DNA of 64,000 nucleotides, taken from contig CAMBDW010000008.1 in assembly GCA_945865535.1 (NCBI GenBank), positions 1-64,000 on the forward strand. The letters run 5' to 3'. This document shows positions 1-64,000 of the stretch, piece by piece. Positions within the stretch are counted from its first letter, which is position 1; every line of letters starts with the position of its first letter. The position numbers and the translations under genes were made by a program. The stretch is from Chryseobacterium gleum. GTDB lineage: Bacteria; Bacteroidota; Bacteroidia; Flavobacteriales; BACL11. The notes beneath the pieces were generated by a model, which did no database searches, was not told the origin of the DNA, and was given only the letters and a program-made list of their open reading frames with translations.

Positions 1-101
1 ACACTAAATCGATTGATTTAGTTACTTACACAAAAGGAGTTTACTTCTTAGAGATTACAACAAATAATGGTGTAGTTAACAAAAAATTAATTCTTCAATA
101 A
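1..101 (+). CDS. C-terminal end of a T9SS cargo protein (partial)
   Basis: The window opens inside a gene. Reading from base 3, about 32 codons run to TAA at 99-101. The last residues include KGVYFLEI and end NKKLILQ. This is the typical end of a T9SS type A C-terminal sorting domain: a GVY/F-hydrophobic strand followed by a Lys-rich last strand. The protein is therefore probably exported and attached to the cell surface or released. Nothing can be said about its catalytic part, which lies outside the window. A strong terminator hairpin follows. Confidence 0.75.
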   Translation, partial: TKSIDLVTYTKGVYFLEITTNNGVVNKKLILQ

Positions 102-132
102 GAACTTCATAAGAAGTAGTTAATTTTAATAA

Positions 133-167
133 TAAGAGAAGCCCGGGCATCTGCTCGGGCTTCTTAT
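133..167 (+). terminator. Intrinsic terminator after the T9SS cargo gene
   Basis: GC-rich hairpin: the arm around AGCCCGGGCA pairs with TGCTCGGGCT, flanked by AATAAGA and TCTTATT, and is followed by TTATTTT. It directly precedes repeat copy 1. Confidence 0.85.
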
Positions 168-171
168 TTTA

Positions 172-240
172 AGTGGGCCTCTCGCTCCATAGTTCTAACT
201 TTTTTTAGAGAATTATTTTGTATTAGTTTGTAATTTGCTC
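172..240 (+). repeat. Dispersed 3'-end repeat, copy 1
   Basis: The core at 172-212 begins AGTGGGCCTCTCGCTCC, continues with ATAGTTCTAACT and a T run, and ends AGAGAA. Similarity to copy 4 extends to about 240 through TTAGTTTGTAATTT. It lies downstream of a terminator and in the orientation of the gene it follows. The central motif is AGTTCTAACT here, against the perfect palindrome AGTTCGAACT in the other copies. Confidence 0.85.
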
Positions 241-265
241 CCCCGCCACTTTTGGGTAGGTACTG

Positions 266-865
266 TTATAAGCTGTTGTTTTTACTTTCGTACCATTCTA
301 TAGCTTTTTGTTCAGTCTGTTTAATAAAGACATTCTTTGCCGAATTATATTTATTGCTGTCTTCCCAATCCAAAGCGCTTAAATGAATTTTTATTTGCTC
401 ATATTCATTTTTAATGTCCAAATGTTTTCTTAAATATTCTCTAAATGCAATATGTCTTATCCAGTGATATGAATTATATTCGAGTATATGAATATGCGCT
501 AATTTGTATTCATTTAATTCATTTGGCACATCATCATTTTCGGAATACATAGTTGGTATAAATATTTTTTCTGGTTTTTTCTTTAGCTTAACAAAGAAAC
601 GTCTATAGGGCATAATTGAATTATATTTTTCATAAAATATATAGTCGTTACTGGTCAATAGTTGTACAATTTTGTCAAGTTGGTCTTGGCTCGGAATTCC
701 AACAAGAATGTCAATTATGGGCTTTGCTGTCAAGTTAAAAATTGAAGTGCTACCAATATGTTCAATTACTGGATTTAAAAATCCCAGGTGGTAACTAAGG
801 TCATTCTCAATGCCTTTGTAAATATTTATCCAGTCAGGATTGTATTTTTCAAGTTGGATTTTCAT
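266..865 (-). CDS. GrpB family protein (nucleotidyltransferase-like fold)
   Basis: 199 residues, the usual length for the GrpB/UPF0157 family. The signature IEHIGSTSI followed by AKPIIDILVG lies at about residues 35-56; in this family these residues form the core of a nucleotidyltransferase-like fold. The cellular role is poorly defined. No signal peptide or membrane segment is present, so it is probably cytosolic. Its 3' end converges on repeat copy 1. Short flanks on both sides (866-901 and 241-265) look like mobile gene-cassette ends, and GrpB genes often travel as accessory cassettes, so acquisition by transfer is plausible. Confidence 0.8.
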   Translation of the reverse strand: MKIQLEKYNPDWINIYKGIENDLSYHLGFLNPVIEHIGSTSIFNLTAKPIIDILVGIPSQDQLDKIVQLLTSNDYIFYEKYNSIMPYRRFFVKLKKKPEKIFIPTMYSENDDVPNELNEYKLAHIHILEYNSYHWIRHIAFREYLRKHLDIKNEYEQIKIHLSALDWEDSNKYNSAKNVFIKQTEQKAIEWYESKNNSL

Positions 866-901
866 ATTCTTACAGTTGCAGCTAACGTTTTGTGGCTTTG
901 C
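866..901 (-). other. Cassette-end-like spacer upstream of the GrpB gene
   Basis: On the minus strand this spacer reads GCAAAGCCACAAAACG, then TTAGCTGCAACTGTAAG, just before the GrpB start codon. From memory, similar AACGTTAGC..GCAA strings occur at the ends of accessory gene cassettes in Bacteroidota genomes. No paired attC structure was demonstrated and no integrase is in the window, so the reading is tentative. Confidence 0.3.
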
Positions 902-1753
902 CTAGTTTTTTGCTTGTTTAAAATGAAATTCCATTAATTTTTCAATTGGATTTTTTATTATTTCTCCAACTTTTAAATTATGTTTTTTTAGTGCTTCTTG
1001 TATTTCTTCAGATAAAAAGTAAGCTACAGAGCCAATAAAGTTAATTTTAACTTCAGCGCTATTTTTAAAACATTTGACATGAAGAGTAATAAATTCATCT
1101 AATGTGTCTTTTATTAATTGCTGTATTAATGGATGACTTTTTGTTTCAATAATAAATGGAAAGTATTTTGATAGAAATACATTTGCTCTACTAGTATTAT
1201 ATACATTTTTATTAATAACAGCTGTATCTGTTTCAAATGAAGCTTCTAATATTTTTTTTAATTCATTGGGCATAATATTGTTGAAATACATATTTAGAAT
1301 TTTTTTCCCAAAATAATTTCCAGATGCTTCATCTCCAATAATAAAACCTAGTGAAGGGCCGTGTTCGAAAATCTCTTTGCCATCATAAAAACAAGAGTTA
1401 GATCCTGTTCCTAAAATACAAGTTATGCTAGGATTTCCATTGTACATTGCAAAGCATGCCGCATCTAAATCGTGGCTAATCGTTATTTCTGCATTTTTAA
1501 AGAATTCTTCAAATGGTAACTCTAGAATTTTATTTTTTTCTATTGAAGAGCATCCTGCACCATAAAAGAAGACGGTTTTAATTTTATCTTTATATTGATT
1601 TAGTTCTGATTTTTTTAAATGACTTAAAATGGAAGGATGGTCAATAAAATAGGGGTTAAATCCAATAGTTGAAATCTCTTTAATAAGATTTCCATCAGTG
1701 TCGCATAAGGCCCAGTGGCATTTTGTTGAACCACTATCAGCAATTAAAATCAT
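902..1753 (-). CDS. BadF/BadG/BcrA/BcrD-type ATPase, probable N-acetylglucosamine kinase
   Basis: 283 residues with the ASKHA sugar-kinase layout. The N-terminal phosphate-1 loop is ADSGSTKCHWAL (residues 5-16). A phosphate-2/adenosine loop, ILGTGSNSCFYDG, follows near residue 113, then GDEASGNYFGKK near 140 and a late FIGSVAYF motif near 240. In Bacteroidota such proteins usually phosphorylate N-acetylglucosamine in the cytosol, but substrate specificity cannot be read from sequence. It is divergent from a sugar permease, which supports an amino-sugar uptake and phosphorylation pair. Confidence 0.75.
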   Translation of the reverse strand: MILIADSGSTKCHWALCDTDGNLIKEISTIGFNPYFIDHPSILSHLKKSELNQYKDKIKTVFFYGAGCSSIEKNKILELPFEEFFKNAEITISHDLDAACFAMYNGNPSITCILGTGSNSCFYDGKEIFEHGPSLGFIIGDEASGNYFGKKILNMYFNNIMPNELKKILEASFETDTAVINKNVYNTSRANVFLSKYFPFIIETKSHPLIQQLIKDTLDEFITLHVKCFKNSAEVKINFIGSVAYFLSEEIQEALKKHNLKVGEIIKNPIEKLMEFHFKQAKN

Positions 1754-1770
1754 AGAATAAATTATTTAGG

Positions 1771-1778
1771 CAAATATA
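1771..1778 (-). promoter_or_regulatory. -7 box of the sugar-kinase gene
   Basis: The minus strand reads TATATTTG, a perfect TAnnTTTG match to the Bacteroidota housekeeping -7 element, 17 nt before the ATG at 1753. Confidence 0.6.
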
Positions 1779-1995
1779 ACTGAAAAGAGATATCTATGAT
1801 GATGCTATACTTGATTTTGAGTTAATCAAAATTCATGTAAGTTTATTTTATGAGTGTATTATGTTTCTAAGTTTGTATTTTTTCAGAGATATTTTTTGTA
1901 ATAAATTAATAAAAAATCAAATAGATTAAATAAGGCGTTGTTATTTTTGATAATATTGCATTGAACAATACAATTAAAAAAAAGATTACAAAATA

Positions 1996-3600
1996 ATGAC
2001 TGAAAACAAAAATCACAACCAAGCATTATTGACTTTGGTAATAGTGTTTTTCTTTTGGGGATTTATAGCTGCATCTAATAGTATTTTTATCCCATTTTGC
2101 AAAACTCACTTCAACCTAAGTCAATTTGAATCCCAATTGATTGGATCGGCATTTTATGGTGCTTATTTTATTGGGTCATTGGTCCTATTTTTATGTTCGA
2201 ACTTAATTGGATATGACATTCTAAATAAAATTGGGTACAAAAAAGGCATTATTTATGGATTATGGATTTCGGTTATTGGAGCTTTGCTTATTATTCCAGC
2301 AGCAAATACGAATTCATTTCCAGCAATTTTAGCTGCATTTTTTGTAGTGGCACTTGGTTTTTCATTACAACAAACCGCAGCGCAGCCGTTTGCTATTTTA
2401 TTAGGAGATCCTGCCACTGGCTCTCACCGTTTAAATTTAGGCGGTAGCTTAAATAGTATTGGCACAACCATTGGACCATTAATTGTCAGTTTTTTCCTTT
2501 TTGGTAGCCCTGATGCAAGAAACAGTATTGTAACAGTTACTAATATTAATGTATTGTATTTGATAGTCGCAGGTGTTTTTGCAGTAGTGGCCATTTTTTT
2601 TACTATATCTAAAAATTTACCAGATGGAAAAAATGATGAAAAATTTGAAACTGCTAATAAAGCGGCTGGTTCATTACTAATAATGACCTTATTAATTGGA
2701 GCTTTCATTGTTGTGGGTCAATTAACCAATGTTCCTAAATTAAATCTTCTTGTTTTTACATTGTTAACAGTGATTGGCATATTATTTTATTCAAATAATA
2801 GTGCCATAAAAAATGATATTGGTTGGGGAGCAATGAAATATCCACAACTTATTTATGGTATGATAGCTATATTTATTTATGTGGGAGTTGAAGTTACCAT
2901 TGATAATAATTTTGGTGCTTTATTAAAAAATCCAGGATACATTACTAAATTAGGATTAGATGAAAGTGAAATTTCTAAATACATCTCTTTGTATTGGGGT
3001 AGTTTAATGATTGGTCGTTGGACAGGAGCAATTAGTGTATTTAACCTAAAAGGTAATATGAAAAAATTTATGATGATTGTTGTTCCTTTTATTGCTTTCG
3101 CTGTAGTATTGGGCGTAAGCAAAATATATGGAAACGATATTTCTGATTTATATGGGTATGCTTTATGGATTGTAATTGCATTAGTCGCTTTCTTTTATGG
3201 TCAAGAAAAACCAGTTAAAACATTATTTATTGTTTCAATTTTTGCAACTATAGCGATGCTTATTGGGGTATTTACCAATGGGATTACTTCCGTTTATGCA
3301 TTCATGGCAGGAGGTTTGGCTTGTTCTGTTATGTGGCCGTGTATTTTTTCACTTGGAGTTGGTGGTTTAGGAAAATACACAAGTCAAGGTTCTGCTTTTT
3401 TAATTATGATGATTTTAGGAGGCGCAATTATACCTCCATTACAAGGGGTATTGGGTGACAACGCGAGTATTGGAATGCATCAATCTTATTTACTAGCTGC
3501 AGTTTGTTTTGCTATTTTAGCACTACTTGCATTAAAATTAAAGAGTGTATTAAAAAAACAAGGACTTGATTTTGATGCTCAAGTAGCTGGAGGACATTAA
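1996..3600 (+). CDS. Sugar MFS transporter (FucP/NagP-like permease)
   Basis: 534 residues, strongly hydrophobic throughout, with about 12 to 14 membrane segments. The first helix carries VFFFWGFIAASN and the third region GFSLQQTAAQPFAILLGDP, both typical of the fucose/glucose-galactose permease branch of the MFS, which imports sugars with protons. LNLGGSLNSIGTTIGP follows. The inner-membrane location is inferred from the helices. It is longer than most family members (about 410-440 residues), the extra length lying in additional hydrophobic segments in the middle and second half. The divergent BadF-type kinase suggests N-acetylglucosamine or a related sugar as substrate. Confidence 0.8.
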   Translation: MTENKNHNQALLTLVIVFFFWGFIAASNSIFIPFCKTHFNLSQFESQLIGSAFYGAYFIGSLVLFLCSNLIGYDILNKIGYKKGIIYGLWISVIGALLIIPAANTNSFPAILAAFFVVALGFSLQQTAAQPFAILLGDPATGSHRLNLGGSLNSIGTTIGPLIVSFFLFGSPDARNSIVTVTNINVLYLIVAGVFAVVAIFFTISKNLPDGKNDEKFETANKAAGSLLIMTLLIGAFIVVGQLTNVPKLNLLVFTLLTVIGILFYSNNSAIKNDIGWGAMKYPQLIYGMIAIFIYVGVEVTIDNNFGALLKNPGYITKLGLDESEISKYISLYWGSLMIGRWTGAISVFNLKGNMKKFMMIVVPFIAFAVVLGVSKIYGNDISDLYGYALWIVIALVAFFYGQEKPVKTLFIVSIFATIAMLIGVFTNGITSVYAFMAGGLACSVMWPCIFSLGVGGLGKYTSQGSAFLIMMILGGAIIPPLQGVLGDNASIGMHQSYLLAAVCFAILALLALKLKSVLKKQGLDFDAQVAGGH

Positions 3601-3626
3601 TTGAATATCATATTTGAGGTATAAAT

Positions 3627-3648
3627 ATTCACTTTTCAGTGGGTTTTT
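3627..3648 (+). terminator. Weak hairpin after the sugar permease
   Basis: ATTCACT pairs with AGTGGGT (two G-U pairs) around a TTTC loop and is followed by TTTT. It sits just upstream of repeat copy 2, the same arrangement as at copies 1 and 4. Confidence 0.5.
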
Positions 3649-3654
3649 ATTTAA

Positions 3655-3712
3655 AGTGGACCTCTCGCTCCATAGTTCGAACTTTTTTAGTAAATTATTT
3701 GGCAATTTTGCT
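3655..3712 (+). repeat. Dispersed 3'-end repeat, copy 2
   Basis: The core at 3655-3694 begins AGTGGACCTCTCGCTCC and contains the palindrome AGTTCGAACT followed by TTTTTAGTAAA. Weaker similarity (GGCAATTTTGCTT) extends to 3712. It is in the orientation of the preceding permease gene. In the rest of the 3601-3907 gap, 3713-3880 shows no feature I can name. Confidence 0.85.
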
Positions 3713-3880
3713 TATCATCCCTTGGAAGATTATTTTATGTATTGGAATCAATAAATACCAATAGATTCTTACAGATAAACCGTGAGGTCTAAAAGTCGCA
3801 GTTTGAGTTAGGTTCAGCTTTTTTATGCTATAAACTATCAAAAGGGCTTTTTACTTTTAATAATCTCTGTGTGGATTTTA

Positions 3881-3888
3881 TAACTTTG
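3881..3888 (+). promoter_or_regulatory. -7 box of the RsmB-like gene
   Basis: TAACTTTG matches TAnnTTTG and lies 19 nt before the ATG at 3908. Confidence 0.6.
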
Positions 3889-3907
3889 TAGCCGATTTAC
3901 AAAAAAA

Positions 3908-5119
3908 ATGAGATTACACAGAAACTTAACCTTTGCAGTTATAGAGAGTATCAGAGATATTTTTAACGAAGGAGTTTATGCCGATAAAGCTGTTGAAAGA
4001 GCCCTACAAAGAGACAAACGTTGGGGTGCAAGAGACCGTAAATTTGTGGCGGAAACCATTTATGAAATAGTTCGTTGGAATCGTTTATATGCAGAAATTT
4101 GTGAAGTAAAAGTGCCTTTTAATGAGGATAATCTTTGGCGATTATTCACTGTTTGGTGTGTGTTGCGTGGCATTCCATTACCCGATTGGAATCAAATTGG
4201 GAATGTCTCTGTACAAAGAATCAAAGGAAAGTTTAAAGAATTGTCAAAAATCAGAAAATACCGTGAATCCATTCCTGACTGGTTGGATGAATTGGGTGTG
4301 CGAGAATTGGGCGAAACACTTTGGACCAAAGAAATTGCTGCCCTTAACAAGCAAGCGGATGTGGTGCTAAGAACCAATACCTTGAATGTGACCAAAGACG
4401 TATTGCAACGAAAGTTGAAAGCGGAAACTATTGAAACTGAAATCATCCCCTCATATCCTGATGCTTTAAAATTGGTAAAAAGAGCCAATGTCTTTACCAC
4501 AGAAACTTTTAAGCAAGGATTGTTCGAAGTGCAAGATGCTTCTTCACAATTAGTAGCAGCCTATTTAGACGTTTTACCTGGAATGAAAGTAGTAGATGCT
4601 TGTGCAGGAGCAGGAGGAAAAACATTGCACTTGGCTTCTTTGATGCAAAACAAAGGACAAATCATTGCAATGGATATTTATGAAAGTAAATTGAAAAAAC
4701 TCAAAATAAGAGCCCGAAGAAATAAAGCCTACAATATAGATTTACGAGTAATTGATTCCACCAAAGTTATTAAAAAAATACATGAAAAAGCAGACAGGGT
4801 ATTGATAGACGCACCTTGTTCCGGTTTGGGAGTTTTACGCAGAAATCCAGATTCAAAATGGAAATTGCAACCTCAATTTATTGAAGAAATCAAACAAATA
4901 CAGCAAGAAGTATTGCAAAACTACTCCAAAATGGTAAAATCTGGAGGGAAAATGGTGTATGCAACTTGCTCTATTTTACCTTCTGAAAATCGACAACAAA
5001 TTGACTTTTTTTTAACATCTGAAGCAGGACAAAGTTTTACTTTTGTGAAAGAAAACAATGTGTTTGCATACCAGTCAGGTTTTGATGGATTTTACATGGC
5101 ATTGCTGGAAAAAAAGTAA
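3908..5119 (+). CDS. RsmB/NOP2-type RNA (cytosine-C5) methyltransferase
   Basis: 403 residues. An N-terminal helical NusB-like region (about 1-140) precedes a class I SAM-dependent fold. The SAM site is DACAGAGGKT at 230-239 with AMDIYESKLKKL at about 254-265. The two cysteines used by this family are present: C304 in DAPCSGLG (catalytic motif IV type) and C354 in YATCSI (motif VI). It therefore most likely makes 5-methylcytosine in rRNA or another structured RNA; the exact target is unknown. It stands alone between repeat copies 2 and 3 with its own -7 box. Confidence 0.85.
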   Translation: MRLHRNLTFAVIESIRDIFNEGVYADKAVERALQRDKRWGARDRKFVAETIYEIVRWNRLYAEICEVKVPFNEDNLWRLFTVWCVLRGIPLPDWNQIGNVSVQRIKGKFKELSKIRKYRESIPDWLDELGVRELGETLWTKEIAALNKQADVVLRTNTLNVTKDVLQRKLKAETIETEIIPSYPDALKLVKRANVFTTETFKQGLFEVQDASSQLVAAYLDVLPGMKVVDACAGAGGKTLHLASLMQNKGQIIAMDIYESKLKKLKIRARRNKAYNIDLRVIDSTKVIKKIHEKADRVLIDAPCSGLGVLRRNPDSKWKLQPQFIEEIKQIQQEVLQNYSKMVKSGGKMVYATCSILPSENRQQIDFFLTSEAGQSFTFVKENNVFAYQSGFDGFYMALLEKK

Positions 5120-5157
5120 TTTTTAATAGTATCACTTTGGAACTAAAACTAAAGATT

Positions 5158-5802
5158 CTATAAAATACTTACCACTAAATTATATCCATATACGTATGTA
5201 GAGGTAAAAAATTCACCAATTCCATAAGATCCATTATTAACAAATGCAATCACTACTCCGTTCATTATTAAGTTCATAAGTACTATTGTGTTAAATGATG
5301 TGAAATACCCATTTTCTGTTATATCTGTTTGTCCTAAATGCATTTCTTTTATAGCACTAACTATATGATATCCAAAACTCATACCAATAACTAAGAAATA
5401 TACTGATATAAATCTATCTTTAATTATTAGGCTGAAAAGAATTAGAAACATAGTTATGGTAGGGAAAAAATATGGAGACAATAGTATAAATATTTTACTA
5501 AGTAGTCCGGATGAACCTGACCATTCAAACAAGCCGGATCCATCAGTATTTACATGAAATCCTTTAGGTTTTTTGAAAAAGAGAAGAGCCCATATATTGT
5601 GTGTCAACTCATGTTTAAATGTAGAAAAATACTGTAGTTTATTAGAAAAAATAAAGTATAAAATAAGAACCGCTATAATTCCTAAGAGAAACATATAATT
5701 TCTTGAAACATCAATATTAAACATTGTAATCTCATTTAAGAACGAATATCCAAAAGGAATAATTAACAAAAGTGATGTAATATTAAATAATAGTTTTTTC
5801 AT
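5158..5802 (-). CDS. Small membrane protein with an HExxH motif (M50-like)
   Basis: 214 residues with about five or six hydrophobic segments (near 3-22, 35-53, 100-125, 128-150, 170-190). The motif HELTH at 64-68 ends a hydrophilic stretch just before a membrane segment and is followed by a GFHVNTDGSG loop. This resembles M50/M50B-type membrane metallopeptidases, in which HExxH binds zinc. I cannot place a clear third metal ligand; a candidate region is LSPYFFP near 108-114. Substrate unknown. The ATG lies exactly 4 nt after a TAAGTTTG box. The gene sits between repeat copies 2 and 3. Confidence 0.5.
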   Translation of the reverse strand: MKKLLFNITSLLLIIPFGYSFLNEITMFNIDVSRNYMFLLGIIAVLILYFIFSNKLQYFSTFKHELTHNIWALLFFKKPKGFHVNTDGSGLFEWSGSSGLLSKIFILLSPYFFPTITMFLILFSLIIKDRFISVYFLVIGMSFGYHIVSAIKEMHLGQTDITENGYFTSFNTIVLMNLIMNGVVIAFVNNGSYGIGEFFTSTYVYGYNLVVSIL

Positions 5803-5806
5803 AAAG

Positions 5807-5814
5807 CAAACTTA
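5807..5814 (-). promoter_or_regulatory. -7 box 4 nt from the ATG of the HExxH membrane protein
   Basis: The minus strand reads TAAGTTTG, then four bases, then ATG at 5802. The expected transcription start falls at or next to the ATG, predicting a leaderless mRNA. Confidence 0.6.
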
Positions 5815-5842
5815 CACAAATATTAAATCAAAGATGAAAGAG

Positions 5843-5915
5843 AAAAAGTCAAACCAGCAGATTATGACCTAAAAGTTCTCTAAAAAAGTTCGAACTATGG
5901 AGCGAGAGGCCCACT
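5843..5915 (-). repeat. Dispersed 3'-end repeat, copy 3
   Basis: The core at 5876-5915 reads, on the minus strand, AGTGGGCCTCTCGCTCC, the palindrome AGTTCGAACT, then TTTTTAGAGAA. The extension to about 5843 ends GCTGGTTTGACTTTTT, matching copy 4 (GCTGGCCTGACTTTTT). It lies about 100 bp after the prolyl oligopeptidase stop, in that gene's orientation. No clear hairpin precedes it, unlike the other three copies. Confidence 0.85.
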
Positions 5916-6017
5916 AAAAAAATGACTAAATAAGAAGCAAGAGCATTTACTTATAGCTATTGTTGCAAGTAATACTTATAGTTCTTTAAAGTTATACAAA
6001 AAAGCAATAACATTTAA

Positions 6018-8090
6018 TTACTTTAACTTCATCAATAAGTATGAAAATGTCATAGCGCTATATTTGGCACTTTGTTCATTTGTTGAAGCGCCAGCATGAC
6101 CTCCTTCAGTGTTTTCATAGTAATAGATTGGATATCCCATATCAATCATTTTAGCAGCCATTTTTCTTGCATGTCCTGGATGCACACGATCATCACGAGT
6201 TGACGTATAAAAGTATACTTCTGGATAGTCAACATCTTTTTTTAGATTGTGATATGGAGAATACTTTTTAATATATTCCCATTCTTCTGGTATATCTGGA
6301 TTTCCATATTCTCCCATCCAACTAGCTCCTGCAAGTAATTTATTATAGCGTTGCATATCTAATAACGGAACTTCACAAACCGCCGCATTATACAAATCAG
6401 GTCTTTGCGTAAAGGCAACACCAACTAATAAGCCACCATTACTGCGCCCCATTATTCCAAGATTTTTATTACTTGTAATCTTTTTAGCAATTAATTCTTG
6501 AGCTATGCAATGAAAGTCATTATAAACAGTTTGTCTGTTTTCTTTTAAACCAGCTTGATGCCATTTTGGACCATATTCACCACCACCTCTAATGTTTGAT
6601 AATACGTAAACTCCACCATTTTCAAGCCAAGCATTGCCCATAACTGCTGAGTAAGAAGACTCCTTTGATACTTCAAATCCACCATATCCATAAAGAATGG
6701 TAGGGTTTTGACTATTGTACACCATTGTTTTAGAAGAAATAACAAAATAAGGAACCATTGTACCGTCAGTTGATTTTGCTTTAAATTGTTCTACTTTGTA
6801 TTTACTAGAATCAAAAAAAGAAGGTAACGTTTTAATTTCTTTTACAGAATTGTTTGATGAGTTGGCGAAATAAAGTGAAGGAGGAGTTAAAAAATTTTGA
6901 AAATTAAAGTAATACTCATCTGAAAAATGATCAGTAGTTACTATAGATATTGTTCCAACATCTGGAGCATTTACTTTTTCTATTACCCATTTATCATTTT
7001 CAAAAGTGTAACTATTTAATTCACTTTTTACATTTGTTAAAATGGTTACTAAAATTTTATTTTTTGTAGAGCTAACTTCATTGACACTTGTAAATTCATC
7101 AGGAGTAAAAATTAAAGTTATTTCTTTTATCCCTTTAATTAAAGATGAAAATTTAGCACTTACAATTGATCCTTGTTTGTAAATTATTCCATTTACATTC
7201 CAATCCGACTTTAAATTAAGTACAATTTGATCGTTTAAAATGGTAGAGATTGAAATATCTTCTGGCAAATCTAATTTTATTAGTTTATTGTTCTCACATA
7301 GGTAGGCAATCCTTGTATAAAATGTTGTGCCTTGATGAATGAGCAAATAATTTTTATCGTTATCACGCATTACATATCCTGAAGATGATACATCATTGAT
7401 GTTTCCTGTATGAATTAACTGAGCATCTTTAAGCAAAGTTCCTCTTTTCCATAGTTTAACTTGATTAGGATATCCAGAAGTAGTCATTGTGCCTTCACCG
7501 AAATCTGTAGAGACTATTAAGTTGTTTTCGTCTAAATAACTTGCATATCCTTTTGCTTGTGGGATATAAAAACCGTCTTTTATAAATGATTTAGTTGTAA
7601 TATCAAATTCACGAATTTCAACAGCATCACCTCCACCATTTGATAAATTTATGATAAATCGGTTGTAATTTGGATACAATCCATTGGATCCTTTATAAAC
7701 CCATTTTATATCATCTTTTAATGCTAATGCATCAATGTCTAAAAGTGTTTCCCAAATAGGATTATTACTTAAATAACTTTCCTTAGTAGTCCTTCTCCAA
7801 ATACCTCTAGCGTGTTCTTTATCTTGCCAAAAATTATATATGTGATTGCCTATTATTGATGGAAAAGCGATTCTATATGTAGAATTATATATTTCTAGAG
7901 ATTTATCGTATATGGCTTGATATTCAGCATTACTACTTAATTTATCTTGGGTTATCTTATTTTGGGTATTAACGAATTCTAGTGATTTTTTGCTGTCAAT
8001 GACTTCTAACCATAGGTAAGTATCTTCTTGGGCTTGCATTCTAAATAGTGTAGTGAAAATTATTAAAAAAAATAAAGTGTTCTTTGTCAT
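6018..8090 (-). CDS. Secreted prolyl oligopeptidase family protein (S9A)
   Basis: 690 residues with an N-terminal signal peptide of about 20 residues (FFLIIFTTLF, then AQ), so it is probably periplasmic. The N-terminal two-thirds forms the beta-propeller region. The C-terminal alpha/beta-hydrolase domain carries the full triad: Ser in GRSNGG (about residue 550), Asp in TRDDRVHP (about 630) and His in GGHAG (about 665). GYGGFEVS and NIRGGGEYG are family hallmarks. It should cleave short peptides after proline or a related residue. It stands alone on the minus strand between repeat copies 3 and 4, with two similar -7-like boxes upstream. Confidence 0.9.
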   Translation of the reverse strand: MTKNTLFFLIIFTTLFRMQAQEDTYLWLEVIDSKKSLEFVNTQNKITQDKLSSNAEYQAIYDKSLEIYNSTYRIAFPSIIGNHIYNFWQDKEHARGIWRRTTKESYLSNNPIWETLLDIDALALKDDIKWVYKGSNGLYPNYNRFIINLSNGGGDAVEIREFDITTKSFIKDGFYIPQAKGYASYLDENNLIVSTDFGEGTMTTSGYPNQVKLWKRGTLLKDAQLIHTGNINDVSSSGYVMRDNDKNYLLIHQGTTFYTRIAYLCENNKLIKLDLPEDISISTILNDQIVLNLKSDWNVNGIIYKQGSIVSAKFSSLIKGIKEITLIFTPDEFTSVNEVSSTKNKILVTILTNVKSELNSYTFENDKWVIEKVNAPDVGTISIVTTDHFSDEYYFNFQNFLTPPSLYFANSSNNSVKEIKTLPSFFDSSKYKVEQFKAKSTDGTMVPYFVISSKTMVYNSQNPTILYGYGGFEVSKESSYSAVMGNAWLENGGVYVLSNIRGGGEYGPKWHQAGLKENRQTVYNDFHCIAQELIAKKITSNKNLGIMGRSNGGLLVGVAFTQRPDLYNAAVCEVPLLDMQRYNKLLAGASWMGEYGNPDIPEEWEYIKKYSPYHNLKKDVDYPEVYFYTSTRDDRVHPGHARKMAAKMIDMGYPIYYYENTEGGHAGASTNEQSAKYSAMTFSYLLMKLK

Positions 8091-8108
8091 TATTTTTGAT
8101 TAAGAGGG

Positions 8109-8155
8109 CAGCAAAATTACAAAAAATAAAAAAGTCAGGCCAGCAAAATTACAAA
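8109..8155 (-). promoter_or_regulatory. Two tandem -7-like boxes upstream of prolyl oligopeptidase
   Basis: The 15-mer CAGCAAAATTACAAA occurs at 8109-8123 and again at 8141-8155, 32 bp apart. On the minus strand each contains TAATTTTG, matching TAnnTTTG. The distal one belongs to the outer part of repeat copy 4, so the repeat may supply a promoter. Confidence 0.45.
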
Positions 8156-8209
8156 CTAAGACTTAACAGTTCTCTAAAAAAGTTCGAACTATTTAGCGAG
8201 AGGCCCACT
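8132..8209 (-). repeat. Dispersed 3'-end repeat, copy 4
   Basis: The core at 8170-8209 reads, on the minus strand, AGTGGGCCTCTCGCT, then AAATAGTTCGAACT and TTTTTAGAGAAC. The extension to about 8132 contains TTAGTTTGTAATTTTGCTGG, shared with copy 1, and GACTTTTT, shared with copy 3. It follows the tRNA-Val terminator in the tRNA's orientation. Confidence 0.85.
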
Positions 8210-8215
8210 AAAAAT

Positions 8216-8320
<105 letters not shown>

Positions 8321-8381
8321 TGAAATTGGGATTGCAAATATATACCATTTCTAATTATAGACAAGTTTTTAATAAACTTAA

Positions 8382-9590
8382 TCAAACGACTTCAGCAACC
8401 ACAAAAGTACTTCCTCCAACAAAGATTAGGTCTTCAAGTTGTGCTTGTTTTTTTGCTCTAGCAAGTGCTGTTTTTACACTAGAGTAGGAATCGCCTTTAA
8501 TCTCTTTTTTACTAGCAATTTCTTTTAAGATATTCTCATCTAGTCCTCTTAGAATATTTGGTTTGCAGAAATAATATTTGGCATCCTTTGGTAGCAGATT
8601 CAGTATTGTATCTAAATCCTTATCATTAACAGCTCCAAAAACTATATGTAGGTTTTTATGTGGGGTTTGTTTTAGTTGATTAAAAACTACTTTTATTCCA
8701 TCTTCATTATGACCCGTATCACAAATTATTAGAGGGTTTTGGCCCAATATCTGCCACCTTCCTAATAGTCCTGTATTTTTAATAGTATTTAGTAATCCGT
8801 CTTTTATATTATCTTCATTTATATTCCAACCCTGTTTTTGGATTTCTGAAATTGCCGTGACAACTGTATCTATATTTTCTTTTTGATAATTTCCTTTTAA
8901 ATCAGCTATGAAGTTGTGAGCAGTGGCGTATTTCAAAGGAGCCTTTTTTTCATTAGCAATATTTTCAAAAATGGGTTTAATTTCCTCTTGATTTCTGCCA
9001 ATAATAATTGGAGTATTTGATTTGATTATTCCTGCTTTTTCTTTGGCTATTTTTTGAATAGTGTCCCCTAGTAAATTGGTATGATCAAGCCCAATATTTG
9101 TTATTATTGATAATTCAGGATTGATAATATTGGTACTGTCTAATCGACCGCCTAAGCCGGTTTCAATTATAGCAATATCTACTTTTTGATAGGCAAAATA
9201 GTGAAAAGCCAAAGCAACTGTAAATTCAAAAAAGGAAAGATCTATCTTTTCAAAAGCAGTTTTATTTTTTGAAACAAATTGTATTACTTCTGATTTGGCA
9301 ATCATCTTGCCACTTATCTTTATTCTTTCTCTAAAATCTTTTAAATGAGGGGAGGTGTATAAGCCAACTTTGTAGCCTGCTTCTTGAAATATGGATGCCA
9401 ACATATGGGAAACCGATCCTTTTCCATTAGTTCCAGCAATATGAATACTTTTAAATTTCTTGTGAGGATTTTCTAGCGTTTTTGAAGCTGCAACTATGTT
9501 ACCAATATCCGCTTTATAAGCCACCACCCCATCTCTTTGATACATTGGTAAACGACTAAATAAATAATCGAGGGTTTGCTGATATGTCAT
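8382..9590 (-). CDS. folC: Bifunctional folylpolyglutamate / dihydrofolate synthase
   Basis: 402 residues, a Mur-ligase-type enzyme of the cytosol that adds glutamate to dihydropteroate and reduced folates using ATP. The P-loop is GTNGKGSVSHM at about 53-63. YTSPHLKDFRERIKI follows, and GLGGRLDSTN and ITNIGLDH supply Mg/ATP-site residues. The C-terminal Rossmann-like domain contains ICDTGHNEDG. Length is normal for the family. It is last in the exbB-exbD-tonB-folC run and overlaps tonB by one base. Confidence 0.93.
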   Translation of the reverse strand: MTYQQTLDYLFSRLPMYQRDGVVAYKADIGNIVAASKTLENPHKKFKSIHIAGTNGKGSVSHMLASIFQEAGYKVGLYTSPHLKDFRERIKISGKMIAKSEVIQFVSKNKTAFEKIDLSFFEFTVALAFHYFAYQKVDIAIIETGLGGRLDSTNIINPELSIITNIGLDHTNLLGDTIQKIAKEKAGIIKSNTPIIIGRNQEEIKPIFENIANEKKAPLKYATAHNFIADLKGNYQKENIDTVVTAISEIQKQGWNINEDNIKDGLLNTIKNTGLLGRWQILGQNPLIICDTGHNEDGIKVVFNQLKQTPHKNLHIVFGAVNDKDLDTILNLLPKDAKYYFCKPNILRGLDENILKEIASKKEIKGDSYSSVKTALARAKKQAQLEDLIFVGGSTFVVAEVV

Positions 9591-10297
9591 TAATTTAACC
9601 TGAAATCGTAAATAATTTTTCCTTGCTGATTTTCAGGAGCGCTGGGTTTAGGTTCAAACTTGGTTTTTAATGCTGCTTTTTTTGCTCTTTCTAAAAGATC
9701 TTTGTTGAGTGTTGTTGACCCTTGTATACCAGGATTTGCATAAATCACATTTCCTAACCTATCAACAGTAATAATTACCACTACTTTACCCTCTGCTTGA
9801 TTGCCTTGTGGTTTCGGTTTTTCAATTGCTTCTCGATCTCCTAATTGATAATCACCACTACCATTTCCCTTACCACTACCATTTCCATTATTTCCTTCTC
9901 CATCTCCTTCTCCGTCACTTTTTCCACTACCCTTTCCATCGCCTTTCCCCCCACTTCCTTTAGGAGTATAAATTGCTTTTTTATTTACCTCTGGTTTTTT
10001 TTCTTCAATTGGTTTTTCATTATTGATAATTTTCTCTGTTTTCTTTGCAGTAGGAGCTTCAATTTCAGATTGAGTTAAAATTTCTTCAGTGCTTTTAATT
10101 TGATCTTCTACTTCTTCTACTTCAGGATTTATATTTCCTTGCCCTTCATTGCCAAAATCAATTGCAATTCCTTCTTCTGGAGGTGGAGGGACTTGGTAGG
10201 TGAGCCCCATAAAAAGAAAGGCAACTAAAAGTAAAGCATGAAACAAAATGGTTCCAATAATGCCCTTTCTTTTGTTTTTCTTCTCTAAAGAAGTCAT
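9590..10297 (-). CDS. tonB: TonB-type energy transducer
   Basis: 235 residues. One N-terminal membrane helix (about 14-32) is followed by VPPPPEEG, an acidic linker, and an unusually Gly/Ser/Asp/Asn-rich segment at about 112-150 made of GKGDGKGSG-like units. The C-terminal TonB domain (about 165-235) includes KVVVIITVDRLGNV and KAALKTKFEPKPSAP. It should carry proton-motive-force energy from ExbB/ExbD to outer-membrane receptors. Start and stop nearly touch exbD and folC, so translation is probably coupled. A TolA-like role is an alternative. Confidence 0.85.
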   Translation of the reverse strand: MTSLEKKNKRKGIIGTILFHALLLVAFLFMGLTYQVPPPPEEGIAIDFGNEGQGNINPEVEEVEDQIKSTEEILTQSEIEAPTAKKTEKIINNEKPIEEKKPEVNKKAIYTPKGSGGKGDGKGSGKSDGEGDGEGNNGNGSGKGNGSGDYQLGDREAIEKPKPQGNQAEGKVVVIITVDRLGNVIYANPGIQGSTTLNKDLLERAKKAALKTKFEPKPSAPENQQGKIIYDFRLN

Positions 10298-10298
10298 T

Positions 10299-10691
10299 TT
10301 AGTTAGGTTTTGTGGCTAATACAATTTTGTATTTATTGCGGTAGGCAATATCCATTACTTTCACTACGTGTTCAATAGCTACTGATTTATCAGTATGTAA
10401 AATAATAGCAGGTTCTTGCTCATTACTAATGAGTAATTTTAACTCTTGTTCAATTGCGCTTTCTGCTATAGGTTTCTCATTAATGTAAAATTCAATATCT
10501 TTCGTAATGGAGATAGAAATAGTTTGCTTTTCAAGAGTTTTTGCTTTACTACTTGGTAATAATAATTTTAAAGCATTTGGGCTTACTAGTGTAGAGGTAA
10601 GCATAAAAAAGATGAGTAATAAAAAAACAATATCCGTCATTGAGGACATGTTAAAATTTGGGCTTACTTTATTTCTGCTTCTTAATGCCAT
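10299..10691 (-). CDS. exbD: Biopolymer transport protein ExbD
   Basis: 130 residues, a normal ExbD/TolR length. The N-terminal NFNMSSMTDIVFLLLIFFML contains the membrane helix with the conserved aspartate (D20) that lies in the proton path. A periplasmic ExbD domain follows (IILHTDKSVAIEHVVKVMD). It forms the inner-membrane motor with the adjacent ExbB; its start overlaps the exbB stop by one base. Confidence 0.92.
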   Translation of the reverse strand: MALRSRNKVSPNFNMSSMTDIVFLLLIFFMLTSTLVSPNALKLLLPSSKAKTLEKQTISISITKDIEFYINEKPIAESAIEQELKLLISNEQEPAIILHTDKSVAIEHVVKVMDIAYRNKYKIVLATKPN

Positions 10692-11395
10692 TATTTGGTA
10701 TGATGTAATAGATCTAAAAAATCCGTTGTTTTAGCTTCTAGCATAAATATTACTTTATCAACTTTTGATACTAAATAGTTGTAGGCAATAAAAGCTATAA
10801 TCCCAACTACTAAACCGGCCACTGTTGTTACCATTGCCGTGTAAATACCTTGAGATAACATTGCAACATCAATATTCCCTCCTGCGCTTGCCATTTCATG
10901 AAAAGCGACAATCATTCCAATTACAGTTCCTAAGAATCCAAGCATAGGAGCAGCACCTGATATTGTAGCTAAATTGGCTAGGTTGTTTTCCATTTTAAAC
11001 ACTTCTAACTTTCCTTGATTTTCAATAGCTGCAGAAATATCAGTCATTGGTTTATCAATTCTATTAACTCCTTTTTCAATCATTCTTGCTATTGGGCTAT
11101 CTGTATTTCTACATAAGGTTTTTGCCGCTTCAATATCTTTTGATTCTATAAAATTTTGTATGCTTTTAAGAAAACCTGAATCCTCTTTACTTGCTTTAGA
11201 AATAGCAATATAACGTTCAATTAGGATGTAGACAGCAAAAATTGAAAGGATGCCTATAGCTCCCATCACTAAGTTGCCTCCAACACCCCCTGAAGTGATT
11301 AACTCAATAATAGATAATGTTTTTTCAGTAGTTTCTTCATTAACTGTTTTTACAAGCTCTAGGCTATCTTTAACTATCGTGTCTTTTTCTTCCAT
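10691..11395 (-). CDS. exbB: MotA/TolQ/ExbB proton channel family protein
   Basis: 234 residues with three membrane segments (about 35-58, 140-165, 180-205). The channel signature GAAPMLGFLGTVIGMIVAFH is near 147-166, and the last helix contains AMVTTVAGLVVGIIAF. It forms the stator/proton channel for ExbD and TonB directly downstream. It lies 42 bp after nhaD on the same strand and could be read from that promoter. Confidence 0.92.
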   Translation of the reverse strand: MEEKDTIVKDSLELVKTVNEETTEKTLSIIELITSGGVGGNLVMGAIGILSIFAVYILIERYIAISKASKEDSGFLKSIQNFIESKDIEAAKTLCRNTDSPIARMIEKGVNRIDKPMTDISAAIENQGKLEVFKMENNLANLATISGAAPMLGFLGTVIGMIVAFHEMASAGGNIDVAMLSQGIYTAMVTTVAGLVVGIIAFIAYNYLVSKVDKVIFMLEAKTTDFLDLLHHTK

Positions 11396-11437
11396 TTTAA
11401 TTTGTTTGTTGTTTTTATTAAACGTTATGTTTTATTT

Positions 11438-12739
11438 TTATTGCATAAGTATATAAGTAACAGCACCTGCTAGGTAGCCCATAATAGCTAAAAAAGTAAT
11501 GTTTTTTAAATACCAAATAAAGTCAATTTTTAGTATTCCCATTACCGCAACCCCAGCAGCAGAACCAATAATCAAAATGGAACCACCTGTACCTGCACAA
11601 TAGGCTAAGAATTCCCAGAATATACCATCAACAGCATATAAGCCAGTTTCTGCAATTGGATACATTCCTATTGCTCCAGCAACTAAAGGCACATTATCAA
11701 CTATGGAAGAAAGGAAACCAATAAATATATTAATTATATAAGTGCCTTCAGCAGTTTGCCCATTAAAGCTTGTGTTTAAGTATTGTGCAACAGTTTTTAA
11801 TTGACCTGCTGATTCTAAAGAAGCAACTGCTAATAAAATTCCTAAAAAGAAAAAGATGGTAGGAACATCCACTTTCTTTAAAACACCAATTACTGAAAGA
11901 GCTGATTTTTGTTCATGATTCTTACTTCTGTGAATGATTTCTGTTGTTAACCATAGAATTGCTAATGAAATAAGCATCCCAATATAAGGAGGTAGATGAG
12001 TAACTGTTTTAAAAATTGGCACAAAAAGTAGTCCAAAAACCCCTAGATAGAAAACTAGATTTTTTTGAAAATGAGTGCTTGGGTTTTTTTCATGTTCTTT
12101 TAGTATCGGATTTTCCGATCTTGCTACATTTCCTTTTAATCTAAAAGAAAGATATATAAGAGGAGCTAATATACATACTAATGATGGTATGAACAAATTT
12201 GTAATAAGATTGATTGCTGTAATTTGACCTCCAATCCAAAGCATAATGGTTGTAACATCTCCGATAGGAGACCAGGCTCCACCTGCATTTGCAGCTAAAA
12301 TTATCATACCAGCAAACATCCATAAATCTTCTTTTTCTTTTATGAGTTTTGTGATTAAAGCTGTCATTACAATTGCAGTTGTTAAGTTGTCCAAAGCAGA
12401 AGATAAAAAGAAAGTAATTAAACTCAAAATCCACATTAAAGCAACTTTTTTATTGATTGTAATTCTATCGGTGATAATAGAAAATCCTTGATGTGCATCT
12501 ATAAGTTCTACTATGGTCATTGCGCCTAAAAGGAAAAACAAAATTTCAGCAATACCTTTAAAATGATGAGATAAATGCTCATTCAAAATGTGAGAGTCAA
12601 CTCCTGAAAAAGCGTAAAGTGCCCACCCAACTCCACCAATAAGTAGTGCTGTTGCTGCTTTATCTACTTTAATTTTATGTTCAAGGGCAATGGCTAAATA
12701 TCCCAGCACGAATACGATAATCATTAATGTTTCAATCAT
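11438..12739 (-). CDS. nhaD: NhaD family Na+/H+ antiporter
   Basis: 433 residues with about 11 to 13 membrane helices. The N-terminus has LAIALEHKIKVDKAA, and internal motifs include FFLSSALDNLTTAIVMTALI, ANAGGAWSPIGDVTTIMLW and SSIVDNVPLVAGAIGMY. The paired DN..T and D...NVP motifs are typical of the ion-transporter family containing NhaD. It exports Na+ in exchange for protons across the inner membrane. It lies between mscS and exbB on the same strand; together with an MscS channel this suggests an ion and osmotic theme. Confidence 0.9.
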   Translation of the reverse strand: MIETLMIIVFVLGYLAIALEHKIKVDKAATALLIGGVGWALYAFSGVDSHILNEHLSHHFKGIAEILFFLLGAMTIVELIDAHQGFSIITDRITINKKVALMWILSLITFFLSSALDNLTTAIVMTALITKLIKEKEDLWMFAGMIILAANAGGAWSPIGDVTTIMLWIGGQITAINLITNLFIPSLVCILAPLIYLSFRLKGNVARSENPILKEHEKNPSTHFQKNLVFYLGVFGLLFVPIFKTVTHLPPYIGMLISLAILWLTTEIIHRSKNHEQKSALSVIGVLKKVDVPTIFFFLGILLAVASLESAGQLKTVAQYLNTSFNGQTAEGTYIINIFIGFLSSIVDNVPLVAGAIGMYPIAETGLYAVDGIFWEFLAYCAGTGGSILIIGSAAGVAVMGILKIDFIWYLKNITFLAIMGYLAGAVTYILMQ

Positions 12740-12762
12740 AATTTAAACGAGTTAACTATTTT

Positions 12763-13860
12763 TTATTTTTGTAAATATACTGTTGTAGATGGGAAGGCAA
12801 AATTAGAATTATGCTTTTTAATAATTTCCATAATCTTATAATTTATTTCTTCTTTCACATCTATTAGATCTTCCCATTCTGGGCTATTCACAAAATACAA
12901 TACCATAATATCTAATGAACTGGATCCAAATTCTTGAAACCGAACTTCAGTTTCATCATTTGTTTTTTCATGCAGATCAATCACCTGTTGAATATCGGCA
13001 ACAATTGCTTTTATTTGATCGATAGATGTTTCATAAGTTAAACCGACATTGAATTTCACTCTCCTAACTGGTCGCAAGCCTAGGTTGTCTAATTCTGCAT
13101 CAATCATTTTTTTATTAGGAATAGATACCAAACTTTTGTCAAAAGTTCTTATTCGAGTACTTCTTAGTCCTACTTTTTCTACTGTTCCTGTAATTAAGCC
13201 CACTGTAACGATATCGCCAACGGTAAAAGGTTGGTCAAAAAATATAGTGAAAGAACCTAAAAGATTTTCCAAACTTTCTTTGGATGCCATTGCTAGTGCA
13301 AGACCTCCAATTCCAAGCCCTGTCACTAGTGCAGCAATATTGACATTCAAGACACTTCCCATAATGACGAAAATTCCAAAAATACAAATCAATATTTTGC
13401 CAATCTTAATAACAAATGGGATGAACTGATCATCCATTTTATTTTCGGTTAATTCTGCTTTTTTGCGTAAAATCAATCCTACAAAATCAATCATTTTTAC
13501 TAAAATCCAAAAAATAGAGTATATAAATAGTAAGGAAAATCCTTTACTAATTAGCATTTTGAGACCTATTTCATTTTCACTTACCAGATTCCATTGCGCA
13601 GGATATTCAATGAGAGAACTTGCTAAATAAATAATAAATAGCATGATAAAAAACCCAATAGGTTTTGTTAAAAGCTCATCAAAATTTTCCACTTTTATTT
13701 CTGTATCTTTTTTACTTACAAGTTTAAAAAGTAGGCGGCTTAAGTATTTTGAAATAAGTTTCTTGAAAATCAGGCTCAATAAAACTGCGCCAATAAACAA
13801 AGCGTAATCCTGCATAGTGTTGCCCAAAAATTCTTGTAACAAAAAGCGCTCCATAATCAT
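12763..13860 (-). CDS. MscS-type mechanosensitive ion channel
   Basis: 365 residues. Four or five N-terminal membrane segments lead into the pore helix, with VTGLGIGGLALAMASKESL near 184-202. The MscS beta domain follows (GSFTIFFDQPFTVGDIV, RTFDKSLVSIPNKKM), then a C-terminal alpha/beta domain ending in VYLQK. It should open under membrane tension and release solutes during hypo-osmotic shock. It sits 4 bp after the dehydrogenase gene and 23 bp before nhaD. Confidence 0.9.
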   Translation of the reverse strand: MIMERFLLQEFLGNTMQDYALFIGAVLLSLIFKKLISKYLSRLLFKLVSKKDTEIKVENFDELLTKPIGFFIMLFIIYLASSLIEYPAQWNLVSENEIGLKMLISKGFSLLFIYSIFWILVKMIDFVGLILRKKAELTENKMDDQFIPFVIKIGKILICIFGIFVIMGSVLNVNIAALVTGLGIGGLALAMASKESLENLLGSFTIFFDQPFTVGDIVTVGLITGTVEKVGLRSTRIRTFDKSLVSIPNKKMIDAELDNLGLRPVRRVKFNVGLTYETSIDQIKAIVADIQQVIDLHEKTNDETEVRFQEFGSSSLDIMVLYFVNSPEWEDLIDVKEEINYKIMEIIKKHNSNFAFPSTTVYLQK

Positions 13861-13864
13861 TAAT

Positions 13865-15091
13865 TTAGACTAACTGCTTTAAAGCAATTTCAAAAGCAGT
13901 TTTAGATATGTTTGTTTTAGCATTACTCTTTTTAAAGGTTTTTAAAAGTGCTTCTTTTATTGTTTCTGAGACTGCATTAAAAGTAGCGAGATCATTTATT
14001 TCACAATTATCTTGCATAAAATAGGAAAACGCTCTAGCCATTCCGCAATTTGCAATAAAATCAGGCAGTACACTTACTCTTTCATCAGCACTTTTTGAGA
14101 TAGGTCCGAAAAAGATTTCTTTATCGGCAAAAGGAACATTTGCTCCGCAGGCAATAACTTCTAGGCCATTAGCAATCATTTGATCTAATTGATTTTGAGA
14201 TAATAATCTTGATGCAGCAGCTGGAACAAAAATTGCCGCTCCAACACTCCATATTCTTTCATTTGCTTTATCAAAGGAAAGCATATTATCTGATTCTAAA
14301 AAGTTGGATGACCTGTTTTCTAGAAGTGCTTTCACCTGTTCAAAAGTATAGCCATCTGTATTAATTAGACCGCCTCCAATATCAATAATGCCGACAATAA
14401 TTGCTCCTGCTTGTGCCAAATAATAAGCAGCAGCTCCTGCAACATTTCCCCATCCCTGAATAATTACTTTTTTCCCTTTTACTTCCCCTCCATAAATGTT
14501 GTAATAATGCAAGATTGATTCAGCAACTCCATAGCCAGTTATTAAATCTCCTACTGAATATTTCTTTGATGAATTTGGAGTAAGTTTTTTATTTTCAACA
14601 ATCAAAGGCACTCCTTTGGATAACTGATGGATAATATTCATTGTCCCTTTTTCATCTTTTTTATAATGACCTCTCACTACTCCTTCCAATGGAAATAATA
14701 TTCCATTTTTTTGACAAAGAGGGATTACTTCATGCACTTCATCTACATTCATATCTCCTCCTGTACCGTAATAAGATTTAAGAAGTGGTTTTGTAGCAGC
14801 AAACCATCTTTTTAATACTTCTATTTTTCTCGGGTCTTTTGGATTAAAATTGATGCCTGATTTTCCACCACCAATAGGAGGTCCAGAAACTGTAAACTTA
14901 ACTTCCATTGTTTTAGCTAGTGCTAAAACTTCATCTTTTGTAATGCCCATTCTCATTCTTGTTCCTCCTGCACTAGAGCCTCCTCTTAAAGAATTTATAA
15001 TCAACCACCCTTCCGCCTCAGTTTCCGTATCTTTCCATTCAAAAACTATTTCTGGTCTTTTAGCTTCAAATTTCTTTAACAATTCCTCCAT
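13865..15091 (-). CDS. Glu/Leu/Phe/Val dehydrogenase family protein
   Basis: 408 residues. The dimerisation domain has GGSSAGGTRM and the catalytic lysine loop PPIGGGKSGINF (about residues 76-87); GTGGDMNVDEVHEVIPL follows. A Rossmann domain for NAD(P) begins near residue 190 with VIIQGWGNVAGAAAYYLAQAG, and ANCGMARAF occurs late. The enzyme oxidatively deaminates an amino acid; the family covers glutamate and branched-chain substrates and I cannot choose between them. It is first gene of a minus-strand run with a TACATTTG box upstream. Confidence 0.82.
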   Translation of the reverse strand: MEELLKKFEAKRPEIVFEWKDTETEAEGWLIINSLRGGSSAGGTRMRMGITKDEVLALAKTMEVKFTVSGPPIGGGKSGINFNPKDPRKIEVLKRWFAATKPLLKSYYGTGGDMNVDEVHEVIPLCQKNGILFPLEGVVRGHYKKDEKGTMNIIHQLSKGVPLIVENKKLTPNSSKKYSVGDLITGYGVAESILHYYNIYGGEVKGKKVIIQGWGNVAGAAAYYLAQAGAIIVGIIDIGGGLINTDGYTFEQVKALLENRSSNFLESDNMLSFDKANERIWSVGAAIFVPAAASRLLSQNQLDQMIANGLEVIACGANVPFADKEIFFGPISKSADERVSVLPDFIANCGMARAFSYFMQDNCEINDLATFNAVSETIKEALLKTFKKSNAKTNISKTAFEIALKQLV

Positions 15092-15115
15092 CTCTTTTTT
15101 GCTCTTTAATTATCG

Positions 15116-15123
15116 CAAATGTA
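15116..15123 (-). promoter_or_regulatory. -7 box of the dehydrogenase-led operon
   Basis: The minus strand reads TACATTTG, 24 nt before the ATG at 15091. It is the only clear box found at the head of the seven-gene run to folC. Confidence 0.6.
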
Positions 15124-15166
15124 TTCATTGCCGCTAAGATATTGGATAGTTAAAAGTTATATTTTA

Positions 15167-16216
15167 TTACATTGGATTGTTAACTTCTCCTCCACAATTG
15201 TCTTTTTTAGCACCAGTTACAGATTGTAGGCAATTTACTTCATTTCTTAATCTTAAAACTCCCAAAAATGCAAAAATTAAAGCTTCTTTAAAATTGATAA
15301 TTTTAAGATTTGGAATACAGATTTTTGATTTAGAATAAAAGGATATTCTACTCATTAAATAAGTATTAAAAACTCCTCCTCCCGTAAACAGGGCAGAGTT
15401 ATCATTTAAAAATACACCAATTTGAATTGCTATATGTTCGCAAAAAGTGTTTAAAAGATCTTCTGGTTTGTAGTTTTTTAAAAACAATGGATGTATAAAT
15501 TTTTCAACCCATTCTCGGCCTAAAGACTTAGGATGTTTTTGTTTGTAAAAGGATAAACTATTCAATTTTTCTAAAAGTTCGGGTATAAGCTTTCCTTTTT
15601 TAGCAATATCACCATTTATATCAAATTCAAGATCTATTTGTTTGCTGATTTCATTCATTACAATATTGACTGGACAAATATCAAAAGCGGTAATTTCCAC
15701 CTTTTGTTTTATTGAGATATTTGCAAAACCTCCTAAATTGACACAATATTTATAATCTGGAAATAAATGCAAATCCCCAATAGGAACTAGTGGAGCGCCT
15801 TGGCCATTTAATGAGATGTCCAAGCTTCTAAAATTATTAATTGTTTTGATTTTTGTGACATTTGCAATTGTTTTTCCATCTCCGATTTGTAATGTGTAAT
15901 TGTTTTCTGGTTGATGAAAAATAGTGTGCCCATGAGAGGCAATAAAATCCACTTTTTCATTTGCTAAAAAAGTAGTAATCGTTGTTGCTAAAAACTCACC
16001 ATATTCGATATCAGTTTCTGATATGATGGTTTTGCTTTTTGTATGCAGATTTGCTAATTTTTTTTGCCAGTTATCAGTGTATTTTTGAGTTTCTGATTTT
16101 TCAATTATGAATTCCCATTTCGTATTTTTGGCAAAGGTGCAAATTGCTAAATCAACTCCATCTAAAGAAGTTCCTGACATCACTCCTAAAACACGGTATT
16201 TTACGTTCCTATTCAT
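15167..16216 (-). CDS. anmK: Anhydro-N-acetylmuramic acid kinase
   Basis: 349 residues, close to family length. The N-terminal ATP/phosphate motif is VMSGTSLDGVDLAI (about 12-25), followed by ASHGHTIFHQP, GDLHLFPDYKYCVNLGGFANI and ALFTGGGVFNTYL. AnmK phosphorylates anhydro-MurNAc from recycled peptidoglycan to MurNAc-6-phosphate in the cytosol. It is divergent from acyl-CoA dehydrogenase, with -7 boxes only 12 bp apart. The ATG lies 7 nt from its box. Confidence 0.93.
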   Translation of the reverse strand: MNRNVKYRVLGVMSGTSLDGVDLAICTFAKNTKWEFIIEKSETQKYTDNWQKKLANLHTKSKTIISETDIEYGEFLATTITTFLANEKVDFIASHGHTIFHQPENNYTLQIGDGKTIANVTKIKTINNFRSLDISLNGQGAPLVPIGDLHLFPDYKYCVNLGGFANISIKQKVEITAFDICPVNIVMNEISKQIDLEFDINGDIAKKGKLIPELLEKLNSLSFYKQKHPKSLGREWVEKFIHPLFLKNYKPEDLLNTFCEHIAIQIGVFLNDNSALFTGGGVFNTYLMSRISFYSKSKICIPNLKIINFKEALIFAFLGVLRLRNEVNCLQSVTGAKKDNCGGEVNNPM

Positions 16217-16223
16217 TAGATTC

Positions 16224-16231
16224 CAAAGATA
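16224..16231 (-). promoter_or_regulatory. -7 box of anmK
   Basis: The minus strand reads TATCTTTG; seven bases separate it from the anmK ATG. It is back-to-back with the acyl-CoA dehydrogenase box at 16244-16251. Confidence 0.6.
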
Positions 16232-16243
16232 GTTTAAAAAGTG

Positions 16244-16251
16244 TATTTTTG
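16244..16251 (+). promoter_or_regulatory. -7 box of the acyl-CoA dehydrogenase gene
   Basis: TATTTTTG, 24 nt before the ATG at 16276. It supports the later start, because an upstream in-frame ATG at 16144 would lie before the promoter and inside anmK. Confidence 0.6.
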
Positions 16252-16275
16252 CCTGTTTTTTTTAAAAAGCAAATA

Positions 16276-17415
16276 ATGAATTTTGAATTATCTGAAGAGC
16301 ATAAGATGATAAGGGATGCAGCAAGAGATTTTGCGCAAACTGAATTACTTCCTGGAGTTATCGAAAGAGATGAAGCTCAAAAATTTCCAACAGAGCAGAT
16401 TAAGAAATTAGGAGAACTTGGTTTTTTAGGAATGATGGTGGATCCAAAATATGGAGGGGCTGGGATGGATACTATTTCTTACGTGTTGGCAATGGAAGAA
16501 ATTTCTAAAGTGGATGCTTCAGCATCTGTTATTATGTCAGTAAATAATTCTTTAGTTTGCTGGGGAATAGAAACTTTTGGTACAGAGTCACAAAAAGAGA
16601 AATACTTAAAACCACTGGCAACAGGAGAGATTATTGGGGCATTCTGTTTGTCAGAACCAGAAGCTGGTTCGGATGCAACTTCACAGCAAACAACAGCAAT
16701 TGATAGAGGAGATCATTATTTGCTAAATGGAACAAAAAACTGGATAACTAATGGCAATACAGCAACTGTTTATTTAGTTATTGCCCAAACAGATGTAGAA
16801 AAAGGACATAAAGGAATCAATGCTTTTATTGTAGAGAAAGGAATGGAAGGATTTGTTGTGGGGCTAAAAGAAAATAAATTGGGCATTAGAGGATCAGATA
16901 CACATTCATTAATGTTTTCTGATGTAAAAATTCCAAAAGAAAATAGAATAGGTGAAGATGGCTTTGGCTTTACTTTTGCTATGAAAACATTGTCAGGTGG
17001 TAGAATAGGAATTGCTGCTCAGGCTCTTGGAATTGCATCTGGGGCTTATGAATTAGCATTGCAATATTCTAAAGAGAGAAAAGCTTTTGGAAAAGAAATT
17101 TCAAAACATCAAGCAATCGCATTTAAATTAGCGGATATGGCTACTGAAATTGAGGCAGCAAGGTTACTTTGTTTAAAAGCAGCTTGGCTAAAAGATAATG
17201 GAAAAAATTATGATAAAATAGGAGCGATGGCTAAAGTTTTTGCTTCAGAAACCGCAATGAAAACTACTGTTGAAGCAGTCCAAGTTCATGGTGGTTATGG
17301 TTTTGTAAAAGAATATCATGTTGAGCGTTTAATGCGTGATGCAAAAATTACACAGATTTATGAAGGAACATCTGAGATTCAAAGAATTGTAATTTCTCGT
17401 TCTATTTTAAACTAA
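16276..17415 (+). CDS. Acyl-CoA dehydrogenase
   Basis: 379 residues from the chosen ATG (MNFELSEEHKMIRD), the usual length for short/medium-chain acyl-CoA dehydrogenases. Visible motifs are AFCLSEPEAGSDA (FAD/substrate site), GTKNWITNG, RKAFGKEISKHQAIAFKLADM, and near the C-terminus QVHGGYGFVKEYHVERLMRDAKI and IYEGTSEIQRI with the catalytic-base glutamate. It is an FAD enzyme that introduces a double bond in acyl-CoA during fatty acid or branched-chain amino acid breakdown. Its stop lies 5 bp before the polysaccharide export gene. Confidence 0.93.
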   Translation: MNFELSEEHKMIRDAARDFAQTELLPGVIERDEAQKFPTEQIKKLGELGFLGMMVDPKYGGAGMDTISYVLAMEEISKVDASASVIMSVNNSLVCWGIETFGTESQKEKYLKPLATGEIIGAFCLSEPEAGSDATSQQTTAIDRGDHYLLNGTKNWITNGNTATVYLVIAQTDVEKGHKGINAFIVEKGMEGFVVGLKENKLGIRGSDTHSLMFSDVKIPKENRIGEDGFGFTFAMKTLSGGRIGIAAQALGIASGAYELALQYSKERKAFGKEISKHQAIAFKLADMATEIEAARLLCLKAAWLKDNGKNYDKIGAMAKVFASETAMKTTVEAVQVHGGYGFVKEYHVERLMRDAKITQIYEGTSEIQRIVISRSILN

Positions 17416-17420
17416 AAATT

Positions 17421-19916
17421 ATGAAAAAAATAATCTTACTATCATTTTTGATTTTACTTACTTTTGTAGTAAGTGCTCAAATTGATAAATCAAAAATTAA
17501 CCCATCATATTTGCAGTTCTTGCCTTCAAATGCAAAACCTGAAGATTTACGTCCTTCTGATATTCCATCAGAACAAGTGCTAAAACAAATGGGCTTTTCT
17601 GATCAAGAAATTGCTGAAGCAATGGATTTTAAAAATTCTAGAGGAAAATATGCTAAAAGTGCTAAAGATACAATTGGAGCCAATTCATCTCTTTCAATGT
17701 TCTATGAAAGTTTTGGAGATACTTTGGTTACTGATACCGCTACTTACCCTAAAGCAAGAATCTATGGCCAAGATATTTTTAGAAATAATGAACTTTCTTT
17801 TTATCAAAAAGCACTAGATGCAAAGGCTCCCGAGAATTATAAAGTAGGTAGTGGAGATGAGATTTCAATTTCTGTCTGGGGATATAATGAGTTTTCTGAG
17901 ACCCTATTAGTAGATGCTAACGGCTATATTACCCCAAGTTCTTATGGAAGAATCTATGTAAAAGGATTAACTTTTGAAAAGATGCGTTCACTTTTAAAGA
18001 GTAAATTTTCAGGATTCTTGGATATGCAAAATTCTGAAATTGATGTTACACTTGCTTATTCAAGAGTAATAACTGTAAATATTGTTGGAGAGGTTTATCA
18101 TCCTGGGTCGTATTCAATACCGGCAATCAATACAGCATTTAACGCTTTGATTGCAGCCAAGGGGCCAAATCAGTTAGGTACGGTTAGAAATATTTACCTT
18201 AAAAGGGATGGGAAAACAGTCGATTCATTAGATATTTATCAGTTTTTATTTAATCCTACGCGCTCGCAAGACATTTATATGCAAGATGGGGATTATTTAT
18301 TTGTTCCTCCTGCAAAGCACATTGTTGAGGTGGGTGGTGCGGTAAATCGTCCTTATACTTATGAGGCTAAAACAGGAGAATCAGTTGCAAGTATTATTAA
18401 ATATGCGGGTGGTTTCACTACTAATGCTTTCACGGATGTTGTAACTTTGAAAAGAATAGAGTATAATTCAATTCGAGTAAATGATGTGCATAAGGATCAT
18501 GCCAATTCTATTGCTGTTCAAAATGGAGATGAGATTGTAGTAAATACGATTTCTAATAAATTATCGAATTTAGTGAGCGTAAAAGGAAGTATTGGAGTTG
18601 AGGGCGATTACGAGTTTATAAAAGGAGAGAAATTATTATCCTTACTTAAAAGAGCTAAATGTATTGATGATAAAACATTTTTGGATAAAGTATATGTTAT
18701 CCGATTGAATGAGGACAGAACAAAAACACATATAGCTGTAAATTTAGGTGCGATTATCAAAGATTCAAATCATGAAGATAATATATGGGTGCAGGAGTAT
18801 GACATTGTTCGTGTACTTTCTATTGATGATTTTGATGATGAATTTTCAGTATCAGTTTTAGGAGCAGTAAGAGGTGCTGGTGATTTTGATTTTGGAGTTG
18901 GGATGACCTTGCAAGATGTGCTTTTACAAGCAGGAGGGCTTACTCAACAGGCAGAAGGAAGTAAGATAGAAGTTAGTAGAATTATGGATTATGATATTTC
19001 TTCTAATAAATTAAAACCAATAAGAGCAGTAGTAAAAAATATAAAAATAGGAGAGGACTTAATGTTGAGTTCTGAAGCTCAAGAATTTACCTTACAACCC
19101 TTTGATCAGATATTTGTTAGAGAAAATCCAGATTATGAAGAGCCTGTAAATATTGTATTAAGTGGAGAAGTGAAATATCCTGGTACTTATTCTTTACTTT
19201 CAAAGAATGAAAAAATTGCATCAGTTATTCAAAGAGCAGGTGGGCTGACTACTTATGCTTATATGGATGGGGTTAAGATGTTTAGAAAGTTTGAAGTGGA
19301 ACAAATTAAAGATAATCCGTTAACTATTCCAAATGATTTATTAGATTCAATTTTAATTAATCCAGAGCTTTCAAATATTTATAATAAGGAGTTATTAAAC
19401 AGAGAACAGTTGAAGGCAAAGGTTTTTACTTATGATAGTTTGATGTATAATGTTGTGTATTTTGATTTGCAAAAGGCAATGTCAAAAAATAGGTCTAAAC
19501 ATAATTTGGTTTTATTGGAAGGGGATAGTGTAATCATTCCAAAGCTATTAGATGTTGTACATATTTCAGGTGATTTAAAAAATATAAGTGGGAGCTCAAT
19601 TAGTGCTCCTTTTTTTGGAAAACGAGCTGATTATTATGTTCGAAATTTTGCAGGGGGTTATTCTGAGGATAATAAAAAATCTAATACTCTAGTTATTCAT
19701 GCTAATGGTGCCGTTAAGAAGTCATTAGATTTAGGTTTATTTACGATTTCTCCAAAAGTAAAACCGGGGTCAATTATTAAGGTTGTAGATGATAAAACAG
19801 TAGAAATTGAGAAAAAACCTCTTGATTGGAATGTCGCTATTGAAAAGACTTTGTTAAAATTAACAGGGATCATTTCGCTTTATTTGTTGATGGATAGATT
19901 AGCTGTCGCACAATAA
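17421..19916 (+). CDS. Wza-like polysaccharide export protein with multiple SLBB domains
   Basis: 831 residues with a signal peptide (about 1-19, ending SAQ). A polysaccharide biosynthesis/export domain near 135-215 carries YKVGSGDEISISVWG and GRIYVKGLT. At least five SLBB units follow, marked by phrases such as VNIVGEVYHPGSYSI, VEVGGAVNRPYTYE, VSVLGAVRGAGDFDF and IVLSGEVKYPGTYSL. A hydrophobic C-terminal helix (LTGIISLYLLM) suits outer-membrane insertion. It is much longer than E. coli Wza, as is common in Bacteroidota. It likely exports capsule or exopolysaccharide with the Wzz-like partner that overlaps it by one base. Confidence 0.87.
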   Translation: MKKIILLSFLILLTFVVSAQIDKSKINPSYLQFLPSNAKPEDLRPSDIPSEQVLKQMGFSDQEIAEAMDFKNSRGKYAKSAKDTIGANSSLSMFYESFGDTLVTDTATYPKARIYGQDIFRNNELSFYQKALDAKAPENYKVGSGDEISISVWGYNEFSETLLVDANGYITPSSYGRIYVKGLTFEKMRSLLKSKFSGFLDMQNSEIDVTLAYSRVITVNIVGEVYHPGSYSIPAINTAFNALIAAKGPNQLGTVRNIYLKRDGKTVDSLDIYQFLFNPTRSQDIYMQDGDYLFVPPAKHIVEVGGAVNRPYTYEAKTGESVASIIKYAGGFTTNAFTDVVTLKRIEYNSIRVNDVHKDHANSIAVQNGDEIVVNTISNKLSNLVSVKGSIGVEGDYEFIKGEKLLSLLKRAKCIDDKTFLDKVYVIRLNEDRTKTHIAVNLGAIIKDSNHEDNIWVQEYDIVRVLSIDDFDDEFSVSVLGAVRGAGDFDFGVGMTLQDVLLQAGGLTQQAEGSKIEVSRIMDYDISSNKLKPIRAVVKNIKIGEDLMLSSEAQEFTLQPFDQIFVRENPDYEEPVNIVLSGEVKYPGTYSLLSKNEKIASVIQRAGGLTTYAYMDGVKMFRKFEVEQIKDNPLTIPNDLLDSILINPELSNIYNKELLNREQLKAKVFTYDSLMYNVVYFDLQKAMSKNRSKHNLVLLEGDSVIIPKLLDVVHISGDLKNISGSSISAPFFGKRADYYVRNFAGGYSEDNKKSNTLVIHANGAVKKSLDLGLFTISPKVKPGSIIKVVDDKTVEIEKKPLDWNVAIEKTLLKLTGIISLYLLMDRLAVAQ

Positions 19917-20962
19917 TGGAACGGCATAATGATGAAATACAATTAAAAGATATTCTGTTAAAATTATCAGATTATAAAGCATATTTATTTAAAAATAAAT
20001 TTAGGATAATTGGATTTTCTTTTTTGTTTGTTGTGCTTGGAGTTGTATATGCTTTTGTTTCAGATACAAAATACACTGCCGACCTTACTTTTGTTGTTGA
20101 AGAAGAAAGTTCTGGTGGCTCACTTGGGGCTATGTCAGGTATTGCAAGTCAGTTTGGTTTTGATATTGGCGGATCTTCAAGCGCTACTTTTAGTCAGCAG
20201 AATATACTAGAATTATTGAGCTCTAGAGGTGTTATTGAGAGCGCTTTAATGCAGAGTGCTAAAGTTAATGGTAAAACTGATTTACTGATAGAGCATTATC
20301 TTGAAATTGATAAGATAAAAGATACATGGGCTGCGAGTGATGATTTTAAAGGAGTTTCATTTCATGATAAGAGTAGTTATATACATGACAGTATTAGCGG
20401 TATCATTTGGCAAAAAATTATTGAAAATAATTTAACTGTTGAACTTAAATCTGATGAGGCTAATATTATTACGTTATCTTACATTTCTTTAAATGAAGAA
20501 TTTGCTAAAGAATTTGTAGAGAAGCTAATTAATGAAATGAGTAAGATGTACATTGCACATCAAACTGCACAAGCAAATAAAACTTTGGATTTTTTGCAAG
20601 ATAGAGCAGATTCTGTATTCTCAGAATTGGTAATTGCAGAGCAACAACTTGCAAAGGCGAAAGATATCAATCAAAGAATTATTAAAGTAACGGGGAGATT
20701 AAAAGAACTTCAGCTAATGCGAGAAGTAGAGGTGCTAAATGCTATGTATTTGGAACTTGTAAAAAATCTGGAGCTTTCTAAAATAACGCTATTAAATAAA
20801 ACTCCTATTATCAACATTATAGATGAGCCTATTCTTCCTTTAGAGGAGGATAAAATATCAAAAATAGTAGCAGGAATACTTGGAGGTTTCTTGGGTGGTT
20901 TCCTTTCGGTTTGTTTCTTTATATTCAGAAAGTTATTTAAAGATGCCTTAGCGGAAGCTTAA
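19916..20962 (+). CDS. Wzz/chain-length-determinant-like inner membrane protein
   Basis: 348 residues. Two membrane helices bracket a periplasmic helical domain: TM1 at about 31-50 (FLFVVLGVVYAFV) and TM2 at about 315-338 (AGILGGFLGGFLSVCFF). DTKYTADLTFVVEEES after TM1 is a Wzz-domain pattern, and residues about 215-275 are coiled-coil-like. No tyrosine kinase domain is attached. It probably regulates chain length or bridges to the upstream Wza-like exporter. Its last 4 bp overlap the end of murF on the other strand. Confidence 0.83.
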   Translation: MERHNDEIQLKDILLKLSDYKAYLFKNKFRIIGFSFLFVVLGVVYAFVSDTKYTADLTFVVEEESSGGSLGAMSGIASQFGFDIGGSSSATFSQQNILELLSSRGVIESALMQSAKVNGKTDLLIEHYLEIDKIKDTWAASDDFKGVSFHDKSSYIHDSISGIIWQKIIENNLTVELKSDEANIITLSYISLNEEFAKEFVEKLINEMSKMYIAHQTAQANKTLDFLQDRADSVFSELVIAEQQLAKAKDINQRIIKVTGRLKELQLMREVEVLNAMYLELVKNLELSKITLLNKTPIINIIDEPILPLEEDKISKIVAGILGGFLGGFLSVCFFIFRKLFKDALAEA

Positions 20963-22215
20963 AGCAAATTCTGTAGCTTTTCTAATCCAATACCTCTTGA
21001 TCCTTTTAAAAGTATTGTCTTATTTTTAATAGGATTAGATTTTAAAAATATTTCAAAGGCATTTCTATCTTTAAAAGCTTCCTTGCTGATTTTAGAGAAT
21101 TCTTTTCCTATTAGAATTATTTCTAGATTAAGTATATCTATCAAATCTAATATTGCCGAGTGCTCCTTTATAGTGTATTCTCCTAGCTCAAGCATATCTC
21201 CTAGTATGCACAATTTATTAGTGTAATCTTGCTTGGAAAATGAAGTAATCATAGCTTTCATGCTTGATGGATTAGCATTATAAGCATCTAGGATTAATAG
21301 ATTATCTTTAGTTTTAAGAATTTCAGAACGGTTATTTTTAGGAGTGTAGTTTTGAATTGCCTTTTTTATGTTTGAATCTTTGATGTTAAATTTGTTTCCT
21401 ATACAAACTGCAAGCATAATGTTGCTAAATTGATATTCTCCAATTAGTTGGCTATTAATCTCAGTATTGCTAACCTTAATATTTAAGAAAGGCGTGTTTT
21501 TTGTTATAAATCCTTTACAAAATCCGTTATTTCCATAGGTAATTCTTTCAATCTTTTCGGATAAGTTTAGCAATAAATTATCATCATCATTTACAAATAA
21601 GACACCATTATTTTTTTTGATAAAATTAAATAGTTCATTTTTTGCATTAATAACCCCTTGGTGATCTTTAAATCCTTCAAGATGGGCGGATCCTATATTT
21701 GTGATTACTCCGTGGGTAGGTTTTGCTATTTCACAAAGAAATTCAATTTCTTTTTCATGATTTGCCCCCATTTCAATAATTGCAATTTCATGTTCTTTTG
21801 TGATTTCCAAAATACTTAAAGGCACTCCTATATGATTGTTTAGATTTCCTTTTGTAGCATAACTATTTAGCTCTGATTTTAATACAGCATGTATTAGTTC
21901 TTTTGAGGTTGTTTTTCCGTTAGTTCCAGTAATTCCTATAATTGGGATTGAGAGTTGTTTTCTGTGATGTCTTGCTAAATTTTGAAGTGTCTCTAAAACA
22001 TTTTTGACAAGAATAAATTTATCGTTTTTAGCGATTTTTTTTTCATCAATTATTGCAAAACTACAACCATCACTAATTGCTTTTGCTGCAAAGAGATTTC
22101 CATTAAAGTTTTCTCCTTTTAGAGCAAAAAATAGGCCTCCCTTTTTAATCTTTCTAGTATCAGTGCAAATACTGGATTTGCTTTTATATATTTTGTAAAG
22201 TTCTGAAATCTCCAT
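20959..22215 (-). CDS. murF: UDP-N-acetylmuramoyl-tripeptide--D-alanyl-D-alanine ligase
   Basis: 418 residues, slightly short for MurF. The N-terminal substrate domain has STDTRKIKKGGLFFALKG (about 16-33). The P-loop is GITGTNGKTTSKEL near 96-109, then NLNNHIGVPLSIL, EMGANHEKEIEFL and ITNIGSAHLEGF. In the C-terminal domain LILDAYNANPSSM is the MurF signature. It joins D-Ala-D-Ala to the UDP-MurNAc tripeptide in the cytosol. It follows gldJ on the same strand, a familiar order in gliding Bacteroidota, though a strong terminator lies between them. Confidence 0.95.
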   Translation of the reverse strand: MEISELYKIYKSKSSICTDTRKIKKGGLFFALKGENFNGNLFAAKAISDGCSFAIIDEKKIAKNDKFILVKNVLETLQNLARHHRKQLSIPIIGITGTNGKTTSKELIHAVLKSELNSYATKGNLNNHIGVPLSILEITKEHEIAIIEMGANHEKEIEFLCEIAKPTHGVITNIGSAHLEGFKDHQGVINAKNELFNFIKKNNGVLFVNDDDNLLLNLSEKIERITYGNNGFCKGFITKNTPFLNIKVSNTEINSQLIGEYQFSNIMLAVCIGNKFNIKDSNIKKAIQNYTPKNNRSEILKTKDNLLILDAYNANPSSMKAMITSFSKQDYTNKLCILGDMLELGEYTIKEHSAILDLIDILNLEIILIGKEFSKISKEAFKDRNAFEIFLKSNPIKNKTILLKGSRGIGLEKLQNLL

Positions 22216-22229
22216 AAGTCAATATAAAA

Positions 22230-22256
22230 CAAAACCCCATGTTTAGTGGGGTTTTG
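22230..22256 (-). terminator. Terminator between gldJ and murF
   Basis: Perfect 10-bp stem CAAAACCCCA/TGGGGTTTTG with a 7-nt loop, followed on the minus strand by TTTTATATT. It should end gldJ transcripts and limit read-through into murF. Confidence 0.88.
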
Positions 22257-22276
22257 AGTAAATTCTTAATTGATGA

Positions 22277-23881
22277 TTATTTGCTTTTTTTGCTATAATC
22301 AGTAGCTCTTCTTTGATTGTTTTTTGCTCTACTCGTTGATGATCCAAGCCTATCCATAGCACATCTAAACCCAATAGCATCAGTTGATTGATCTTGATCT
22401 AAAAACCTTCTTGTTCCAGGATTTAACCAATACGCTCTGTCTTTCCAAGACCCCCCTTTAAAAACTCTTGTTCTGTCGCTTATTAGAGAAGAGGTTCCGT
22501 AAACATACATTTCGTTACTATTTCCTTCAGGAGCATCATCTTTATACATGCTAGCTGTTTTATTCCATTTGTCAATATTAACTTTTCCTGTGTCAGATGC
22601 AGCTGTTTCTTCAAGTAAATCGTTCCAATTAACCCCCATTTGAGATTCAATATCTCCATTTAAGTAATTGATATTATCCGATTTTTTGTAGTTTCTTCTA
22701 TAAGCATTATCTTGTACATTCACATTAACTTGAATTGCTTTGCCTAAGTCATCAAATACTATCATGCCATCTGAATCCAATGAATCAGTTTGATAGACAT
22801 TTCCTCTAAAGCTCCTGTGATCTGCAGTTGTAGTTTGTTCAATTACTGGTCTGTAAACATCCATAACCCACTCTGAAACATTACCAGCCATATCATATAA
22901 TCCGTAATCATTAGGCCAATATGTTCTTACAGAAGCCGTAATATCTGCCTTGTCATTTAAATTTCCTGCAACTCCCATATTATCTCCTCTTCCTCTTTTG
23001 AAGTTAGCCATAATTGCTCCTTGATTTTTAGGATCTGAACTCCTTAATGATGAGCCATTCCAAGGATAAAGTTTTCTTTCATCTGTATTTTCCTCCTGAG
23101 TATTTCCTACATAGCCTAATGCCGCAAATTCCCATTCAGCTTCAGTAGGCAATCGGTAGTTTGGTAATAACAAACCATCTGCCATATTAATGATTCTAGT
23201 TTTCTCTCCACTACCATAATTCTCATTTGTAAGGTTTTTTGGGTTTCTTCTTACGATACCTTCATATTGTCCCGCTAAATACCCTTTAGTAGTGAATACA
23301 TTATCATCTATTTGCTCCATATCTTCTTTTAAAATACCATTATCAGTTAGTATTCTTTCGTTTACTCTATCGGTTCTCCAAGCACAGTAATCTGTAGCTT
23401 GTTGCCAACTAACACCAACTACAGGATAGTTTTTAAAAGCAGGGTGTCTTAGATATCCGTTAACAAAAGGTTCGTTATAACCTAATTTATCTCTCCATAC
23501 TAAGGTGTCAGGAAGAGCCTTTTTGTATACTTCAGAGTAAGATAAACCATATATTCTTTGAAGCCAAAAAAGATACTCTAGATAATCTACATTTCTAACT
23601 TCTGTTTCATCTAAATAAAATGATGAAACAGTTTGTTTTCTAGGAATATTGTCCCATTCATACATTACATCTTGCTCTACTCTCCCCATTGTAAAAGATC
23701 CTCCCTCTACAAATAATAATCCAGGACCTGTTTTTTGTTCAACAAAATGCTCATTTGTTTCATATCCTCCATTTTTGGGGTTGTTGTATTCCCACCCTGT
23801 TGAAGAAGATTCTTTTCTTGAAGAACATGATGCAAATATAATCATACTACTTGCTACTAAAATTAATTTATTTATTTTCAT
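22277..23881 (-). CDS. gldJ: Gliding motility / T9SS lipoprotein GldJ
   Basis: 534 residues with a lipoprotein signal ending FASC (C19), so it is membrane anchored. The body is a formylglycine-generating-enzyme/SUMF1-like fold without evident enzymatic purpose: GGSFTMGRVEQD near 60, FYLDETEVRNVDYLEYL, PVVGVSWQQATDYCAWR, RLPTEAEWEFAALG, GLYDMAGNVSEWVMDVY and RVFKGGSWKDRAYW. GldJ is needed for gliding and for stability of other Gld/T9SS proteins in Flavobacterium. It lies 39 bp after the porP/sprF-like gene. Confidence 0.92.
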   Translation of the reverse strand: MKINKLILVASSMIIFASCSSRKESSSTGWEYNNPKNGGYETNEHFVEQKTGPGLLFVEGGSFTMGRVEQDVMYEWDNIPRKQTVSSFYLDETEVRNVDYLEYLFWLQRIYGLSYSEVYKKALPDTLVWRDKLGYNEPFVNGYLRHPAFKNYPVVGVSWQQATDYCAWRTDRVNERILTDNGILKEDMEQIDDNVFTTKGYLAGQYEGIVRRNPKNLTNENYGSGEKTRIINMADGLLLPNYRLPTEAEWEFAALGYVGNTQEENTDERKLYPWNGSSLRSSDPKNQGAIMANFKRGRGDNMGVAGNLNDKADITASVRTYWPNDYGLYDMAGNVSEWVMDVYRPVIEQTTTADHRSFRGNVYQTDSLDSDGMIVFDDLGKAIQVNVNVQDNAYRRNYKKSDNINYLNGDIESQMGVNWNDLLEETAASDTGKVNIDKWNKTASMYKDDAPEGNSNEMYVYGTSSLISDRTRVFKGGSWKDRAYWLNPGTRRFLDQDQSTDAIGFRCAMDRLGSSTSRAKNNQRRATDYSKKSK

Positions 23882-23919
23882 TTTTATGTATTAAAAATTT
23901 AATCAGTTTTTGTTATTAA

Positions 23920-24918
23920 CTAAAATTGTGGACAACTTATTGTGTTAAACGATTTGCTTTTTGATCGGCAAGGCATAAATAATGTGAAAGATAATTCATG
24001 CGCTCCCAGTGTGTTGCTATTTTTTAAGTTACTTACTGTTATATCATAACTGTACCCAAATTTAAAGGATTCTTGTACTAGTCCTAGCATAAGGATGAAT
24101 GAGTCAAAATTCTCCAAGCTATTTCTTGCCCATAAACCACCAACAACAGGCCCTCTGTTTACATAAATACCATAATTGAATTGCTGAAAATCTTGTTGTT
24201 TTTGGTATAAAAAGTTAGGCGAAATAGTAGTAACTGAATTTCTGTATCTGCTTAATGGAAAGTTTCCTCCCGCATGAACTGTAAGTTTTGTTGGCAATTG
24301 ACTCTCGCTAATAAAACCTTGATTTGGTTTAGTTAAGTGATGTGCTGCAAAGCCAAAAAAGAAATTTTCAGAGTAACCAAGTATACCGGTTGAAAAGTCA
24401 GGAAAATTTCTAGAAGTAGGATTATTTACTACATTTTCTTGAGTGTCGTAAATAAAACCATATTGTGGATGAATCATATCTCCAAAAGTAAGGTTATCCC
24501 AATCTAATTGTATCATTCTGTAAGAAGCTTCAAAACCTGCTTTCACAGCGAAAGTATTGTTTACCTGTAATCTATAAGAGTATAATAATGAGGCATGAGA
24601 AGTGTTTAGATTTCCAGCGCCTGCTCTATCTTGAGAAACCATTACTCCTAATCCACCACCAATTGCTTGAATGTGTTGGTCCCAAGATGCAGATGTAGTT
24701 ACATAGGTTCTTCCTATTCCTGGCCATTGGTCACGATAATTTAAATTTGCTCTTGGACAATCATTTGTACCAGCAAATGCAGGATTTAAATACAAGGGAT
24801 TTGCATAAAATTGACTAAATGCAGGATCCTGAGCAGAAGCAGTATTCGTTATAAATATCAATGCAAAAACTGAAATTATAACTTTGAAAATGTTGTTAAA
24901 CATATATAGGTTATTCAT
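23920..24918 (-). CDS. PorP/SprF family T9SS outer membrane protein
   Basis: 332 residues. The signal peptide ends TASAQ near residue 29; a second Met at residue 6 is an alternative start. The mature start DPAFSQFYANPLYLNPAFAG is the strongest signature of the PorP/SprF family. Repeated beta-strand patterns indicate an outer-membrane barrel. SprF-type proteins usually support secretion of a partner adhesin encoded next to them; no SprB-like adhesin is adjacent, so this copy may be the core PorP type. It shares its upstream region with divergent porU. Confidence 0.9.
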   Translation of the reverse strand: MNNLYMFNNIFKVIISVFALIFITNTASAQDPAFSQFYANPLYLNPAFAGTNDCPRANLNYRDQWPGIGRTYVTTSASWDQHIQAIGGGLGVMVSQDRAGAGNLNTSHASLLYSYRLQVNNTFAVKAGFEASYRMIQLDWDNLTFGDMIHPQYGFIYDTQENVVNNPTSRNFPDFSTGILGYSENFFFGFAAHHLTKPNQGFISESQLPTKLTVHAGGNFPLSRYRNSVTTISPNFLYQKQQDFQQFNYGIYVNRGPVVGGLWARNSLENFDSFILMLGLVQESFKFGYSYDITVSNLKNSNTLGAHELSFTLFMPCRSKSKSFNTISCPQF

Positions 24919-24930
24919 ATTTTAATTTCA

Positions 24931-24938
24931 CAAAAATA
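24931..24938 (-). promoter_or_regulatory. -7 box of the porP-gldJ unit
   Basis: The minus strand reads TATTTTTG, 12 nt before the ATG at 24918. Confidence 0.58.
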
Positions 24939-25030
24939 AACAAATTATTTAATATTACCTTTTACTAGATAAAAATTATATACTATTTATATTTATTGTT
25001 CGTTATTGCCTTGTTATTAAAAAGGATACA

Positions 25031-25038
25031 TAAATTTG
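25031..25038 (+). promoter_or_regulatory. -7 box of porU, almost touching its ATG
   Basis: TAAATTTG ends 2 nt before ATG 25041 and 5 nt before ATG 25044. A TTG triplet at 25011-25013 gives a 17-bp gap, fitting the Bacteroidota -33/-7 arrangement. It argues for a start at 25041 or 25044 instead of an earlier in-frame ATG at 24996. Confidence 0.6.
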
Positions 25039-25040
25039 CA

Positions 25041-28000
25041 ATGATGAAAAAATGGCTAATTTTATTGATGTCTCAGATGAGTTTTTTGCTTAATTTATCA
25101 GCTCAAAATAACTCTGTTTTGGCTAATGGAAATTGGCATAAAGTTTCTACCAATCAAGATGGAATTTATAAGCTAAATTACTCTGATTTTCAAACTCTTG
25201 GAGTTAGTGTTGCTAACCTCCAAACTTCCGCTATAAAACTCTATGGAAATGGTGGTGGAATGTTGTCAAAATTAAATTCAGATTTTAGATATTCAGATTT
25301 AACTGAAAATGCAATAAAAGTGTATGATTCTAACAATAATGGGGTTTTTGAAAGTGGCGATTATATTTTGTTTTATGGAATGTCTGCTGATGTTTGGAAT
25401 TTTAATCAAAATACTAATTTGTTTGAGCATGAAACACATCTTTTTGCTGATGAAGCAAGTTATTTTCTTACTATTGAAAATCAATTAATCGGGAAGAGGA
25501 TTGTTGAAAAGACTGCACTCCAAAATCCTTCAAAAACAATCACTACCTATAATGCATATTCTTATCATGAAAAAGAGTTAGAAAACTTAATTCAGTCTGG
25601 AAGCAAATGGTTCGGAGAACGATTTTATGATAGTAAACAATCTTTTGCATTTTCCTTTCCAGATTTAATTCAGTCAGATTTTGTTGATATAAAAATTGCA
25701 GTTGTTGCAAGGTCTTTTCAAAGCTCTACTTTTAAAGTTACTTCAAACTCATCTGTATTATCGCAAATAGTTGTTCCAGCAGTTTCGTCACAATACGCAC
25801 AAGAATATGCCAAAGAAGCATCCGTTACAATTCCGTATTTAGCAAATTCATCTAATTTAAATATAGATATAGAATATTCCTCTTCAGATAATGGAGCAGA
25901 AGCATGGCTTGATTATATACAAATTAATGCAAAAAGAAAGCTCAAGTTAAGTGGTAATTATTTTAATTTTAGAGATGCTGAGAGTTTAGGAAACGAAATA
26001 GTGCAGTATAAGATTGAAAATGGAGTAGGGCTTGAGGTTTGGGATGTTACAGAGCCCACTAATCCAAGAAAATTAGTAACATCAATTACTACAAATGACT
26101 TATCTTTTAATGATTCTTTAAATGTTTTGCATGAGTATATTGCTTTCAATAGCTCGGCATATTTAACTCCTGCTTTAAAAGGAAGTGTTGCAAATCAGAA
26201 TATACACAGCACTTCTTCTAATACTGAATTTATTATTGTTTGTCATCCTGACTTTTTGTCGGCTGCAAATCGATTGGCTGATTTTCATTTAGAAAAAGAT
26301 AAAATTATCTCAGTTGTTGTTACACCTCAGCAAATATATAATGAGTTTTCATCAGGGATGCAAGATGTAAGTGCTATTCGTGATTTTGTAAAATATCAGT
26401 ATGATAAAGAAAATTCTAATTTAAAATATCTTTTGCTTTTTGGAGATGGCTCCTACGATCCTAAAAATAGAATTGAAAATAATACTAATTATATTCCTAC
26501 TTTTCAATCAGCTAACTCTACTCATCCAACTGAAAGTTATGTAACTGACGATTATTTTGGATTATTAAATGATAATGAAGGCTTATTTAATAATGATTTA
26601 GTAGATATTGGTATCGGTAGATTTCCCGTTTCGACACTTTCAGAGGCGAATATTTTGGTTGATAAAGTGGCGCAATATTATAAGATATCATCATTGGGTA
26701 CTTGGAGAAATGATGTTGCTTTTATTGCTGATGATGGCGATAGCAATGATGGGAATACACATATGTGGCAAGCTGATAGTTTGGCAAATTATATAGCAGA
26801 TAATTATGAGGAGATAAATATTCAAAAGATTTATTTAGACAATTATTATCAGGAATCTACTGCAGGAGGTCCAAGAAGTCCTGACACTCAAAATGCAATA
26901 AATAATAAAGTGGATAAAGGAGCTTTACTAATCAATTATACTGGCCATGGAGGTCCTTTAGGTTTGACACAAGAAAGAATTTTAGAGATTGATCAAATTC
27001 AAAAATGGGATAACTTAGATAATTTACCGCTTTTTATGACGGCAACTTGTAAGTTTTCTTATTTTGATAATCCACAAGAAAAATCAGCAGGAGAGTATGT
27101 TTTGTTGAATCCTCAAGGAGGGGCAATTGCTTTATTAAGTACCACTCGTTTGGTTTATTCAGCTCCAAATTACAATTTAAATACTAGGTTTATTCAAACC
27201 ATTTTTGAAAAAGAAAATGGAGAATTTCCAAGGCTCGGAGATGTGTTTAAGAAAACAAAAGTTTTAAGTGGAACTTCTTCTAATAATAGAAATTTTACCC
27301 TTTTGGGAGATCCTGCACTGCGTTTAGCATATCCAAAATTTGAAGTAAACACTACTGCAATTAATGATACTTTAAAGGCATTGGGAGAGGTTACTATTGA
27401 AGGACAGATTGAAGATAACGGAATGTTGTTATCTGATTTTAACGGCACCATTTTTCCTACTGTTTATGATAAAGAAATAATCAAAACTACTTTAGGGCAA
27501 GAAAGCTGCACTCCTATGCCGTATAGAGATCAAAATAATATACTCTATAAAGGTGCTGCAACTGTAACAGATGGAAAATTTTCTTTTTCATTTATTGTCC
27601 CTAAGGATATTGCTTACAATTATGGCGCTGGAAAAATTTCATATTATGCGCTGAACGATAATGAGCAAAACCCTCTTGATGCTAATGGAACTGAGGAAAA
27701 TTTTGTAATTGGAGGCACAGCAGATGATATAATGTATGATTATGATGAGGCTGAGTTGTCTCTTTTTATGAATGACACTCTTTTTGTAAATGGAGGAATA
27801 ACTGACGCCAATCCAATACTTTTGGCTCATATTTTTGATTTGAGCGGTATAAATACTGTTGGAAATGGTATTGGACATGATATTACAGCTGTTTTGGATG
27901 GCAATACAGCAAATCCTTATGTGCTAAATGATTTTTATGAAGCTAACAAGGATGATTACACTAGAGGAATCATTAGGTTTCCTTTGTATAACTTAGCAAA

Positions 28001-28403
28001 AGGGGAACATTCTATAAGCTTAAAAGTCTGGGATGTGTTTAATAATTCTTCAGAGAAAACAATTAATTTTGTTGTAACAGATGCAAATGATTTGGCTATT
28101 GCAGACTTTACAACTTATCCCAACCCTTTTTCAGTTTCTACTGATATTTATTTTCAGCATAATAAAGCCAATCAAGAAATCGACTATATTTTGGAGATTT
28201 ATTCTATTACAGGAATTTTGGTTAAAAGAGTTGAGCAAACTTCTTATAATAGTGAAGGATATAGAATTGGGCCAATTCGTTGGGATGGAAAAGATAATTA
28301 TGGAGGCAAAATTAGTGCAGGAATGTATATTGCAAACTTAGGAGTTACTACTGAGGAAGGCGATTTTTCATCAAAATCTATAAGAATTATACTATTGCCC
28401 TAA
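25041..28403 (+). CDS. porU: T9SS C-terminal signal peptidase PorU
   Basis: About 1120 residues from the ATG nearest the promoter, with a signal peptide ending LSAQ. The central domain is a gingipain-type C25 fold with the catalytic pair: His in NYTGHGGP (about 637) and Cys in TATCKFSYFDNP (about 669). LLLFGDGSYDPKNR and IGIGRFPVSTLSEA also fit. The C-terminus resembles a sorting domain (TTYPNPFSVST, then GKISAGMYIANL). PorU removes the C-terminal signal from T9SS cargo at the cell surface. porV follows directly, the conserved order. Confidence 0.95.
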   Translation: MMKKWLILLMSQMSFLLNLSAQNNSVLANGNWHKVSTNQDGIYKLNYSDFQTLGVSVANLQTSAIKLYGNGGGMLSKLNSDFRYSDLTENAIKVYDSNNNGVFESGDYILFYGMSADVWNFNQNTNLFEHETHLFADEASYFLTIENQLIGKRIVEKTALQNPSKTITTYNAYSYHEKELENLIQSGSKWFGERFYDSKQSFAFSFPDLIQSDFVDIKIAVVARSFQSSTFKVTSNSSVLSQIVVPAVSSQYAQEYAKEASVTIPYLANSSNLNIDIEYSSSDNGAEAWLDYIQINAKRKLKLSGNYFNFRDAESLGNEIVQYKIENGVGLEVWDVTEPTNPRKLVTSITTNDLSFNDSLNVLHEYIAFNSSAYLTPALKGSVANQNIHSTSSNTEFIIVCHPDFLSAANRLADFHLEKDKIISVVVTPQQIYNEFSSGMQDVSAIRDFVKYQYDKENSNLKYLLLFGDGSYDPKNRIENNTNYIPTFQSANSTHPTESYVTDDYFGLLNDNEGLFNNDLVDIGIGRFPVSTLSEANILVDKVAQYYKISSLGTWRNDVAFIADDGDSNDGNTHMWQADSLANYIADNYEEINIQKIYLDNYYQESTAGGPRSPDTQNAINNKVDKGALLINYTGHGGPLGLTQERILEIDQIQKWDNLDNLPLFMTATCKFSYFDNPQEKSAGEYVLLNPQGGAIALLSTTRLVYSAPNYNLNTRFIQTIFEKENGEFPRLGDVFKKTKVLSGTSSNNRNFTLLGDPALRLAYPKFEVNTTAINDTLKALGEVTIEGQIEDNGMLLSDFNGTIFPTVYDKEIIKTTLGQESCTPMPYRDQNNILYKGAATVTDGKFSFSFIVPKDIAYNYGAGKISYYALNDNEQNPLDANGTEENFVIGGTADDIMYDYDEAELSLFMNDTLFVNGGITDANPILLAHIFDLSGINTVGNGIGHDITAVLDGNTANPYVLNDFYEANKDDYTRGIIRFPLYNLAKGEHSISLKVWDVFNNSSEKTINFVVTDANDLAIADFTTYPNPFSVSTDIYFQHNKANQEIDYILEIYSITGILVKRVEQTSYNSEGYRIGPIRWDGKDNYGGKISAGMYIANLGVTTEEGDFSSKSIRIILLP

Positions 28404-28429
28404 TAATGGCGTTTACTCACATAATAAAG

Positions 28430-28437
28430 TACATTTG
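28430..28437 (+). promoter_or_regulatory. -7 box of porV
   Basis: TACATTTG, 15 nt before the porV ATG at 28453, so porV may have its own start in addition to porU read-through. Confidence 0.55.
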
Positions 28438-28452
28438 CAAATTAAATAAAGG

Positions 28453-29625
28453 ATGAAGAAGATAATAGGAATAATTAGTGCATCAGTATTAACGCTTAAC
28501 GTATTTGCTCAAGATCCATCTTATGATGAATTAACAGGAGGACTAAATACCATTACAACTGCAGTGCCATTTTTGTTAATTGCTCCTGACTCTAGGTCAG
28601 GCGCTATGGGAGATGTTGGAGTAGCTACTAGCCCTGATGCAAATTCTATGCATTGGAATCCTGCAAAATTAGCTTTTACTTCAGAAGATATAGGTGCTTC
28701 AATATCCTATGTCCCATGGTTAAGAGCATTAGTTCCTGATATTAATTTGTCATATATTACAGGCTATAAAAAGCTAGATGATAATCAAGCTGTTGGTTTG
28801 GAAATGCGATATTTTTCATTAGGAGATATTACTTTTACGGACATAGTAGGTACTACAATCGGACAATACAGGCCGCATGAATTTGCATTAGGAGGTTCTT
28901 ATGCTAGAAAGTTGTCTGATCAGTTTTCATTGGCTATTTCAGGAAGATACATTTATTCTAATCTTACAGGAGGACAATCTGCAGGAGGAATTGAAACAGT
29001 TGCCGGCCAATCAATTGCTTCAGACTTAGCGGGGTTTTATACTAAACCCGTAAGGATGGGAGGACAGGATATTGATTTAGCTGTTGGTTTAAATATTTCA
29101 AATATTGGTAGTAAAGTTTCATATACTGAAACCTCAATTAGAGACTTCATCCCTATTAATATGAGATTAGGAACGGCATTAGGCGCTGATATTGACGACT
29201 ATAATAAAATTTCTTTGGCAATTGATATGAATAAATTACTGGTACCAACACCACCTATAACTGATAATGGTGAAATTGTTTCAGGCAAAGATTCTGATGT
29301 TGGTGTGGTTTCAGGAATATTTCAATCATTTGGTGATGCCCCAGGAGGCTATAAAGAGGAATTCAGAGAAATTAACTATTCAGTTGGTTCAGAGTATTGG
29401 TATAACGATCAGTTTGCTATCAGAGCGGGTTATTTCTTTGAACACGATACTAAAGGAGGTAGAAAATTCTTTACATTCGGGTCTGGAGTAAAGTATAGTG
29501 CATTTATTCTTGATTTTTCATATCTTGTAAATGCTTCAACTGATGCTGGAGCGACTAATCCTTTAGCAAATACCATGCGTTTTTCTATGACATGGAATTT
29601 TGGAGCAATGAAAGAAATGAACTAA
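28453..29625 (+). CDS. porV: T9SS outer membrane shuttle protein PorV (LptO)
   Basis: 390 residues with a signal peptide ending VFAQD. The mature N-terminus has PFLLIAPDSRSGAMGDVGVATSPDANSMHWNPAKLAF (broken: SRSGAMGDVGVA, then MHWNPAKLAF), a PorV/FadL-like barrel signature. Alternating beta-strand patterns run to an aromatic C-terminus. PorV collects cargo at the translocon and presents it to PorU, whose gene lies 49 bp upstream. ispF follows after 3 bp. Confidence 0.94.
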   Translation: MKKIIGIISASVLTLNVFAQDPSYDELTGGLNTITTAVPFLLIAPDSRSGAMGDVGVATSPDANSMHWNPAKLAFTSEDIGASISYVPWLRALVPDINLSYITGYKKLDDNQAVGLEMRYFSLGDITFTDIVGTTIGQYRPHEFALGGSYARKLSDQFSLAISGRYIYSNLTGGQSAGGIETVAGQSIASDLAGFYTKPVRMGGQDIDLAVGLNISNIGSKVSYTETSIRDFIPINMRLGTALGADIDDYNKISLAIDMNKLLVPTPPITDNGEIVSGKDSDVGVVSGIFQSFGDAPGGYKEEFREINYSVGSEYWYNDQFAIRAGYFFEHDTKGGRKFFTFGSGVKYSAFILDFSYLVNASTDAGATNPLANTMRFSMTWNFGAMKEMN

Positions 29626-29628
29626 TCA

Positions 29629-30108
29629 ATGAAAATTAGAGTAGGTTTTGGTTTTGATGTCCACCAATTAAAAGAAGGTTTAGACTTTTGGTTAGGCGGG
29701 ATTATGGTTCCTCATACCAAAGGTGGTTTGGGCCATTCGGATGCTGATGTTTTAATACACTCTATTTGTGATGCCTTATTGGGTGCTGCCAATTTGGGCG
29801 ATATAGGCAAACACTTTCCTGATACAGATCTGAAATACAAAGCAATTGACAGTAAGATTCTTTTATCTTCAGTTATGAAACTTATTAGAGAAGAAGGTTA
29901 TGAATTAGGAAATATTGATTCTACTATTTGCTTGCAAACACCGAAAATAGGGTCTTATATTTCTCAGATGCAGAAAGTTTTGGCTTCTTGTATGGGAGTT
30001 GATAAAGATCTGATTTCTATTAAAGCAACTACAACCGAAGGACTAAGTTTTGTAGGCAGAGAAGAGGGTATTTCTGCTTATGCAAGTGTTCTTATTACTA
30101 AAGCCTAA
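29629..30108 (+). CDS. ispF: 2-C-methyl-D-erythritol 2,4-cyclodiphosphate synthase
   Basis: 159 residues, normal for IspF. The N-terminus RVGFGFDVHQLKEG gives metal-binding Asp and His; GGLGHSDADVLIHSICDALLGA supplies the third ligand and active-site residues; IKATTTEGLSFVGREEG is the C-terminal signature. It closes the cyclodiphosphate ring in the MEP isoprenoid pathway. It is only 3 bp after porV, so it is probably cotranscribed with T9SS genes. Confidence 0.95.
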   Translation: MKIRVGFGFDVHQLKEGLDFWLGGIMVPHTKGGLGHSDADVLIHSICDALLGAANLGDIGKHFPDTDLKYKAIDSKILLSSVMKLIREEGYELGNIDSTICLQTPKIGSYISQMQKVLASCMGVDKDLISIKATTTEGLSFVGREEGISAYASVLITKA

Positions 30109-30584
30109 AACCCTAATTTTTCATTTCTTGTGTCATCCCTAAGATAGACCTGCATTTTTGCTCTTGCACAAACAACACCTTTTTTATTGATTGCCTCAAC
30201 AGTGTGCCAAATTTCAAATTTTCCTTTTTCATTTAAAGTGTTTTCAGCAAGATGGATATCTTCTTTAGTGATTTTAAAATCAAGTTTTAAAGTACTATCT
30301 GCTGGTTTTAGGTATTGTATTTCTGCTGACTTTAGCCAGATAATTAGTTTTCTTTTTTTATTAGCAAAGATGTGATAGTACATAGTAGGAAAATAAGGAT
30401 CACAAGCCGAGAAAATACTGCCTCCAAAAATAGTTTTACGAAAATTAATATTAAATAAGGCTCTTCTAAGAACCACTTTCATTTCTAAAAAATCATCAGA
30501 AATTTCTTTCAGTACGATTCTATTAAATAATAATGGAGGAAAAATATTTAAAACAAATTTGATAACAAATCTTGGTATTTTCAT
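30105..30584 (-). CDS. DUF4442 hot-dog fold protein
   Basis: About 159 residues from the chosen ATG (MKIPRFVIKFVLN). An ATG 39 bp further upstream would precede the -7 box, which sits exactly 4 nt before the chosen ATG. The conserved FGGSIFSACDPYFPTM and the strands around IIWLKSAEIQYLKPADS fit DUF4442, a thioesterase-like hot-dog family of unknown substrate. No signal peptide is evident. Its 3' end overlaps the ispF end by 4 bp on the opposite strand. Confidence 0.75.
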   Translation of the reverse strand: MKIPRFVIKFVLNIFPPLLFNRIVLKEISDDFLEMKVVLRRALFNINFRKTIFGGSIFSACDPYFPTMYYHIFANKKRKLIIWLKSAEIQYLKPADSTLKLDFKITKEDIHLAENTLNEKGKFEIWHTVEAINKKGVVCARAKMQVYLRDDTRNEKLGF

Positions 30585-30588
30585 GTTG

Positions 30589-30596
30589 CAAAAATA
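30589..30596 (-). promoter_or_regulatory. -7 box 4 nt from the DUF4442 ATG
   Basis: The minus strand reads TATTTTTG, CAAC, ATG. It fixes the start at 30584 and predicts a leaderless transcript. Confidence 0.62.
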
Positions 30597-30666
30597 ATTA
30601 ATTGCTATATAAATTCTTTTCAAATTGAATATTTTATACTTTTACATCAAATAAAAAAACATAAAA

Positions 30667-31281
30667 ATGAGGAATTACATCACAGAATTTATAGGTACAT
30701 TTTTTTTAGTACTTACAATAGGGCTTACTAGAGAACCTGTCTATATAGGAGTAATGCTAATGGCAATGGTTTATATGGGCGGTCATATATCTGGGGCTCA
30801 TTATAATCCAGCAGTAAGTATAGCTATGATATATAGAGGCTTACTTACCACTAAAGAAGCTATTAAGTATATCCTTTCTCAATTAGCTGGTGCCTTTTTA
30901 GCAGCATTAACAGTTAATTGGTTTATAGGTGATGTTATGCAAGTTGCACCAAGCAATACAGCTTCTGTTATGCAAATTCTTGCAGTAGAAGCTATTTTTA
31001 CTTTTGCTCTTATGTTAGTAATTTTAAATGTTGCTACTCATCCAAAAACAGCAGGAAATTCCTATTATGGTTTAGCTATTGGATTTACGATAATGGCAGC
31101 AGCATTTGCTGGCGGAGGAATTTCAGGAGGTGTTTATAATCCAGCTGTTGGAACAGGCCCCATATTAGTTGATGTAATACTAGGAGATGGCAAGACCTTA
31201 GCTAACTTATGGTATTATTTTGTTGGACCAATATTTGGGGCAATGGCAGCTACTTGTGTGTATGAATTTACTCTGGACTAA
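30667..31281 (+). CDS. Aquaporin / MIP family channel
   Basis: 204 residues with about six membrane helices. Both MIP half-loops carry intact NPA motifs: SGAHYNPAVSIAM near 43-55 and SGGVYNPAVGTG near 156-167. This makes a passive inner-membrane water or small-solute pore. The protein is shorter than most aquaporins (about 230-280), with short loops. No pore arginine signature can be assigned with confidence, so water versus glycerol selectivity stays open. Convergent with tpx. Confidence 0.88.
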   Translation: MRNYITEFIGTFFLVLTIGLTREPVYIGVMLMAMVYMGGHISGAHYNPAVSIAMIYRGLLTTKEAIKYILSQLAGAFLAALTVNWFIGDVMQVAPSNTASVMQILAVEAIFTFALMLVILNVATHPKTAGNSYYGLAIGFTIMAAAFAGGGISGGVYNPAVGTGPILVDVILGDGKTLANLWYYFVGPIFGAMAATCVYEFTLD

Positions 31282-31286
31282 GTTAT

Positions 31287-31784
31287 TTATAATACAGCTA
31301 AAGCAGCTTCATAGTTAGGTTCTGACCCTATTTCTGGAACTTGCTCAGTGTATACTACTTTATGATTTTCATCAAGAACAATAATGCATCTTGATAAAAG
31401 ATTAGCAAATTTCCCTTCTAAAATAGTTAATTCATAATCTTTTCCAAATTTACCAGATACAAAGTCTGATAATGTAATAACATTTTCTATTCCTTCAGCT
31501 CCACAGAATCTCTTTTGGGCAAAGGGCAAATCTCTTGAAATACAAAGCACCTTAGTATTAGAAAGGCTTGTCGCTTTGGCATTAAAATTTCTTACAGAAC
31601 TAGCACAAACTCCTGTCTCGATAGAAGGAAAAATATTCATTACAACCCTTACCCCCTTAAAATCATTTAGGGTTATATCTTGCAAATCGTTTCCTATTAG
31701 CAAAAAATCTTTTGCGGCTTCACCAATTTTTGGCAAATTACCTAATGTTTTTGTTGGATTATTTGATAAAGTAATGTTAGCCAT
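31287..31784 (-). CDS. tpx: Thiol peroxidase
   Basis: 165 residues, a normal Tpx length. The peroxidatic Cys lies in FPSIETGVCASSVRNFN (C near 60) and the resolving Cys in FAQKRFCGAEG (near 94), the atypical 2-Cys pattern. LSDFVSGKFGKDYE is also conserved. It reduces hydrogen and lipid peroxides using thioredoxin. It has its own TAGATTTG box upstream. Confidence 0.95.
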   Translation of the reverse strand: MANITLSNNPTKTLGNLPKIGEAAKDFLLIGNDLQDITLNDFKGVRVVMNIFPSIETGVCASSVRNFNAKATSLSNTKVLCISRDLPFAQKRFCGAEGIENVITLSDFVSGKFGKDYELTILEGKFANLLSRCIIVLDENHKVVYTEQVPEIGSEPNYEAALAVL

Positions 31785-31816
31785 AGTCTATTTTTTATGA
31801 TTATTAAATTGGGAGC

Positions 31817-31824
31817 AAATCTAC
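31817..31824 (-). promoter_or_regulatory. -7 box of tpx
   Basis: The minus strand reads TAGATTTG, 32 nt before the tpx ATG at 31784. Confidence 0.55.
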
Positions 31825-31841
31825 ATTAAATCAAACAAGAA

Positions 31842-32369
31842 TCATATTTTTGAAATAATAAAATCAGCCCTTTGTTTAATTGAAAGTTTAGGCACTTCTA
31901 CTAATTCATAGCTTTGAGATTTGTAAGTGCTTATAATAGAGATCTCAATCTTTTTAGCGGATGCTATATTTTCTGTTCTTTCACTATCATTTTCATAAAT
32001 CTCTTGCCAGATAGGTGTGTAAAAAACGGTTCTATTAAAATTACATTTTTTAATATCTTCAAGAATTTGTACTGTGACTTCTAAATTATTTAATCTTAAG
32101 TATGCAATACAGTCAATGGCACTTCTATCAAAGAAGCAAATGCCATCTTCCGCACTTGTTAAATATTGCTCGGTGCGCATATTTGCAATTTTATTTTCAA
32201 AAGCAATTTGATTTCTCCAGGGAAGAATTTCGCCTCCATTTTTTATTTGTTCAGCAATAACTTCTCGTGAGTTTTCATCAATACAGTGAAATCCTCTTTT
32301 TTTTAACTCATTAATAATGGCCGTTTTTCCTGTTCCAGGAGCTCCAGTAATTATGTATTTTTGATTCAT
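31842..32369 (-). CDS. AAA-type P-loop ATPase (small)
   Basis: 175 residues. A Walker A, GAPGTGKT (8-15), lies at the very N-terminus, followed by FHCIDENSREVIAEQ; a Walker B-like FFDRSAIDCIAYL is near 96-108. This is the layout of small nucleotide-kinase-like AAA proteins (AAA_28 type) of unknown substrate. It directly abuts the ZIP transporter gene upstream, so the two are cotranscribed, but a functional link is unproven. Confidence 0.7.
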   Translation of the reverse strand: MNQKYIITGAPGTGKTAIINELKKRGFHCIDENSREVIAEQIKNGGEILPWRNQIAFENKIANMRTEQYLTSAEDGICFFDRSAIDCIAYLRLNNLEVTVQILEDIKKCNFNRTVFYTPIWQEIYENDSERTENIASAKKIEISIISTYKSQSYELVEVPKLSIKQRADFIISKI

Positions 32370-33065
32370 CTACAAACTCAAAACAGCAATAAATGCTGCA
32401 ATAATTATAGCGAGCACTTTTTGCATACTGAATTTGTGGCCGTTACTACTTTCAAATAAAATAGTAGTAGAGATATGTAAGAAAATGCCAACTACAATTG
32501 CCATAATTTCGTTTTGGTAATTTGCAAGCCCTATAAATACATCGCCAGCAAAAACACCTAAAGGCGACATAAGACCAAACAATAAGATTAAAATGTAGGC
32601 CTTTTTCTTTGAGATATTTGATTGCAAGAAGAATGTCATAAGCACAATAGAAACAGGCAAATTGTGTAAGACTATACCTGTAAGTAAAGCATTGTGCGCA
32701 TGATCGTCTAAGTGACCTGCTAAAGGCATTCCTTCTAATAAAGCATGTAAGCAAAGACTGATTAATACCGAAAATGGAATTACATTGCTCTTATGAAAAT
32801 GACCGTGTTCTATCCCTTGTGAAAAATATTCTAATAAAATTTGGATTAGAAAACCAGCCAAAATAAAAATCCCAATATTATTTGAAGGATTGTTGCTAAA
32901 TAATTCGGGAATCAAATGAAGTACGCTTACCGCTAAAAGATAAGCCCCGCTAAAAGTGAGTAGCAATTGTAGAATTTTACTTTTTTTGATGTTGAATAGG
33001 TCAACAATAATTGCTCCAGTTAGTACTGATAAAAATAAAATTCCTAGTGTTAGTGGCGTGTTCAT
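32370..33065 (-). CDS. ZIP family metal transporter
   Basis: 231 residues with about seven or eight membrane helices. The metal-site helices have SVLHLIPELF, LCLHALLEGMPLAGH (HxxxEG) and LTGIVLHNLPVSIVL (HNxP). A His-rich loop, EHGHFHKS, could bind metal. It probably imports zinc or another divalent cation. It overlaps the methyltransferase gene by 4 bp and abuts the ATPase gene. Confidence 0.85.
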   Translation of the reverse strand: MNTPLTLGILFLSVLTGAIIVDLFNIKKSKILQLLLTFSGAYLLAVSVLHLIPELFSNNPSNNIGIFILAGFLIQILLEYFSQGIEHGHFHKSNVIPFSVLISLCLHALLEGMPLAGHLDDHAHNALLTGIVLHNLPVSIVLMTFFLQSNISKKKAYILILLFGLMSPLGVFAGDVFIGLANYQNEIMAIVVGIFLHISTTILFESSNGHKFSMQKVLAIIIAAFIAVLSL

Positions 33066-33784
33066 TTCTTACAAATTAATATTAATCTATCAGAAGAAGT
33101 CGCATTAAAATCTTCCAATTTATAATTACCAAAGATATCAATAATTTTTAGCCCTGCATTGCTAATTAAGTTAGAAAAATCAGTTAAAGTTAATGCTTTT
33201 ACCTTTTCTTGAAATTGATGATTTTTTCCATTATTTGCAAAAGCAATATCTTTTATAATATAATTGTTTTTAATACTTCTGTTAATTCTAAAAGTAACTC
33301 CATCAACTGTCTTTTTTTCAGAGTTTCTTAAGTTTTTAATTACTTTTTTAACATTCATAAAATCAATAATTAGAATTCCTTCTTGCTTTAGATTTAAAGT
33401 CATTGCATTTATGGCTTTTTGTTCATCTTCATACTTTTCAAAATAACCAAAAGAGGTGAATAGATTTGTGACTATATCAAAGTTGTTTTTTTGAAAGACT
33501 TTACGCATATCATGTACTGCAAATAGCAAAGTTTCATTTTCATCTTTCTTGGCACTATTGATACTGCTTTGTGATAAATCAATACCCACAACATCCATGC
33601 CTTTTTTGTTAAAATAATTAGCATGCCTACCTTTTCCACAAGCAATATCTAGGAGTTTGCTTTGCTTTGGAATTTGTAAATGAGATACTAAATTGTCAAT
33701 AAAAAATTCTGCTTCTTTCCCATCTCTATTTTTATAGAGTATGTGATAATAAGGAGAGTCAAACCAATTTACAAACCAACTCAT
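33062..33784 (-). CDS. Class I SAM-dependent methyltransferase
   Basis: 240 residues. Motif I, LLDIACGKGRHANYF (about 45-59), and post-I, VVGIDLSQSSI, define the SAM-binding Rossmann fold; FDIVTNLFTSFGYF is motif II-like. The substrate is unknown. It lies 14 bp after rlmB and overlaps the ZIP gene by 4 bp. Confidence 0.82.
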   Translation of the reverse strand: MSWFVNWFDSPYYHILYKNRDGKEAEFFIDNLVSHLQIPKQSKLLDIACGKGRHANYFNKKGMDVVGIDLSQSSINSAKKDENETLLFAVHDMRKVFQKNNFDIVTNLFTSFGYFEKYEDEQKAINAMTLNLKQEGILIIDFMNVKKVIKNLRNSEKKTVDGVTFRINRSIKNNYIIKDIAFANNGKNHQFQEKVKALTLTDFSNLISNAGLKIIDIFGNYKLEDFNATSSDRLILICKK

Positions 33785-33798
33785 AATTGTGGGTTTAG

Positions 33799-34554
33799 TT
33801 ATTTTCTCTGTCTTATTGCTTCATACAAAATAATTCCAGTTGCCACTGAAACATTTAATGAGGCAATCTTCCCAAGCATAGGAATTTTTGCTCTAGCATC
33901 ACTCATTTTTAAAAATTCAGGCGAAATTCCATCTTCTTCTGATCCTATAATAATAGCAGTAGGAGGCGTATAATCGGGTTTGTACATATTATCCTGAGTT
34001 TTTTCAGTACAAGCAATCAGTTGTATTCCACTATCTTTCATAAATTGTAAAGAGAGTTTTAAATTCCAAGTTCGGCAAACCGTAATTCTATGAAGCGCTC
34101 CAGCTGAGGTTTTTATAGCATCTGCATTAATTGCAGCCGCATTTTGTTCAGGAATTAAAATAGTATCAACCCCAGCACATTCGGCCGTTCTGGCAATTGC
34201 TCCAAAATTTCTAATATCAGTAATCCTGTCTAAAACTAAAATTAGAGGATTTTTTCCCTCTTCATATAAAGAAGGAATAACATCTTCAATATTGTGAAAG
34301 TCAATTGGAGAGATAAAGGCAAAAACGCCTTGATGATTTTTCTTTGTGAGGCGGTTTATTTTCTCTAAAGGAACATGTTTGTAATTGATTCTTTTGAGCC
34401 GAACTAATTTCCAGAGTTCTGCAAATAAATCGTTGTGCAATCCTTTTTGAATAAATAATTTGTCAATAGTTTTTTCCGCTTGAATTGCTTCAATTATAGA
34501 GCGAATTCCAAAAATATAGTTTTCTTCTTCTTTTTCTTCTTGTTTATTCATCAA
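33799..34554 (-). CDS. rlmB: 23S rRNA (guanosine-2'-O-)-methyltransferase RlmB / SpoU family
   Basis: 251 residues. An N-terminal substrate-binding domain (FGIRSIIEAIQAEKTIDKLF) precedes the SPOUT domain with its knot motifs: VLDRITDIRNFGAIARTAE, SAGALHRI, AIIIGSEEDGIS and ASLNVSVATGIILYE. This matches RlmB, which methylates G2251 of 23S rRNA; other TrmH-type targets are possible. Located 13 bp after the Ung/L,D-transpeptidase gene on the same strand. Confidence 0.88.
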   Translation of the reverse strand: MMNKQEEKEEENYIFGIRSIIEAIQAEKTIDKLFIQKGLHNDLFAELWKLVRLKRINYKHVPLEKINRLTKKNHQGVFAFISPIDFHNIEDVIPSLYEEGKNPLILVLDRITDIRNFGAIARTAECAGVDTILIPEQNAAAINADAIKTSAGALHRITVCRTWNLKLSLQFMKDSGIQLIACTEKTQDNMYKPDYTPPTAIIIGSEEDGISPEFLKMSDARAKIPMLGKIASLNVSVATGIILYEAIRQRK

Positions 34555-34567
34555 GATATTTTTTGAA

Positions 34568-35791
34568 TTATAAAATTAGGACCAAAGTACCAACTTTTAC
34601 TATCTTGAACAAATCAATTACGTCTTTATTTTTCATTCTTATACAGCCGTGTGATGCTGGCGTTGCTAATCTTCCTTCTTCAGATGTGCCGTGAATATAA
34701 ATGTAGCGTTTGTAAGAGTCAATCCCTTTGCCTTTATTTTTGTCTTGCTCTAGTGCTTCAAGCCAAAATATTCTGCTGGTTATATCATCTGTTTTGCTTT
34801 TTGTGGTGTCATTATATATAGTAGCGATATCACCATAAAAAACTCTGCTTTTCATAATACCATTTGTTGGAGTTTTGGAGCCAAATTTAGATGCAACTCT
34901 ATGCAATCCTATTGGAGTTTTATTGCTTCCTGATTTATTGCCAATACCGTAAGCTGATGATGAAATAGTGTAAGTTTTTATTACTTTCCCGTTTTTAATA
35001 TGATGCATTTCTTGATTCTCAAAAGATATAAAAAGCAATTCATTAAAGTTTTCAGTAATGTAATTTTTAGCTTTTTTAATGATGTCATTTTGAGCAGAAA
35101 TAGAAGTAGATATGCATAAGTTCCAATTAATTGGTTTGTGATTGTTTTTAATTAGTATTTTATTAGTTTTTGAAAAGTGTTTACATCCTAGAAATCCTCT
35201 GTAAGCTGATAATGGTGAGGGATGATTTGTTTTTAAGATGTAATGTTTTTTAGTATTGATTAATACTGATTTTTTTTGAGCAAAAGCACCCCAAAGTAAA
35301 AAAATCAATCCATTCTTTTCTGATGATAATTTTGATATTACTGAATCGGTAAAATCTTCCCAAGCTAAATATTGATGCGATCCAGCTTCTTTTTCCCGCA
35401 CAGTTAATGTTGCATTTAACAGCAGTACTCCTTGCTTTGCCCAGCTTTCTAAATTACCGTTTCTTGATATTGGAATATTTAAATCTGATTGTAATTCTTT
35501 AAATATGTTGAGTAATGAAGGTGGTATTTTTTCCCCATTAGGAACTGAAAAAGCAAGTCCGTGAGCTTGTCCTTTTCCATGGTAAGGATCTTGTCCAATA
35601 ATTACTACTTTAGTTTTCGAAAAAGAACAAAGTTTAAAAGCAGTAAAAACATTATCTTCTAAAGGAAAAACACTATATTTTTCTCTCTCATTAGCAACAA
35701 ATTGAGTTAATTCTTTAAATGATTCCTTTTGGAATTCATCTTTTAAAATAATATCCCAATCATTATTTATTAATGGAGTTGTGTGTTTCAT
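34568..35791 (-). CDS. ung: Fusion: uracil-DNA glycosylase + L,D-transpeptidase (YkuD) domain
   Basis: 407 residues. Residues 1-223 form a complete family 1 Ung: GQDPYHGKGQAHGLAFS (66-82) with the catalytic Asp at 68, LLLNATLTVREKEAGSH, and HPSPLS (190-195). At about 223 Ung would normally stop. The next residues, NLCISTSISAQN, look like the back half of a signal peptide with an A/Q cleavage site. Residues about 250-407 are a YkuD L,D-transpeptidase with TPIGLHRV, YIHGTSEEGRLA and SHGCIRM (catalytic C383). Ung excises uracil from DNA in the cytosol; YkuD crosslinks peptidoglycan outside it. Without an N-terminal signal the second domain should not be exported, so it may be inactive or serve another role. 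It heads a minus-strand operon. Confidence 0.88.
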   Translation of the reverse strand: MKHTTPLINNDWDIILKDEFQKESFKELTQFVANEREKYSVFPLEDNVFTAFKLCSFSKTKVVIIGQDPYHGKGQAHGLAFSVPNGEKIPPSLLNIFKELQSDLNIPISRNGNLESWAKQGVLLLNATLTVREKEAGSHQYLAWEDFTDSVISKLSSEKNGLIFLLWGAFAQKKSVLINTKKHYILKTNHPSPLSAYRGFLGCKHFSKTNKILIKNNHKPINWNLCISTSISAQNDIIKKAKNYITENFNELLFISFENQEMHHIKNGKVIKTYTISSSAYGIGNKSGSNKTPIGLHRVASKFGSKTPTNGIMKSRVFYGDIATIYNDTTKSKTDDITSRIFWLEALEQDKNKGKGIDSYKRYIYIHGTSEEGRLATPASHGCIRMKNKDVIDLFKIVKVGTLVLIL

Positions 35792-35804
35792 TTTATTAAC
35801 ATTA

Positions 35805-35812
35805 CAAAGATA
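35805..35812 (-). promoter_or_regulatory. -7 box of the ung fusion operon
   Basis: The minus strand reads TATCTTTG, 13 nt before the ATG at 35791. Confidence 0.58.
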
Positions 35813-35853
35813 TAAACTATTGATAGTTTTTTTTCTTAGTCAAATTAAGTATG

Positions 35854-35861
35854 TATTTTTG
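35854..35861 (+). promoter_or_regulatory. -7 box of the small lipoprotein-lipA unit
   Basis: TATTTTTG, 18 nt before the ATG at 35880. No other good box precedes lipA. Confidence 0.58.
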
Positions 35862-35879
35862 CCAAAAAATTACCATTTT

Positions 35880-36002
35880 ATGAAAAAATATATTTTCTGT
35901 TCTATTTTATTTTTTGCCATTTTATTAACCAGTTCTTGTAGTGTTTATAAAAAACCGTGTGAAGGAGTGGGGCAAATTAATACTAGCAAACCAAATTCAT
36001 AA
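35880..36002 (+). CDS. Small lipoprotein (40 residues)
   Basis: The start [12 protein letters not shown] gives a classical lipoprotein signal ending LLTSSC (C20), leaving a mature peptide of only about 21 residues ([11 protein letters not shown] and a polar tail). The start is set by the -7 box; an in-frame upstream ATG at 35781 would lie in the opposite-strand ung gene. Function unknown. It is 11 bp before lipA and in the same transcription unit. Confidence 0.65.
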
Positions 36003-36013
36003 ACTACTTCTGT

Positions 36014-36868
36014 TTGGAAGCTGTTGATAAAATAAGAAAGCCTAATTGGTTGAAGGTAAAATTACCTACTGGTGAAGCTTATAAAAATGTAAGAGGAATT
36101 ACTAAGTCACATAATTTACATACTATATGTGAAAGCGGAAATTGTCCTAATATGGGAGAATGCTGGGGAGCAGGCACAGCTACTTTTATGATTTTAGGCA
36201 ATATATGTACCCGTTCTTGCGGTTTTTGTAATGTAATGACCGGACGCCCATTAGCTGTTGATGTTTTAGAGCCAAAAAAAGTGGCTCAGTCCATAAAATT
36301 GATGAAAGTAAAACATGCAGTTATTACTTCAGTAGATCGTGATGACTTGGCAGATGGTGGAGCTAGTATTTGGGTAGAGACTATTAATGAGATTAGAAAA
36401 GCGAATCCCTCAACAACAATGGAGACTTTAATTCCTGATTTTAAAGGAAGATTAAAAGATATTCAGCCAATTATTGATGCAGCCCCTGAGGTAGTTTCGC
36501 ACAATATGGAAACAGTAAGAAGATTGACTAAAAAGGTAAGAATTCAAGCTAAATACGATAGAAGTTTAGATACTTTAAGGTATTTGAATGAGGGAGGTAT
36601 TAAAACTAAATCTGGAGTGATGTTAGGGCTTGGAGAAACAGAGCAGGAAATAGTAGAAACTATGCACGACTTACGAGCAGTTGGAGTTTCTATACTCACT
36701 CTTGGTCAGTATTTACAACCTTCAAAAAAGCATTTACCCGTTGTTGAATTTATTACGCCTAAACAATTTGATAAGTATAAAGAAATAGGCCTTTCTCTTG
36801 GATTCCAGCATGTTGAAAGTAGTCCTTTGGTAAGATCTTCTTATCATGCCGAAAAGCATATTCACTAG
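36014..36868 (+). CDS. lipA: Lipoyl synthase
   Basis: 284 residues, a radical-SAM enzyme that inserts sulfur into octanoyl groups to make lipoyl cofactor. The auxiliary cluster cysteines are in [12 protein letters not shown] (about 35-46), the radical-SAM motif CTRSCGFC is near 62-69, and the terminal RSSY motif is present. The start is TTG at 36014; no ATG or GTG occurs in frame close to the conserved [13 protein letters not shown]. Spacing to the small lipoprotein gene upstream is 11 bp. Confidence 0.95.
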
Positions 36869-36925
36869 TAAATCACCGAGTTTATAATTTTTTTTTAGTT
36901 TATTGGTTTTTTTGCTGATAAAAGC

Positions 36926-36933
36926 TATATTTG
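36926..36933 (+). promoter_or_regulatory. -7 box of the M43 metalloprotease gene
   Basis: TATATTTG, 34 nt before the ATG at 36968. Confidence 0.55.
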
Positions 36934-36967
36934 TAACCTTAAATATTACAATAAAAATTCATTAGAT

Positions 36968-39394
36968 ATGAGAAATAAAATTTTACTATTATTTTTAGGA
37001 ACTTTATTTACTACTAACTTTGGTTTTGCTCAAGTTTGCGGTACTTATGAAGGCTCTTTAGAAAAAGATATTCAAAAATATCCTCTTTTTTATGAAAGTT
37101 TAGAAAGTAAAAATGCGGAGTTGAAACTACAAAATGAAAAAGCTTTAAGTAAGATGACGAATCTGAAAACAGAAAATGGAGTAAAAATTATTCCAGTTGT
37201 AGTTCATGTTATTCATGATTTAGGTGGTGAAAATATTTCTGATGCATCTATACAAGGTGCTCTTGATGTTTTAAATGCAAACATTAATGGGCAAGGAGCA
37301 AATTTTCTAAGTAAAACACCAGATGTTTTTGCTGCTGTAAGAGGAGACGCTAAAGTGGAGTTCAGATTGGCGAAAATAGATCCGTTAGGAAATCCTACAA
37401 CTGGAATTAACAGGGTTAGATCCACCTTAACTGACCAACCAGATCCAGCAAATGGAGTAAAAGCATTGAGTTATTGGAATTCATATCAGTATTTTAATAT
37501 TTGGACGGTTAAGAAATTTTTACCTCAAGATGATGGAAATACTTTGCTCGGATATGCACAATTCCCTAATAGTGGCCGTATGTCGACTGATGGTGTCGTA
37601 TTGTTGTCTTCCCAAATGGTTAGTGGAGGGACTTTAACTCATGAAGTTGGTCATTGGCTTGGATTAAGACATACTTGGGGAGATGCAGTGTGTGGTGATG
37701 ATGGGGTAAAAGATACGCCTCCTGCAAGAGACCCTAATTTTGGTGTTAATCTATCAGATTTCCCATATCATGTTGGTAATATTGGTATTGGTGCTGGTTG
37801 TTTAGGAGACTCAATGAATTGGGCGGGAGAAATGTTCGTGAATTATATGGATTATTCTTCTGACCCTGATGTTACTATGTTTACTATTGATCAAAATGCA
37901 ATTATGAATACTACTCTAGATGGCTCTTATGATGAATCAACAGGAGTTTCTGGTATTGGTTTTAGAGAATATATGTGGTCAACAGAGAATGTTGCAAATA
38001 CTGGAACTGGAGATGGTTTTAAAGTGCCAACTTGCACACAAGAAGCTTCTTTTGTTGTAACTACTGGAGCATCTTCTCTTTGTCAGGGGGAAGCACTTAT
38101 TTTTAAAGGGAATAAAACAATGTTTGGAACGGGCAATGTTTCTTCATTTGTATGGGACTTTGGAGACGGCACTAGTGATAATTCAGGAAATAACCTTGTA
38201 TCTCATACTTATAATTCAGTGGGTTCTTTTGATGTAACTTTAACCATTGTGTATAATGAAACCACAGAGGCAAGAGCTTCAAGTTTAGCCGATTTAGATA
38301 TTGCTACTGCTTCTTCATATGATTCTATAGTCGAAAATCTAATTGTTCAAGGTACTCAATCAGAATTAAATAATTTAGGAGCGACTAATATTATTGAAAT
38401 TACTTTATATAGCTTAGGATTATATTGGGGAATAAATGATTCTTCTTATTTTAGAGGTTATTTAGAGAAAGTTACTTATGTAGCATATTATGTAAATTCT
38501 TGTACTAGTTCTGTTACTAAAGATGATTTTGTAACTGTAAATACCACAACAGCATCCTCAAATGCATCTTCTTATTCATATAGTTTTGAAACCGCATCTG
38601 AGTTAAATGGAGATTGGGTTTTAAGTCAATCAACAAATATTGAAAGTCAGTGGAACTTTAATGCTGGAAGTAATACAGCTTGGAAATGGGAGAGTGGAAC
38701 AGCTGCTGATGGATCTTCCTCAATAAAAGTTGATGGAGATGAAATGTTATTTGGAGTATCCACTGAAATAATTTCTAAAGCTTATGATTTAAGTGCTTTC
38801 ACAACTCCTTCGATTAAATTTTCATGGTCTGGAGCTTCTAAAAATACATTCCCAGTTAATACCCTTGTAGTCACTTATTCTGATAATTGTGGAGAGTCAT
38901 GGAAATCATTAGGTGCAATTGGAGCGGTAGAGGCATCTAATGCTGGGCTTTATACTACGAAATTTAAGCCAAATTCTTCAGAGTGGAAAGATACTGTGAT
39001 GACTAAAACACAGCTTAAGGATTCAAATATTAGATTTAGGTTTGAGTATGTTGTAAATGGAAGTTCTAACAATTTCTATTTAGATCATATTCAAATTGGT
39101 GAACAGGCATCTTTAATGATTGCTGAAAATACTACTAGTTCAAAACTTTCCGTATTTCCTAATCCAGCTAAAGCAAATGCAACTATTGTTTTAGATAATG
39201 TTGCTGATAAGAATGTAGCAGTTACTCTAGTTAATATCTTAGGTGCTGAGGTTAGTAAATTATTTTCAGCTACAGTTGTAAGTAATTATCAAGAAATCTC
39301 TGCTGATTTAACTGGACTTGAGAAAGGAATCTACTTTGTAAAAGTGGTAAGTAATGGAGATGTGATTATGACAGATAAACTGATTGTTGAATAA
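36968..39394 (+). CDS. Secreted M43 (pappalysin-type) zinc metalloprotease with T9SS sorting domain
   Basis: 808 residues. The signal peptide ends FGFAQ. The catalytic domain carries HEVGHWLGLRH (about 225-235), the extended HExxHxxGxxH zinc site, and the Met-turn NYMDYSSD near 291. The disulfide-type cysteines around VCGDDGVKDTPP and GAGCLGDSMNW fit the pappalysin family. A PKD-like domain (VWDFGDGTSD, SHTYNSVGSFDVTL) lies near 390-440, and a jelly-roll-like region (about 530-720) follows. The last about 75 residues, starting SVFPNPAKANA and ending MTDKLIVE, are a T9SS type A sorting domain. It is probably exported as an extracellular protease. Confidence 0.92.
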   Translation: MRNKILLLFLGTLFTTNFGFAQVCGTYEGSLEKDIQKYPLFYESLESKNAELKLQNEKALSKMTNLKTENGVKIIPVVVHVIHDLGGENISDASIQGALDVLNANINGQGANFLSKTPDVFAAVRGDAKVEFRLAKIDPLGNPTTGINRVRSTLTDQPDPANGVKALSYWNSYQYFNIWTVKKFLPQDDGNTLLGYAQFPNSGRMSTDGVVLLSSQMVSGGTLTHEVGHWLGLRHTWGDAVCGDDGVKDTPPARDPNFGVNLSDFPYHVGNIGIGAGCLGDSMNWAGEMFVNYMDYSSDPDVTMFTIDQNAIMNTTLDGSYDESTGVSGIGFREYMWSTENVANTGTGDGFKVPTCTQEASFVVTTGASSLCQGEALIFKGNKTMFGTGNVSSFVWDFGDGTSDNSGNNLVSHTYNSVGSFDVTLTIVYNETTEARASSLADLDIATASSYDSIVENLIVQGTQSELNNLGATNIIEITLYSLGLYWGINDSSYFRGYLEKVTYVAYYVNSCTSSVTKDDFVTVNTTTASSNASSYSYSFETASELNGDWVLSQSTNIESQWNFNAGSNTAWKWESGTAADGSSSIKVDGDEMLFGVSTEIISKAYDLSAFTTPSIKFSWSGASKNTFPVNTLVVTYSDNCGESWKSLGAIGAVEASNAGLYTTKFKPNSSEWKDTVMTKTQLKDSNIRFRFEYVVNGSSNNFYLDHIQIGEQASLMIAENTTSSKLSVFPNPAKANATIVLDNVADKNVAVTLVNILGAEVSKLFSATVVSNYQEISADLTGLEKGIYFVKVVSNGDVIMTDKLIVE

Positions 39395-39426
39395 TAGCAA
39401 TAAAGATAAACAATAGAGATAAAATT

Positions 39427-39454
39427 AAAGCCATCAGAGATGATGGCTTTTTTT
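39427..39454. terminator. Bidirectional terminator between the M43 protease and lpxH
   Basis: Stem AAAGCCATC/GATGGCTTT with a 6-nt loop followed by a T run. It sits between convergent genes and overlaps the lpxH stop region. Confidence 0.85.
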
Positions 39455-40193
39455 AATTGTTGTATTTTTCTAGTTGAAGCATTCCTTTTTCAAGCACTGC
39501 ATATGTATTGTGGGTAAGCCAGTCACCAAGGTTGATATATGTTGCGCTATCATCAACTTTTAATTTTAGAGGAATATGTCTATGGCCAAAAATATAATAG
39601 TCAACAGGGGTGATTTCTTGCTGCTTTTTACAATAACCAAATAGTATTTCTTTTTCTTCAGACACAAATGGGGCATCATGGTTTTTTCTGCTACCAGCAC
39701 TCCATGCATGTGCTAGAGAAAGGGCTAAATTAGGATGCAAACGAGCGAATGCCCATTGACAAATTTTTGAAGTAAATATTTTTCTTACAAATTTATAGAA
39801 ATAATCTCCTTCTCCTAAGCCATCTCCATGGCCGATAAATATTTTTTTAGCTTGTTCTTCTAGTATTTTTGGCTTATGATGAATTGTAATTCCTACTTCT
39901 TTTTTAAGATAATCTTTGGTCCATAAATCATGATTTCCTACAAATAAGTGTATGTGAGTTCCATTGTCAGTTAGTTCAGCAAGTTTTCCAAGTAGCCTTA
40001 CACATCCTTTTGGCACAACTTTTTTGTATTCGAACCAGAAATCAAAAATATCTCCTACTAAATAGATTGCTTTTGCATCTTGCTCAATTTCAGTAAGCCA
40101 GTTTACAATGCGCTTTTCTCTCTTATGACTTTCTTCTGTATTAGGACTACCTAAATGAAAGTCAGAAGCAAAATATATTTTGTCTTTTGTCAA
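39453..40193 (-). CDS. lpxH: UDP-2,3-diacylglucosamine diphosphatase
   Basis: 246 residues of the calcineurin-like phosphoesterase fold. Metal-site motifs are ASDFHLGSP (9-17), YLVGDIFDFWFEY, FVGNHDLW, IGHGDGLG and FGHRHIPL. LpxH cleaves UDP-2,3-diacylglucosamine to lipid X at the inner face of the inner membrane. It is the last gene of the lpxK-led operon, 2 bp after gatB, so two lipid A steps share one unit. Confidence 0.92.
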   Translation of the reverse strand: MTKDKIYFASDFHLGSPNTEESHKREKRIVNWLTEIEQDAKAIYLVGDIFDFWFEYKKVVPKGCVRLLGKLAELTDNGTHIHLFVGNHDLWTKDYLKKEVGITIHHKPKILEEQAKKIFIGHGDGLGEGDYFYKFVRKIFTSKICQWAFARLHPNLALSLAHAWSAGSRKNHDAPFVSEEKEILFGYCKKQQEITPVDYYIFGHRHIPLKLKVDDSATYINLGDWLTHNTYAVLEKGMLQLEKYNN

Positions 40194-40195
40194 TG

Positions 40196-41644
40196 TTATT
40201 TTTCTAATTCAGTTCTCAGTAATTGATTAGCTAATTTTGGGTCAGCCTGACCTTTTGAAAGTTGCATTACCTCTCCCATAAATAAACCAATAAGCCCTTT
40301 TTTACCAGACTTATATTCAGTTACTTTTTCAGGGTACTTGGCAATAGCTTGAGCGATATATTCCCCAAGAGCATCACTATTACTTTCTTGTATCCAGTTA
40401 TTGTCTGTAGCTATTTTTTCTGCATCATCATCCGTTTTTAGCATTTCAAAAAATACTTTTGATGTTGCGACTGTGTTACTTACTTTTCCATCATCAACTA
40501 TAGTAATTAAACTTGCCATCCTATCAGGAGAAATACTAAAATCACTGATATCAAGGGCATTTTCATTTAAGTAGGATTTAATACTTCCATTAACAAAGTT
40601 GGCAGCTGATTTATAGTTTTTTGTAAAATTACAAAGCTCATTATAGTAAAGTGCAATCCCTTTTTCATCCACTAAAATAGTAGCATCATATTCGGATAAA
40701 CCAAACTCCTTTGTGAACTTTATGAATAGTGTATTTGGTAAAGGAGGTAATGTTTGTTTTATTTCATTAATGTATTTTTCAGTAACAATTACGGGTTGTA
40801 AATCAGGTTCAGGGAAGTATCTGTAATCATTAGCATCTTCTTTGTGACGCATAGAAATAGTAGTATTATTAGCCGCATTAAAACTTCTTGTTTCATGGCT
40901 AACTTTGCCTCCTTTTTCTAGTATTTCTACTTGCCTTTTTACTTCAAATTCAATAGCTCGCTTTACATTTCTGTTTGAATTCATGTTTTTCACTTCTACT
41001 TTGGTACCAAATTCTGTGGCTCCTTTTAGCATTACTGAAACATTTGCATCACATCTTAATGATCCTTCTTCCATATTCCCATCACAAATATCAAGGTAGC
41101 GTACTAATTTTCTTACTTCATTGATGTATTGATAGGCTTCATCAGAAGTTCTGATATCTGGCTGTGAAACGATTTCTACCAAAGGAACTCCAGCTCTGTT
41201 TAAATCAACAAGGGTATTAAAAGGATCTAAATCGTGTATGGATTTTCCAGCATCTTCCTCCATATGGATTCGAATAATATTTATATCTTTCTTGTTACCT
41301 TCTGCATCTTTTATGCTAATTACACCTCCATTGCAGATTGGAGTTTTATCTTGTGTTATTTGATAGCCTTTTGGTAAGTCAGCATAAAAATAATTTTTAC
41401 GAGCATATTCATTTCTTTCTCTGATTTTAGAACCAACAGCAATTCCTAATTTAACGGCATACTCAATAACTTTTGAGTTGCTTTTAGGCAAAGTTCCAGG
41501 ATGGCCTAAAGAAATTACTGATGTTTTTGTATTTGGTGTAGCGCCATATATGTTTTCATCAGAAGAATAGGCTTTAGTTTTGGTAAGTAATTGGGCATGA
41601 ACTTCAAGTCCTATTACAGCTTCATATTTATCGTAAATAGTCAC
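40196..41644 (-). CDS. gatB: Asp-tRNA(Asn)/Glu-tRNA(Gln) amidotransferase subunit B
   Basis: 482 residues, normal for GatB. The N-terminal domain begins YEAVIGLEVHAQLLTKTKAYS. Also visible are YFYADLPKGYQITQ, DLNRAGVPLVEIVSQPD, EEGSLRCDANVSV and DYRYFPEPDL. A YqeY-like tail follows. With GatA and GatC, not in this window, it makes Gln-tRNA or Asn-tRNA from mischarged forms. It overlaps the upstream cargo gene by one base. Confidence 0.95.
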   Translation of the reverse strand: MTIYDKYEAVIGLEVHAQLLTKTKAYSSDENIYGATPNTKTSVISLGHPGTLPKSNSKVIEYAVKLGIAVGSKIRERNEYARKNYFYADLPKGYQITQDKTPICNGGVISIKDAEGNKKDINIIRIHMEEDAGKSIHDLDPFNTLVDLNRAGVPLVEIVSQPDIRTSDEAYQYINEVRKLVRYLDICDGNMEEGSLRCDANVSVMLKGATEFGTKVEVKNMNSNRNVKRAIEFEVKRQVEILEKGGKVSHETRSFNAANNTTISMRHKEDANDYRYFPEPDLQPVIVTEKYINEIKQTLPPLPNTLFIKFTKEFGLSEYDATILVDEKGIALYYNELCNFTKNYKSAANFVNGSIKSYLNENALDISDFSISPDRMASLITIVDDGKVSNTVATSKVFFEMLKTDDDAEKIATDNNWIQESNSDALGEYIAQAIAKYPEKVTEYKSGKKGLIGLFMGEVMQLSKGQADPKLANQLLRTELEK

Positions 41645-42981
41645 TATCTAAAAATTATTTTTCCTGACTTTATATTTTTTCCATCTTTATTTAGAGAGTA
41701 AAAATACAACCCATTAGCTAATTTATCTCTGAAAATAGTATTTTGATTTTCGTTTAATCTTTCTTCTTTTATTTTTACTCCTAAGCTATTATAAATAGTG
41801 ATGTTGTCTGCATTTGAGTTAAATGTAAATCTATCAGTTGCTGGGTTGGGATAGATATTATTTTGGAAACTACTTTCAACTAAATTTGTTGTTCCAGTAC
41901 TTAGTTCAATAATATAAAGACCTGTTTGCATATCTGAAACAATAATATTGCCAGATGGCAGTAAAGGAAAAACTCCCCAAGCTCCTTTGTAGGATGCGTG
42001 ACTAGTAGGAGCATAAGTATCGTATTCCCAAGTTTGAAAAGGGTTGCTTGGATCAGAAAAATCAAAAACCCTTAAGCCATCATGATAATATGCAACATAC
42101 ACTAAGTTCCCTTTTATAATACCATTATGTGCCATTGAGTTTGAGTCAACTCCAGAGTTAAAAGTAGATAAGACCGTAATGTTGCTTAAATCGGAAACAT
42201 CTAATATCTTAAGATCATAACCGTGATTTTCATCTTGCATGATGTAAATGGTTCCCTCATCATTTAAGTATCCTGAATGATTGTACCCTGCATCAGGATA
42301 TGAAGTAAGTGAACCCAATAAAACAGGTTGATCTCCCCACTGATTAACGCCAGAAAAATCCATTACTCTTAGTCCATCATTTCCACAATTAAGATAGGAA
42401 GAATCATTTCTTACAAAGGCATCATGTACATGCCCAACACCATTATAGGAGTAGATTAAACTAGGACTTGTTGGGGTTGTTAAACTATACACATCCATAG
42501 CTGAATTTGAAGCACAGGCATAGAGCTTTGCAGCCGCAGTATCAATGTAGATATTGTGAGATCTTGTAAAAAGTGCATTTGAATCATATACTGTATTTAC
42601 TGAGTTTGGCAAGTTAGAAATATCAACAATTTGAAGTGTGCTTGTACTGCCTTCATCACAAACCATATACAAGTACCCGCCAAAATCATCATAATCTCTA
42701 TGTATAACCACTCCTCCAGTTGATCCTCCTGCAACAAATGCTACTTGAGTGCTATTTGCTGGATCAGTTACATCAAAGAAATGAGTTCCAGCTGTTGATC
42801 CTATTACTGCAAATTCACGTTCGTTTACTACCAATCCCCAACATTCATTATAGGTATTATCATATGTCCATGAGCCCACCAAAGTAGTGTCTTGCCAATT
42901 GTATAAAAGAGTTGCTGTCTGTTGAGCTTGAGTAGTCGTTAAAATGCAAGTTGAAGTTAAAATAAATAATAGTTTTTTCAT
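41644..42981 (-). CDS. Choice-of-anchor B / LVIVD-repeat protein with T9SS sorting domain
   Basis: 445 residues. The signal peptide ends TTTQAQ. The body is a propeller-like run of repeats containing HFFDVTDPANS, LQIVDISNLPN, LRVMDFSG and LRVFDFSDPSNP, the LVIVD/choice-of-anchor B pattern. The last about 75 residues, with NIYPNPATDRF and SLGVKIKEE, form a T9SS type A sorting domain. It is probably surface exposed; no catalytic motif is visible. Its gene is overlapped by punA and gatB, an odd place for a secreted protein. Confidence 0.82.
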   Translation of the reverse strand: MKKLLFILTSTCILTTTQAQQTATLLYNWQDTTLVGSWTYDNTYNECWGLVVNEREFAVIGSTAGTHFFDVTDPANSTQVAFVAGGSTGGVVIHRDYDDFGGYLYMVCDEGSTSTLQIVDISNLPNSVNTVYDSNALFTRSHNIYIDTAAAKLYACASNSAMDVYSLTTPTSPSLIYSYNGVGHVHDAFVRNDSSYLNCGNDGLRVMDFSGVNQWGDQPVLLGSLTSYPDAGYNHSGYLNDEGTIYIMQDENHGYDLKILDVSDLSNITVLSTFNSGVDSNSMAHNGIIKGNLVYVAYYHDGLRVFDFSDPSNPFQTWEYDTYAPTSHASYKGAWGVFPLLPSGNIIVSDMQTGLYIIELSTGTTNLVESSFQNNIYPNPATDRFTFNSNADNITIYNSLGVKIKEERLNENQNTIFRDKLANGLYFYSLNKDGKNIKSGKIIFR

Positions 42982-43790
42982 TATATGGATGCGATTAATT
43001 CTTTAATAATTAGGGTTAGTTTGGGCTCGGCTATTTCTGCTATTTTTTGTATTTCTGAATGGCTTACTTTTTGTATCTTTCCTGGAACTCCTAGATCAGT
43101 AATTACTGACATTGCAAAACAAGGAATATCCATATGGCGAGCCACAATTACCTCCGGAGCAGTTGACATTCCAACAGTATCACCACCAATAATTCTCATG
43201 TATTTGTATTCTGATGGAGTTTCTAAAGTTGGACCAGTAAGCGCAACATACACTCCTTTTTGCACAGGAATTTTATTGACTTTTGCAATATTTTCTGCTT
43301 TTGTAATTAAGTTTTTGCAATAAGATTCACTCATGTCAGGAAATCTTGGTCCAAGTTCATCAATATTTGAACCAATTAATGGGTTAGGAATTAAGTTAAT
43401 ATGATCGCTTAATATCATTAAATCACCCACTTCATAATCAGGGTTCACTCCGCCACTAGCGTTTGAAACAATTAAGTGTTTAATACCTAAAAATTTCATT
43501 ACTCTGACTGGGAAAGTAACTTTTTCCATAGAATATCCTTCATAAAAATGAAAGCGTCCTTGCATGGCAACTACCTGTTTACCTCCTAAGTTTCCAAAAA
43601 TTAATCTGCCTGAATGTCCTTCAACAGTTGATACAGGAAAATGCGGAATGTCTTTATATGATATTGAATGTTCTATCTCTATTTCAGCTACTAATCCACC
43701 TAGTCCAGTGCCTAAAATAATACCGACTTGTGGCTTGTAATTTGTTCTTTCTTTTAAAAATGTTGCTGACTCTTTAATTGTTTGTAACAT
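42981..43790 (-). CDS. punA: Purine nucleoside phosphorylase
   Basis: 269 residues of the trimeric class. Motifs are VGIILGTGLGGLVAEI, FPVSTVEGHSGRLIFG, VMKFLGIKHLIVSNASGGVNP, GVYVALTGPTLETPSEYKYM, GGDTVGMSTAPEVIVARH and SVITDLGVPG. It phosphorolyses inosine and guanosine to base plus ribose-1-phosphate for salvage, alongside hpt and upp elsewhere in the window. Its start overlaps lpxK by 17 bp. Confidence 0.94.
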   Translation of the reverse strand: MLQTIKESATFLKERTNYKPQVGIILGTGLGGLVAEIEIEHSISYKDIPHFPVSTVEGHSGRLIFGNLGGKQVVAMQGRFHFYEGYSMEKVTFPVRVMKFLGIKHLIVSNASGGVNPDYEVGDLMILSDHINLIPNPLIGSNIDELGPRFPDMSESYCKNLITKAENIAKVNKIPVQKGVYVALTGPTLETPSEYKYMRIIGGDTVGMSTAPEVIVARHMDIPCFAMSVITDLGVPGKIQKVSHSEIQKIAEIAEPKLTLIIKELIASI

Positions 43791-44802
43791 AGTCTAATAG
43801 TTGTTTCTCAAATATTTCCCTGTCATTTACTATCACATCAATAGGAATGTAATATACATTCTCTGCCTTAAAATTAGCTAAAAATTGGCGTAATTTAGTG
43901 GCATCTTTTTCGGTGGTCAAGATAAGTTTTTTTGTGCTTTTATCTTTGCTGTGTACTAACAAGATATTTTCAACATCTTTTAAGGTGTAATTATGATGGT
44001 CGGCAAACTTAATTAAGTTGACTTTTCTCCCCTGTTCCTGCAAATGGTTTACTAAAGGAGTCGGGTTTGCAATACCACAGACTAAGGTGATATTATAGTT
44101 TTGCTCATTTTCTAACTCAGTATTATTCTCAATACACTTGTATTTATGATATGTAATTGATGAAAAATATCCTTTTTGATGTGCTTTTAGATCTAAACTT
44201 TCAATTATTCCTTTTTTTTCAGTTGGATTTGCATTTTTAGGAGTTTTACTGACTAAAATAATATCTGCTCTTGTCGCTGCAGTTGCAGACTCTCTTAGAG
44301 TGCCTAAAGGAAGAAGATGATCCTTTATAAATGGGTTGGAAAATGGAGTTATTATAATATTTAGTCCTGCTTTTATGCTTCTGTGCTGAAAGCCATCATC
44401 TAGCAAAATGACATTTGTTTGCGGGTGGTCACTTAGAATTTTTTCCACCCCTTTGTTTCGGTTGTTATTTACCGCCACGATACAATTTGGGTTATTTTGT
44501 TTTAGTTGTAAGGGCTCGTCACCAACAGTAGATGTAATACTATCCAACTCTACATAATTAAATCCTGAAGATTTACGATCATATCCCCTGCTAAGTATTG
44601 CGACTTTGTAGTTTGGAGATAATAGTTTTGCAATGTAATTGATGTGCGGTGTTTTCCCACTGCCACCTACTGATAAATTTCCAACACAAATAATAGTAAT
44701 GTTATGGGTTTTTGTTTTCAAAATACCGTAATCAAAAAGGGAATTTCTAAGAGAAGTTATCATCCCATAAATAATTGAAAGAGAATATAAAAACAAACGC
44801 AT
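43774..44802 (-). CDS. lpxK: Tetraacyldisaccharide 4'-kinase
   Basis: 342 residues. An N-terminal membrane segment is followed by the P-loop ICVGNLSVGGSGKTPH (about 34-49) and ILSRGYDRKSSG. VGDEPLQLK, ILLDDGFQH (Walker B-like) and RESATAATRADIILV are family hallmarks. It phosphorylates the lipid A precursor at 4' on the inner membrane. The ATG lies 4 nt after a TATCTTTG box. First gene of a five-gene operon. Confidence 0.93.
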   Translation of the reverse strand: MRLFLYSLSIIYGMITSLRNSLFDYGILKTKTHNITIICVGNLSVGGSGKTPHINYIAKLLSPNYKVAILSRGYDRKSSGFNYVELDSITSTVGDEPLQLKQNNPNCIVAVNNNRNKGVEKILSDHPQTNVILLDDGFQHRSIKAGLNIIITPFSNPFIKDHLLPLGTLRESATAATRADIILVSKTPKNANPTEKKGIIESLDLKAHQKGYFSSITYHKYKCIENNTELENEQNYNITLVCGIANPTPLVNHLQEQGRKVNLIKFADHHNYTLKDVENILLVHSKDKSTKKLILTTEKDATKLRQFLANFKAENVYYIPIDVIVNDREIFEKQLLDYVTNN

Positions 44803-44806
44803 AAGG

Positions 44807-44814
44807 CAAAGATA
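44807..44814 (-). promoter_or_regulatory. -7 box 4 nt from the lpxK ATG
   Basis: The minus strand reads TATCTTTG, CCTT, ATG. Predicted leaderless start of the lpxK operon; back-to-back with the Nif3 gene's box. Confidence 0.62.
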
Positions 44815-44838
44815 GTATTTTGTTATAAAAGAGTTTTG

Positions 44839-44846
44839 TATTTTTG
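44839..44846 (+). promoter_or_regulatory. -7 box 4 nt from the Nif3-like ATG
   Basis: TATTTTTG, AAAA, ATG at 44851: the same spacing as at lpxK, the DUF4442 gene and the HExxH membrane protein. Confidence 0.62.
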
Positions 44847-44850
44847 AAAA

Positions 44851-45639
44851 ATGAAAATAAAAGAGATAACTAGTTATTTAGAAGAAATTGCGCCACTTGC
44901 TTATCAAGAAAACTACGATAACTGTGGCTTAATAGTTGGGAATAAAAATACTGATGTAAATGGAACTCTTATAACGCTTGATTGTACTGAAGCTATAATT
45001 GATGAGGCAATAGAAACAGGCTGTAATCTTATTATAGCGCATCATCCTATTATTTTTTCTGGGCTTAAAAAGTTAAATGGGAGTAATTATATTGAGAGAA
45101 CTGTTATAAAAGCAATAAAAAATAACATTGCTATTTATGCAATTCATACTAATTTAGATAATGTCCACAATGGTGTTAGTGCTAAAATTGCAAATAAATT
45201 AGGTTTGCGAAATTGCAAGATTCTTTGTCCTAAGGATGAGAAAAACAGCATTAATGTAGGTTCTGGTATTTTAGGAGAGTTAGCCGAATCGGTTGAGAGT
45301 AAGGTGTTTTTAGAAAGCCTAAAAACCATTATGCAAACCGATTGTGTTAGGCATACTTCACTAGTAAAGAATACTATTAAAAAGGTTGCAGTTTGTGGGG
45401 GTAGTGGTAGTTTTTTGCTCAGTCATGCTAAAGCGTTAGATGCTGATATTTTTATTTCAGCTGATTTTAAATATCATGATTTTTTTGATGCTGAAAATGA
45501 CATTATTATTGCGGATATTGGCCACTATGAAAGTGAGCAATTTACAAAGGACTTAATTTATGATTTACTTACCAAAAATTTTACTAAATTTGCCGTCCGA
45601 TTATCAAAAGTGAATACTAATCCGATAAAGTACCTATAA
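44851..45639 (+). CDS. Nif3-like dinuclear metal centre protein
   Basis: 262 residues. Metal-site motifs are YDNCGLIVGN (about 23-32), IAHHPIIFSGLKKL (about 63-76), IYAIHTNLDNVHNGVS and, near the C-terminus, DIGHYESEQF. CGGSGSFLL also matches. The length is that of the compact form lacking the PII-like insertion found in longer relatives. The biochemical role of the family is unsettled. The adjacent zinc-ribbon gene overlaps its stop by one base, a common pairing in Bacteroidota. Confidence 0.88.
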   Translation: MKIKEITSYLEEIAPLAYQENYDNCGLIVGNKNTDVNGTLITLDCTEAIIDEAIETGCNLIIAHHPIIFSGLKKLNGSNYIERTVIKAIKNNIAIYAIHTNLDNVHNGVSAKIANKLGLRNCKILCPKDEKNSINVGSGILGELAESVESKVFLESLKTIMQTDCVRHTSLVKNTIKKVAVCGGSGSFLLSHAKALDADIFISADFKYHDFFDAENDIIIADIGHYESEQFTKDLIYDLLTKNFTKFAVRLSKVNTNPIKYL

Positions 45640-46400
45640 TGGCAAAAAACACACAAACAAATACAGGATCTGTAGAGGATCAATTAAAAGCGTTACACCA
45701 ACTTCAAGTTATTGACACTAAAGTTGATAAAATTAGAATTATAAGAGGAGAATTACCTTTAGAAATTCAAGATCTAGAAGATTTAATTGCCGGCTTAAAT
45801 ACAAGATTAGAGAAATTTGAAACCGAATTAGAAGCAATACATGAAAATATTGCGGCTAATAAAAACACTATTTCTTTAGCTACTGATGCTATTAAAAAGT
45901 ATGAAACTCAACTTAAAGAAATTAAGAATAATCGTGAGTTTACTTCTTTAACTAAGGAAGTAGAGTATCAAAACTTAGAAATTCAGATTACTGAAAAGAA
46001 AGCCGTTCAAAATGCTGCAAATGTGCTTCATAAAACAGAAATAATTAATGCCTGTAAAGCACAAATTACTGAAAGAGAAGAGGAATTAAAATTAAAATCA
46101 ACTGAGCTTGATGAGATTGTTACTGAAACTGAAAAAGAAGAAAAATCATTAATGGCTGATTCTGTAAAAGCAGAGAAAGTAATTGATGGAAGATTATTAG
46201 ATGCTTACAAAAGGATCCGTTCAAAAGTAGTTAATGGTCTGGCTGTTGTTTCCGTTGAGCGTGGAGCATGTGGGGGTTGTTTTAGTCAAATTCCACCACA
46301 AAGACAATTGGATATACAAATGCATAAAAAAGTGATTGTTTGTGAGCATTGTGGTAGAATTATGGTTGATGCTAACATTTTTCAAGAGCAAGAAGCATAA
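45639..46400 (+). CDS. Zinc-ribbon coiled-coil protein
   Basis: 253 residues. A long charged coiled coil covers about 15-185 (ELPLEIQDLEDLIAGL, KNNREFTSLTKEVEYQNLE). A C4 zinc ribbon at about 205-245 has CGGCFSQIPPQ and CEHCGRIMV. This is the bacterial C4-type zinc-ribbon family with nucleic-acid-binding character; a specific role cannot be assigned. Coupled to the Nif3-like gene upstream. Confidence 0.85.
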   Translation: MAKNTQTNTGSVEDQLKALHQLQVIDTKVDKIRIIRGELPLEIQDLEDLIAGLNTRLEKFETELEAIHENIAANKNTISLATDAIKKYETQLKEIKNNREFTSLTKEVEYQNLEIQITEKKAVQNAANVLHKTEIINACKAQITEREEELKLKSTELDEIVTETEKEEKSLMADSVKAEKVIDGRLLDAYKRIRSKVVNGLAVVSVERGACGGCFSQIPPQRQLDIQMHKKVIVCEHCGRIMVDANIFQEQEA

Positions 46401-46418
46401 TCAATAAAAAACTTATTT

Positions 46419-46453
46419 AAAAGGGATTTCATATTTTTGGAGTCCCTTTTTTT
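46419..46453 (+). terminator. Terminator after the zinc-ribbon gene, with a promoter box in its loop
   Basis: An 8-bp stem, AAAAGGGA/TCCCTTTT, followed by a T run. The 16-nt loop contains the TATTTTTG box (46432-46439) of the next gene. Confidence 0.65.
46432..46439 (+). promoter_or_regulatory. -7 box of the TPR gene
   Basis: TATTTTTG, 19 nt before the ATG at 46459, inside the loop of the preceding terminator hairpin. Confidence 0.55.
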
Positions 46454-46458
46454 ATGCA

Positions 46459-47931
46459 ATGAAAAAAATTACACTGGTATTTTTATTTTTCAGTCAATTG
46501 ACTTTTGCATCATTTGATATGAACGAAAATATGCAAAAATCCTATTCTCATATTATAAACTTGGAATTTGAAAAAGCAACCATTCTTCTAGCTAAGGAGC
46601 AATCTCAGAATCCTAAAAATGGATTTATTCCACTACATAAAAACGATATTGACTTTTTAACAATTCTTATAACTGAGGATTTTAAGTATTTTGAATCGCA
46701 TGAAAATTTCAAAGATCTAAGGCTTGGTTTATTAGAAGAGAATGACAAAACTTCTCCGTATTATCTGTACTCGCAAGCAGAGGTTAGTTTGCAGTGGGCT
46801 TTTTCTCGATTAAAATTTGAACAGTATCCTACTGCTGCTTATGAACTTGTAAAAGCATATAAATTACTTGAAGAAAATCAGAAAAAATTCCCTGATTTTA
46901 CACTTAATAAAAAAGGATTAGGCTTGATTCATGCTTTACTAGGGGCTGTTCCTAAGGAGTTTAATTGGATATTAAATCTTGGTGGCTTAAAGGGGAATGT
47001 TTCTCTTGGGCTTATTGAATTAGATGCTGTTTTAAATGATAAGCGTTTTACAATGTATGAAGAAGAGGTTTTGTTTTTGTTGTTTTTTTTCAAATTAACT
47101 TAGGCAATAATGATGCTCTTGCTCACAAGCATCTTAATAGGGTTAGAGCTAGATATAAAGATAATTTATTGTTGAATTTTGCTGCTGCTCGGTTATCACA
47201 TGATTTAGGGAAAAATGATTACTGTTTAACGGTATTAAAAAAACAAGCCAAATAAAAGTGGAGCAATTAAATTCCACTACCTTGATTATTTACAGGCAAT
47301 GTCTTATTTATATATCCTAGATTTAAAAAATGCACAACAAAAATTTGAGTATTTCCTTGCAAATTTTAAAGGCGTAAATTATATTAAATCGGCTAATCAT
47401 AAATTAGCATGGCTTGCTTTTTTGCAAAATAATACTGCAAAGAGGCGTACTTATTTCGCCAAAGTTATTTCAGATGGTAATACTTTAATTGATGAGGATA
47501 AAGTTGCTTTAAAGGATGCAAAAAAAAATAACATTAGTCATCCTATATTATTAAAAACTAGATTGTTGTGTGATGGAGGCTATTATTCTTTAGCATTAGC
47601 AGAACTTAATCAAATTGATGGAGATCATTATTTTTCATCTGAATCCAATCAAATTGAATATTGGTATCGATTGGCTCGTGTTGAATCAGAATTGAATAAA
47701 AATGATAAACTAGTAATTGCACATTACAAAAAAGCATTTGAAAAAGGACAAAATGTTTCGTGCTATTATGCTCCTATGTCAGCTTTGCAAATCGGCTTGA
47801 TTTATGAGAAAGCAAAGGATTTTAAGCAGGCTAAATCTTACTTTAATAAATGTCTTTCAATGTCAGGGTTTGATTACCAAAGAGGGATCCATCAAAAAGC
47901 AAAAGCGGGTTTAGCAAGAATTGCAGATTAG
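46459..47931 (+). pseudogene. TPR-repeat protein gene with two compensating frameshifts
   Basis: One gene of about 490 codons is split by two single-base changes. The first part (46459 to about 47088) has a signal peptide and helical repeats, then runs into TAG at 47101. One frame back, reading continues after the T8 tract at 47083-47090 as QINLGNNDALAHKHLN to a TAA at 47253. Original frame resumes after the A7 tract at 47237-47243 as KPNKSGAIKFHYLDYL and continues to the stop at 47931. T9 and A6 would give one open protein. The repeats (about 34 residues, e.g. IGLIYEKAKDFKQAKSYFNKC, with last Cys read separately) are TPR-like; it is probably periplasmic. It may be a recent pseudogene, a sequencing error, or slippage-expressed. 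Confidence 0.75.
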
Positions 47932-49361
47932 TATCTAAATCCTAATGTAAATAGTAAGCTATGGTTAGTGTTTACTAAACTTATTGGAGTTTCACTATAC
48001 AATAAATGTTCATTTGCCCCTTGAGATAAAACATAGGCTACATCAATAAAGTAAGCACCATTATTTATTCCTATTCCATAACTAAAGTTTTCCCTACTAA
48101 AATCTTTTGCTACAAAAGCACTTCCGTATTTTGAATATCCGGCTCTTAAAACAAAAGGTTTTATAGTCATTTCAGTGCCTAGTTTTATATTTTCAGTTCT
48201 TTGATAAATGCTTGCTATTGTTGCATTTTCATTTTCAAAATCAGATGTAAAGTATTCGGCTGTAGAGTAGTCAATTAGCTCATATTCTCCGGAGATTAGG
48301 AGATTATTAAAAATTGTTGATGCGCTTATACTTGCTTTTAAAGGAGTAATTAGATTATAATTAAATGGAGTTAAATATCCAAAAGAATAATCTAGCGTAC
48401 TATCTTTAAAGAAGGTTGTTATAGAGGTATTGTAATCTTCTTCAATACTAAAGAATGTTGGAGTGTGTAATGCTCCTCCAATTTTTATTTGTTCTGATAA
48501 TCTGTAGATAGCACCCACTTTAAGATTATAACCCGTTCCGTATGTTGATATTTCCTCAGAGAATAACATTTTTCGTAAGTTGTTTGAAGTATCAGATATT
48601 TCATCATGTTCAGTATATTCTGAATATTCATAATAGTCGAAAGTAGGAATTCCTATTGTAGCTCCTATATATAGTTTTTCCTGATAGGATCCTCCTACAG
48701 AAAAAACAAACTCATTCATACCTCCAATACTTGTAGTAACTTTTGATTGTGATTTAGAGTTTGAAGAAAAGTTAGAGACATACTCTCCATCTACTAAGAT
48801 GTTATTATTAAATAATGGGTCAATCAAATAAGTATTCCATGCCATTTGTGAATAATAATTACCTTCTCCGTTTGTCAGTTCACTGGTTAGTGTTCCGTTA
48901 GTTAGTTCTACAATTCTATCAACTATTGAGCTTTGGGTATTTATACCCTCAATTTTTATACTATTGTTATAATTAGCCAATTGATTCCAGCCAATTCCAA
49001 GATTAATTCTTTTCCAATTAGAATTATTTTGAGCAATGGTAAATACGAGTCCAAGATTTGCTATAGAAAGTTCAGATTTATAGGCAGATAAATTGCTGCC
49101 ATTATAATAAGATTTAGTAGCGTTTAAATTAAAAGAAGGAGTGAAAGTAAGTTCAGAGAATTGATACATTCCAATTCCTGCAGGATTTGAGCTTAAAGAT
49201 GAAAATTCGCCTCCTAATGATCCAAAAGCGCCTCCCATTGCCGAGTATCTAGCCGTTCCACTTAAGTTTTGTGTTGAATATCTTAATGCATCTACTTCAT
49301 TTTGTGCATTTGCTGTTATTGTACTAATTACAATAGCAATTCCTAAAAATCTATTTATCAT
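47928..49361 (-). CDS. FadL/OMPP1-like outer membrane transport protein
   Basis: 477 residues. The signal peptide ends TANAQ. The mature N-terminus has ALRYSTQNLSGTARYSAMGG followed by GAFGSLGGEFSSLSSNPAGI, typical of FadL/TodX-like Bacteroidota barrels. Alternating strands run to a C-terminal LFTLGFRY, a barrel-closing end. It likely carries hydrophobic molecules across the outer membrane. Its 3' end overlaps the TPR gene by 4 bp; it follows the Tyr-rich lipoprotein gene by 1 bp, so the two are cotranscribed. Confidence 0.8.
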   Translation of the reverse strand: MINRFLGIAIVISTITANAQNEVDALRYSTQNLSGTARYSAMGGAFGSLGGEFSSLSSNPAGIGMYQFSELTFTPSFNLNATKSYYNGSNLSAYKSELSIANLGLVFTIAQNNSNWKRINLGIGWNQLANYNNSIKIEGINTQSSIVDRIVELTNGTLTSELTNGEGNYYSQMAWNTYLIDPLFNNNILVDGEYVSNFSSNSKSQSKVTTSIGGMNEFVFSVGGSYQEKLYIGATIGIPTFDYYEYSEYTEHDEISDTSNNLRKMLFSEEISTYGTGYNLKVGAIYRLSEQIKIGGALHTPTFFSIEEDYNTSITTFFKDSTLDYSFGYLTPFNYNLITPLKASISASTIFNNLLISGEYELIDYSTAEYFTSDFENENATIASIYQRTENIKLGTEMTIKPFVLRAGYSKYGSAFVAKDFSRENFSYGIGINNGAYFIDVAYVLSQGANEHLLYSETPISLVNTNHSLLFTLGFRY

Positions 49362-49362
49362 T

Positions 49363-50328
49363 TTATCTTCTTGGGTTCACACTTCTTTTACCTCCTCCTC
49401 CAGATGAGTTGTTGCTATTATTTGACCTGCTGTTGCCACTGTTGTTGTTGCTGCCGCTATTTGACCTGTTATTCCCACTGTTTGAGTTGTAACTTCTGTT
49501 ATTTGTGTTAGGGGTAGAATAAGTATTATTTTCTCTATTTGAATTTGTTTTTATTGTTGTATTACTACTATTGTTTGGGTTACTTCTGTTGCCCGTTTCT
49601 ACGCTTGAATTAGTTCTATTTATATTAGTTTTAATGTTTGATCTATCATTTCTATTAGTAATCGTGTTATTCTTTACAGTAGTATTCGTTCTAATATTTA
49701 AAGTAGAGGTTTTGTTGGTTGTATTTGATAAAATAGTATTAGTAGGAGTATTTACATTAACCCCCCTTACTCCACCATTTGAGGATAAACTACCTCTATG
49801 CCCTGTGACGTAAGCATTATTATCGTTACTATTGGTGTAATAATTATTGTATGATGAATAGCAATGAGGATTGTATCCATAATTTGAGTAGTAATTTCCA
49901 TAATAATAAGGAGTATAATAATAATCAAAATAATAAGGCGAATAACTATAATAAGAATAGTATGGAGAATACCAATTGTATCCGAAATAGATACTTGTTC
50001 CGCAATAAAATGGGTCGTTATTATACCAATAGTAATCAGTATAAATTCCCCCATAATATCCACTATAATACATTGGTCTGTGAAATCTTCTTATTCTAGA
50101 AGAAAAACTATAGTCATAATAATCATCTGCTATATATTCAGTATTCGATTCTACTAAAGTATCAGTAGTTAAAGATTCGATTTCCACTTGATTATTTGCA
50201 GTCATTTGCTCATAAGTGCTAAATTCATCACTTTTCAAATAATTAGGATCGCTATAATGCACGTGAGTTGTTGTAATACATGATGTAAAAAACAATATTA
50301 ATACTAAAGGTAGAATAAAAGATTTCAT
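49363..50328 (-). CDS. Tyr-rich and Asn/Ser/Thr-rich low-complexity lipoprotein
   Basis: About 321 residues from MKSFILPLVLILFFTSC, a lipoprotein signal with C17; an in-frame upstream ATG at 50391 would spoil the signal. After a polar region, about 80-175 is dominated by Tyr with Gly, Ser, Pro and Asn (YYSGYYGGIY, YYSYSPYYFDYYY). About 185-321 is almost entirely Asn, Ser, Thr, Arg and Gly (NRSNPNNSSNTT, NSSGGGGKRSVNPRR). No enzyme domain is visible. It may form a surface or periplasmic low-complexity layer; the role is unknown. Overlaps in operon with the FadL-like gene. Confidence 0.72.
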   Translation of the reverse strand: MKSFILPLVLILFFTSCITTTHVHYSDPNYLKSDEFSTYEQMTANNQVEIESLTTDTLVESNTEYIADDYYDYSFSSRIRRFHRPMYYSGYYGGIYTDYYWYNNDPFYCGTSIYFGYNWYSPYYSYYSYSPYYFDYYYTPYYYGNYYSNYGYNPHCYSSYNNYYTNSNDNNAYVTGHRGSLSSNGGVRGVNVNTPTNTILSNTTNKTSTLNIRTNTTVKNNTITNRNDRSNIKTNINRTNSSVETGNRSNPNNSSNTTIKTNSNRENNTYSTPNTNNRSYNSNSGNNRSNSGSNNNSGNSRSNNSNNSSGGGGKRSVNPRR

Positions 50329-50445
50329 AGTTCTATTATTTTGTTTAAGACTCATAAACTGATGCTCGTTTAATTTGTTAGTTTTGTACAATTTTTATAA
50401 GGTGAACGAAAATAATACTACAAAATTACATTTTTTTAAGTTAAA

Positions 50446-51918
50446 ATGGAAAAAAAGTTAATATCAAGAAAGCAAGATTATTCTCAATGGTATAATGAGA
50501 TTGTTCAAGGAGCAGATTTGGCTGAAAATTCAGGTGTAAGAGGCTGTATGGTAATCAAGCCTTACGGCTATGCAATTTGGGAAAAAATGCAAGCACAATT
50601 GGATAAAATGTTCAAAGCAACAGGTCATGAGAATGCTTATTTTCCTCTTTTTATTCCTAAATCTTATTTTAGTAAAGAGGCAAGTCATATTGATAGTTTT
50701 GCAAAGGAGTGTGCTGTTGTTACTCATTATCGTTTGAAAAATGCTGAAGATGGCAGTGGAGTAGTTGTTGATCCTACAGCTAAGTTAGAAGAAGAACTTA
50801 TTGTGCGTCCAACATCTGAAACAATTATCTGGGATACCTATAGAAAATGGATACAATCGTATCGTGATTTGCCAATTTTAGTTAATCAGTGGGCAAATGT
50901 GGTAAGATGGGAAATGCGTACTAGGTTATTTTTGCGAACTACTGAGTTTTTGTGGCAAGAAGGGCATACCGCTCATGCAACAAAAAAAGAAGCGATTGCC
51001 GAAACTGAGCAAATGATAAATATTTATGCTGAATTTGCTCAGAATTTTATGGCAATGCCAGTTATAATAGGCTTAAAATCTGAAAAAGAAAAATTTGCAG
51101 GTGCTGAAGAAACTTATACTATTGAAGCTTTAATGCAAGATGGTAAAGCATTGCAAGCGGGGACTTCTCATTTTTTAGGTCAGAATTTCGCTAAAGCATT
51201 TGATGTAAAATTTACAACAAAAGAAGGAAAACAAGATTATGTTTGGGCTACTTCCTGGGGAGTTTCTACGCGACTTATGGGGGCTTTAGTTATGACCCAT
51301 TCTGATGATCATGGTTTGGTTTTGCCTCCAAAATTAGCTCCTTATCAAGTGGTTATTGTTCCTATCTATAAAGGGGATGAACAATTTGAAAAAGTTTCTG
51401 AGGTGGCGCTAAAAGTTAAAAAATCATTAGAATTAAAAGGAATTTCAGTGAAATTTGACAATCGAGATACTCATAAACCAGGATGGAAATTTGCAGAATA
51501 TGAACTTAAGGGAGTGCCATTGCGTTTAGCTTTGGGTGCTCGTGATTTAGAAAATGGAACTATTGAAGTCTCTAGAAGAGATACTTTAGAAAAAGAAACC
51601 TATCAGATAGCTGATATTGAAAATAAAGTGGAGCATTTGCTAGAGAAAATACAAGACAACTTATATAAAAAAGCTCTTACTTTTCGTGAGGAGAAAACTT
51701 ATAAAGCAGATTCAAAAGAGGAGTTTGTAAAATTAATTGAAAAAGGAGGCTTTGTTTATGCCCATTGGGATGGTACTTCTGAAACAGAGGAGTTGATAAA
51801 GCAACAAACAAAAGCTACTATAAGATGCGTCCCTTTAGATGCAAAACAAGAATCTGGCCTGTGTTTATTTACAGGCAAGATATCTAGTAAAAGAGTATTA
51901 TTTGCTAAAAATTATTAA
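50446..51918 (+). CDS. proS: Prolyl-tRNA synthetase (short, archaeal/eukaryotic type)
   Basis: 490 residues without the bacterial editing insertion. Class II motifs: motif 2 around [20 protein letters not shown], then EGHTAH and [19 protein letters not shown], with [10 protein letters not shown] and a C-terminal anticodon domain. The start [20 protein letters not shown] matches this type. It attaches proline to tRNA-Pro in the cytosol. A hypothetical gene begins 2 bp after its stop. Confidence 0.95.
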
Positions 51919-51919
51919 T

Positions 51920-52594
51920 ATGGATTCTGAAAAAGAAATACTTAAATTATTAAAAGAGAAATCTTGCACAAAACAAAAAGTTTATAAAATAACTAAAGGG
52001 GTTTTTGGTGAAATTCAAGAAATTCTAAGTGCTAAAGCGACTAGATTAAATGCTAGGGTATCTGATGTTGATGTTGATATATCTTATGGAGAGTCTGGCG
52101 ATTTTGATGCTAAGTTAAAATTCTCTGGCGACACCCTTCTTTTTCATATGCATACAAATATTTTTGATTTTGAACCTTCTCATCAAATTCATAAAACTGC
52201 ATATGTTAAAGAGGATAAAATGAGATCTTTCTGTGGACTAATAAATATTTATAATTTTCTTTCGGATTCGTTAAAGTATAATAGATTGAATGATGCTGGT
52301 TTTTTGATTGCTAGAATATTTATTAATAAAGATGGTCATTTCTTTGTTGAGGGCGATAGGGAATTAGGTTTTTTATTTAATGATTTTATCAATCAGCAAA
52401 TTACTAAAGAGCAGATGGATAACATTATTAACTGCGCAATGGAGTATTCTTTGAATTTTGACTTACTTACCCCTGATTTTAATGATGTAAAATTAGTTTC
52501 TGTTCATGAAATACTAGATATAAATAATAATCATAAAATAAAAACTTCAAAGCGATTGGGTTTCAAATTTTCTAATGACACAAAAAATGAGTAA
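51920..52594 (+). CDS. Conserved-looking hypothetical protein
   Basis: 224 residues from the ATG directly after proS (TAA-T-ATG). An in-frame ATG at 51839 lies inside proS and is unlikely. No signal peptide or membrane helix. The sequence mixes charged helices (SEKEILKLLKEKS) and strands (VDISYGESGDFDAKLKF, FVEGDRELGFLFNDF). I do not recognise a family. Its position suggests cotranscription with proS; tRNA-Glu follows after about 60 bp with its own promoter box. Confidence 0.65.
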   Translation: MDSEKEILKLLKEKSCTKQKVYKITKGVFGEIQEILSAKATRLNARVSDVDVDISYGESGDFDAKLKFSGDTLLFHMHTNIFDFEPSHQIHKTAYVKEDKMRSFCGLINIYNFLSDSLKYNRLNDAGFLIARIFINKDGHFFVEGDRELGFLFNDFINQQITKEQMDNIINCAMEYSLNFDLLTPDFNDVKLVSVHEILDINNNHKIKTSKRLGFKFSNDTKNE

Positions 52595-52620
52595 TTTCTT
52601 TGTGAAATTAAAAAAAAGTA

Positions 52621-52628
52621 TAAATTTG
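52621..52628 (+). promoter_or_regulatory. -7 box of tRNA-Glu / rpsT
   Basis: TAAATTTG, 24 nt before the tRNA-Glu 5' end. Confidence 0.55.
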
Positions 52629-52652
52629 CAGCCTTAATTTTGAGAATATTGA

Positions 52653-52724
52653 GGCCCGGTCGTCTAATGGTTAGGACGCATGGTTTTCATCCATGTAATC
52701 GGGGTTCGATTCCCCGTCGGGCTA
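52653..52724 (+). tRNA. tRNA-Glu (anticodon TTC)
   Basis: 72 nt. Acceptor GGCCCGG pairs with TCGGGCT (two G-U pairs); the anticodon stem CATGG/CCATG encloses TTTTCAT (anticodon TTC); the T arm is CGGGG-TTCGATT-CCCCG. Discriminator A at 52724; CCA is not encoded. It lies 22 bp before rpsT. Confidence 0.95.
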
Positions 52725-52746
52725 CTTAAAAAATAAAATAAAAACT

Positions 52747-53001
52747 ATGGCAAATCATAAATCGGCATTAAAAAGAATTAAACAGACTGAAACCAAAAGA
52801 TTGTTAAATAAGTACAAGCATAAAACTGCTAGAAATGCGGTTAGAGACTTAAGAACAACTACTGATAAAAAGGAAGCTACTGCAATGTTGCCAAAAGTTT
52901 CGGCTATGTTAGATAAATTAACAAAAATTAATATTATTCATAAGAATAAGGCGTCAAACTTAAAATCAAAATTAACTAAGCATGTAAATGCATTGTCTTA
53001 A
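52747..53001 (+). CDS. rpsT: 30S ribosomal protein S20
   Basis: 84 residues, very basic, helical. The N-terminus [18 protein letters not shown] and the later [16 protein letters not shown] are S20 signatures. It binds 16S rRNA in the small subunit. A strong terminator follows. Confidence 0.95.
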
Positions 53002-53018
53002 TAATGATTTAATAACAA

Positions 53019-53056
53019 AAAAAAAGGGGCCAATCATTTGATTATCCCCTTTTTTT
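53019..53056 (+). terminator. Terminator after rpsT
   Basis: AAAAAAGGGG pairs with CCCCTTTTTT around an inner AATC-ATTT-GATT hairpin. The T run is joined directly to the -7 box of upp. Confidence 0.85.
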
Positions 53057-53063
53057 ATATTTG
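53056..53063 (+). promoter_or_regulatory. -7 box of upp
   Basis: TATATTTG, 48 nt before the upp ATG at 53112. Confidence 0.5.
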
Positions 53064-53111
53064 GTTCATTCATTTCGACCAGCAAATGATTAAACCAATA
53101 AGATCATAAAT

Positions 53112-53765
53112 ATGAAAACAATCAATTTAGGAAAACAAAATACGGTATTTAGTCATTTTATTAGCCAAATAAGAGCCATAAATATTCAGAATGATTCTAT
53201 GCGTTTTAGAAGAAATATGGAAAGAATTGGAGAGGTTTTTGCTTATGAAATTAGTAAAGAAATGGAGTATGAAAATAAAGACATCACTACTCCACTTGGA
53301 ATTTCTACCGAAACTTTAATGACTGAGAAACCTGTACTTGCTACAATACTTAGAGCAGGACTTCCTCTTCATCAAGGATTGTTAAATTATTTTGATGATG
53401 CAGATAGTGCTTTTATTTCGGCTTACAGAAAACATAAAAAAGGAGGTCATTTCGAAATAAAAATTGAATACATGTCAGCTCCTGATTTAAATGGGAAAAC
53501 GCTAATCCTTTGCGATCCTATGATAGCAAGTGGCGCTTCTATGATTATGGCAATGGAAGCAATTTTAAGCAAAGGAAAGCCAAAACACATACATATTGTT
53601 GGGGTTATTGCTAGCACTGAGGGGATTCAGTATTTGAAAGAAAATGCTCCCATAAAGAACTGGACTTTATGGATTGGTGCAGAGGACTCTGAAATGACCT
53701 CAAAATCTTATATCGTACCAGGACTAGGGGATGCTGGAGATTTATCTTATGGGGCTAAATTATAA
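53112..53765 (+). CDS. upp: Uracil phosphoribosyltransferase
   Basis: 217 residues. The PRPP-binding loop is LILCDPMIASGASM (about 136-149); ATILRAGLPLHQGLL and the C-terminal IVPGLGDAGDLSYG uracil-binding end are typical of Upp. It converts uracil and PRPP to UMP in salvage. Followed 3 bp later by a small membrane protein gene. Confidence 0.94.
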   Translation: MKTINLGKQNTVFSHFISQIRAINIQNDSMRFRRNMERIGEVFAYEISKEMEYENKDITTPLGISTETLMTEKPVLATILRAGLPLHQGLLNYFDDADSAFISAYRKHKKGGHFEIKIEYMSAPDLNGKTLILCDPMIASGASMIMAMEAILSKGKPKHIHIVGVIASTEGIQYLKENAPIKNWTLWIGAEDSEMTSKSYIVPGLGDAGDLSYGAKL

Positions 53766-53768
53766 TTT

Positions 53769-54224
53769 ATGAATTGGGCAGGAATGTTAGGATTATTTGG
53801 AGCGTCAACTATTAAATTTTCGTTTGCTCCTTTCGCAGGAGAACTTGCTAAATTAACATTCATTGAGACCTATGTAAGTTGCTGTTCAGGCGCTATTTTT
53901 AGTGCAGCAATTTTTTACTTTTCAGCAAATTATTTCATAAAGAAATCCATTGAAAAAAAAGCGAAAAATAGACAAGAATTTCTATATAAAGGACTTGCAA
54001 ATCCAGTAAAATTTTTTACTAGAACAAATAAATTTGTAGTATATATGAAACGTTCTGTGGGAATTATTGGAATTGCATTTTGGGCTCCATTTTTCTTATC
54101 TATTCCTTTAGGCAGTATTATAACTGCTAAGTTTTACGGAGATAATAAAAATACATTTTTTTTGATTGTCTCTGGGATTTGTTTAAATGGACTCATTACA
54201 ACTGGGATCACCTATCTATTTTAA
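53769..54224 (+). CDS. Small membrane protein of unknown function
   Basis: 151 residues with about four hydrophobic segments (near 3-25, 35-55, 92-117, 127-150) and a basic loop at about 58-85 (KKSIEKKAKNRQEF). The second half (GIIGIAFWAPFFLSIPLGSI) faintly recalls small multidrug export-type (DUF/Sm_multidrug_ex) proteins, but I would not assign function. Probably cotranscribed with upp and the YjjG-like gene. Confidence 0.6.
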   Translation: MNWAGMLGLFGASTIKFSFAPFAGELAKLTFIETYVSCCSGAIFSAAIFYFSANYFIKKSIEKKAKNRQEFLYKGLANPVKFFTRTNKFVVYMKRSVGIIGIAFWAPFFLSIPLGSIITAKFYGDNKNTFFLIVSGICLNGLITTGITYLF

Positions 54225-54231
54225 CAAATAA

Positions 54232-54918
54232 ATGAAACATATTTTTTTTGATTTAGATGGAACTCTTTGGGATTTTGAAACTAATTCTAATGAAACACTC
54301 TTGGAGCTTTATTCCACCTATAATTTAAAAGAAAAAGGTATTTTGGACTATGAAGTATTTATGAATTCCTACAAGATTCATAATGCAATACTTTGGGATT
54401 TATACAATTCAGATAAAATCTCTAAGGAGGATTTAAGAAGAGAGAGATTTCAAAGAACTTTTGTTGATTTTGGAATCAATGACTTTATGTTATCTGAAAC
54501 TATGGGAGAAAAATATATTGAAGTTTGCCCCAGAAAAAACAAATTATTTCCATATGCTTTTGAAGTTTTAGATTATCTCAAACAGAAATACACATTACAT
54601 ATCATTACAAACGGATTTGATAAAACCCAACATATAAAATTAGAGCATTCAAATTTATCGCCTTATTTTAATCAAATTATTACATCTGAAACTACTGGTA
54701 TGAAAAAGCCAAATCCTTTAATTTTCTCTTATGCACTAGATTTGGCAAATGCAAAAAAAACTGAAAGTATTTATATTGGAGATAATTTAGTTGTAGATAT
54801 TCTAGCTTGTCAAAATGCTGGTATTAAAGGAATTTATTTTAATCCTAAAAAGAAAAGACATGATGAAAATGTAACATTCGAGATTTCATGTCTTAGTCAG
54901 ATAATGGAGATATTGTAA
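54232..54918 (+). CDS. YjjG-type HAD pyrimidine nucleotidase
   Basis: 228 residues. HAD motif I FFDLDGTLWDFE (4-15), motif II IITNGFD near 123-129, motif III lysine in GMKKPNPLIF, and motif IV IYIGDNLVVDILACQNAG. The helical cap and length fit the YjjG subfamily, which dephosphorylates non-canonical or pyrimidine nucleotides. It follows upp, a thematic match. Its last 26 bp overlap the end of aroA on the other strand. Confidence 0.85.
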   Translation: MKHIFFDLDGTLWDFETNSNETLLELYSTYNLKEKGILDYEVFMNSYKIHNAILWDLYNSDKISKEDLRRERFQRTFVDFGINDFMLSETMGEKYIEVCPRKNKLFPYAFEVLDYLKQKYTLHIITNGFDKTQHIKLEHSNLSPYFNQIITSETTGMKKPNPLIFSYALDLANAKKTESIYIGDNLVVDILACQNAGIKGIYFNPKKKRHDENVTFEISCLSQIMEIL

Positions 54919-56065
54919 ATCCTCCTTTTTTTAAATCGTTCCAAAAATTCGGATAGGATTTACTTACAACCTCAGAGTTATTTATTTGCAATTCTCCAAA
55001 TTTAAGGCAAAGTGGGGCAAAACTCATTGCCATTCGGTGGTCTTTATGGGTTTCAATTATTTTGGTGGTTTTTAATTTCAGAAGTTCAGATTCTGTGGCA
55101 GTAACTCTATCGGTTTCTTTATTTTTTAGAGTTTGAATTCCTGAAAATTCAGTAGCTATATTTTTCGCAAATAGTGTGCATTTTAAGGCCTGATACAAAT
55201 CTGGAGTTTCTATTAAATTAATTTGTTGCGAGAAAGAATTTTGTTTGTTTTTTGTTAAAATTAATGTTTCATTTTCAAAAACTGATGAAACTCCCAAACT
55301 TTTAAAAATATCCATAACTCTCTTATCTCCTTGTAAAGAATTTTGTTGTAGTCCGCTTAATTTTATAGTGCATTTTTCTGATAGGGATGCCATTTGAAAC
55401 CAAAAACAAGCAGACGACCAATCCGATTCCACAGTATAGTTTTTTGCTTTGTATTTTTGTTTTTTAATGGTGATTACATCATTATTCCAAGTCCATTCAA
55501 TCCCAAACTCTTTCATTAGTTCCAAAGTCATTAAAATATAAGACTTTGAAACTAAATTGCTAGTTATTTTAAGTTCAATTCCATTAGCAAGAGTAGGGGA
55601 AATTAGTAAAATAGCACTGATAAATTGAGAACTTATTCCTCCATCAATTTCAACCTTTCCATCTGATAAGTTAGTTCCAATTATCTTTAATGGAGCAAAT
55701 CCTTCTTTTTCCAGATACTCAATTTTTGCTCCCATTTTTTGCAAAGCTGAAACAAGTTCTTTTATAGGTCTTTCTTTCATTCTGTCAGAACCAGTTAATA
55801 TAAATTTTTCTCCAATTTTTGAAGAAAGATAAGCAGTTAAAAAACGAAAAGAAGTTCCTGCATGATTTACATCAATCATTTCTTCTGAAGAATTCAAAGC
55901 TTGCTCTAAAATTTTAGTATCGTCAGCATCGGAGAGATTTTCAATTTCGAAATTATCTTTGCAGAGAGCCTTGATAATTAACAAACGATTGGAAATACTT
56001 TTAGAAGAAGGTAAATCAATTTCACAATTCACCATTTTTGTAGGATGTGAAACTTTATAATTCAT
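54893..56065 (-). CDS. aroA: 3-phosphoshikimate 1-carboxyvinyltransferase (EPSP synthase)
   Basis: 390 residues, somewhat short. Active-site motifs: LPSSKSISNRLLII (Lys, Ser, Arg), NHAGTSFRFLTAYL, GSDRMKERPI, SSQFISAILL, ETPDLYQAL (catalytic Asp), LKNKETDRV and THKDHRMAMSFA. It transfers enolpyruvate to shikimate-3-phosphate in aromatic amino acid synthesis. Last gene of the operon; it overlaps aroB by 11 bp. Confidence 0.94.
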   Translation of the reverse strand: MNYKVSHPTKMVNCEIDLPSSKSISNRLLIIKALCKDNFEIENLSDADDTKILEQALNSSEEMIDVNHAGTSFRFLTAYLSSKIGEKFILTGSDRMKERPIKELVSALQKMGAKIEYLEKEGFAPLKIIGTNLSDGKVEIDGGISSQFISAILLISPTLANGIELKITSNLVSKSYILMTLELMKEFGIEWTWNNDVITIKKQKYKAKNYTVESDWSSACFWFQMASLSEKCTIKLSGLQQNSLQGDKRVMDIFKSLGVSSVFENETLILTKNKQNSFSQQINLIETPDLYQALKCTLFAKNIATEFSGIQTLKNKETDRVTATESELLKLKTTKIIETHKDHRMAMSFAPLCLKFGELQINNSEVVSKSYPNFWNDLKKGGFTISPLSD

Positions 56066-57044
56066 CTTCAGTTAACAGATTGTCTATGGTGCAATTTCCT
56101 ATTCCGTTTAATAAAGAAAAATTGATCTTTTCCGCTTTATTTTTTTTGTCATTTTTCAAGAACTTTAAAAGTTCCGTTTTAGCAGGAGTATAAGGCAATC
56201 CAAAGTTGCTAAGAATGTAATTTTTAATTTCATTTTTCTTGGAATTTGACAAATTTGAAAGCTCAGTTTCTAAAATCATTCCCATAAAAATGGCCTCTCC
56301 ATGCAAAATAGGAGTTCCTTTTTCCAGGTAATAACTCTCTATTGCATGTCCGAAAGTATGTCCAAAATTTAATTTTTTTCGCTCTCCTTTTTCTTTGGAA
56401 TCAGTAAATACAATCTTATTTTTAAGTTCCACTGAGAGGGTAATAATCTTCTCCCAATTTAGTTTTTCAAAATCAGTAGTAGTTATTATTGACCATAAAT
56501 TTTCATCTGCAATAAGTGCGTGCTTTACCACTTCTGCAAATCCTGATTTAAATTGATTTTCTATAAGGGTTTGTAAAAAAACAGGATTTATTATTACTGA
56601 TTTAGGATTGGTAAATAATCCAATTTGATTTTTAAGATGGTTAAAATCAACTCCTAATTTACCACCAATTGAGGCATCTGCCATTGCAAGTAAAGTTGTT
56701 GGGATATGAATAAAATCAATCCCTCTTTTGTAAGTACTGGCGCAAAAACCTCCCATATCACCAATTACTCCACCGCCCAAATTTATGAGTAAAGAATTTC
56801 TGTCAAAATTATGCTTTGTAAGTTCTTCCCAAATAAAATTACAAGTAGCAAGATTTTTATTTTCTTCTCCTGATTGTATTTCAATAATTATTGGATTTTC
56901 AAGTTTTGGGAGTTTACTTAGGCAATCTCTCTTGGTGTTTTCATCTACTAAAATCGCAATTTTAGAATAGGATCCAACATTTAACTTAGAAAGTGAGTTT
57001 TCTCCAATCCATATTGAATAATTAGATGCAATTATTTCTTTCAC
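56055..57044 (-). CDS. aroB: 3-dehydroquinate synthase
   Basis: 329 residues, shorter than the roughly 350-360 usual. NAD and metal motifs: NLGGGVIGDMGGFCAS, IPTTLLAMADASIGGKLGVD, FAEVVKHALI, LNFGHTFGHAIE (metal His) and LHGEAIFMGM. It forms the carbocycle of the shikimate pathway. Overlaps the PafA-like gene by 4 bp and aroA by 11 bp. Confidence 0.94.
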   Translation of the reverse strand: MKEIIASNYSIWIGENSLSKLNVGSYSKIAILVDENTKRDCLSKLPKLENPIIIEIQSGEENKNLATCNFIWEELTKHNFDRNSLLINLGGGVIGDMGGFCASTYKRGIDFIHIPTTLLAMADASIGGKLGVDFNHLKNQIGLFTNPKSVIINPVFLQTLIENQFKSGFAEVVKHALIADENLWSIITTTDFEKLNWEKIITLSVELKNKIVFTDSKEKGERKKLNFGHTFGHAIESYYLEKGTPILHGEAIFMGMILETELSNLSNSKKNEIKNYILSNFGLPYTPAKTELLKFLKNDKKNKAEKINFSLLNGIGNCTIDNLLTEDEL

Positions 57045-58606
57045 TCCGTAATTTCAGGTAAAGGATTTCCTGTGCATCCATTAGGATATGCAGTTCCTAG
57101 AATAGTAGAAATAGTTGGCGCAATATCACTGATAGTTACTTTTCTATCGGTTTTTCCTTTTGGAATTTTTCCTCCCCAGAAAATTAGTGGAACATGAGTA
57201 TCATAGCTGTAAGAAGAACCGTGTGTGGTGCCTCCATTAGACCAATATGTTGATATCCATCCAGTTTCTATGTTTACAACTACATCACCCGATCTTTTTT
57301 GATTATACCCTCTTTGAATTAAGGAATGAAAGGACTTTTGATATTCATTTTCATTCAGCTGAGTTGCAGTATAGGTGTTTTTTACCCACTCATATTTTAA
57401 TAAAAATTGAGCACAATCTCTTTGAATTTCCTCCATATTGATGTATTTTTCTTTAATCAAATCATGATTTAAAAATAGTTGATCATTAGAGTAATTTTTA
57501 ATCCAATTCCCATCTTCATATGTAGTGTTAAGATGAGTTAACAATTCCGTTTTCATAATGGTTGCGTCAAAATAGCCAGAGGGAATATTTCTTTCTAAAA
57601 GTTCGGAGGGTTCAGCAACTACACCATGATCGGCAGTAATAAATACTACAACATTTTCAAAACCAACTGTGAGATTAATCGTTTTTAAAAGTGCTGCTAT
57701 ATCTTTATCCAAACGGATATAAGTGTCTTTTATCTCAGGGGCATGAGGCCCAAATTGATGACCAATATAATCGGTAGAAGAAAAGGAAATAGTTAAGATA
57801 TCAGTTGCTTTACCTTGACCTAAGGCTTCTTTTTTTAGAATCTCAAGAGCTAAATCTTTCAAAATAGTATTGCCAAAAGGTGTGTTTTTTATAGCTTTTC
57901 CTCCTGATTTGCTGTGCAAAGAATCTAGGTTAAGAGCAAATTCTCCTTTTACTTCCCAAAGGCCTTTAAGATAGTTTTGAGAGGGATTCATTTCATTTAT
58001 TTTTTGGATATAATCTGGAAGCGCCTGCATGTAAAAAGAAGAGGTAATCCATTTTCCATCACTATCCATCCAATAGGCACCATTTGCACTATGTCCTGCA
58101 GGTAATATAGCTCCTCTATCTTTTAAGGATATTCCAAATACTTTACTATTTTGATTAAATAACTTCAACTCATCTGAAAAGGTTGTTGTAAGCATATGAT
58201 GAGGTGACATTTTTCCATCTCCAGATTGCACATCAATACTTTTTTGTTCGCAATTGCAAACTGTATGCATATCTCCATCTCCAGCACAATAAACAGACTC
58301 TCCAGAATTTTTATCGTACCAATCGTTAGCAATTATACCGTGTACTGCAGGAGTTGTTCCAGTATAAATAGAAGCATGACCAGGACCTGTGTAAGTTGGG
58401 ACATAATCAAACTGACAATTACGAAAAAAGTGGCCTTCAGTTATTAGTTTTTTAAAACCATCATTTGAAAAATCATCCCAAAAACGATAGATGTAATCGT
58501 AGCGCATTTGATCTACTACAATACCCACTACTAATTTTGGTTTTGCTTGGGAAAATGCTAGTGTTGTTGTAAAAAGTACAATTAATAAGATTAGTAGTTT
58601 TTTCAT
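57041..58606 (-). CDS. PafA-like alkaline phosphatase family protein
   Basis: About 521 residues from MKKLLILLIVLF, the start that gives a clean signal peptide ending AFSQ; an ATG 24 bp upstream is also open. Metal-site motifs: VGIVVDQMRYDY, the nucleophile Thr in PTYTGPGHASIYTG, SFSSTDYIGHQFGPH, ITADHGVVAEP and GTTHGSSYSYDTHVPLIFWG. This is the Bacteroidota PafA-type periplasmic phosphomonoesterase or a close relative. It overlaps the BNR-repeat gene upstream and aroB downstream. Confidence 0.86.
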   Translation of the reverse strand: MKKLLILLIVLFTTTLAFSQAKPKLVVGIVVDQMRYDYIYRFWDDFSNDGFKKLITEGHFFRNCQFDYVPTYTGPGHASIYTGTTPAVHGIIANDWYDKNSGESVYCAGDGDMHTVCNCEQKSIDVQSGDGKMSPHHMLTTTFSDELKLFNQNSKVFGISLKDRGAILPAGHSANGAYWMDSDGKWITSSFYMQALPDYIQKINEMNPSQNYLKGLWEVKGEFALNLDSLHSKSGGKAIKNTPFGNTILKDLALEILKKEALGQGKATDILTISFSSTDYIGHQFGPHAPEIKDTYIRLDKDIAALLKTINLTVGFENVVVFITADHGVVAEPSELLERNIPSGYFDATIMKTELLTHLNTTYEDGNWIKNYSNDQLFLNHDLIKEKYINMEEIQRDCAQFLLKYEWVKNTYTATQLNENEYQKSFHSLIQRGYNQKRSGDVVVNIETGWISTYWSNGGTTHGSSYSYDTHVPLIFWGGKIPKGKTDRKVTISDIAPTISTILGTAYPNGCTGNPLPEITE

Positions 58607-58622
58607 TTTTTCTTTTATTTTT

Positions 58623-60086
58623 TTATTCAATATTTATTTTTTTCTCTACTGTGCCATCATCAAAGATGTAAAACAGAGGGATGTTTTTTCTTGGTTTTGA
58701 TTCTCTACCTATCTCATCAACAATTAGAATGAGTTGTTTATGTTTGTTATCTGATATATTTTGTATGCTGTTTACCGTTCCATTTTGTAATGACATTCTT
58801 TGAAACCAAATGTTTAATTTTCCATTTCTTGTATCTCCCCAAACAGCATTTAGAGTATCATTTTCAACTGCTACACACATAAAATCATTGCCCTTTTCAG
58901 CCAAAACAGAATCGTAAGCAACTTGTTGTGAAGTAATATTAAAATTAGGTGAAAAATTAGTAGAATCTTTCCATCTTACAGAAGCCCAAATTTCAGATTC
59001 TGTTTGGTATCCATTTGAAGAACTATTTCTTCTGTCCCTCCATGTAATTACTAAATCACCATCTGAATCAAAATCTGACCATACTAAATCCTGCATTTTA
59101 CCATTTCCTATGATATCATCATTAATTCTAATAGGAGAAGTCCAGTTTGCCCCTTCATCAAAACTTTCGATAATAAGCACATCTTCATCTCCGTACATTA
59201 CAGATAAAAAGATTAAAACCAAATGATTTTCATTTGTTGGGTTACTAATAAGTAAATACCCTTTTTTCATGAGAGGGTCTGTAAGAGGATTTGCATTTTG
59301 TAAGGCAATGTTATAATTAAAATTATTACCTATAGTAGAAGTAGATGCTAAAATATATTGTAGGTATAAGCTTTGTGATGTAAGATATGAAGGGTAAATA
59401 GCATGAAATGTTCCGTTTGAACTTACGCAATGTGTGGACATTTGTTGTTGGATGGTGTTTCCTGCAAGACAATTTATTGTGTCTAAATACCTCCAATTAT
59501 TAAATGATTGTCCTGCGTTAGTTGAATACATAAAATAAGGATGAAATGGAGGAGTTAACGGACCGAAAACTTTGGGACTCATAGATGTAATATAAATTAC
59601 ACCATCATATACTCCTCCTGACCTATCAATACTAATCCATGGTCTATCAATTGGGTATTTCCCAGCATCAGACTGTGCATTAATCACCTCAACTGGGTTT
59701 TGCCAATTCAATCCACCATCAACAGATTTTACCATATAAATAGCTCCAGAATCTATGGATGCACTATAGTCAACATAAGACAAAAAGAGGTTTCCATTAT
59801 TGTCAAATTCTATTGAAGGGTCGGCAGAGCTATAAATAGGATTTGTATGAGCAATGGAATTAAAAGCACTCCAATTTTGCCCTGCATCAAAAGTTGCTAT
59901 TGTTTTTATTACAATGCCCTCCTGCCATTTATAACCCATCCAAGCTACCACCATGTGCTGATTATTATTTGGATTGATTACAATAAAAGGTTCTCCATCA
60001 AAAATTATCCCACTTGAAAGATTTTGGTTTTGCCCAGCACCAATCAAAGGTAAGCAAAGTAAAAATGTAATTATTTGGTTTTTCAT
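58623..60086 (-). CDS. Sialidase-like BNR-repeat protein with T9SS-type C-terminus
   Basis: 487 residues. Signal peptide of about 18 residues (ending GAGQ). Asp-box/BNR-like repeats of a propeller: ATFDAGQNWSAF, KSVDGGLNWQNP, YSTNAGQSFNNW, ESFDEGANWTSP. No Arg-triad typical of true sialidases can be assigned, so catalysis is unproven. The end, VDEIGRESKPRKNIPLF then FDDGTVEKKINIE, matches a short T9SS sorting variant common in Flavobacteriales. Probably a surface or secreted glycan-binding or hydrolytic protein. Lies 6 bp after the PAP2 gene. Confidence 0.75.
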   Translation of the reverse strand: MKNQIITFLLCLPLIGAGQNQNLSSGIIFDGEPFIVINPNNNQHMVVAWMGYKWQEGIVIKTIATFDAGQNWSAFNSIAHTNPIYSSADPSIEFDNNGNLFLSYVDYSASIDSGAIYMVKSVDGGLNWQNPVEVINAQSDAGKYPIDRPWISIDRSGGVYDGVIYITSMSPKVFGPLTPPFHPYFMYSTNAGQSFNNWRYLDTINCLAGNTIQQQMSTHCVSSNGTFHAIYPSYLTSQSLYLQYILASTSTIGNNFNYNIALQNANPLTDPLMKKGYLLISNPTNENHLVLIFLSVMYGDEDVLIIESFDEGANWTSPIRINDDIIGNGKMQDLVWSDFDSDGDLVITWRDRRNSSSNGYQTESEIWASVRWKDSTNFSPNFNITSQQVAYDSVLAEKGNDFMCVAVENDTLNAVWGDTRNGKLNIWFQRMSLQNGTVNSIQNISDNKHKQLILIVDEIGRESKPRKNIPLFYIFDDGTVEKKINIE

Positions 60087-60092
60087 TTTTTT

Positions 60093-60761
60093 CTATATCT
60101 TAGTTGCAATCACTCCTAATGATAAAACCACTGCCACAATTACATCTGCAAAGGCAGGAACTTCAGGAAATACAAAATTCCAAATACATACTAATGCTAG
60201 CCAAATAAACCACAAGAAGTCAAAATCTTTAAGCTTCATTTTATAAATGTAATACACTAGCAAACTTACAAAAAGTCCCCAAAACATACCTCCCAAAATA
60301 TCAAAAGGATAATGAACTCCTAAATAAACTCTGCTAAAACCAATGAGTACCGCCCAAGAAAACAAATTTACAAACCACCAATAACGCATTAATAATAAAG
60401 AAATAAAAAAGGCAATCGCAAAAGAGTTTGCCGCATGGGAGGAGATAAATCCAAATGGACCGCCACAACCATCTACTATTCTAATTCCCTCTAAGAAATG
60501 GCAGGGTCTTGGTCTTTGAAAAACTTCTTTAAATAAATGGACGGAACCAAAATCTGCAAGAAAAATTAGTAATCCTAAAGAGAATAGAATTTTAAAAAAC
60601 TGCTTTGGATATGTTTTGTAGAGTGTATAAAGTATGAAAATGTAAAGTGGTATCCATACCCATTTTGAGGATATCAATAGCATTACCTCATCCATTTGCT
60701 CCCATCCTGTAGAGTTAATTAATCTGAAAAAATATTCATCTATTTTTTGCAGACTCTCCAT
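60093..60761 (-). CDS. PAP2-family membrane phosphatase
   Basis: 222 residues from the ATG that overlaps the obgE stop as TAATG; an ATG 21 bp upstream is also open. Five or six membrane helices. The three phosphatase motifs are KEVFQRPRP, SSHAANS and SRVYLGVHYPFDILGG. It likely dephosphorylates undecaprenyl-pyrophosphate or another lipid phosphate at the outer face of the inner membrane. Coupled translation with obgE is likely. Confidence 0.88.
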   Translation of the reverse strand: MESLQKIDEYFFRLINSTGWEQMDEVMLLISSKWVWIPLYIFILYTLYKTYPKQFFKILFSLGLLIFLADFGSVHLFKEVFQRPRPCHFLEGIRIVDGCGGPFGFISSHAANSFAIAFFISLLLMRYWWFVNLFSWAVLIGFSRVYLGVHYPFDILGGMFWGLFVSLLVYYIYKMKLKDFDFLWFIWLALVCIWNFVFPEVPAFADVIVAVVLSLGVIATKI

Positions 60762-61759
60762 TATTGATTCAGTTTTTCCCAAATTAAATCTTTCAGTTCT
60801 GTAAGTCCTTGTTGTGCTACAGATGAAATGAAAAGAGATGCTATATCTTTAGGAAGCTGTTTAGAAATTTCTTTTTTGAGCTCCTCATCTAGCATATCAG
60901 ATTTGCTAATTGCTAAAATTCTGTTTTTGTCTAACAACTCAGGGTTGTATTTTTTAAGTTCTGCTAACAAAATTTCATATTCTTTAGTAATATCATCAGA
61001 ATCTGCCGGAACCATAAATAGTAGGGTTGAGTTTCTTTCAATATGCCTAAGGAATCTTAATCCTAATCCTTTTCCTTCAGCTGCCCCTTCAATAATTCCT
61101 GGAATATCGGCCATAATAAAAGAACTATGATCGCGATATGAAACAATACCCAAATTAGGCACTAAAGTAGTGAATGGATAGTTTGCAATTTCTGGTTTGG
61201 CTGCCGAAACAACCGAAAGTAAAGTAGATTTTCCAGCATTTGGAAATCCAACTAAACCAATATCGGCTAGTACTTTTAATTCTAAAACAAACCAGCCCTC
61301 AACAGCATCTCCACCGGGCTGTGCATATCTTGGGGCTTGATTGGTAGGCGATTTGAAATGTGAATTTCCTCTTCCTCCCATTCCTCCTTTTACTAGCACA
61401 AACTCTTCTCCATCTTCTGTAACTTCAAAGAGCACTTCTCCTGTTTCCGAATCTTTTGCAGTAGTACCTAAAGGAACATCAATATAGCTATTTTGACCTT
61501 CTTTGCCTGAACTGTTACTTTCAGTTCCCCACTCGCCATGTTCTGCAAAAATATGTTTTTGATATCTTAAGTGGAGTAAGGTCCACATTTGTTTATTCCC
61601 TTTTACTACAACATTGCCACCATGTCCACCATCTCCACCATCAGGCCCACCTTTAGCGGTTAATTTATCTCTTCTAAAATGAGAAGAACCTGCACCACCC
61701 TTGCCAGAGCGGCAAAAGATTTTTACATAATCGACAAAATTGGAATTTCTAACTCTCAT
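60761..61759 (-). CDS. obgE: GTPase ObgE/CgtA
   Basis: 332 residues. The Gly-rich Obg domain at 1-160 ([28 protein letters not shown]) is followed by the G domain: G1 GFPNAGKST, switch [12 protein letters not shown]3 DIPG, and SKSD as G4. The C-terminal OCT domain of some relatives is absent. It acts in ribosome assembly and stress control. Start is adjacent to the adk stop. Confidence 0.95.
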
Positions 61760-62332
61760 TTAAAGGGTGTCAATTACGGCATTTAATTTATTTGCAATTT
61801 CACCAATGCTTCCTGTCCCTTCAATTTCATAAAGTTTATTTTGAGCCGAATAAAATGCTTTCAAAGGAGCAGTTTTATTGTTGTACTCGTTAATTCTGTT
61901 GCCAATAATTTCTTCATTTTGATCATCTGCTCTTCCAGAATTTTTACCTCTTGAAAGTAATCTTTTTATTAACTCTTTATCCGTTACTTTTAAGGATAGC
62001 ATAGCAGCAATAGAAGTTCCTTTTTGGTTTAGTAAAATATCTAATGCAGTAGCTTGTGCTGTAGTTCTTGGAAAGCCATCAAAGATAAATCCATTGGCAG
62101 ATGGATGGTTATCCAATTTAGAAGATATCATACTAATTACTATTTCGTCAGAAACCAAATCGCCTCTATCCATTATGGATTTTGCCTTAAGCCCCAACAC
62201 AGTACCAGCAGCAATTTCTCCTCTTAAAATATCCCCAGTTGAAAGGTGAATTAAATTGTATTTTTCAATCAATAGATTGGATTGTGTTCCTTTTCCAGCT
62301 CCTGGAGGGCCAAATAATACTAGGTTTAACAC
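61760..62332 (-). CDS. adk: Adenylate kinase
   Basis: 190 residues, the short-lid form. P-loop FGPPGAGKGTQS (8-19), HLSTGDILRGEIA, GFIFDGFPRTTAQA, and the short lid around RGKNSGRADDQNEEI. It interconverts ATP, ADP and AMP in the cytosol. Three bases after hpt. Confidence 0.95.
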   Translation of the reverse strand: MLNLVLFGPPGAGKGTQSNLLIEKYNLIHLSTGDILRGEIAAGTVLGLKAKSIMDRGDLVSDEIVISMISSKLDNHPSANGFIFDGFPRTTAQATALDILLNQKGTSIAAMLSLKVTDKELIKRLLSRGKNSGRADDQNEEIIGNRINEYNNKTAPLKAFYSAQNKLYEIEGTGSIGEIANKLNAVIDTL

Positions 62333-62335
62333 AGG

Positions 62336-62872
62336 CTATTCTTTAAGTTTATAAATATGTGGCAAATTACGGCCAATTTCGTCATAATCTAAGCCATAAC
62401 CAACAACAAAATCATTAGGAATTGATTTTCCAATAAAATCGATATGAATCTCCTTGGTGTACGCTTTTGGCTTAAAAAGTAATGTAGCTACTTTTATAGT
62501 CGCAACATTTTCTTTTTCTAATAATGCTATTATTCTCTCTAGAGTAATTCCAGTATCAATGATGTCTTCTAATACAATTACATTTCTATCTTTTATATTT
62601 TGACCAATGCCAATTAATTCGTTTACCTCACCCGTTGTTTTTGTTCCTGAGTAAGAGGATAATTTTATCAAAGAAATTTCCGCATTTGGAATAGTAATCT
62701 TTCTCATTACATCTGCGGCAAACAAAAATGCTCCATTCATTACTGCAATAAAAATAGGGTCTTTTATTCGTGTTGCATTTATGTTATTTGCTATAGTATC
62801 TACTATTGCTGAAATTTCAGTATCAGAAATAGATACCTCAAATGTTTTATTATGTAAAATAACAGTTTTCAT
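62336..62872 (-). CDS. hpt: Hypoxanthine phosphoribosyltransferase
   Basis: 178 residues. PRPP loop VIVLEDIIDTGITL (about 98-111), FIAVMNGAFLFAADVM, LSSYSGTKTTGEV, and the base-binding DFIGKSIPNDFVVGYGLDYD. It salvages hypoxanthine (and often guanine) to the nucleotide. Lies between the CDGSH-like gene and adk on the same strand. Confidence 0.94.
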   Translation of the reverse strand: MKTVILHNKTFEVSISDTEISAIVDTIANNINATRIKDPIFIAVMNGAFLFAADVMRKITIPNAEISLIKLSSYSGTKTTGEVNELIGIGQNIKDRNVIVLEDIIDTGITLERIIALLEKENVATIKVATLLFKPKAYTKEIHIDFIGKSIPNDFVVGYGLDYDEIGRNLPHIYKLKE

Positions 62873-62903
62873 TATGCGCTCCTTATTTAATATTCCAAGT
62901 TGA

Positions 62904-63077
62904 TTAATCCATGTTTACTGTAACTGTTTCATCTGCAATAATTTTCGCGGATTTATAGTTGGTTCCATTTTTTTCATTGTACTCTCTGTGGGCATGATCG
63001 CAAAAGTGGAGTGTTTTGCTCAATCCATAGGAGCAAATACTGTATTTTTTATCTTTTTGAAGTTCTATTTCTTTCAT
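62904..63077 (-). CDS. 57-residue CDGSH-like iron-sulfur protein, variant
   Basis: Starts MKEIELQKDKKYSIC and ends TVTVNMD; too short for usual length cut-offs. The centre reads CSYGLSKTLHFCDHAH (15-30), matching the CDGSH pattern C-x-C-x2-S-x3-P-x-C-D-x2-H except that the second Cys is Tyr17 and the Pro is His. The remaining Cys15, Cys26 and His30 are in register. CDGSH proteins bind a 2Fe-2S cluster with three Cys and one His; here only two Cys and the His remain, so cluster binding is uncertain. It is 1 bp after the M61 peptidase gene and 31 bp before hpt. Confidence 0.7.
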   Translation of the reverse strand: MKEIELQKDKKYSICSYGLSKTLHFCDHAHREYNEKNGTNYKSAKIIADETVTVNMD

Positions 63078-63078
63078 C

Positions 63079-64000
63079 TTAACTGGACCACACTTTTCTT
63101 AAAATTAATTGCTTTTCTGAAGCATTTTCTGTTTTTACAATTTCTAATAACTGATAATGATTTCCAATAGCTAAAGATATTGTTTTTTCTGAGAATTTCT
63201 TTTTAATGGTAAATGCAACTTTCTTTTTACATTCTTTTAAGATATCAGCTAAATTTTCATCTACTGCTTTTCCATTTACTTTTGTAATTTGATCTTCAGG
63301 TACTATTCCATTTTTATCGGTAATAGAATTTGGAGCTACCTTTTTGATTACTAATTTTTCATTTTCTTTTACAGCAATAAAACCAAAATACTGGGCTCCA
63401 AGATTAGGGTTTTTCTTCTCTTTCAATTCAATGCCCACTACTTCAAAAGTATTTTTAAGGGTAGGAATATAATCCTCAGTTCCATAAATGTGATTTTCAA
63501 ATATTTCAGCCACTCTCAATCCTCCAAATTTTTCACAAATATTTCTGAAATCATCTTCAGAATATCCCTTTTTTTTAAGTGCAAAATCTTCATAAAGCTC
63601 TTTCATAACAGAATGCAAACTATTTTTTCCGTTTGTATTTCTTATAATTTCCAAATCAATCATTAGCATGCAAAGTGCCCCATCTGCATAAATGGAAGTT
63701 TTCCTATTAGGAGAACCTAATTTATAGCCATCAAGCCAATTGTCAAAACCACTATCTGCAACTGATAAATTATATCTCCCATAATTAGTGAGGTGCCGTT
63801 CCAAGTTTTGATTCTGAGTTTTTACAAATTCCTCCCAATTAAAAACTCCGGAATTATACAACATCAAATCTCCCATATAAGTGGTAACTCCTTCAGCAAC
63901 AAAACCCGTTCTAAAGTAATTTTCCTGAGTATAATTATAAGGATACATTTCTTCTGGTCGTATCGCTTTAATATTCCAAGTATGGTAGAGTTCGTGGGAA
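63079..64000 (-). CDS. M61 family metallopeptidase with PDZ domain (partial, 5' end beyond window)
   Basis: About 306 C-terminal residues; the frame stays open to the window end. Just inside it lies HELYHTWN, the M61 zinc motif HExxHxWN, followed by IKAIRPEEMYPYNYT, the glycyl-aminopeptidase signature. The next Glu in FVAEGVTTYMGDL is the third ligand. A PDZ domain (about the last 110 residues: IKKVAPNSITDKNG, ITKVNGKAVDE) ends the protein. It likely trims peptides, with PDZ for binding. The N-terminal beta domain and any signal peptide are outside. Confidence 0.88.
   Translation of the reverse strand, partial: SHELYHTWNIKAIRPEEMYPYNYTQENYFRTGFVAEGVTTYMGDLMLYNSGVFNWEEFVKTQNQNLERHLTNYGRYNLSVADSGFDNWLDGYKLGSPNRKTSIYADGALCMLMIDLEIIRNTNGKNSLHSVMKELYEDFALKKKGYSEDDFRNICEKFGGLRVAEIFENHIYGTEDYIPTLKNTFEVVGIELKEKKNPNLGAQYFGFIAVKENEKLVIKKVAPNSITDKNGIVPEDQITKVNGKAVDENLADILKECKKKVAFTIKKKFSEKTISLAIGNHYQLLEIVKTENASEKQLILRKVWSS

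Follow-up and report, generated by a model that had tools for sequence, protein, structure and literature searches.

The window, i.e. the whole stretch of 64 kb that was analysed, opens on the plus strand with a gene 3' end (1..102), which, as read from the sequence, encodes a tail resembling a type IX sorting tail (..GVYFLEITTNNGVVNKKLILQ up to the stop). The core of a first repeat copy, GTGGGCCTCTCGCTCCATAGTTCTAACTTTTTT, lies at 173..205 on the plus strand behind a terminator hairpin (GCCCGGGC..GCTCGGGC, 135..165, plus strand), which is common to other copies in the same genome. The second core (3656..3688, plus strand) follows a gene for an MFS sugar-type permease (1996..3600, plus strand; domain search) and a weak terminator-like hairpin (3627..3652, plus strand), and the 110 bp after this copy recur behind another element on contig C2 of the same genome. 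The third (5882..5914) and the fourth core (8176..8208) are located on the minus strand and enclose a prolyl oligopeptidase gene (Peptidase_S9; 6018..8090, minus strand), a candidate cassette; a 19 bp direct repeat, GGGCAGCAAAATTACAAA, is found at 8105-8123 and 8137-8155, between copy 4 and the peptidase gene. The terminator AAAACCCACTCAAAAGTGGGTTTTTTTT (8216..8243) can be read both ways: its plus reading ends at the neighbouring tRNA gene as AGTGGG, and its minus reading precedes copy 4. This gene, tRNA-Val(UAC) (8245..8320, minus strand), lies 42 bp from copy 4 with its 3' end (reverse complement GTGGGCGATGAGGGACTCGAACC), which is the anchor site of the array, and is flanked by a folC-like Mur ligase family gene (8382..9590, minus strand), an arrangement that is conserved in relatives.

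All four cores, identified by a genome-wide pattern search with base 0 at 178(+), 3661(+), 5909(-) and 8203(-), lie where a first-pass annotation of the window had placed a repeat, and no fifth core was found elsewhere in the 64 kb, in agreement with its report of none in 8.3-64 kb. Likewise, the terminator-like hairpins that it had described are present, clearly at copies 1 and 4 and weakly at copy 2, and the element is indeed not coding. What is apparently another repeated joint sequence, CTAACGTTTTGTGG (window 880-905) or CTAACAGTTGGTTATGTGC (locus L056, G000:C30 ~3835-3860), occurs near a GrpB gene and a recombinase copy.

Abundance and anatomy of the element

A search of the genome to which the window belongs (G000, 1.5 Mb; G codes denote genomes and L codes loci) and of its relatives confirmed that the element occurs genome-wide. 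With up to three mismatches 24 copies were found in G000, compared to one for a reversed-pattern control, from which we conclude that the repeat is not a local duplication, and it is present in 38 of the 52 genomes of the same family; beyond this family it is almost confined to a few small-genome families of the order. When 717 kb of array-containing DNA were scanned with a profile built from 89 aligned sites, 138 sites scored 10 bits or more, and an equally long first-order Markov shuffle gave no such site. The four copies in the window are real and far beyond chance. The preference for gene 3' ends and for the sense of the gene held as well: at 98 of 131 sites the nearest upstream ORF runs in the direction of the element, a count that rests on raw ORF calls. 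No Rfam family was matched by the element, viral contigs contained no exact match for two element patterns when searched for phage carriage, and no description of the element came up in the literature library that was searched. Outside the family, G106, G099 and G133 (family f9; L176, L177, L181-L184) carry a variant core, CCTAAGCGTCC, whose TTCGAACT end is unchanged, and an array lies beside tRNA-Val in another family (L179, G126). At G049:C1:848-894 kb, a series of sites that mostly have 3 mismatches and lie exclusively on the minus strand is perhaps an old, decaying array.

The aligned sites give the consensus GTGG(G/A)CCT(C/T)(T/A)CG(G/C)TCC..A.TTCGAACTTTTTT, which is followed by an AT-rich tail, and the core is 33 bp long with the bounds GTGG-RCCTYWCGGTCC..TTCGAACTTTTTT. 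The form AGTTCGAACT is that of the window's own genome and the relatives have TTATTTCGAACT or TAAGTTCGAACT; since these forms differ between genomes, the constant part is TTCGAACT only. Just upstream of the sites a hairpin (MFE below -6) is found in 81% of 167 cases, compared to 10% of control windows. These hairpins are strong, carry a T-run and are of two main kinds, ACCCACTC..GAGTGGGT and GCGGAATC..GATTCCGC. Downstream, the weaker similarity over 20-35 bp reported at first pass is in part the AT-rich tail with the Bacteroidetes -7 box TAnnTTTG, which 54 of 167 sites carry at +28..+75, compared to 16 in control windows, and in 33 of those 54 it lies exactly at +42. Where the next gene is codirectional, its start lies in many cases about 54 nt past the core.

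Between cassettes that are unrelated in other respects, the DNA ~160 bp ahead of many sites agrees to 80-86% (e.g. L046:9543-9748 and L061:18483-18690), and it probably codes for the type IX sorting tail and the terminator, as if tails were exchanged. The DNA at 1..102 of the window matches the ends of other cassettes (L055, L049, L056 and L048; 85-93%, blastn).

Exchange of cassettes between genomes

The sites form same-sense arrays, in which they enclose one to a few genes. Among 101 such cassettes compared, many bodies are near-identical across genomes, with unrelated neighbours on both sides: whole bodies recur at 84-100% identity in other species or genera, e.g. a 1.43 kb cassette in G049, G048 and G045 with 98-99% identity and three different pairs of neighbours, and between genera the identity reaches 97-99% (G022/G024 99%, G007/G013 99%, G045/G011 98%). 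In addition, occupied and empty sites were observed within one genome, where the contigs G043:C3 and G043:C5 differ at two places in the presence of the intervening cassettes. A caveat is that repeats could have led to misjoins in those contigs that are short MAG pieces. Cassettes of the window's own genome, located on contigs C20 and C16, match G048 (90%), G043 (84%) and G029 (84%), whereas blastn with the window's own genes as query gave short matches only and did not find them as cassettes elsewhere. These comparisons show cassette mobility for the relatives and for the own-genome arrays on other contigs, and not for the window's genes.

The most frequent recognised domain in about 100 cassette proteins is the type IX secretion tail with nine members (PF18962 and TIGR04183), and the other domains are very diverse (SDR, S9 peptidase, LRR, PKD, TonB receptor, SnoaL, ECF sigma). 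By a crude test, 92 of 146 cassette ORFs encode an N-terminal signal or membrane segment.

These results bear on the two readings that the first-pass annotation had offered, i.e. either a REP-like mobile element inserting behind terminators, considered here as REP/RAYT or IS200-like, or an RNA element conserved at 3' ends. The hairpin, the orientation and the position after terminators speak for them, and the description as a non-coding, genome-wide and oriented repeat behind terminators stands. The repeat that jumps by itself does not, since whole genes move between copies and the moving unit is the DNA between two of them; this exchange largely refutes the two readings, and the Y1 transposase family behind REP/RAYT (Y1_Tnp) was found in only 2 of the 52 genomes, the window's own not among them. 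An RNA element is not favoured because the copies lie beyond the terminator, the core also stands before the next gene and joints fall inside the core; the lack of a match in Rfam likewise counts against it. We consider this pair of readings very improbable.

RNA gene anchors and candidate recombinases

The minus-strand tRNA that had been noticed beside copy 4 proved to be an important clue, since tRNA-Val anchors such arrays in relatives. Arrays face the tRNA-Val 3' end in at least nine genomes (G000, G002, G014, G018, G022, G029, G042, G043 and G048), and further anchors are tRNA-Met (G011), tRNA-Arg (G032) and tmRNA (G029, 330 bp from a site). Altogether, 14 distinct anchors have an array site that faces the RNA gene and is no more than 5 kb away from it, which is a hand count from several listings and not a formal test; by chance, a few per cent of about 40 eligible anchors would be expected, given up to 24 sites in 1.5 Mb. 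Where an array meets the tRNA end (GTGGGCAATGAGGGACTCGAACC in backward reading), the TTTTT(G/A)GTGG of its last cassette borders directly on it. The G042 cassette that adjoins tRNA-Val recurs with 99.8% identity as an internal cassette of G043, so that the terminator and the GTGG belong to the cassette. However, tRNA-Cys and tRNA-Leu have abutting terminators of other types, so that abutment alone proves little.

The core resembles the tRNA end, with GTGGGC..TCGAAC in common and a differing middle, and compared to tRNA-Val the element has 5 nt more between GTGG and TCGAAC. Judged by this likeness, the core may be a portable imitation of a tRNA 3' end read backwards, in which GTGGGC..TCGAAC would correspond to CCA, discriminator and acceptor up to the T-loop.

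In G047 and G003, tRNA-Val harbours an island of about 7 kb with an integrase (Arm-DNA-bind_5, Phage_int_SAM_5, Phage_integrase) inside the unit and with a direct att repeat, whereas the cassettes carry no integrase gene. The attL and attR of these islands share the 22 bp GTGGGCAATGAGGGACTyGAAC, followed by TTTC on the island side, which is the layout of the element. The two islands (L166:4650-11789 and L168:5750-12850) gave an identical integrase match in two genera. Related integrases directly follow tandem tRNA-Ser/tRNA-Pro genes in G045, G048 and G049, where that of G049 is broken, and an array in the same direction lies further on, at 3.7 kb, ~7 kb and ~30 kb, respectively. From the tRNA-Val islands and the tRNA-Ser/Pro integrases with arrays we conclude that tyrosine integrases of the tRNA type are the leading candidates. 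No integrase gene was found tied to most arrays and none beside that of the window, for which reason action in trans is assumed; we infer both the identity of the enzyme and the core as its substrate.

A different candidate is an IntI/XerA-like tyrosine recombinase of 273 aa, which is encoded beside uvrC (G000:C6:73131-73949; L068:1216-2037); a further, partial copy lies at the end of contig C30 (G000:C30:3941-4063). It was rejected as the driver, since it is present in few genomes (G000, G008 and G009), has decayed to remnants at the corresponding position of G038 and G048, and is not near the sites, with the partial copy on C30 as the sole exception. A canonical integron was rejected, too, as none of the 52 genomes has an integron integrase (TIGR02249) over the cut-off.

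In another reading, the repeat would act as an integron-like folded single-strand site, with the bottom strand GGACC-GNRA-GGYCC used by some further recombinase or by an integron-like integrase; the existence of the IntI-like gene beside uvrC speaks for it. Folding of the core as the hairpin GGRCC-TYNC-GGTCC is suggested by its sequence: in relatives, 648 of 700 cells are paired at the stem positions, compared to 157-458 when slid, the variable positions coincide with loop and linker, and 151 of 167 loops read TYNC, i.e. GNRA on the other strand. However, 20 of 26 copies in the own genome have C opposite C at stem positions 0/7, meaning that one pair is lost, there are no clear compensating base changes in the stem, and inspection of the aligned core revealed no evident attC R''/R' boxes (RYYYAAC..GTTRRRY). 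Together with the distance of the recombinase gene from the sites and the absence of integron integrases over the cut-off, this makes a folded substrate of such an enzyme improbable.

Position of the joints and proposed mechanism

In pairs of sites that share the upstream cassette, matching at variable positions falls to background from -1 on, and in pairs with a common downstream cassette the increase takes place between -1 and +3. Several joints were bracketed between GTGG and the following R: L038/L039 and G049a 17637/G048a 10505 delimit them on the left, G048a 13463/G045C20 3366 and the G043 event on the right. An earlier consistency test, which was without power, could not distinguish a fixed from a random joint (P 0.83). 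In a likelihood comparison, one fixed crossover position common to all pairs had to be rejected (lnL -1222 compared to -1033 when a free mixture was allowed). The crossovers of at least three events fall in the T-loop half, at +15..+29, and some others lie left of -1. Integrases that target tRNA genes make two joints, at the end and in the T-loop, so that either both joints are used here, or later conversion or homologous recombination was added.

Ordinary homologous recombination, i.e. natural uptake and RecA acting over the 60-75 bp of shared terminator, core and AT-rich tail, could produce such exchanges, with the repeat being conserved through recycling or for transcription at the gene end and next start. 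It would account for crossovers that do not fall at one base, for the terminators and the preceding sorting-tail coding DNA that cassettes also have in common, and, by deletion between direct repeats, for the occupied and empty pairs of G043. Against it, the core has a constant part that is more sharply defined than the terminator and the tail and is also kept in other families, and the first G043 joint lies in a 10-bp stretch despite an adjacent identical stretch of 23 bp. Furthermore, tRNA-Val, tRNA-Met, tRNA-Arg and tmRNA share only ~7 bp and TyGAAC with the element, which is too little for RecA, and the arrays nonetheless end exactly at those RNA genes in the same orientation. We regard homologous recombination as rather unlikely.

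We consider it likely that the repeat is an attachment-type recombination site of a gene-cassette system, tRNA-like and used in trans by tyrosine integrases of the tRNA type. A cassette would begin with the core RCCTYWCGGTCC..TTCGAACTTTTTT, which in many cases is followed by a promoter, and would continue with one or a few genes, many of them for secreted proteins, a terminator and the TTTTT(G/A)GTGG end. Joined head to tail, so that each joint is a terminator with GTGG and the next core, cassettes would be inserted and removed by trans-acting integrases (Arm-DNA-bind_5/Phage_int_SAM_5/Phage_integrase), giving additive, integron-like arrays anchored at tRNA-Val and less often at tRNA-Met, tRNA-Arg or tmRNA. 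The varied crossovers, the lack of an array-tied integrase, the additional 5 nt of spacing and the window genes not found elsewhere count against this mechanism; the multiple crossover positions are the main reason why we call it likely and no more, and why homologous recombination keeps some weight.

The closest known systems are additive flexible genomic islands at tRNA genes, as in Alteromonas (PMC4119200), the fGI-2 of Ca. Methylopumilus, whose repeats are the last 20 bp of tRNA-Lys (PMC10872708), and the cassettes of Ca. Actinomarinales with tRNA fragments at their ends and exchange between genera (PMC7771536). The present arrays share with them the accretion at tRNA 3' ends in streamlined aquatic bacteria, joints marked by repeats that resemble the tRNA end, the presence of cassettes in different species with exchanged neighbours and the passage between genera, but have a dedicated 33-bp core that would imitate and not copy the tRNA end, lie also away from tRNAs and often consist of single genes with their own promoter and terminator. 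With integron attC arrays they have in common tandem, mobile same-sense cassettes of 0.5-4 kb with one conserved site each, many unknown proteins and exchange between species; unlike in integrons, the conserved part stands at the cassette start, cassettes often carry their own promoter, the anchor is a tRNA and not attI, and no integron integrase passes the cut-off in the 52 genomes. Integrative islands that target tRNAs, among them tycheposons as far as PMC10872708 touches on them, are similar in their tyrosine integrase, the tRNA 3' end as attB and direct att repeats, features observed here at the tRNA-Val islands of G047 and G003, but most cassettes here lack an integrase and are far smaller. 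The system operates in the manner of both the additive islands and integrons, but has the dedicated core, units that in many cases are single genes with promoter and terminator, and lacks an integron integrase; it would be classed with the tRNA-anchored additive islands, as a variant, and not as an integron.

More tentatively, the arrays may represent a distinct class of cassette capture, in which an evolved, foldable, tRNA-imitating site would allow recombinase-less cassettes to enter tRNA and tmRNA ends and one another, with the integrases of unrelated islands acting on them in trans. The 33-bp core provides an exact tag for cataloguing cassettes in any metagenome, and the system is a possible link between tRNA-anchored islands and integron-like arrays. 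Without integrons, uncultured Flavobacteriales with small genomes swap single genes between genera, most of which encode secreted or surface proteins, and if the distinct class holds true, it would supply a family of streamlined Flavobacteriales with secreted proteins.
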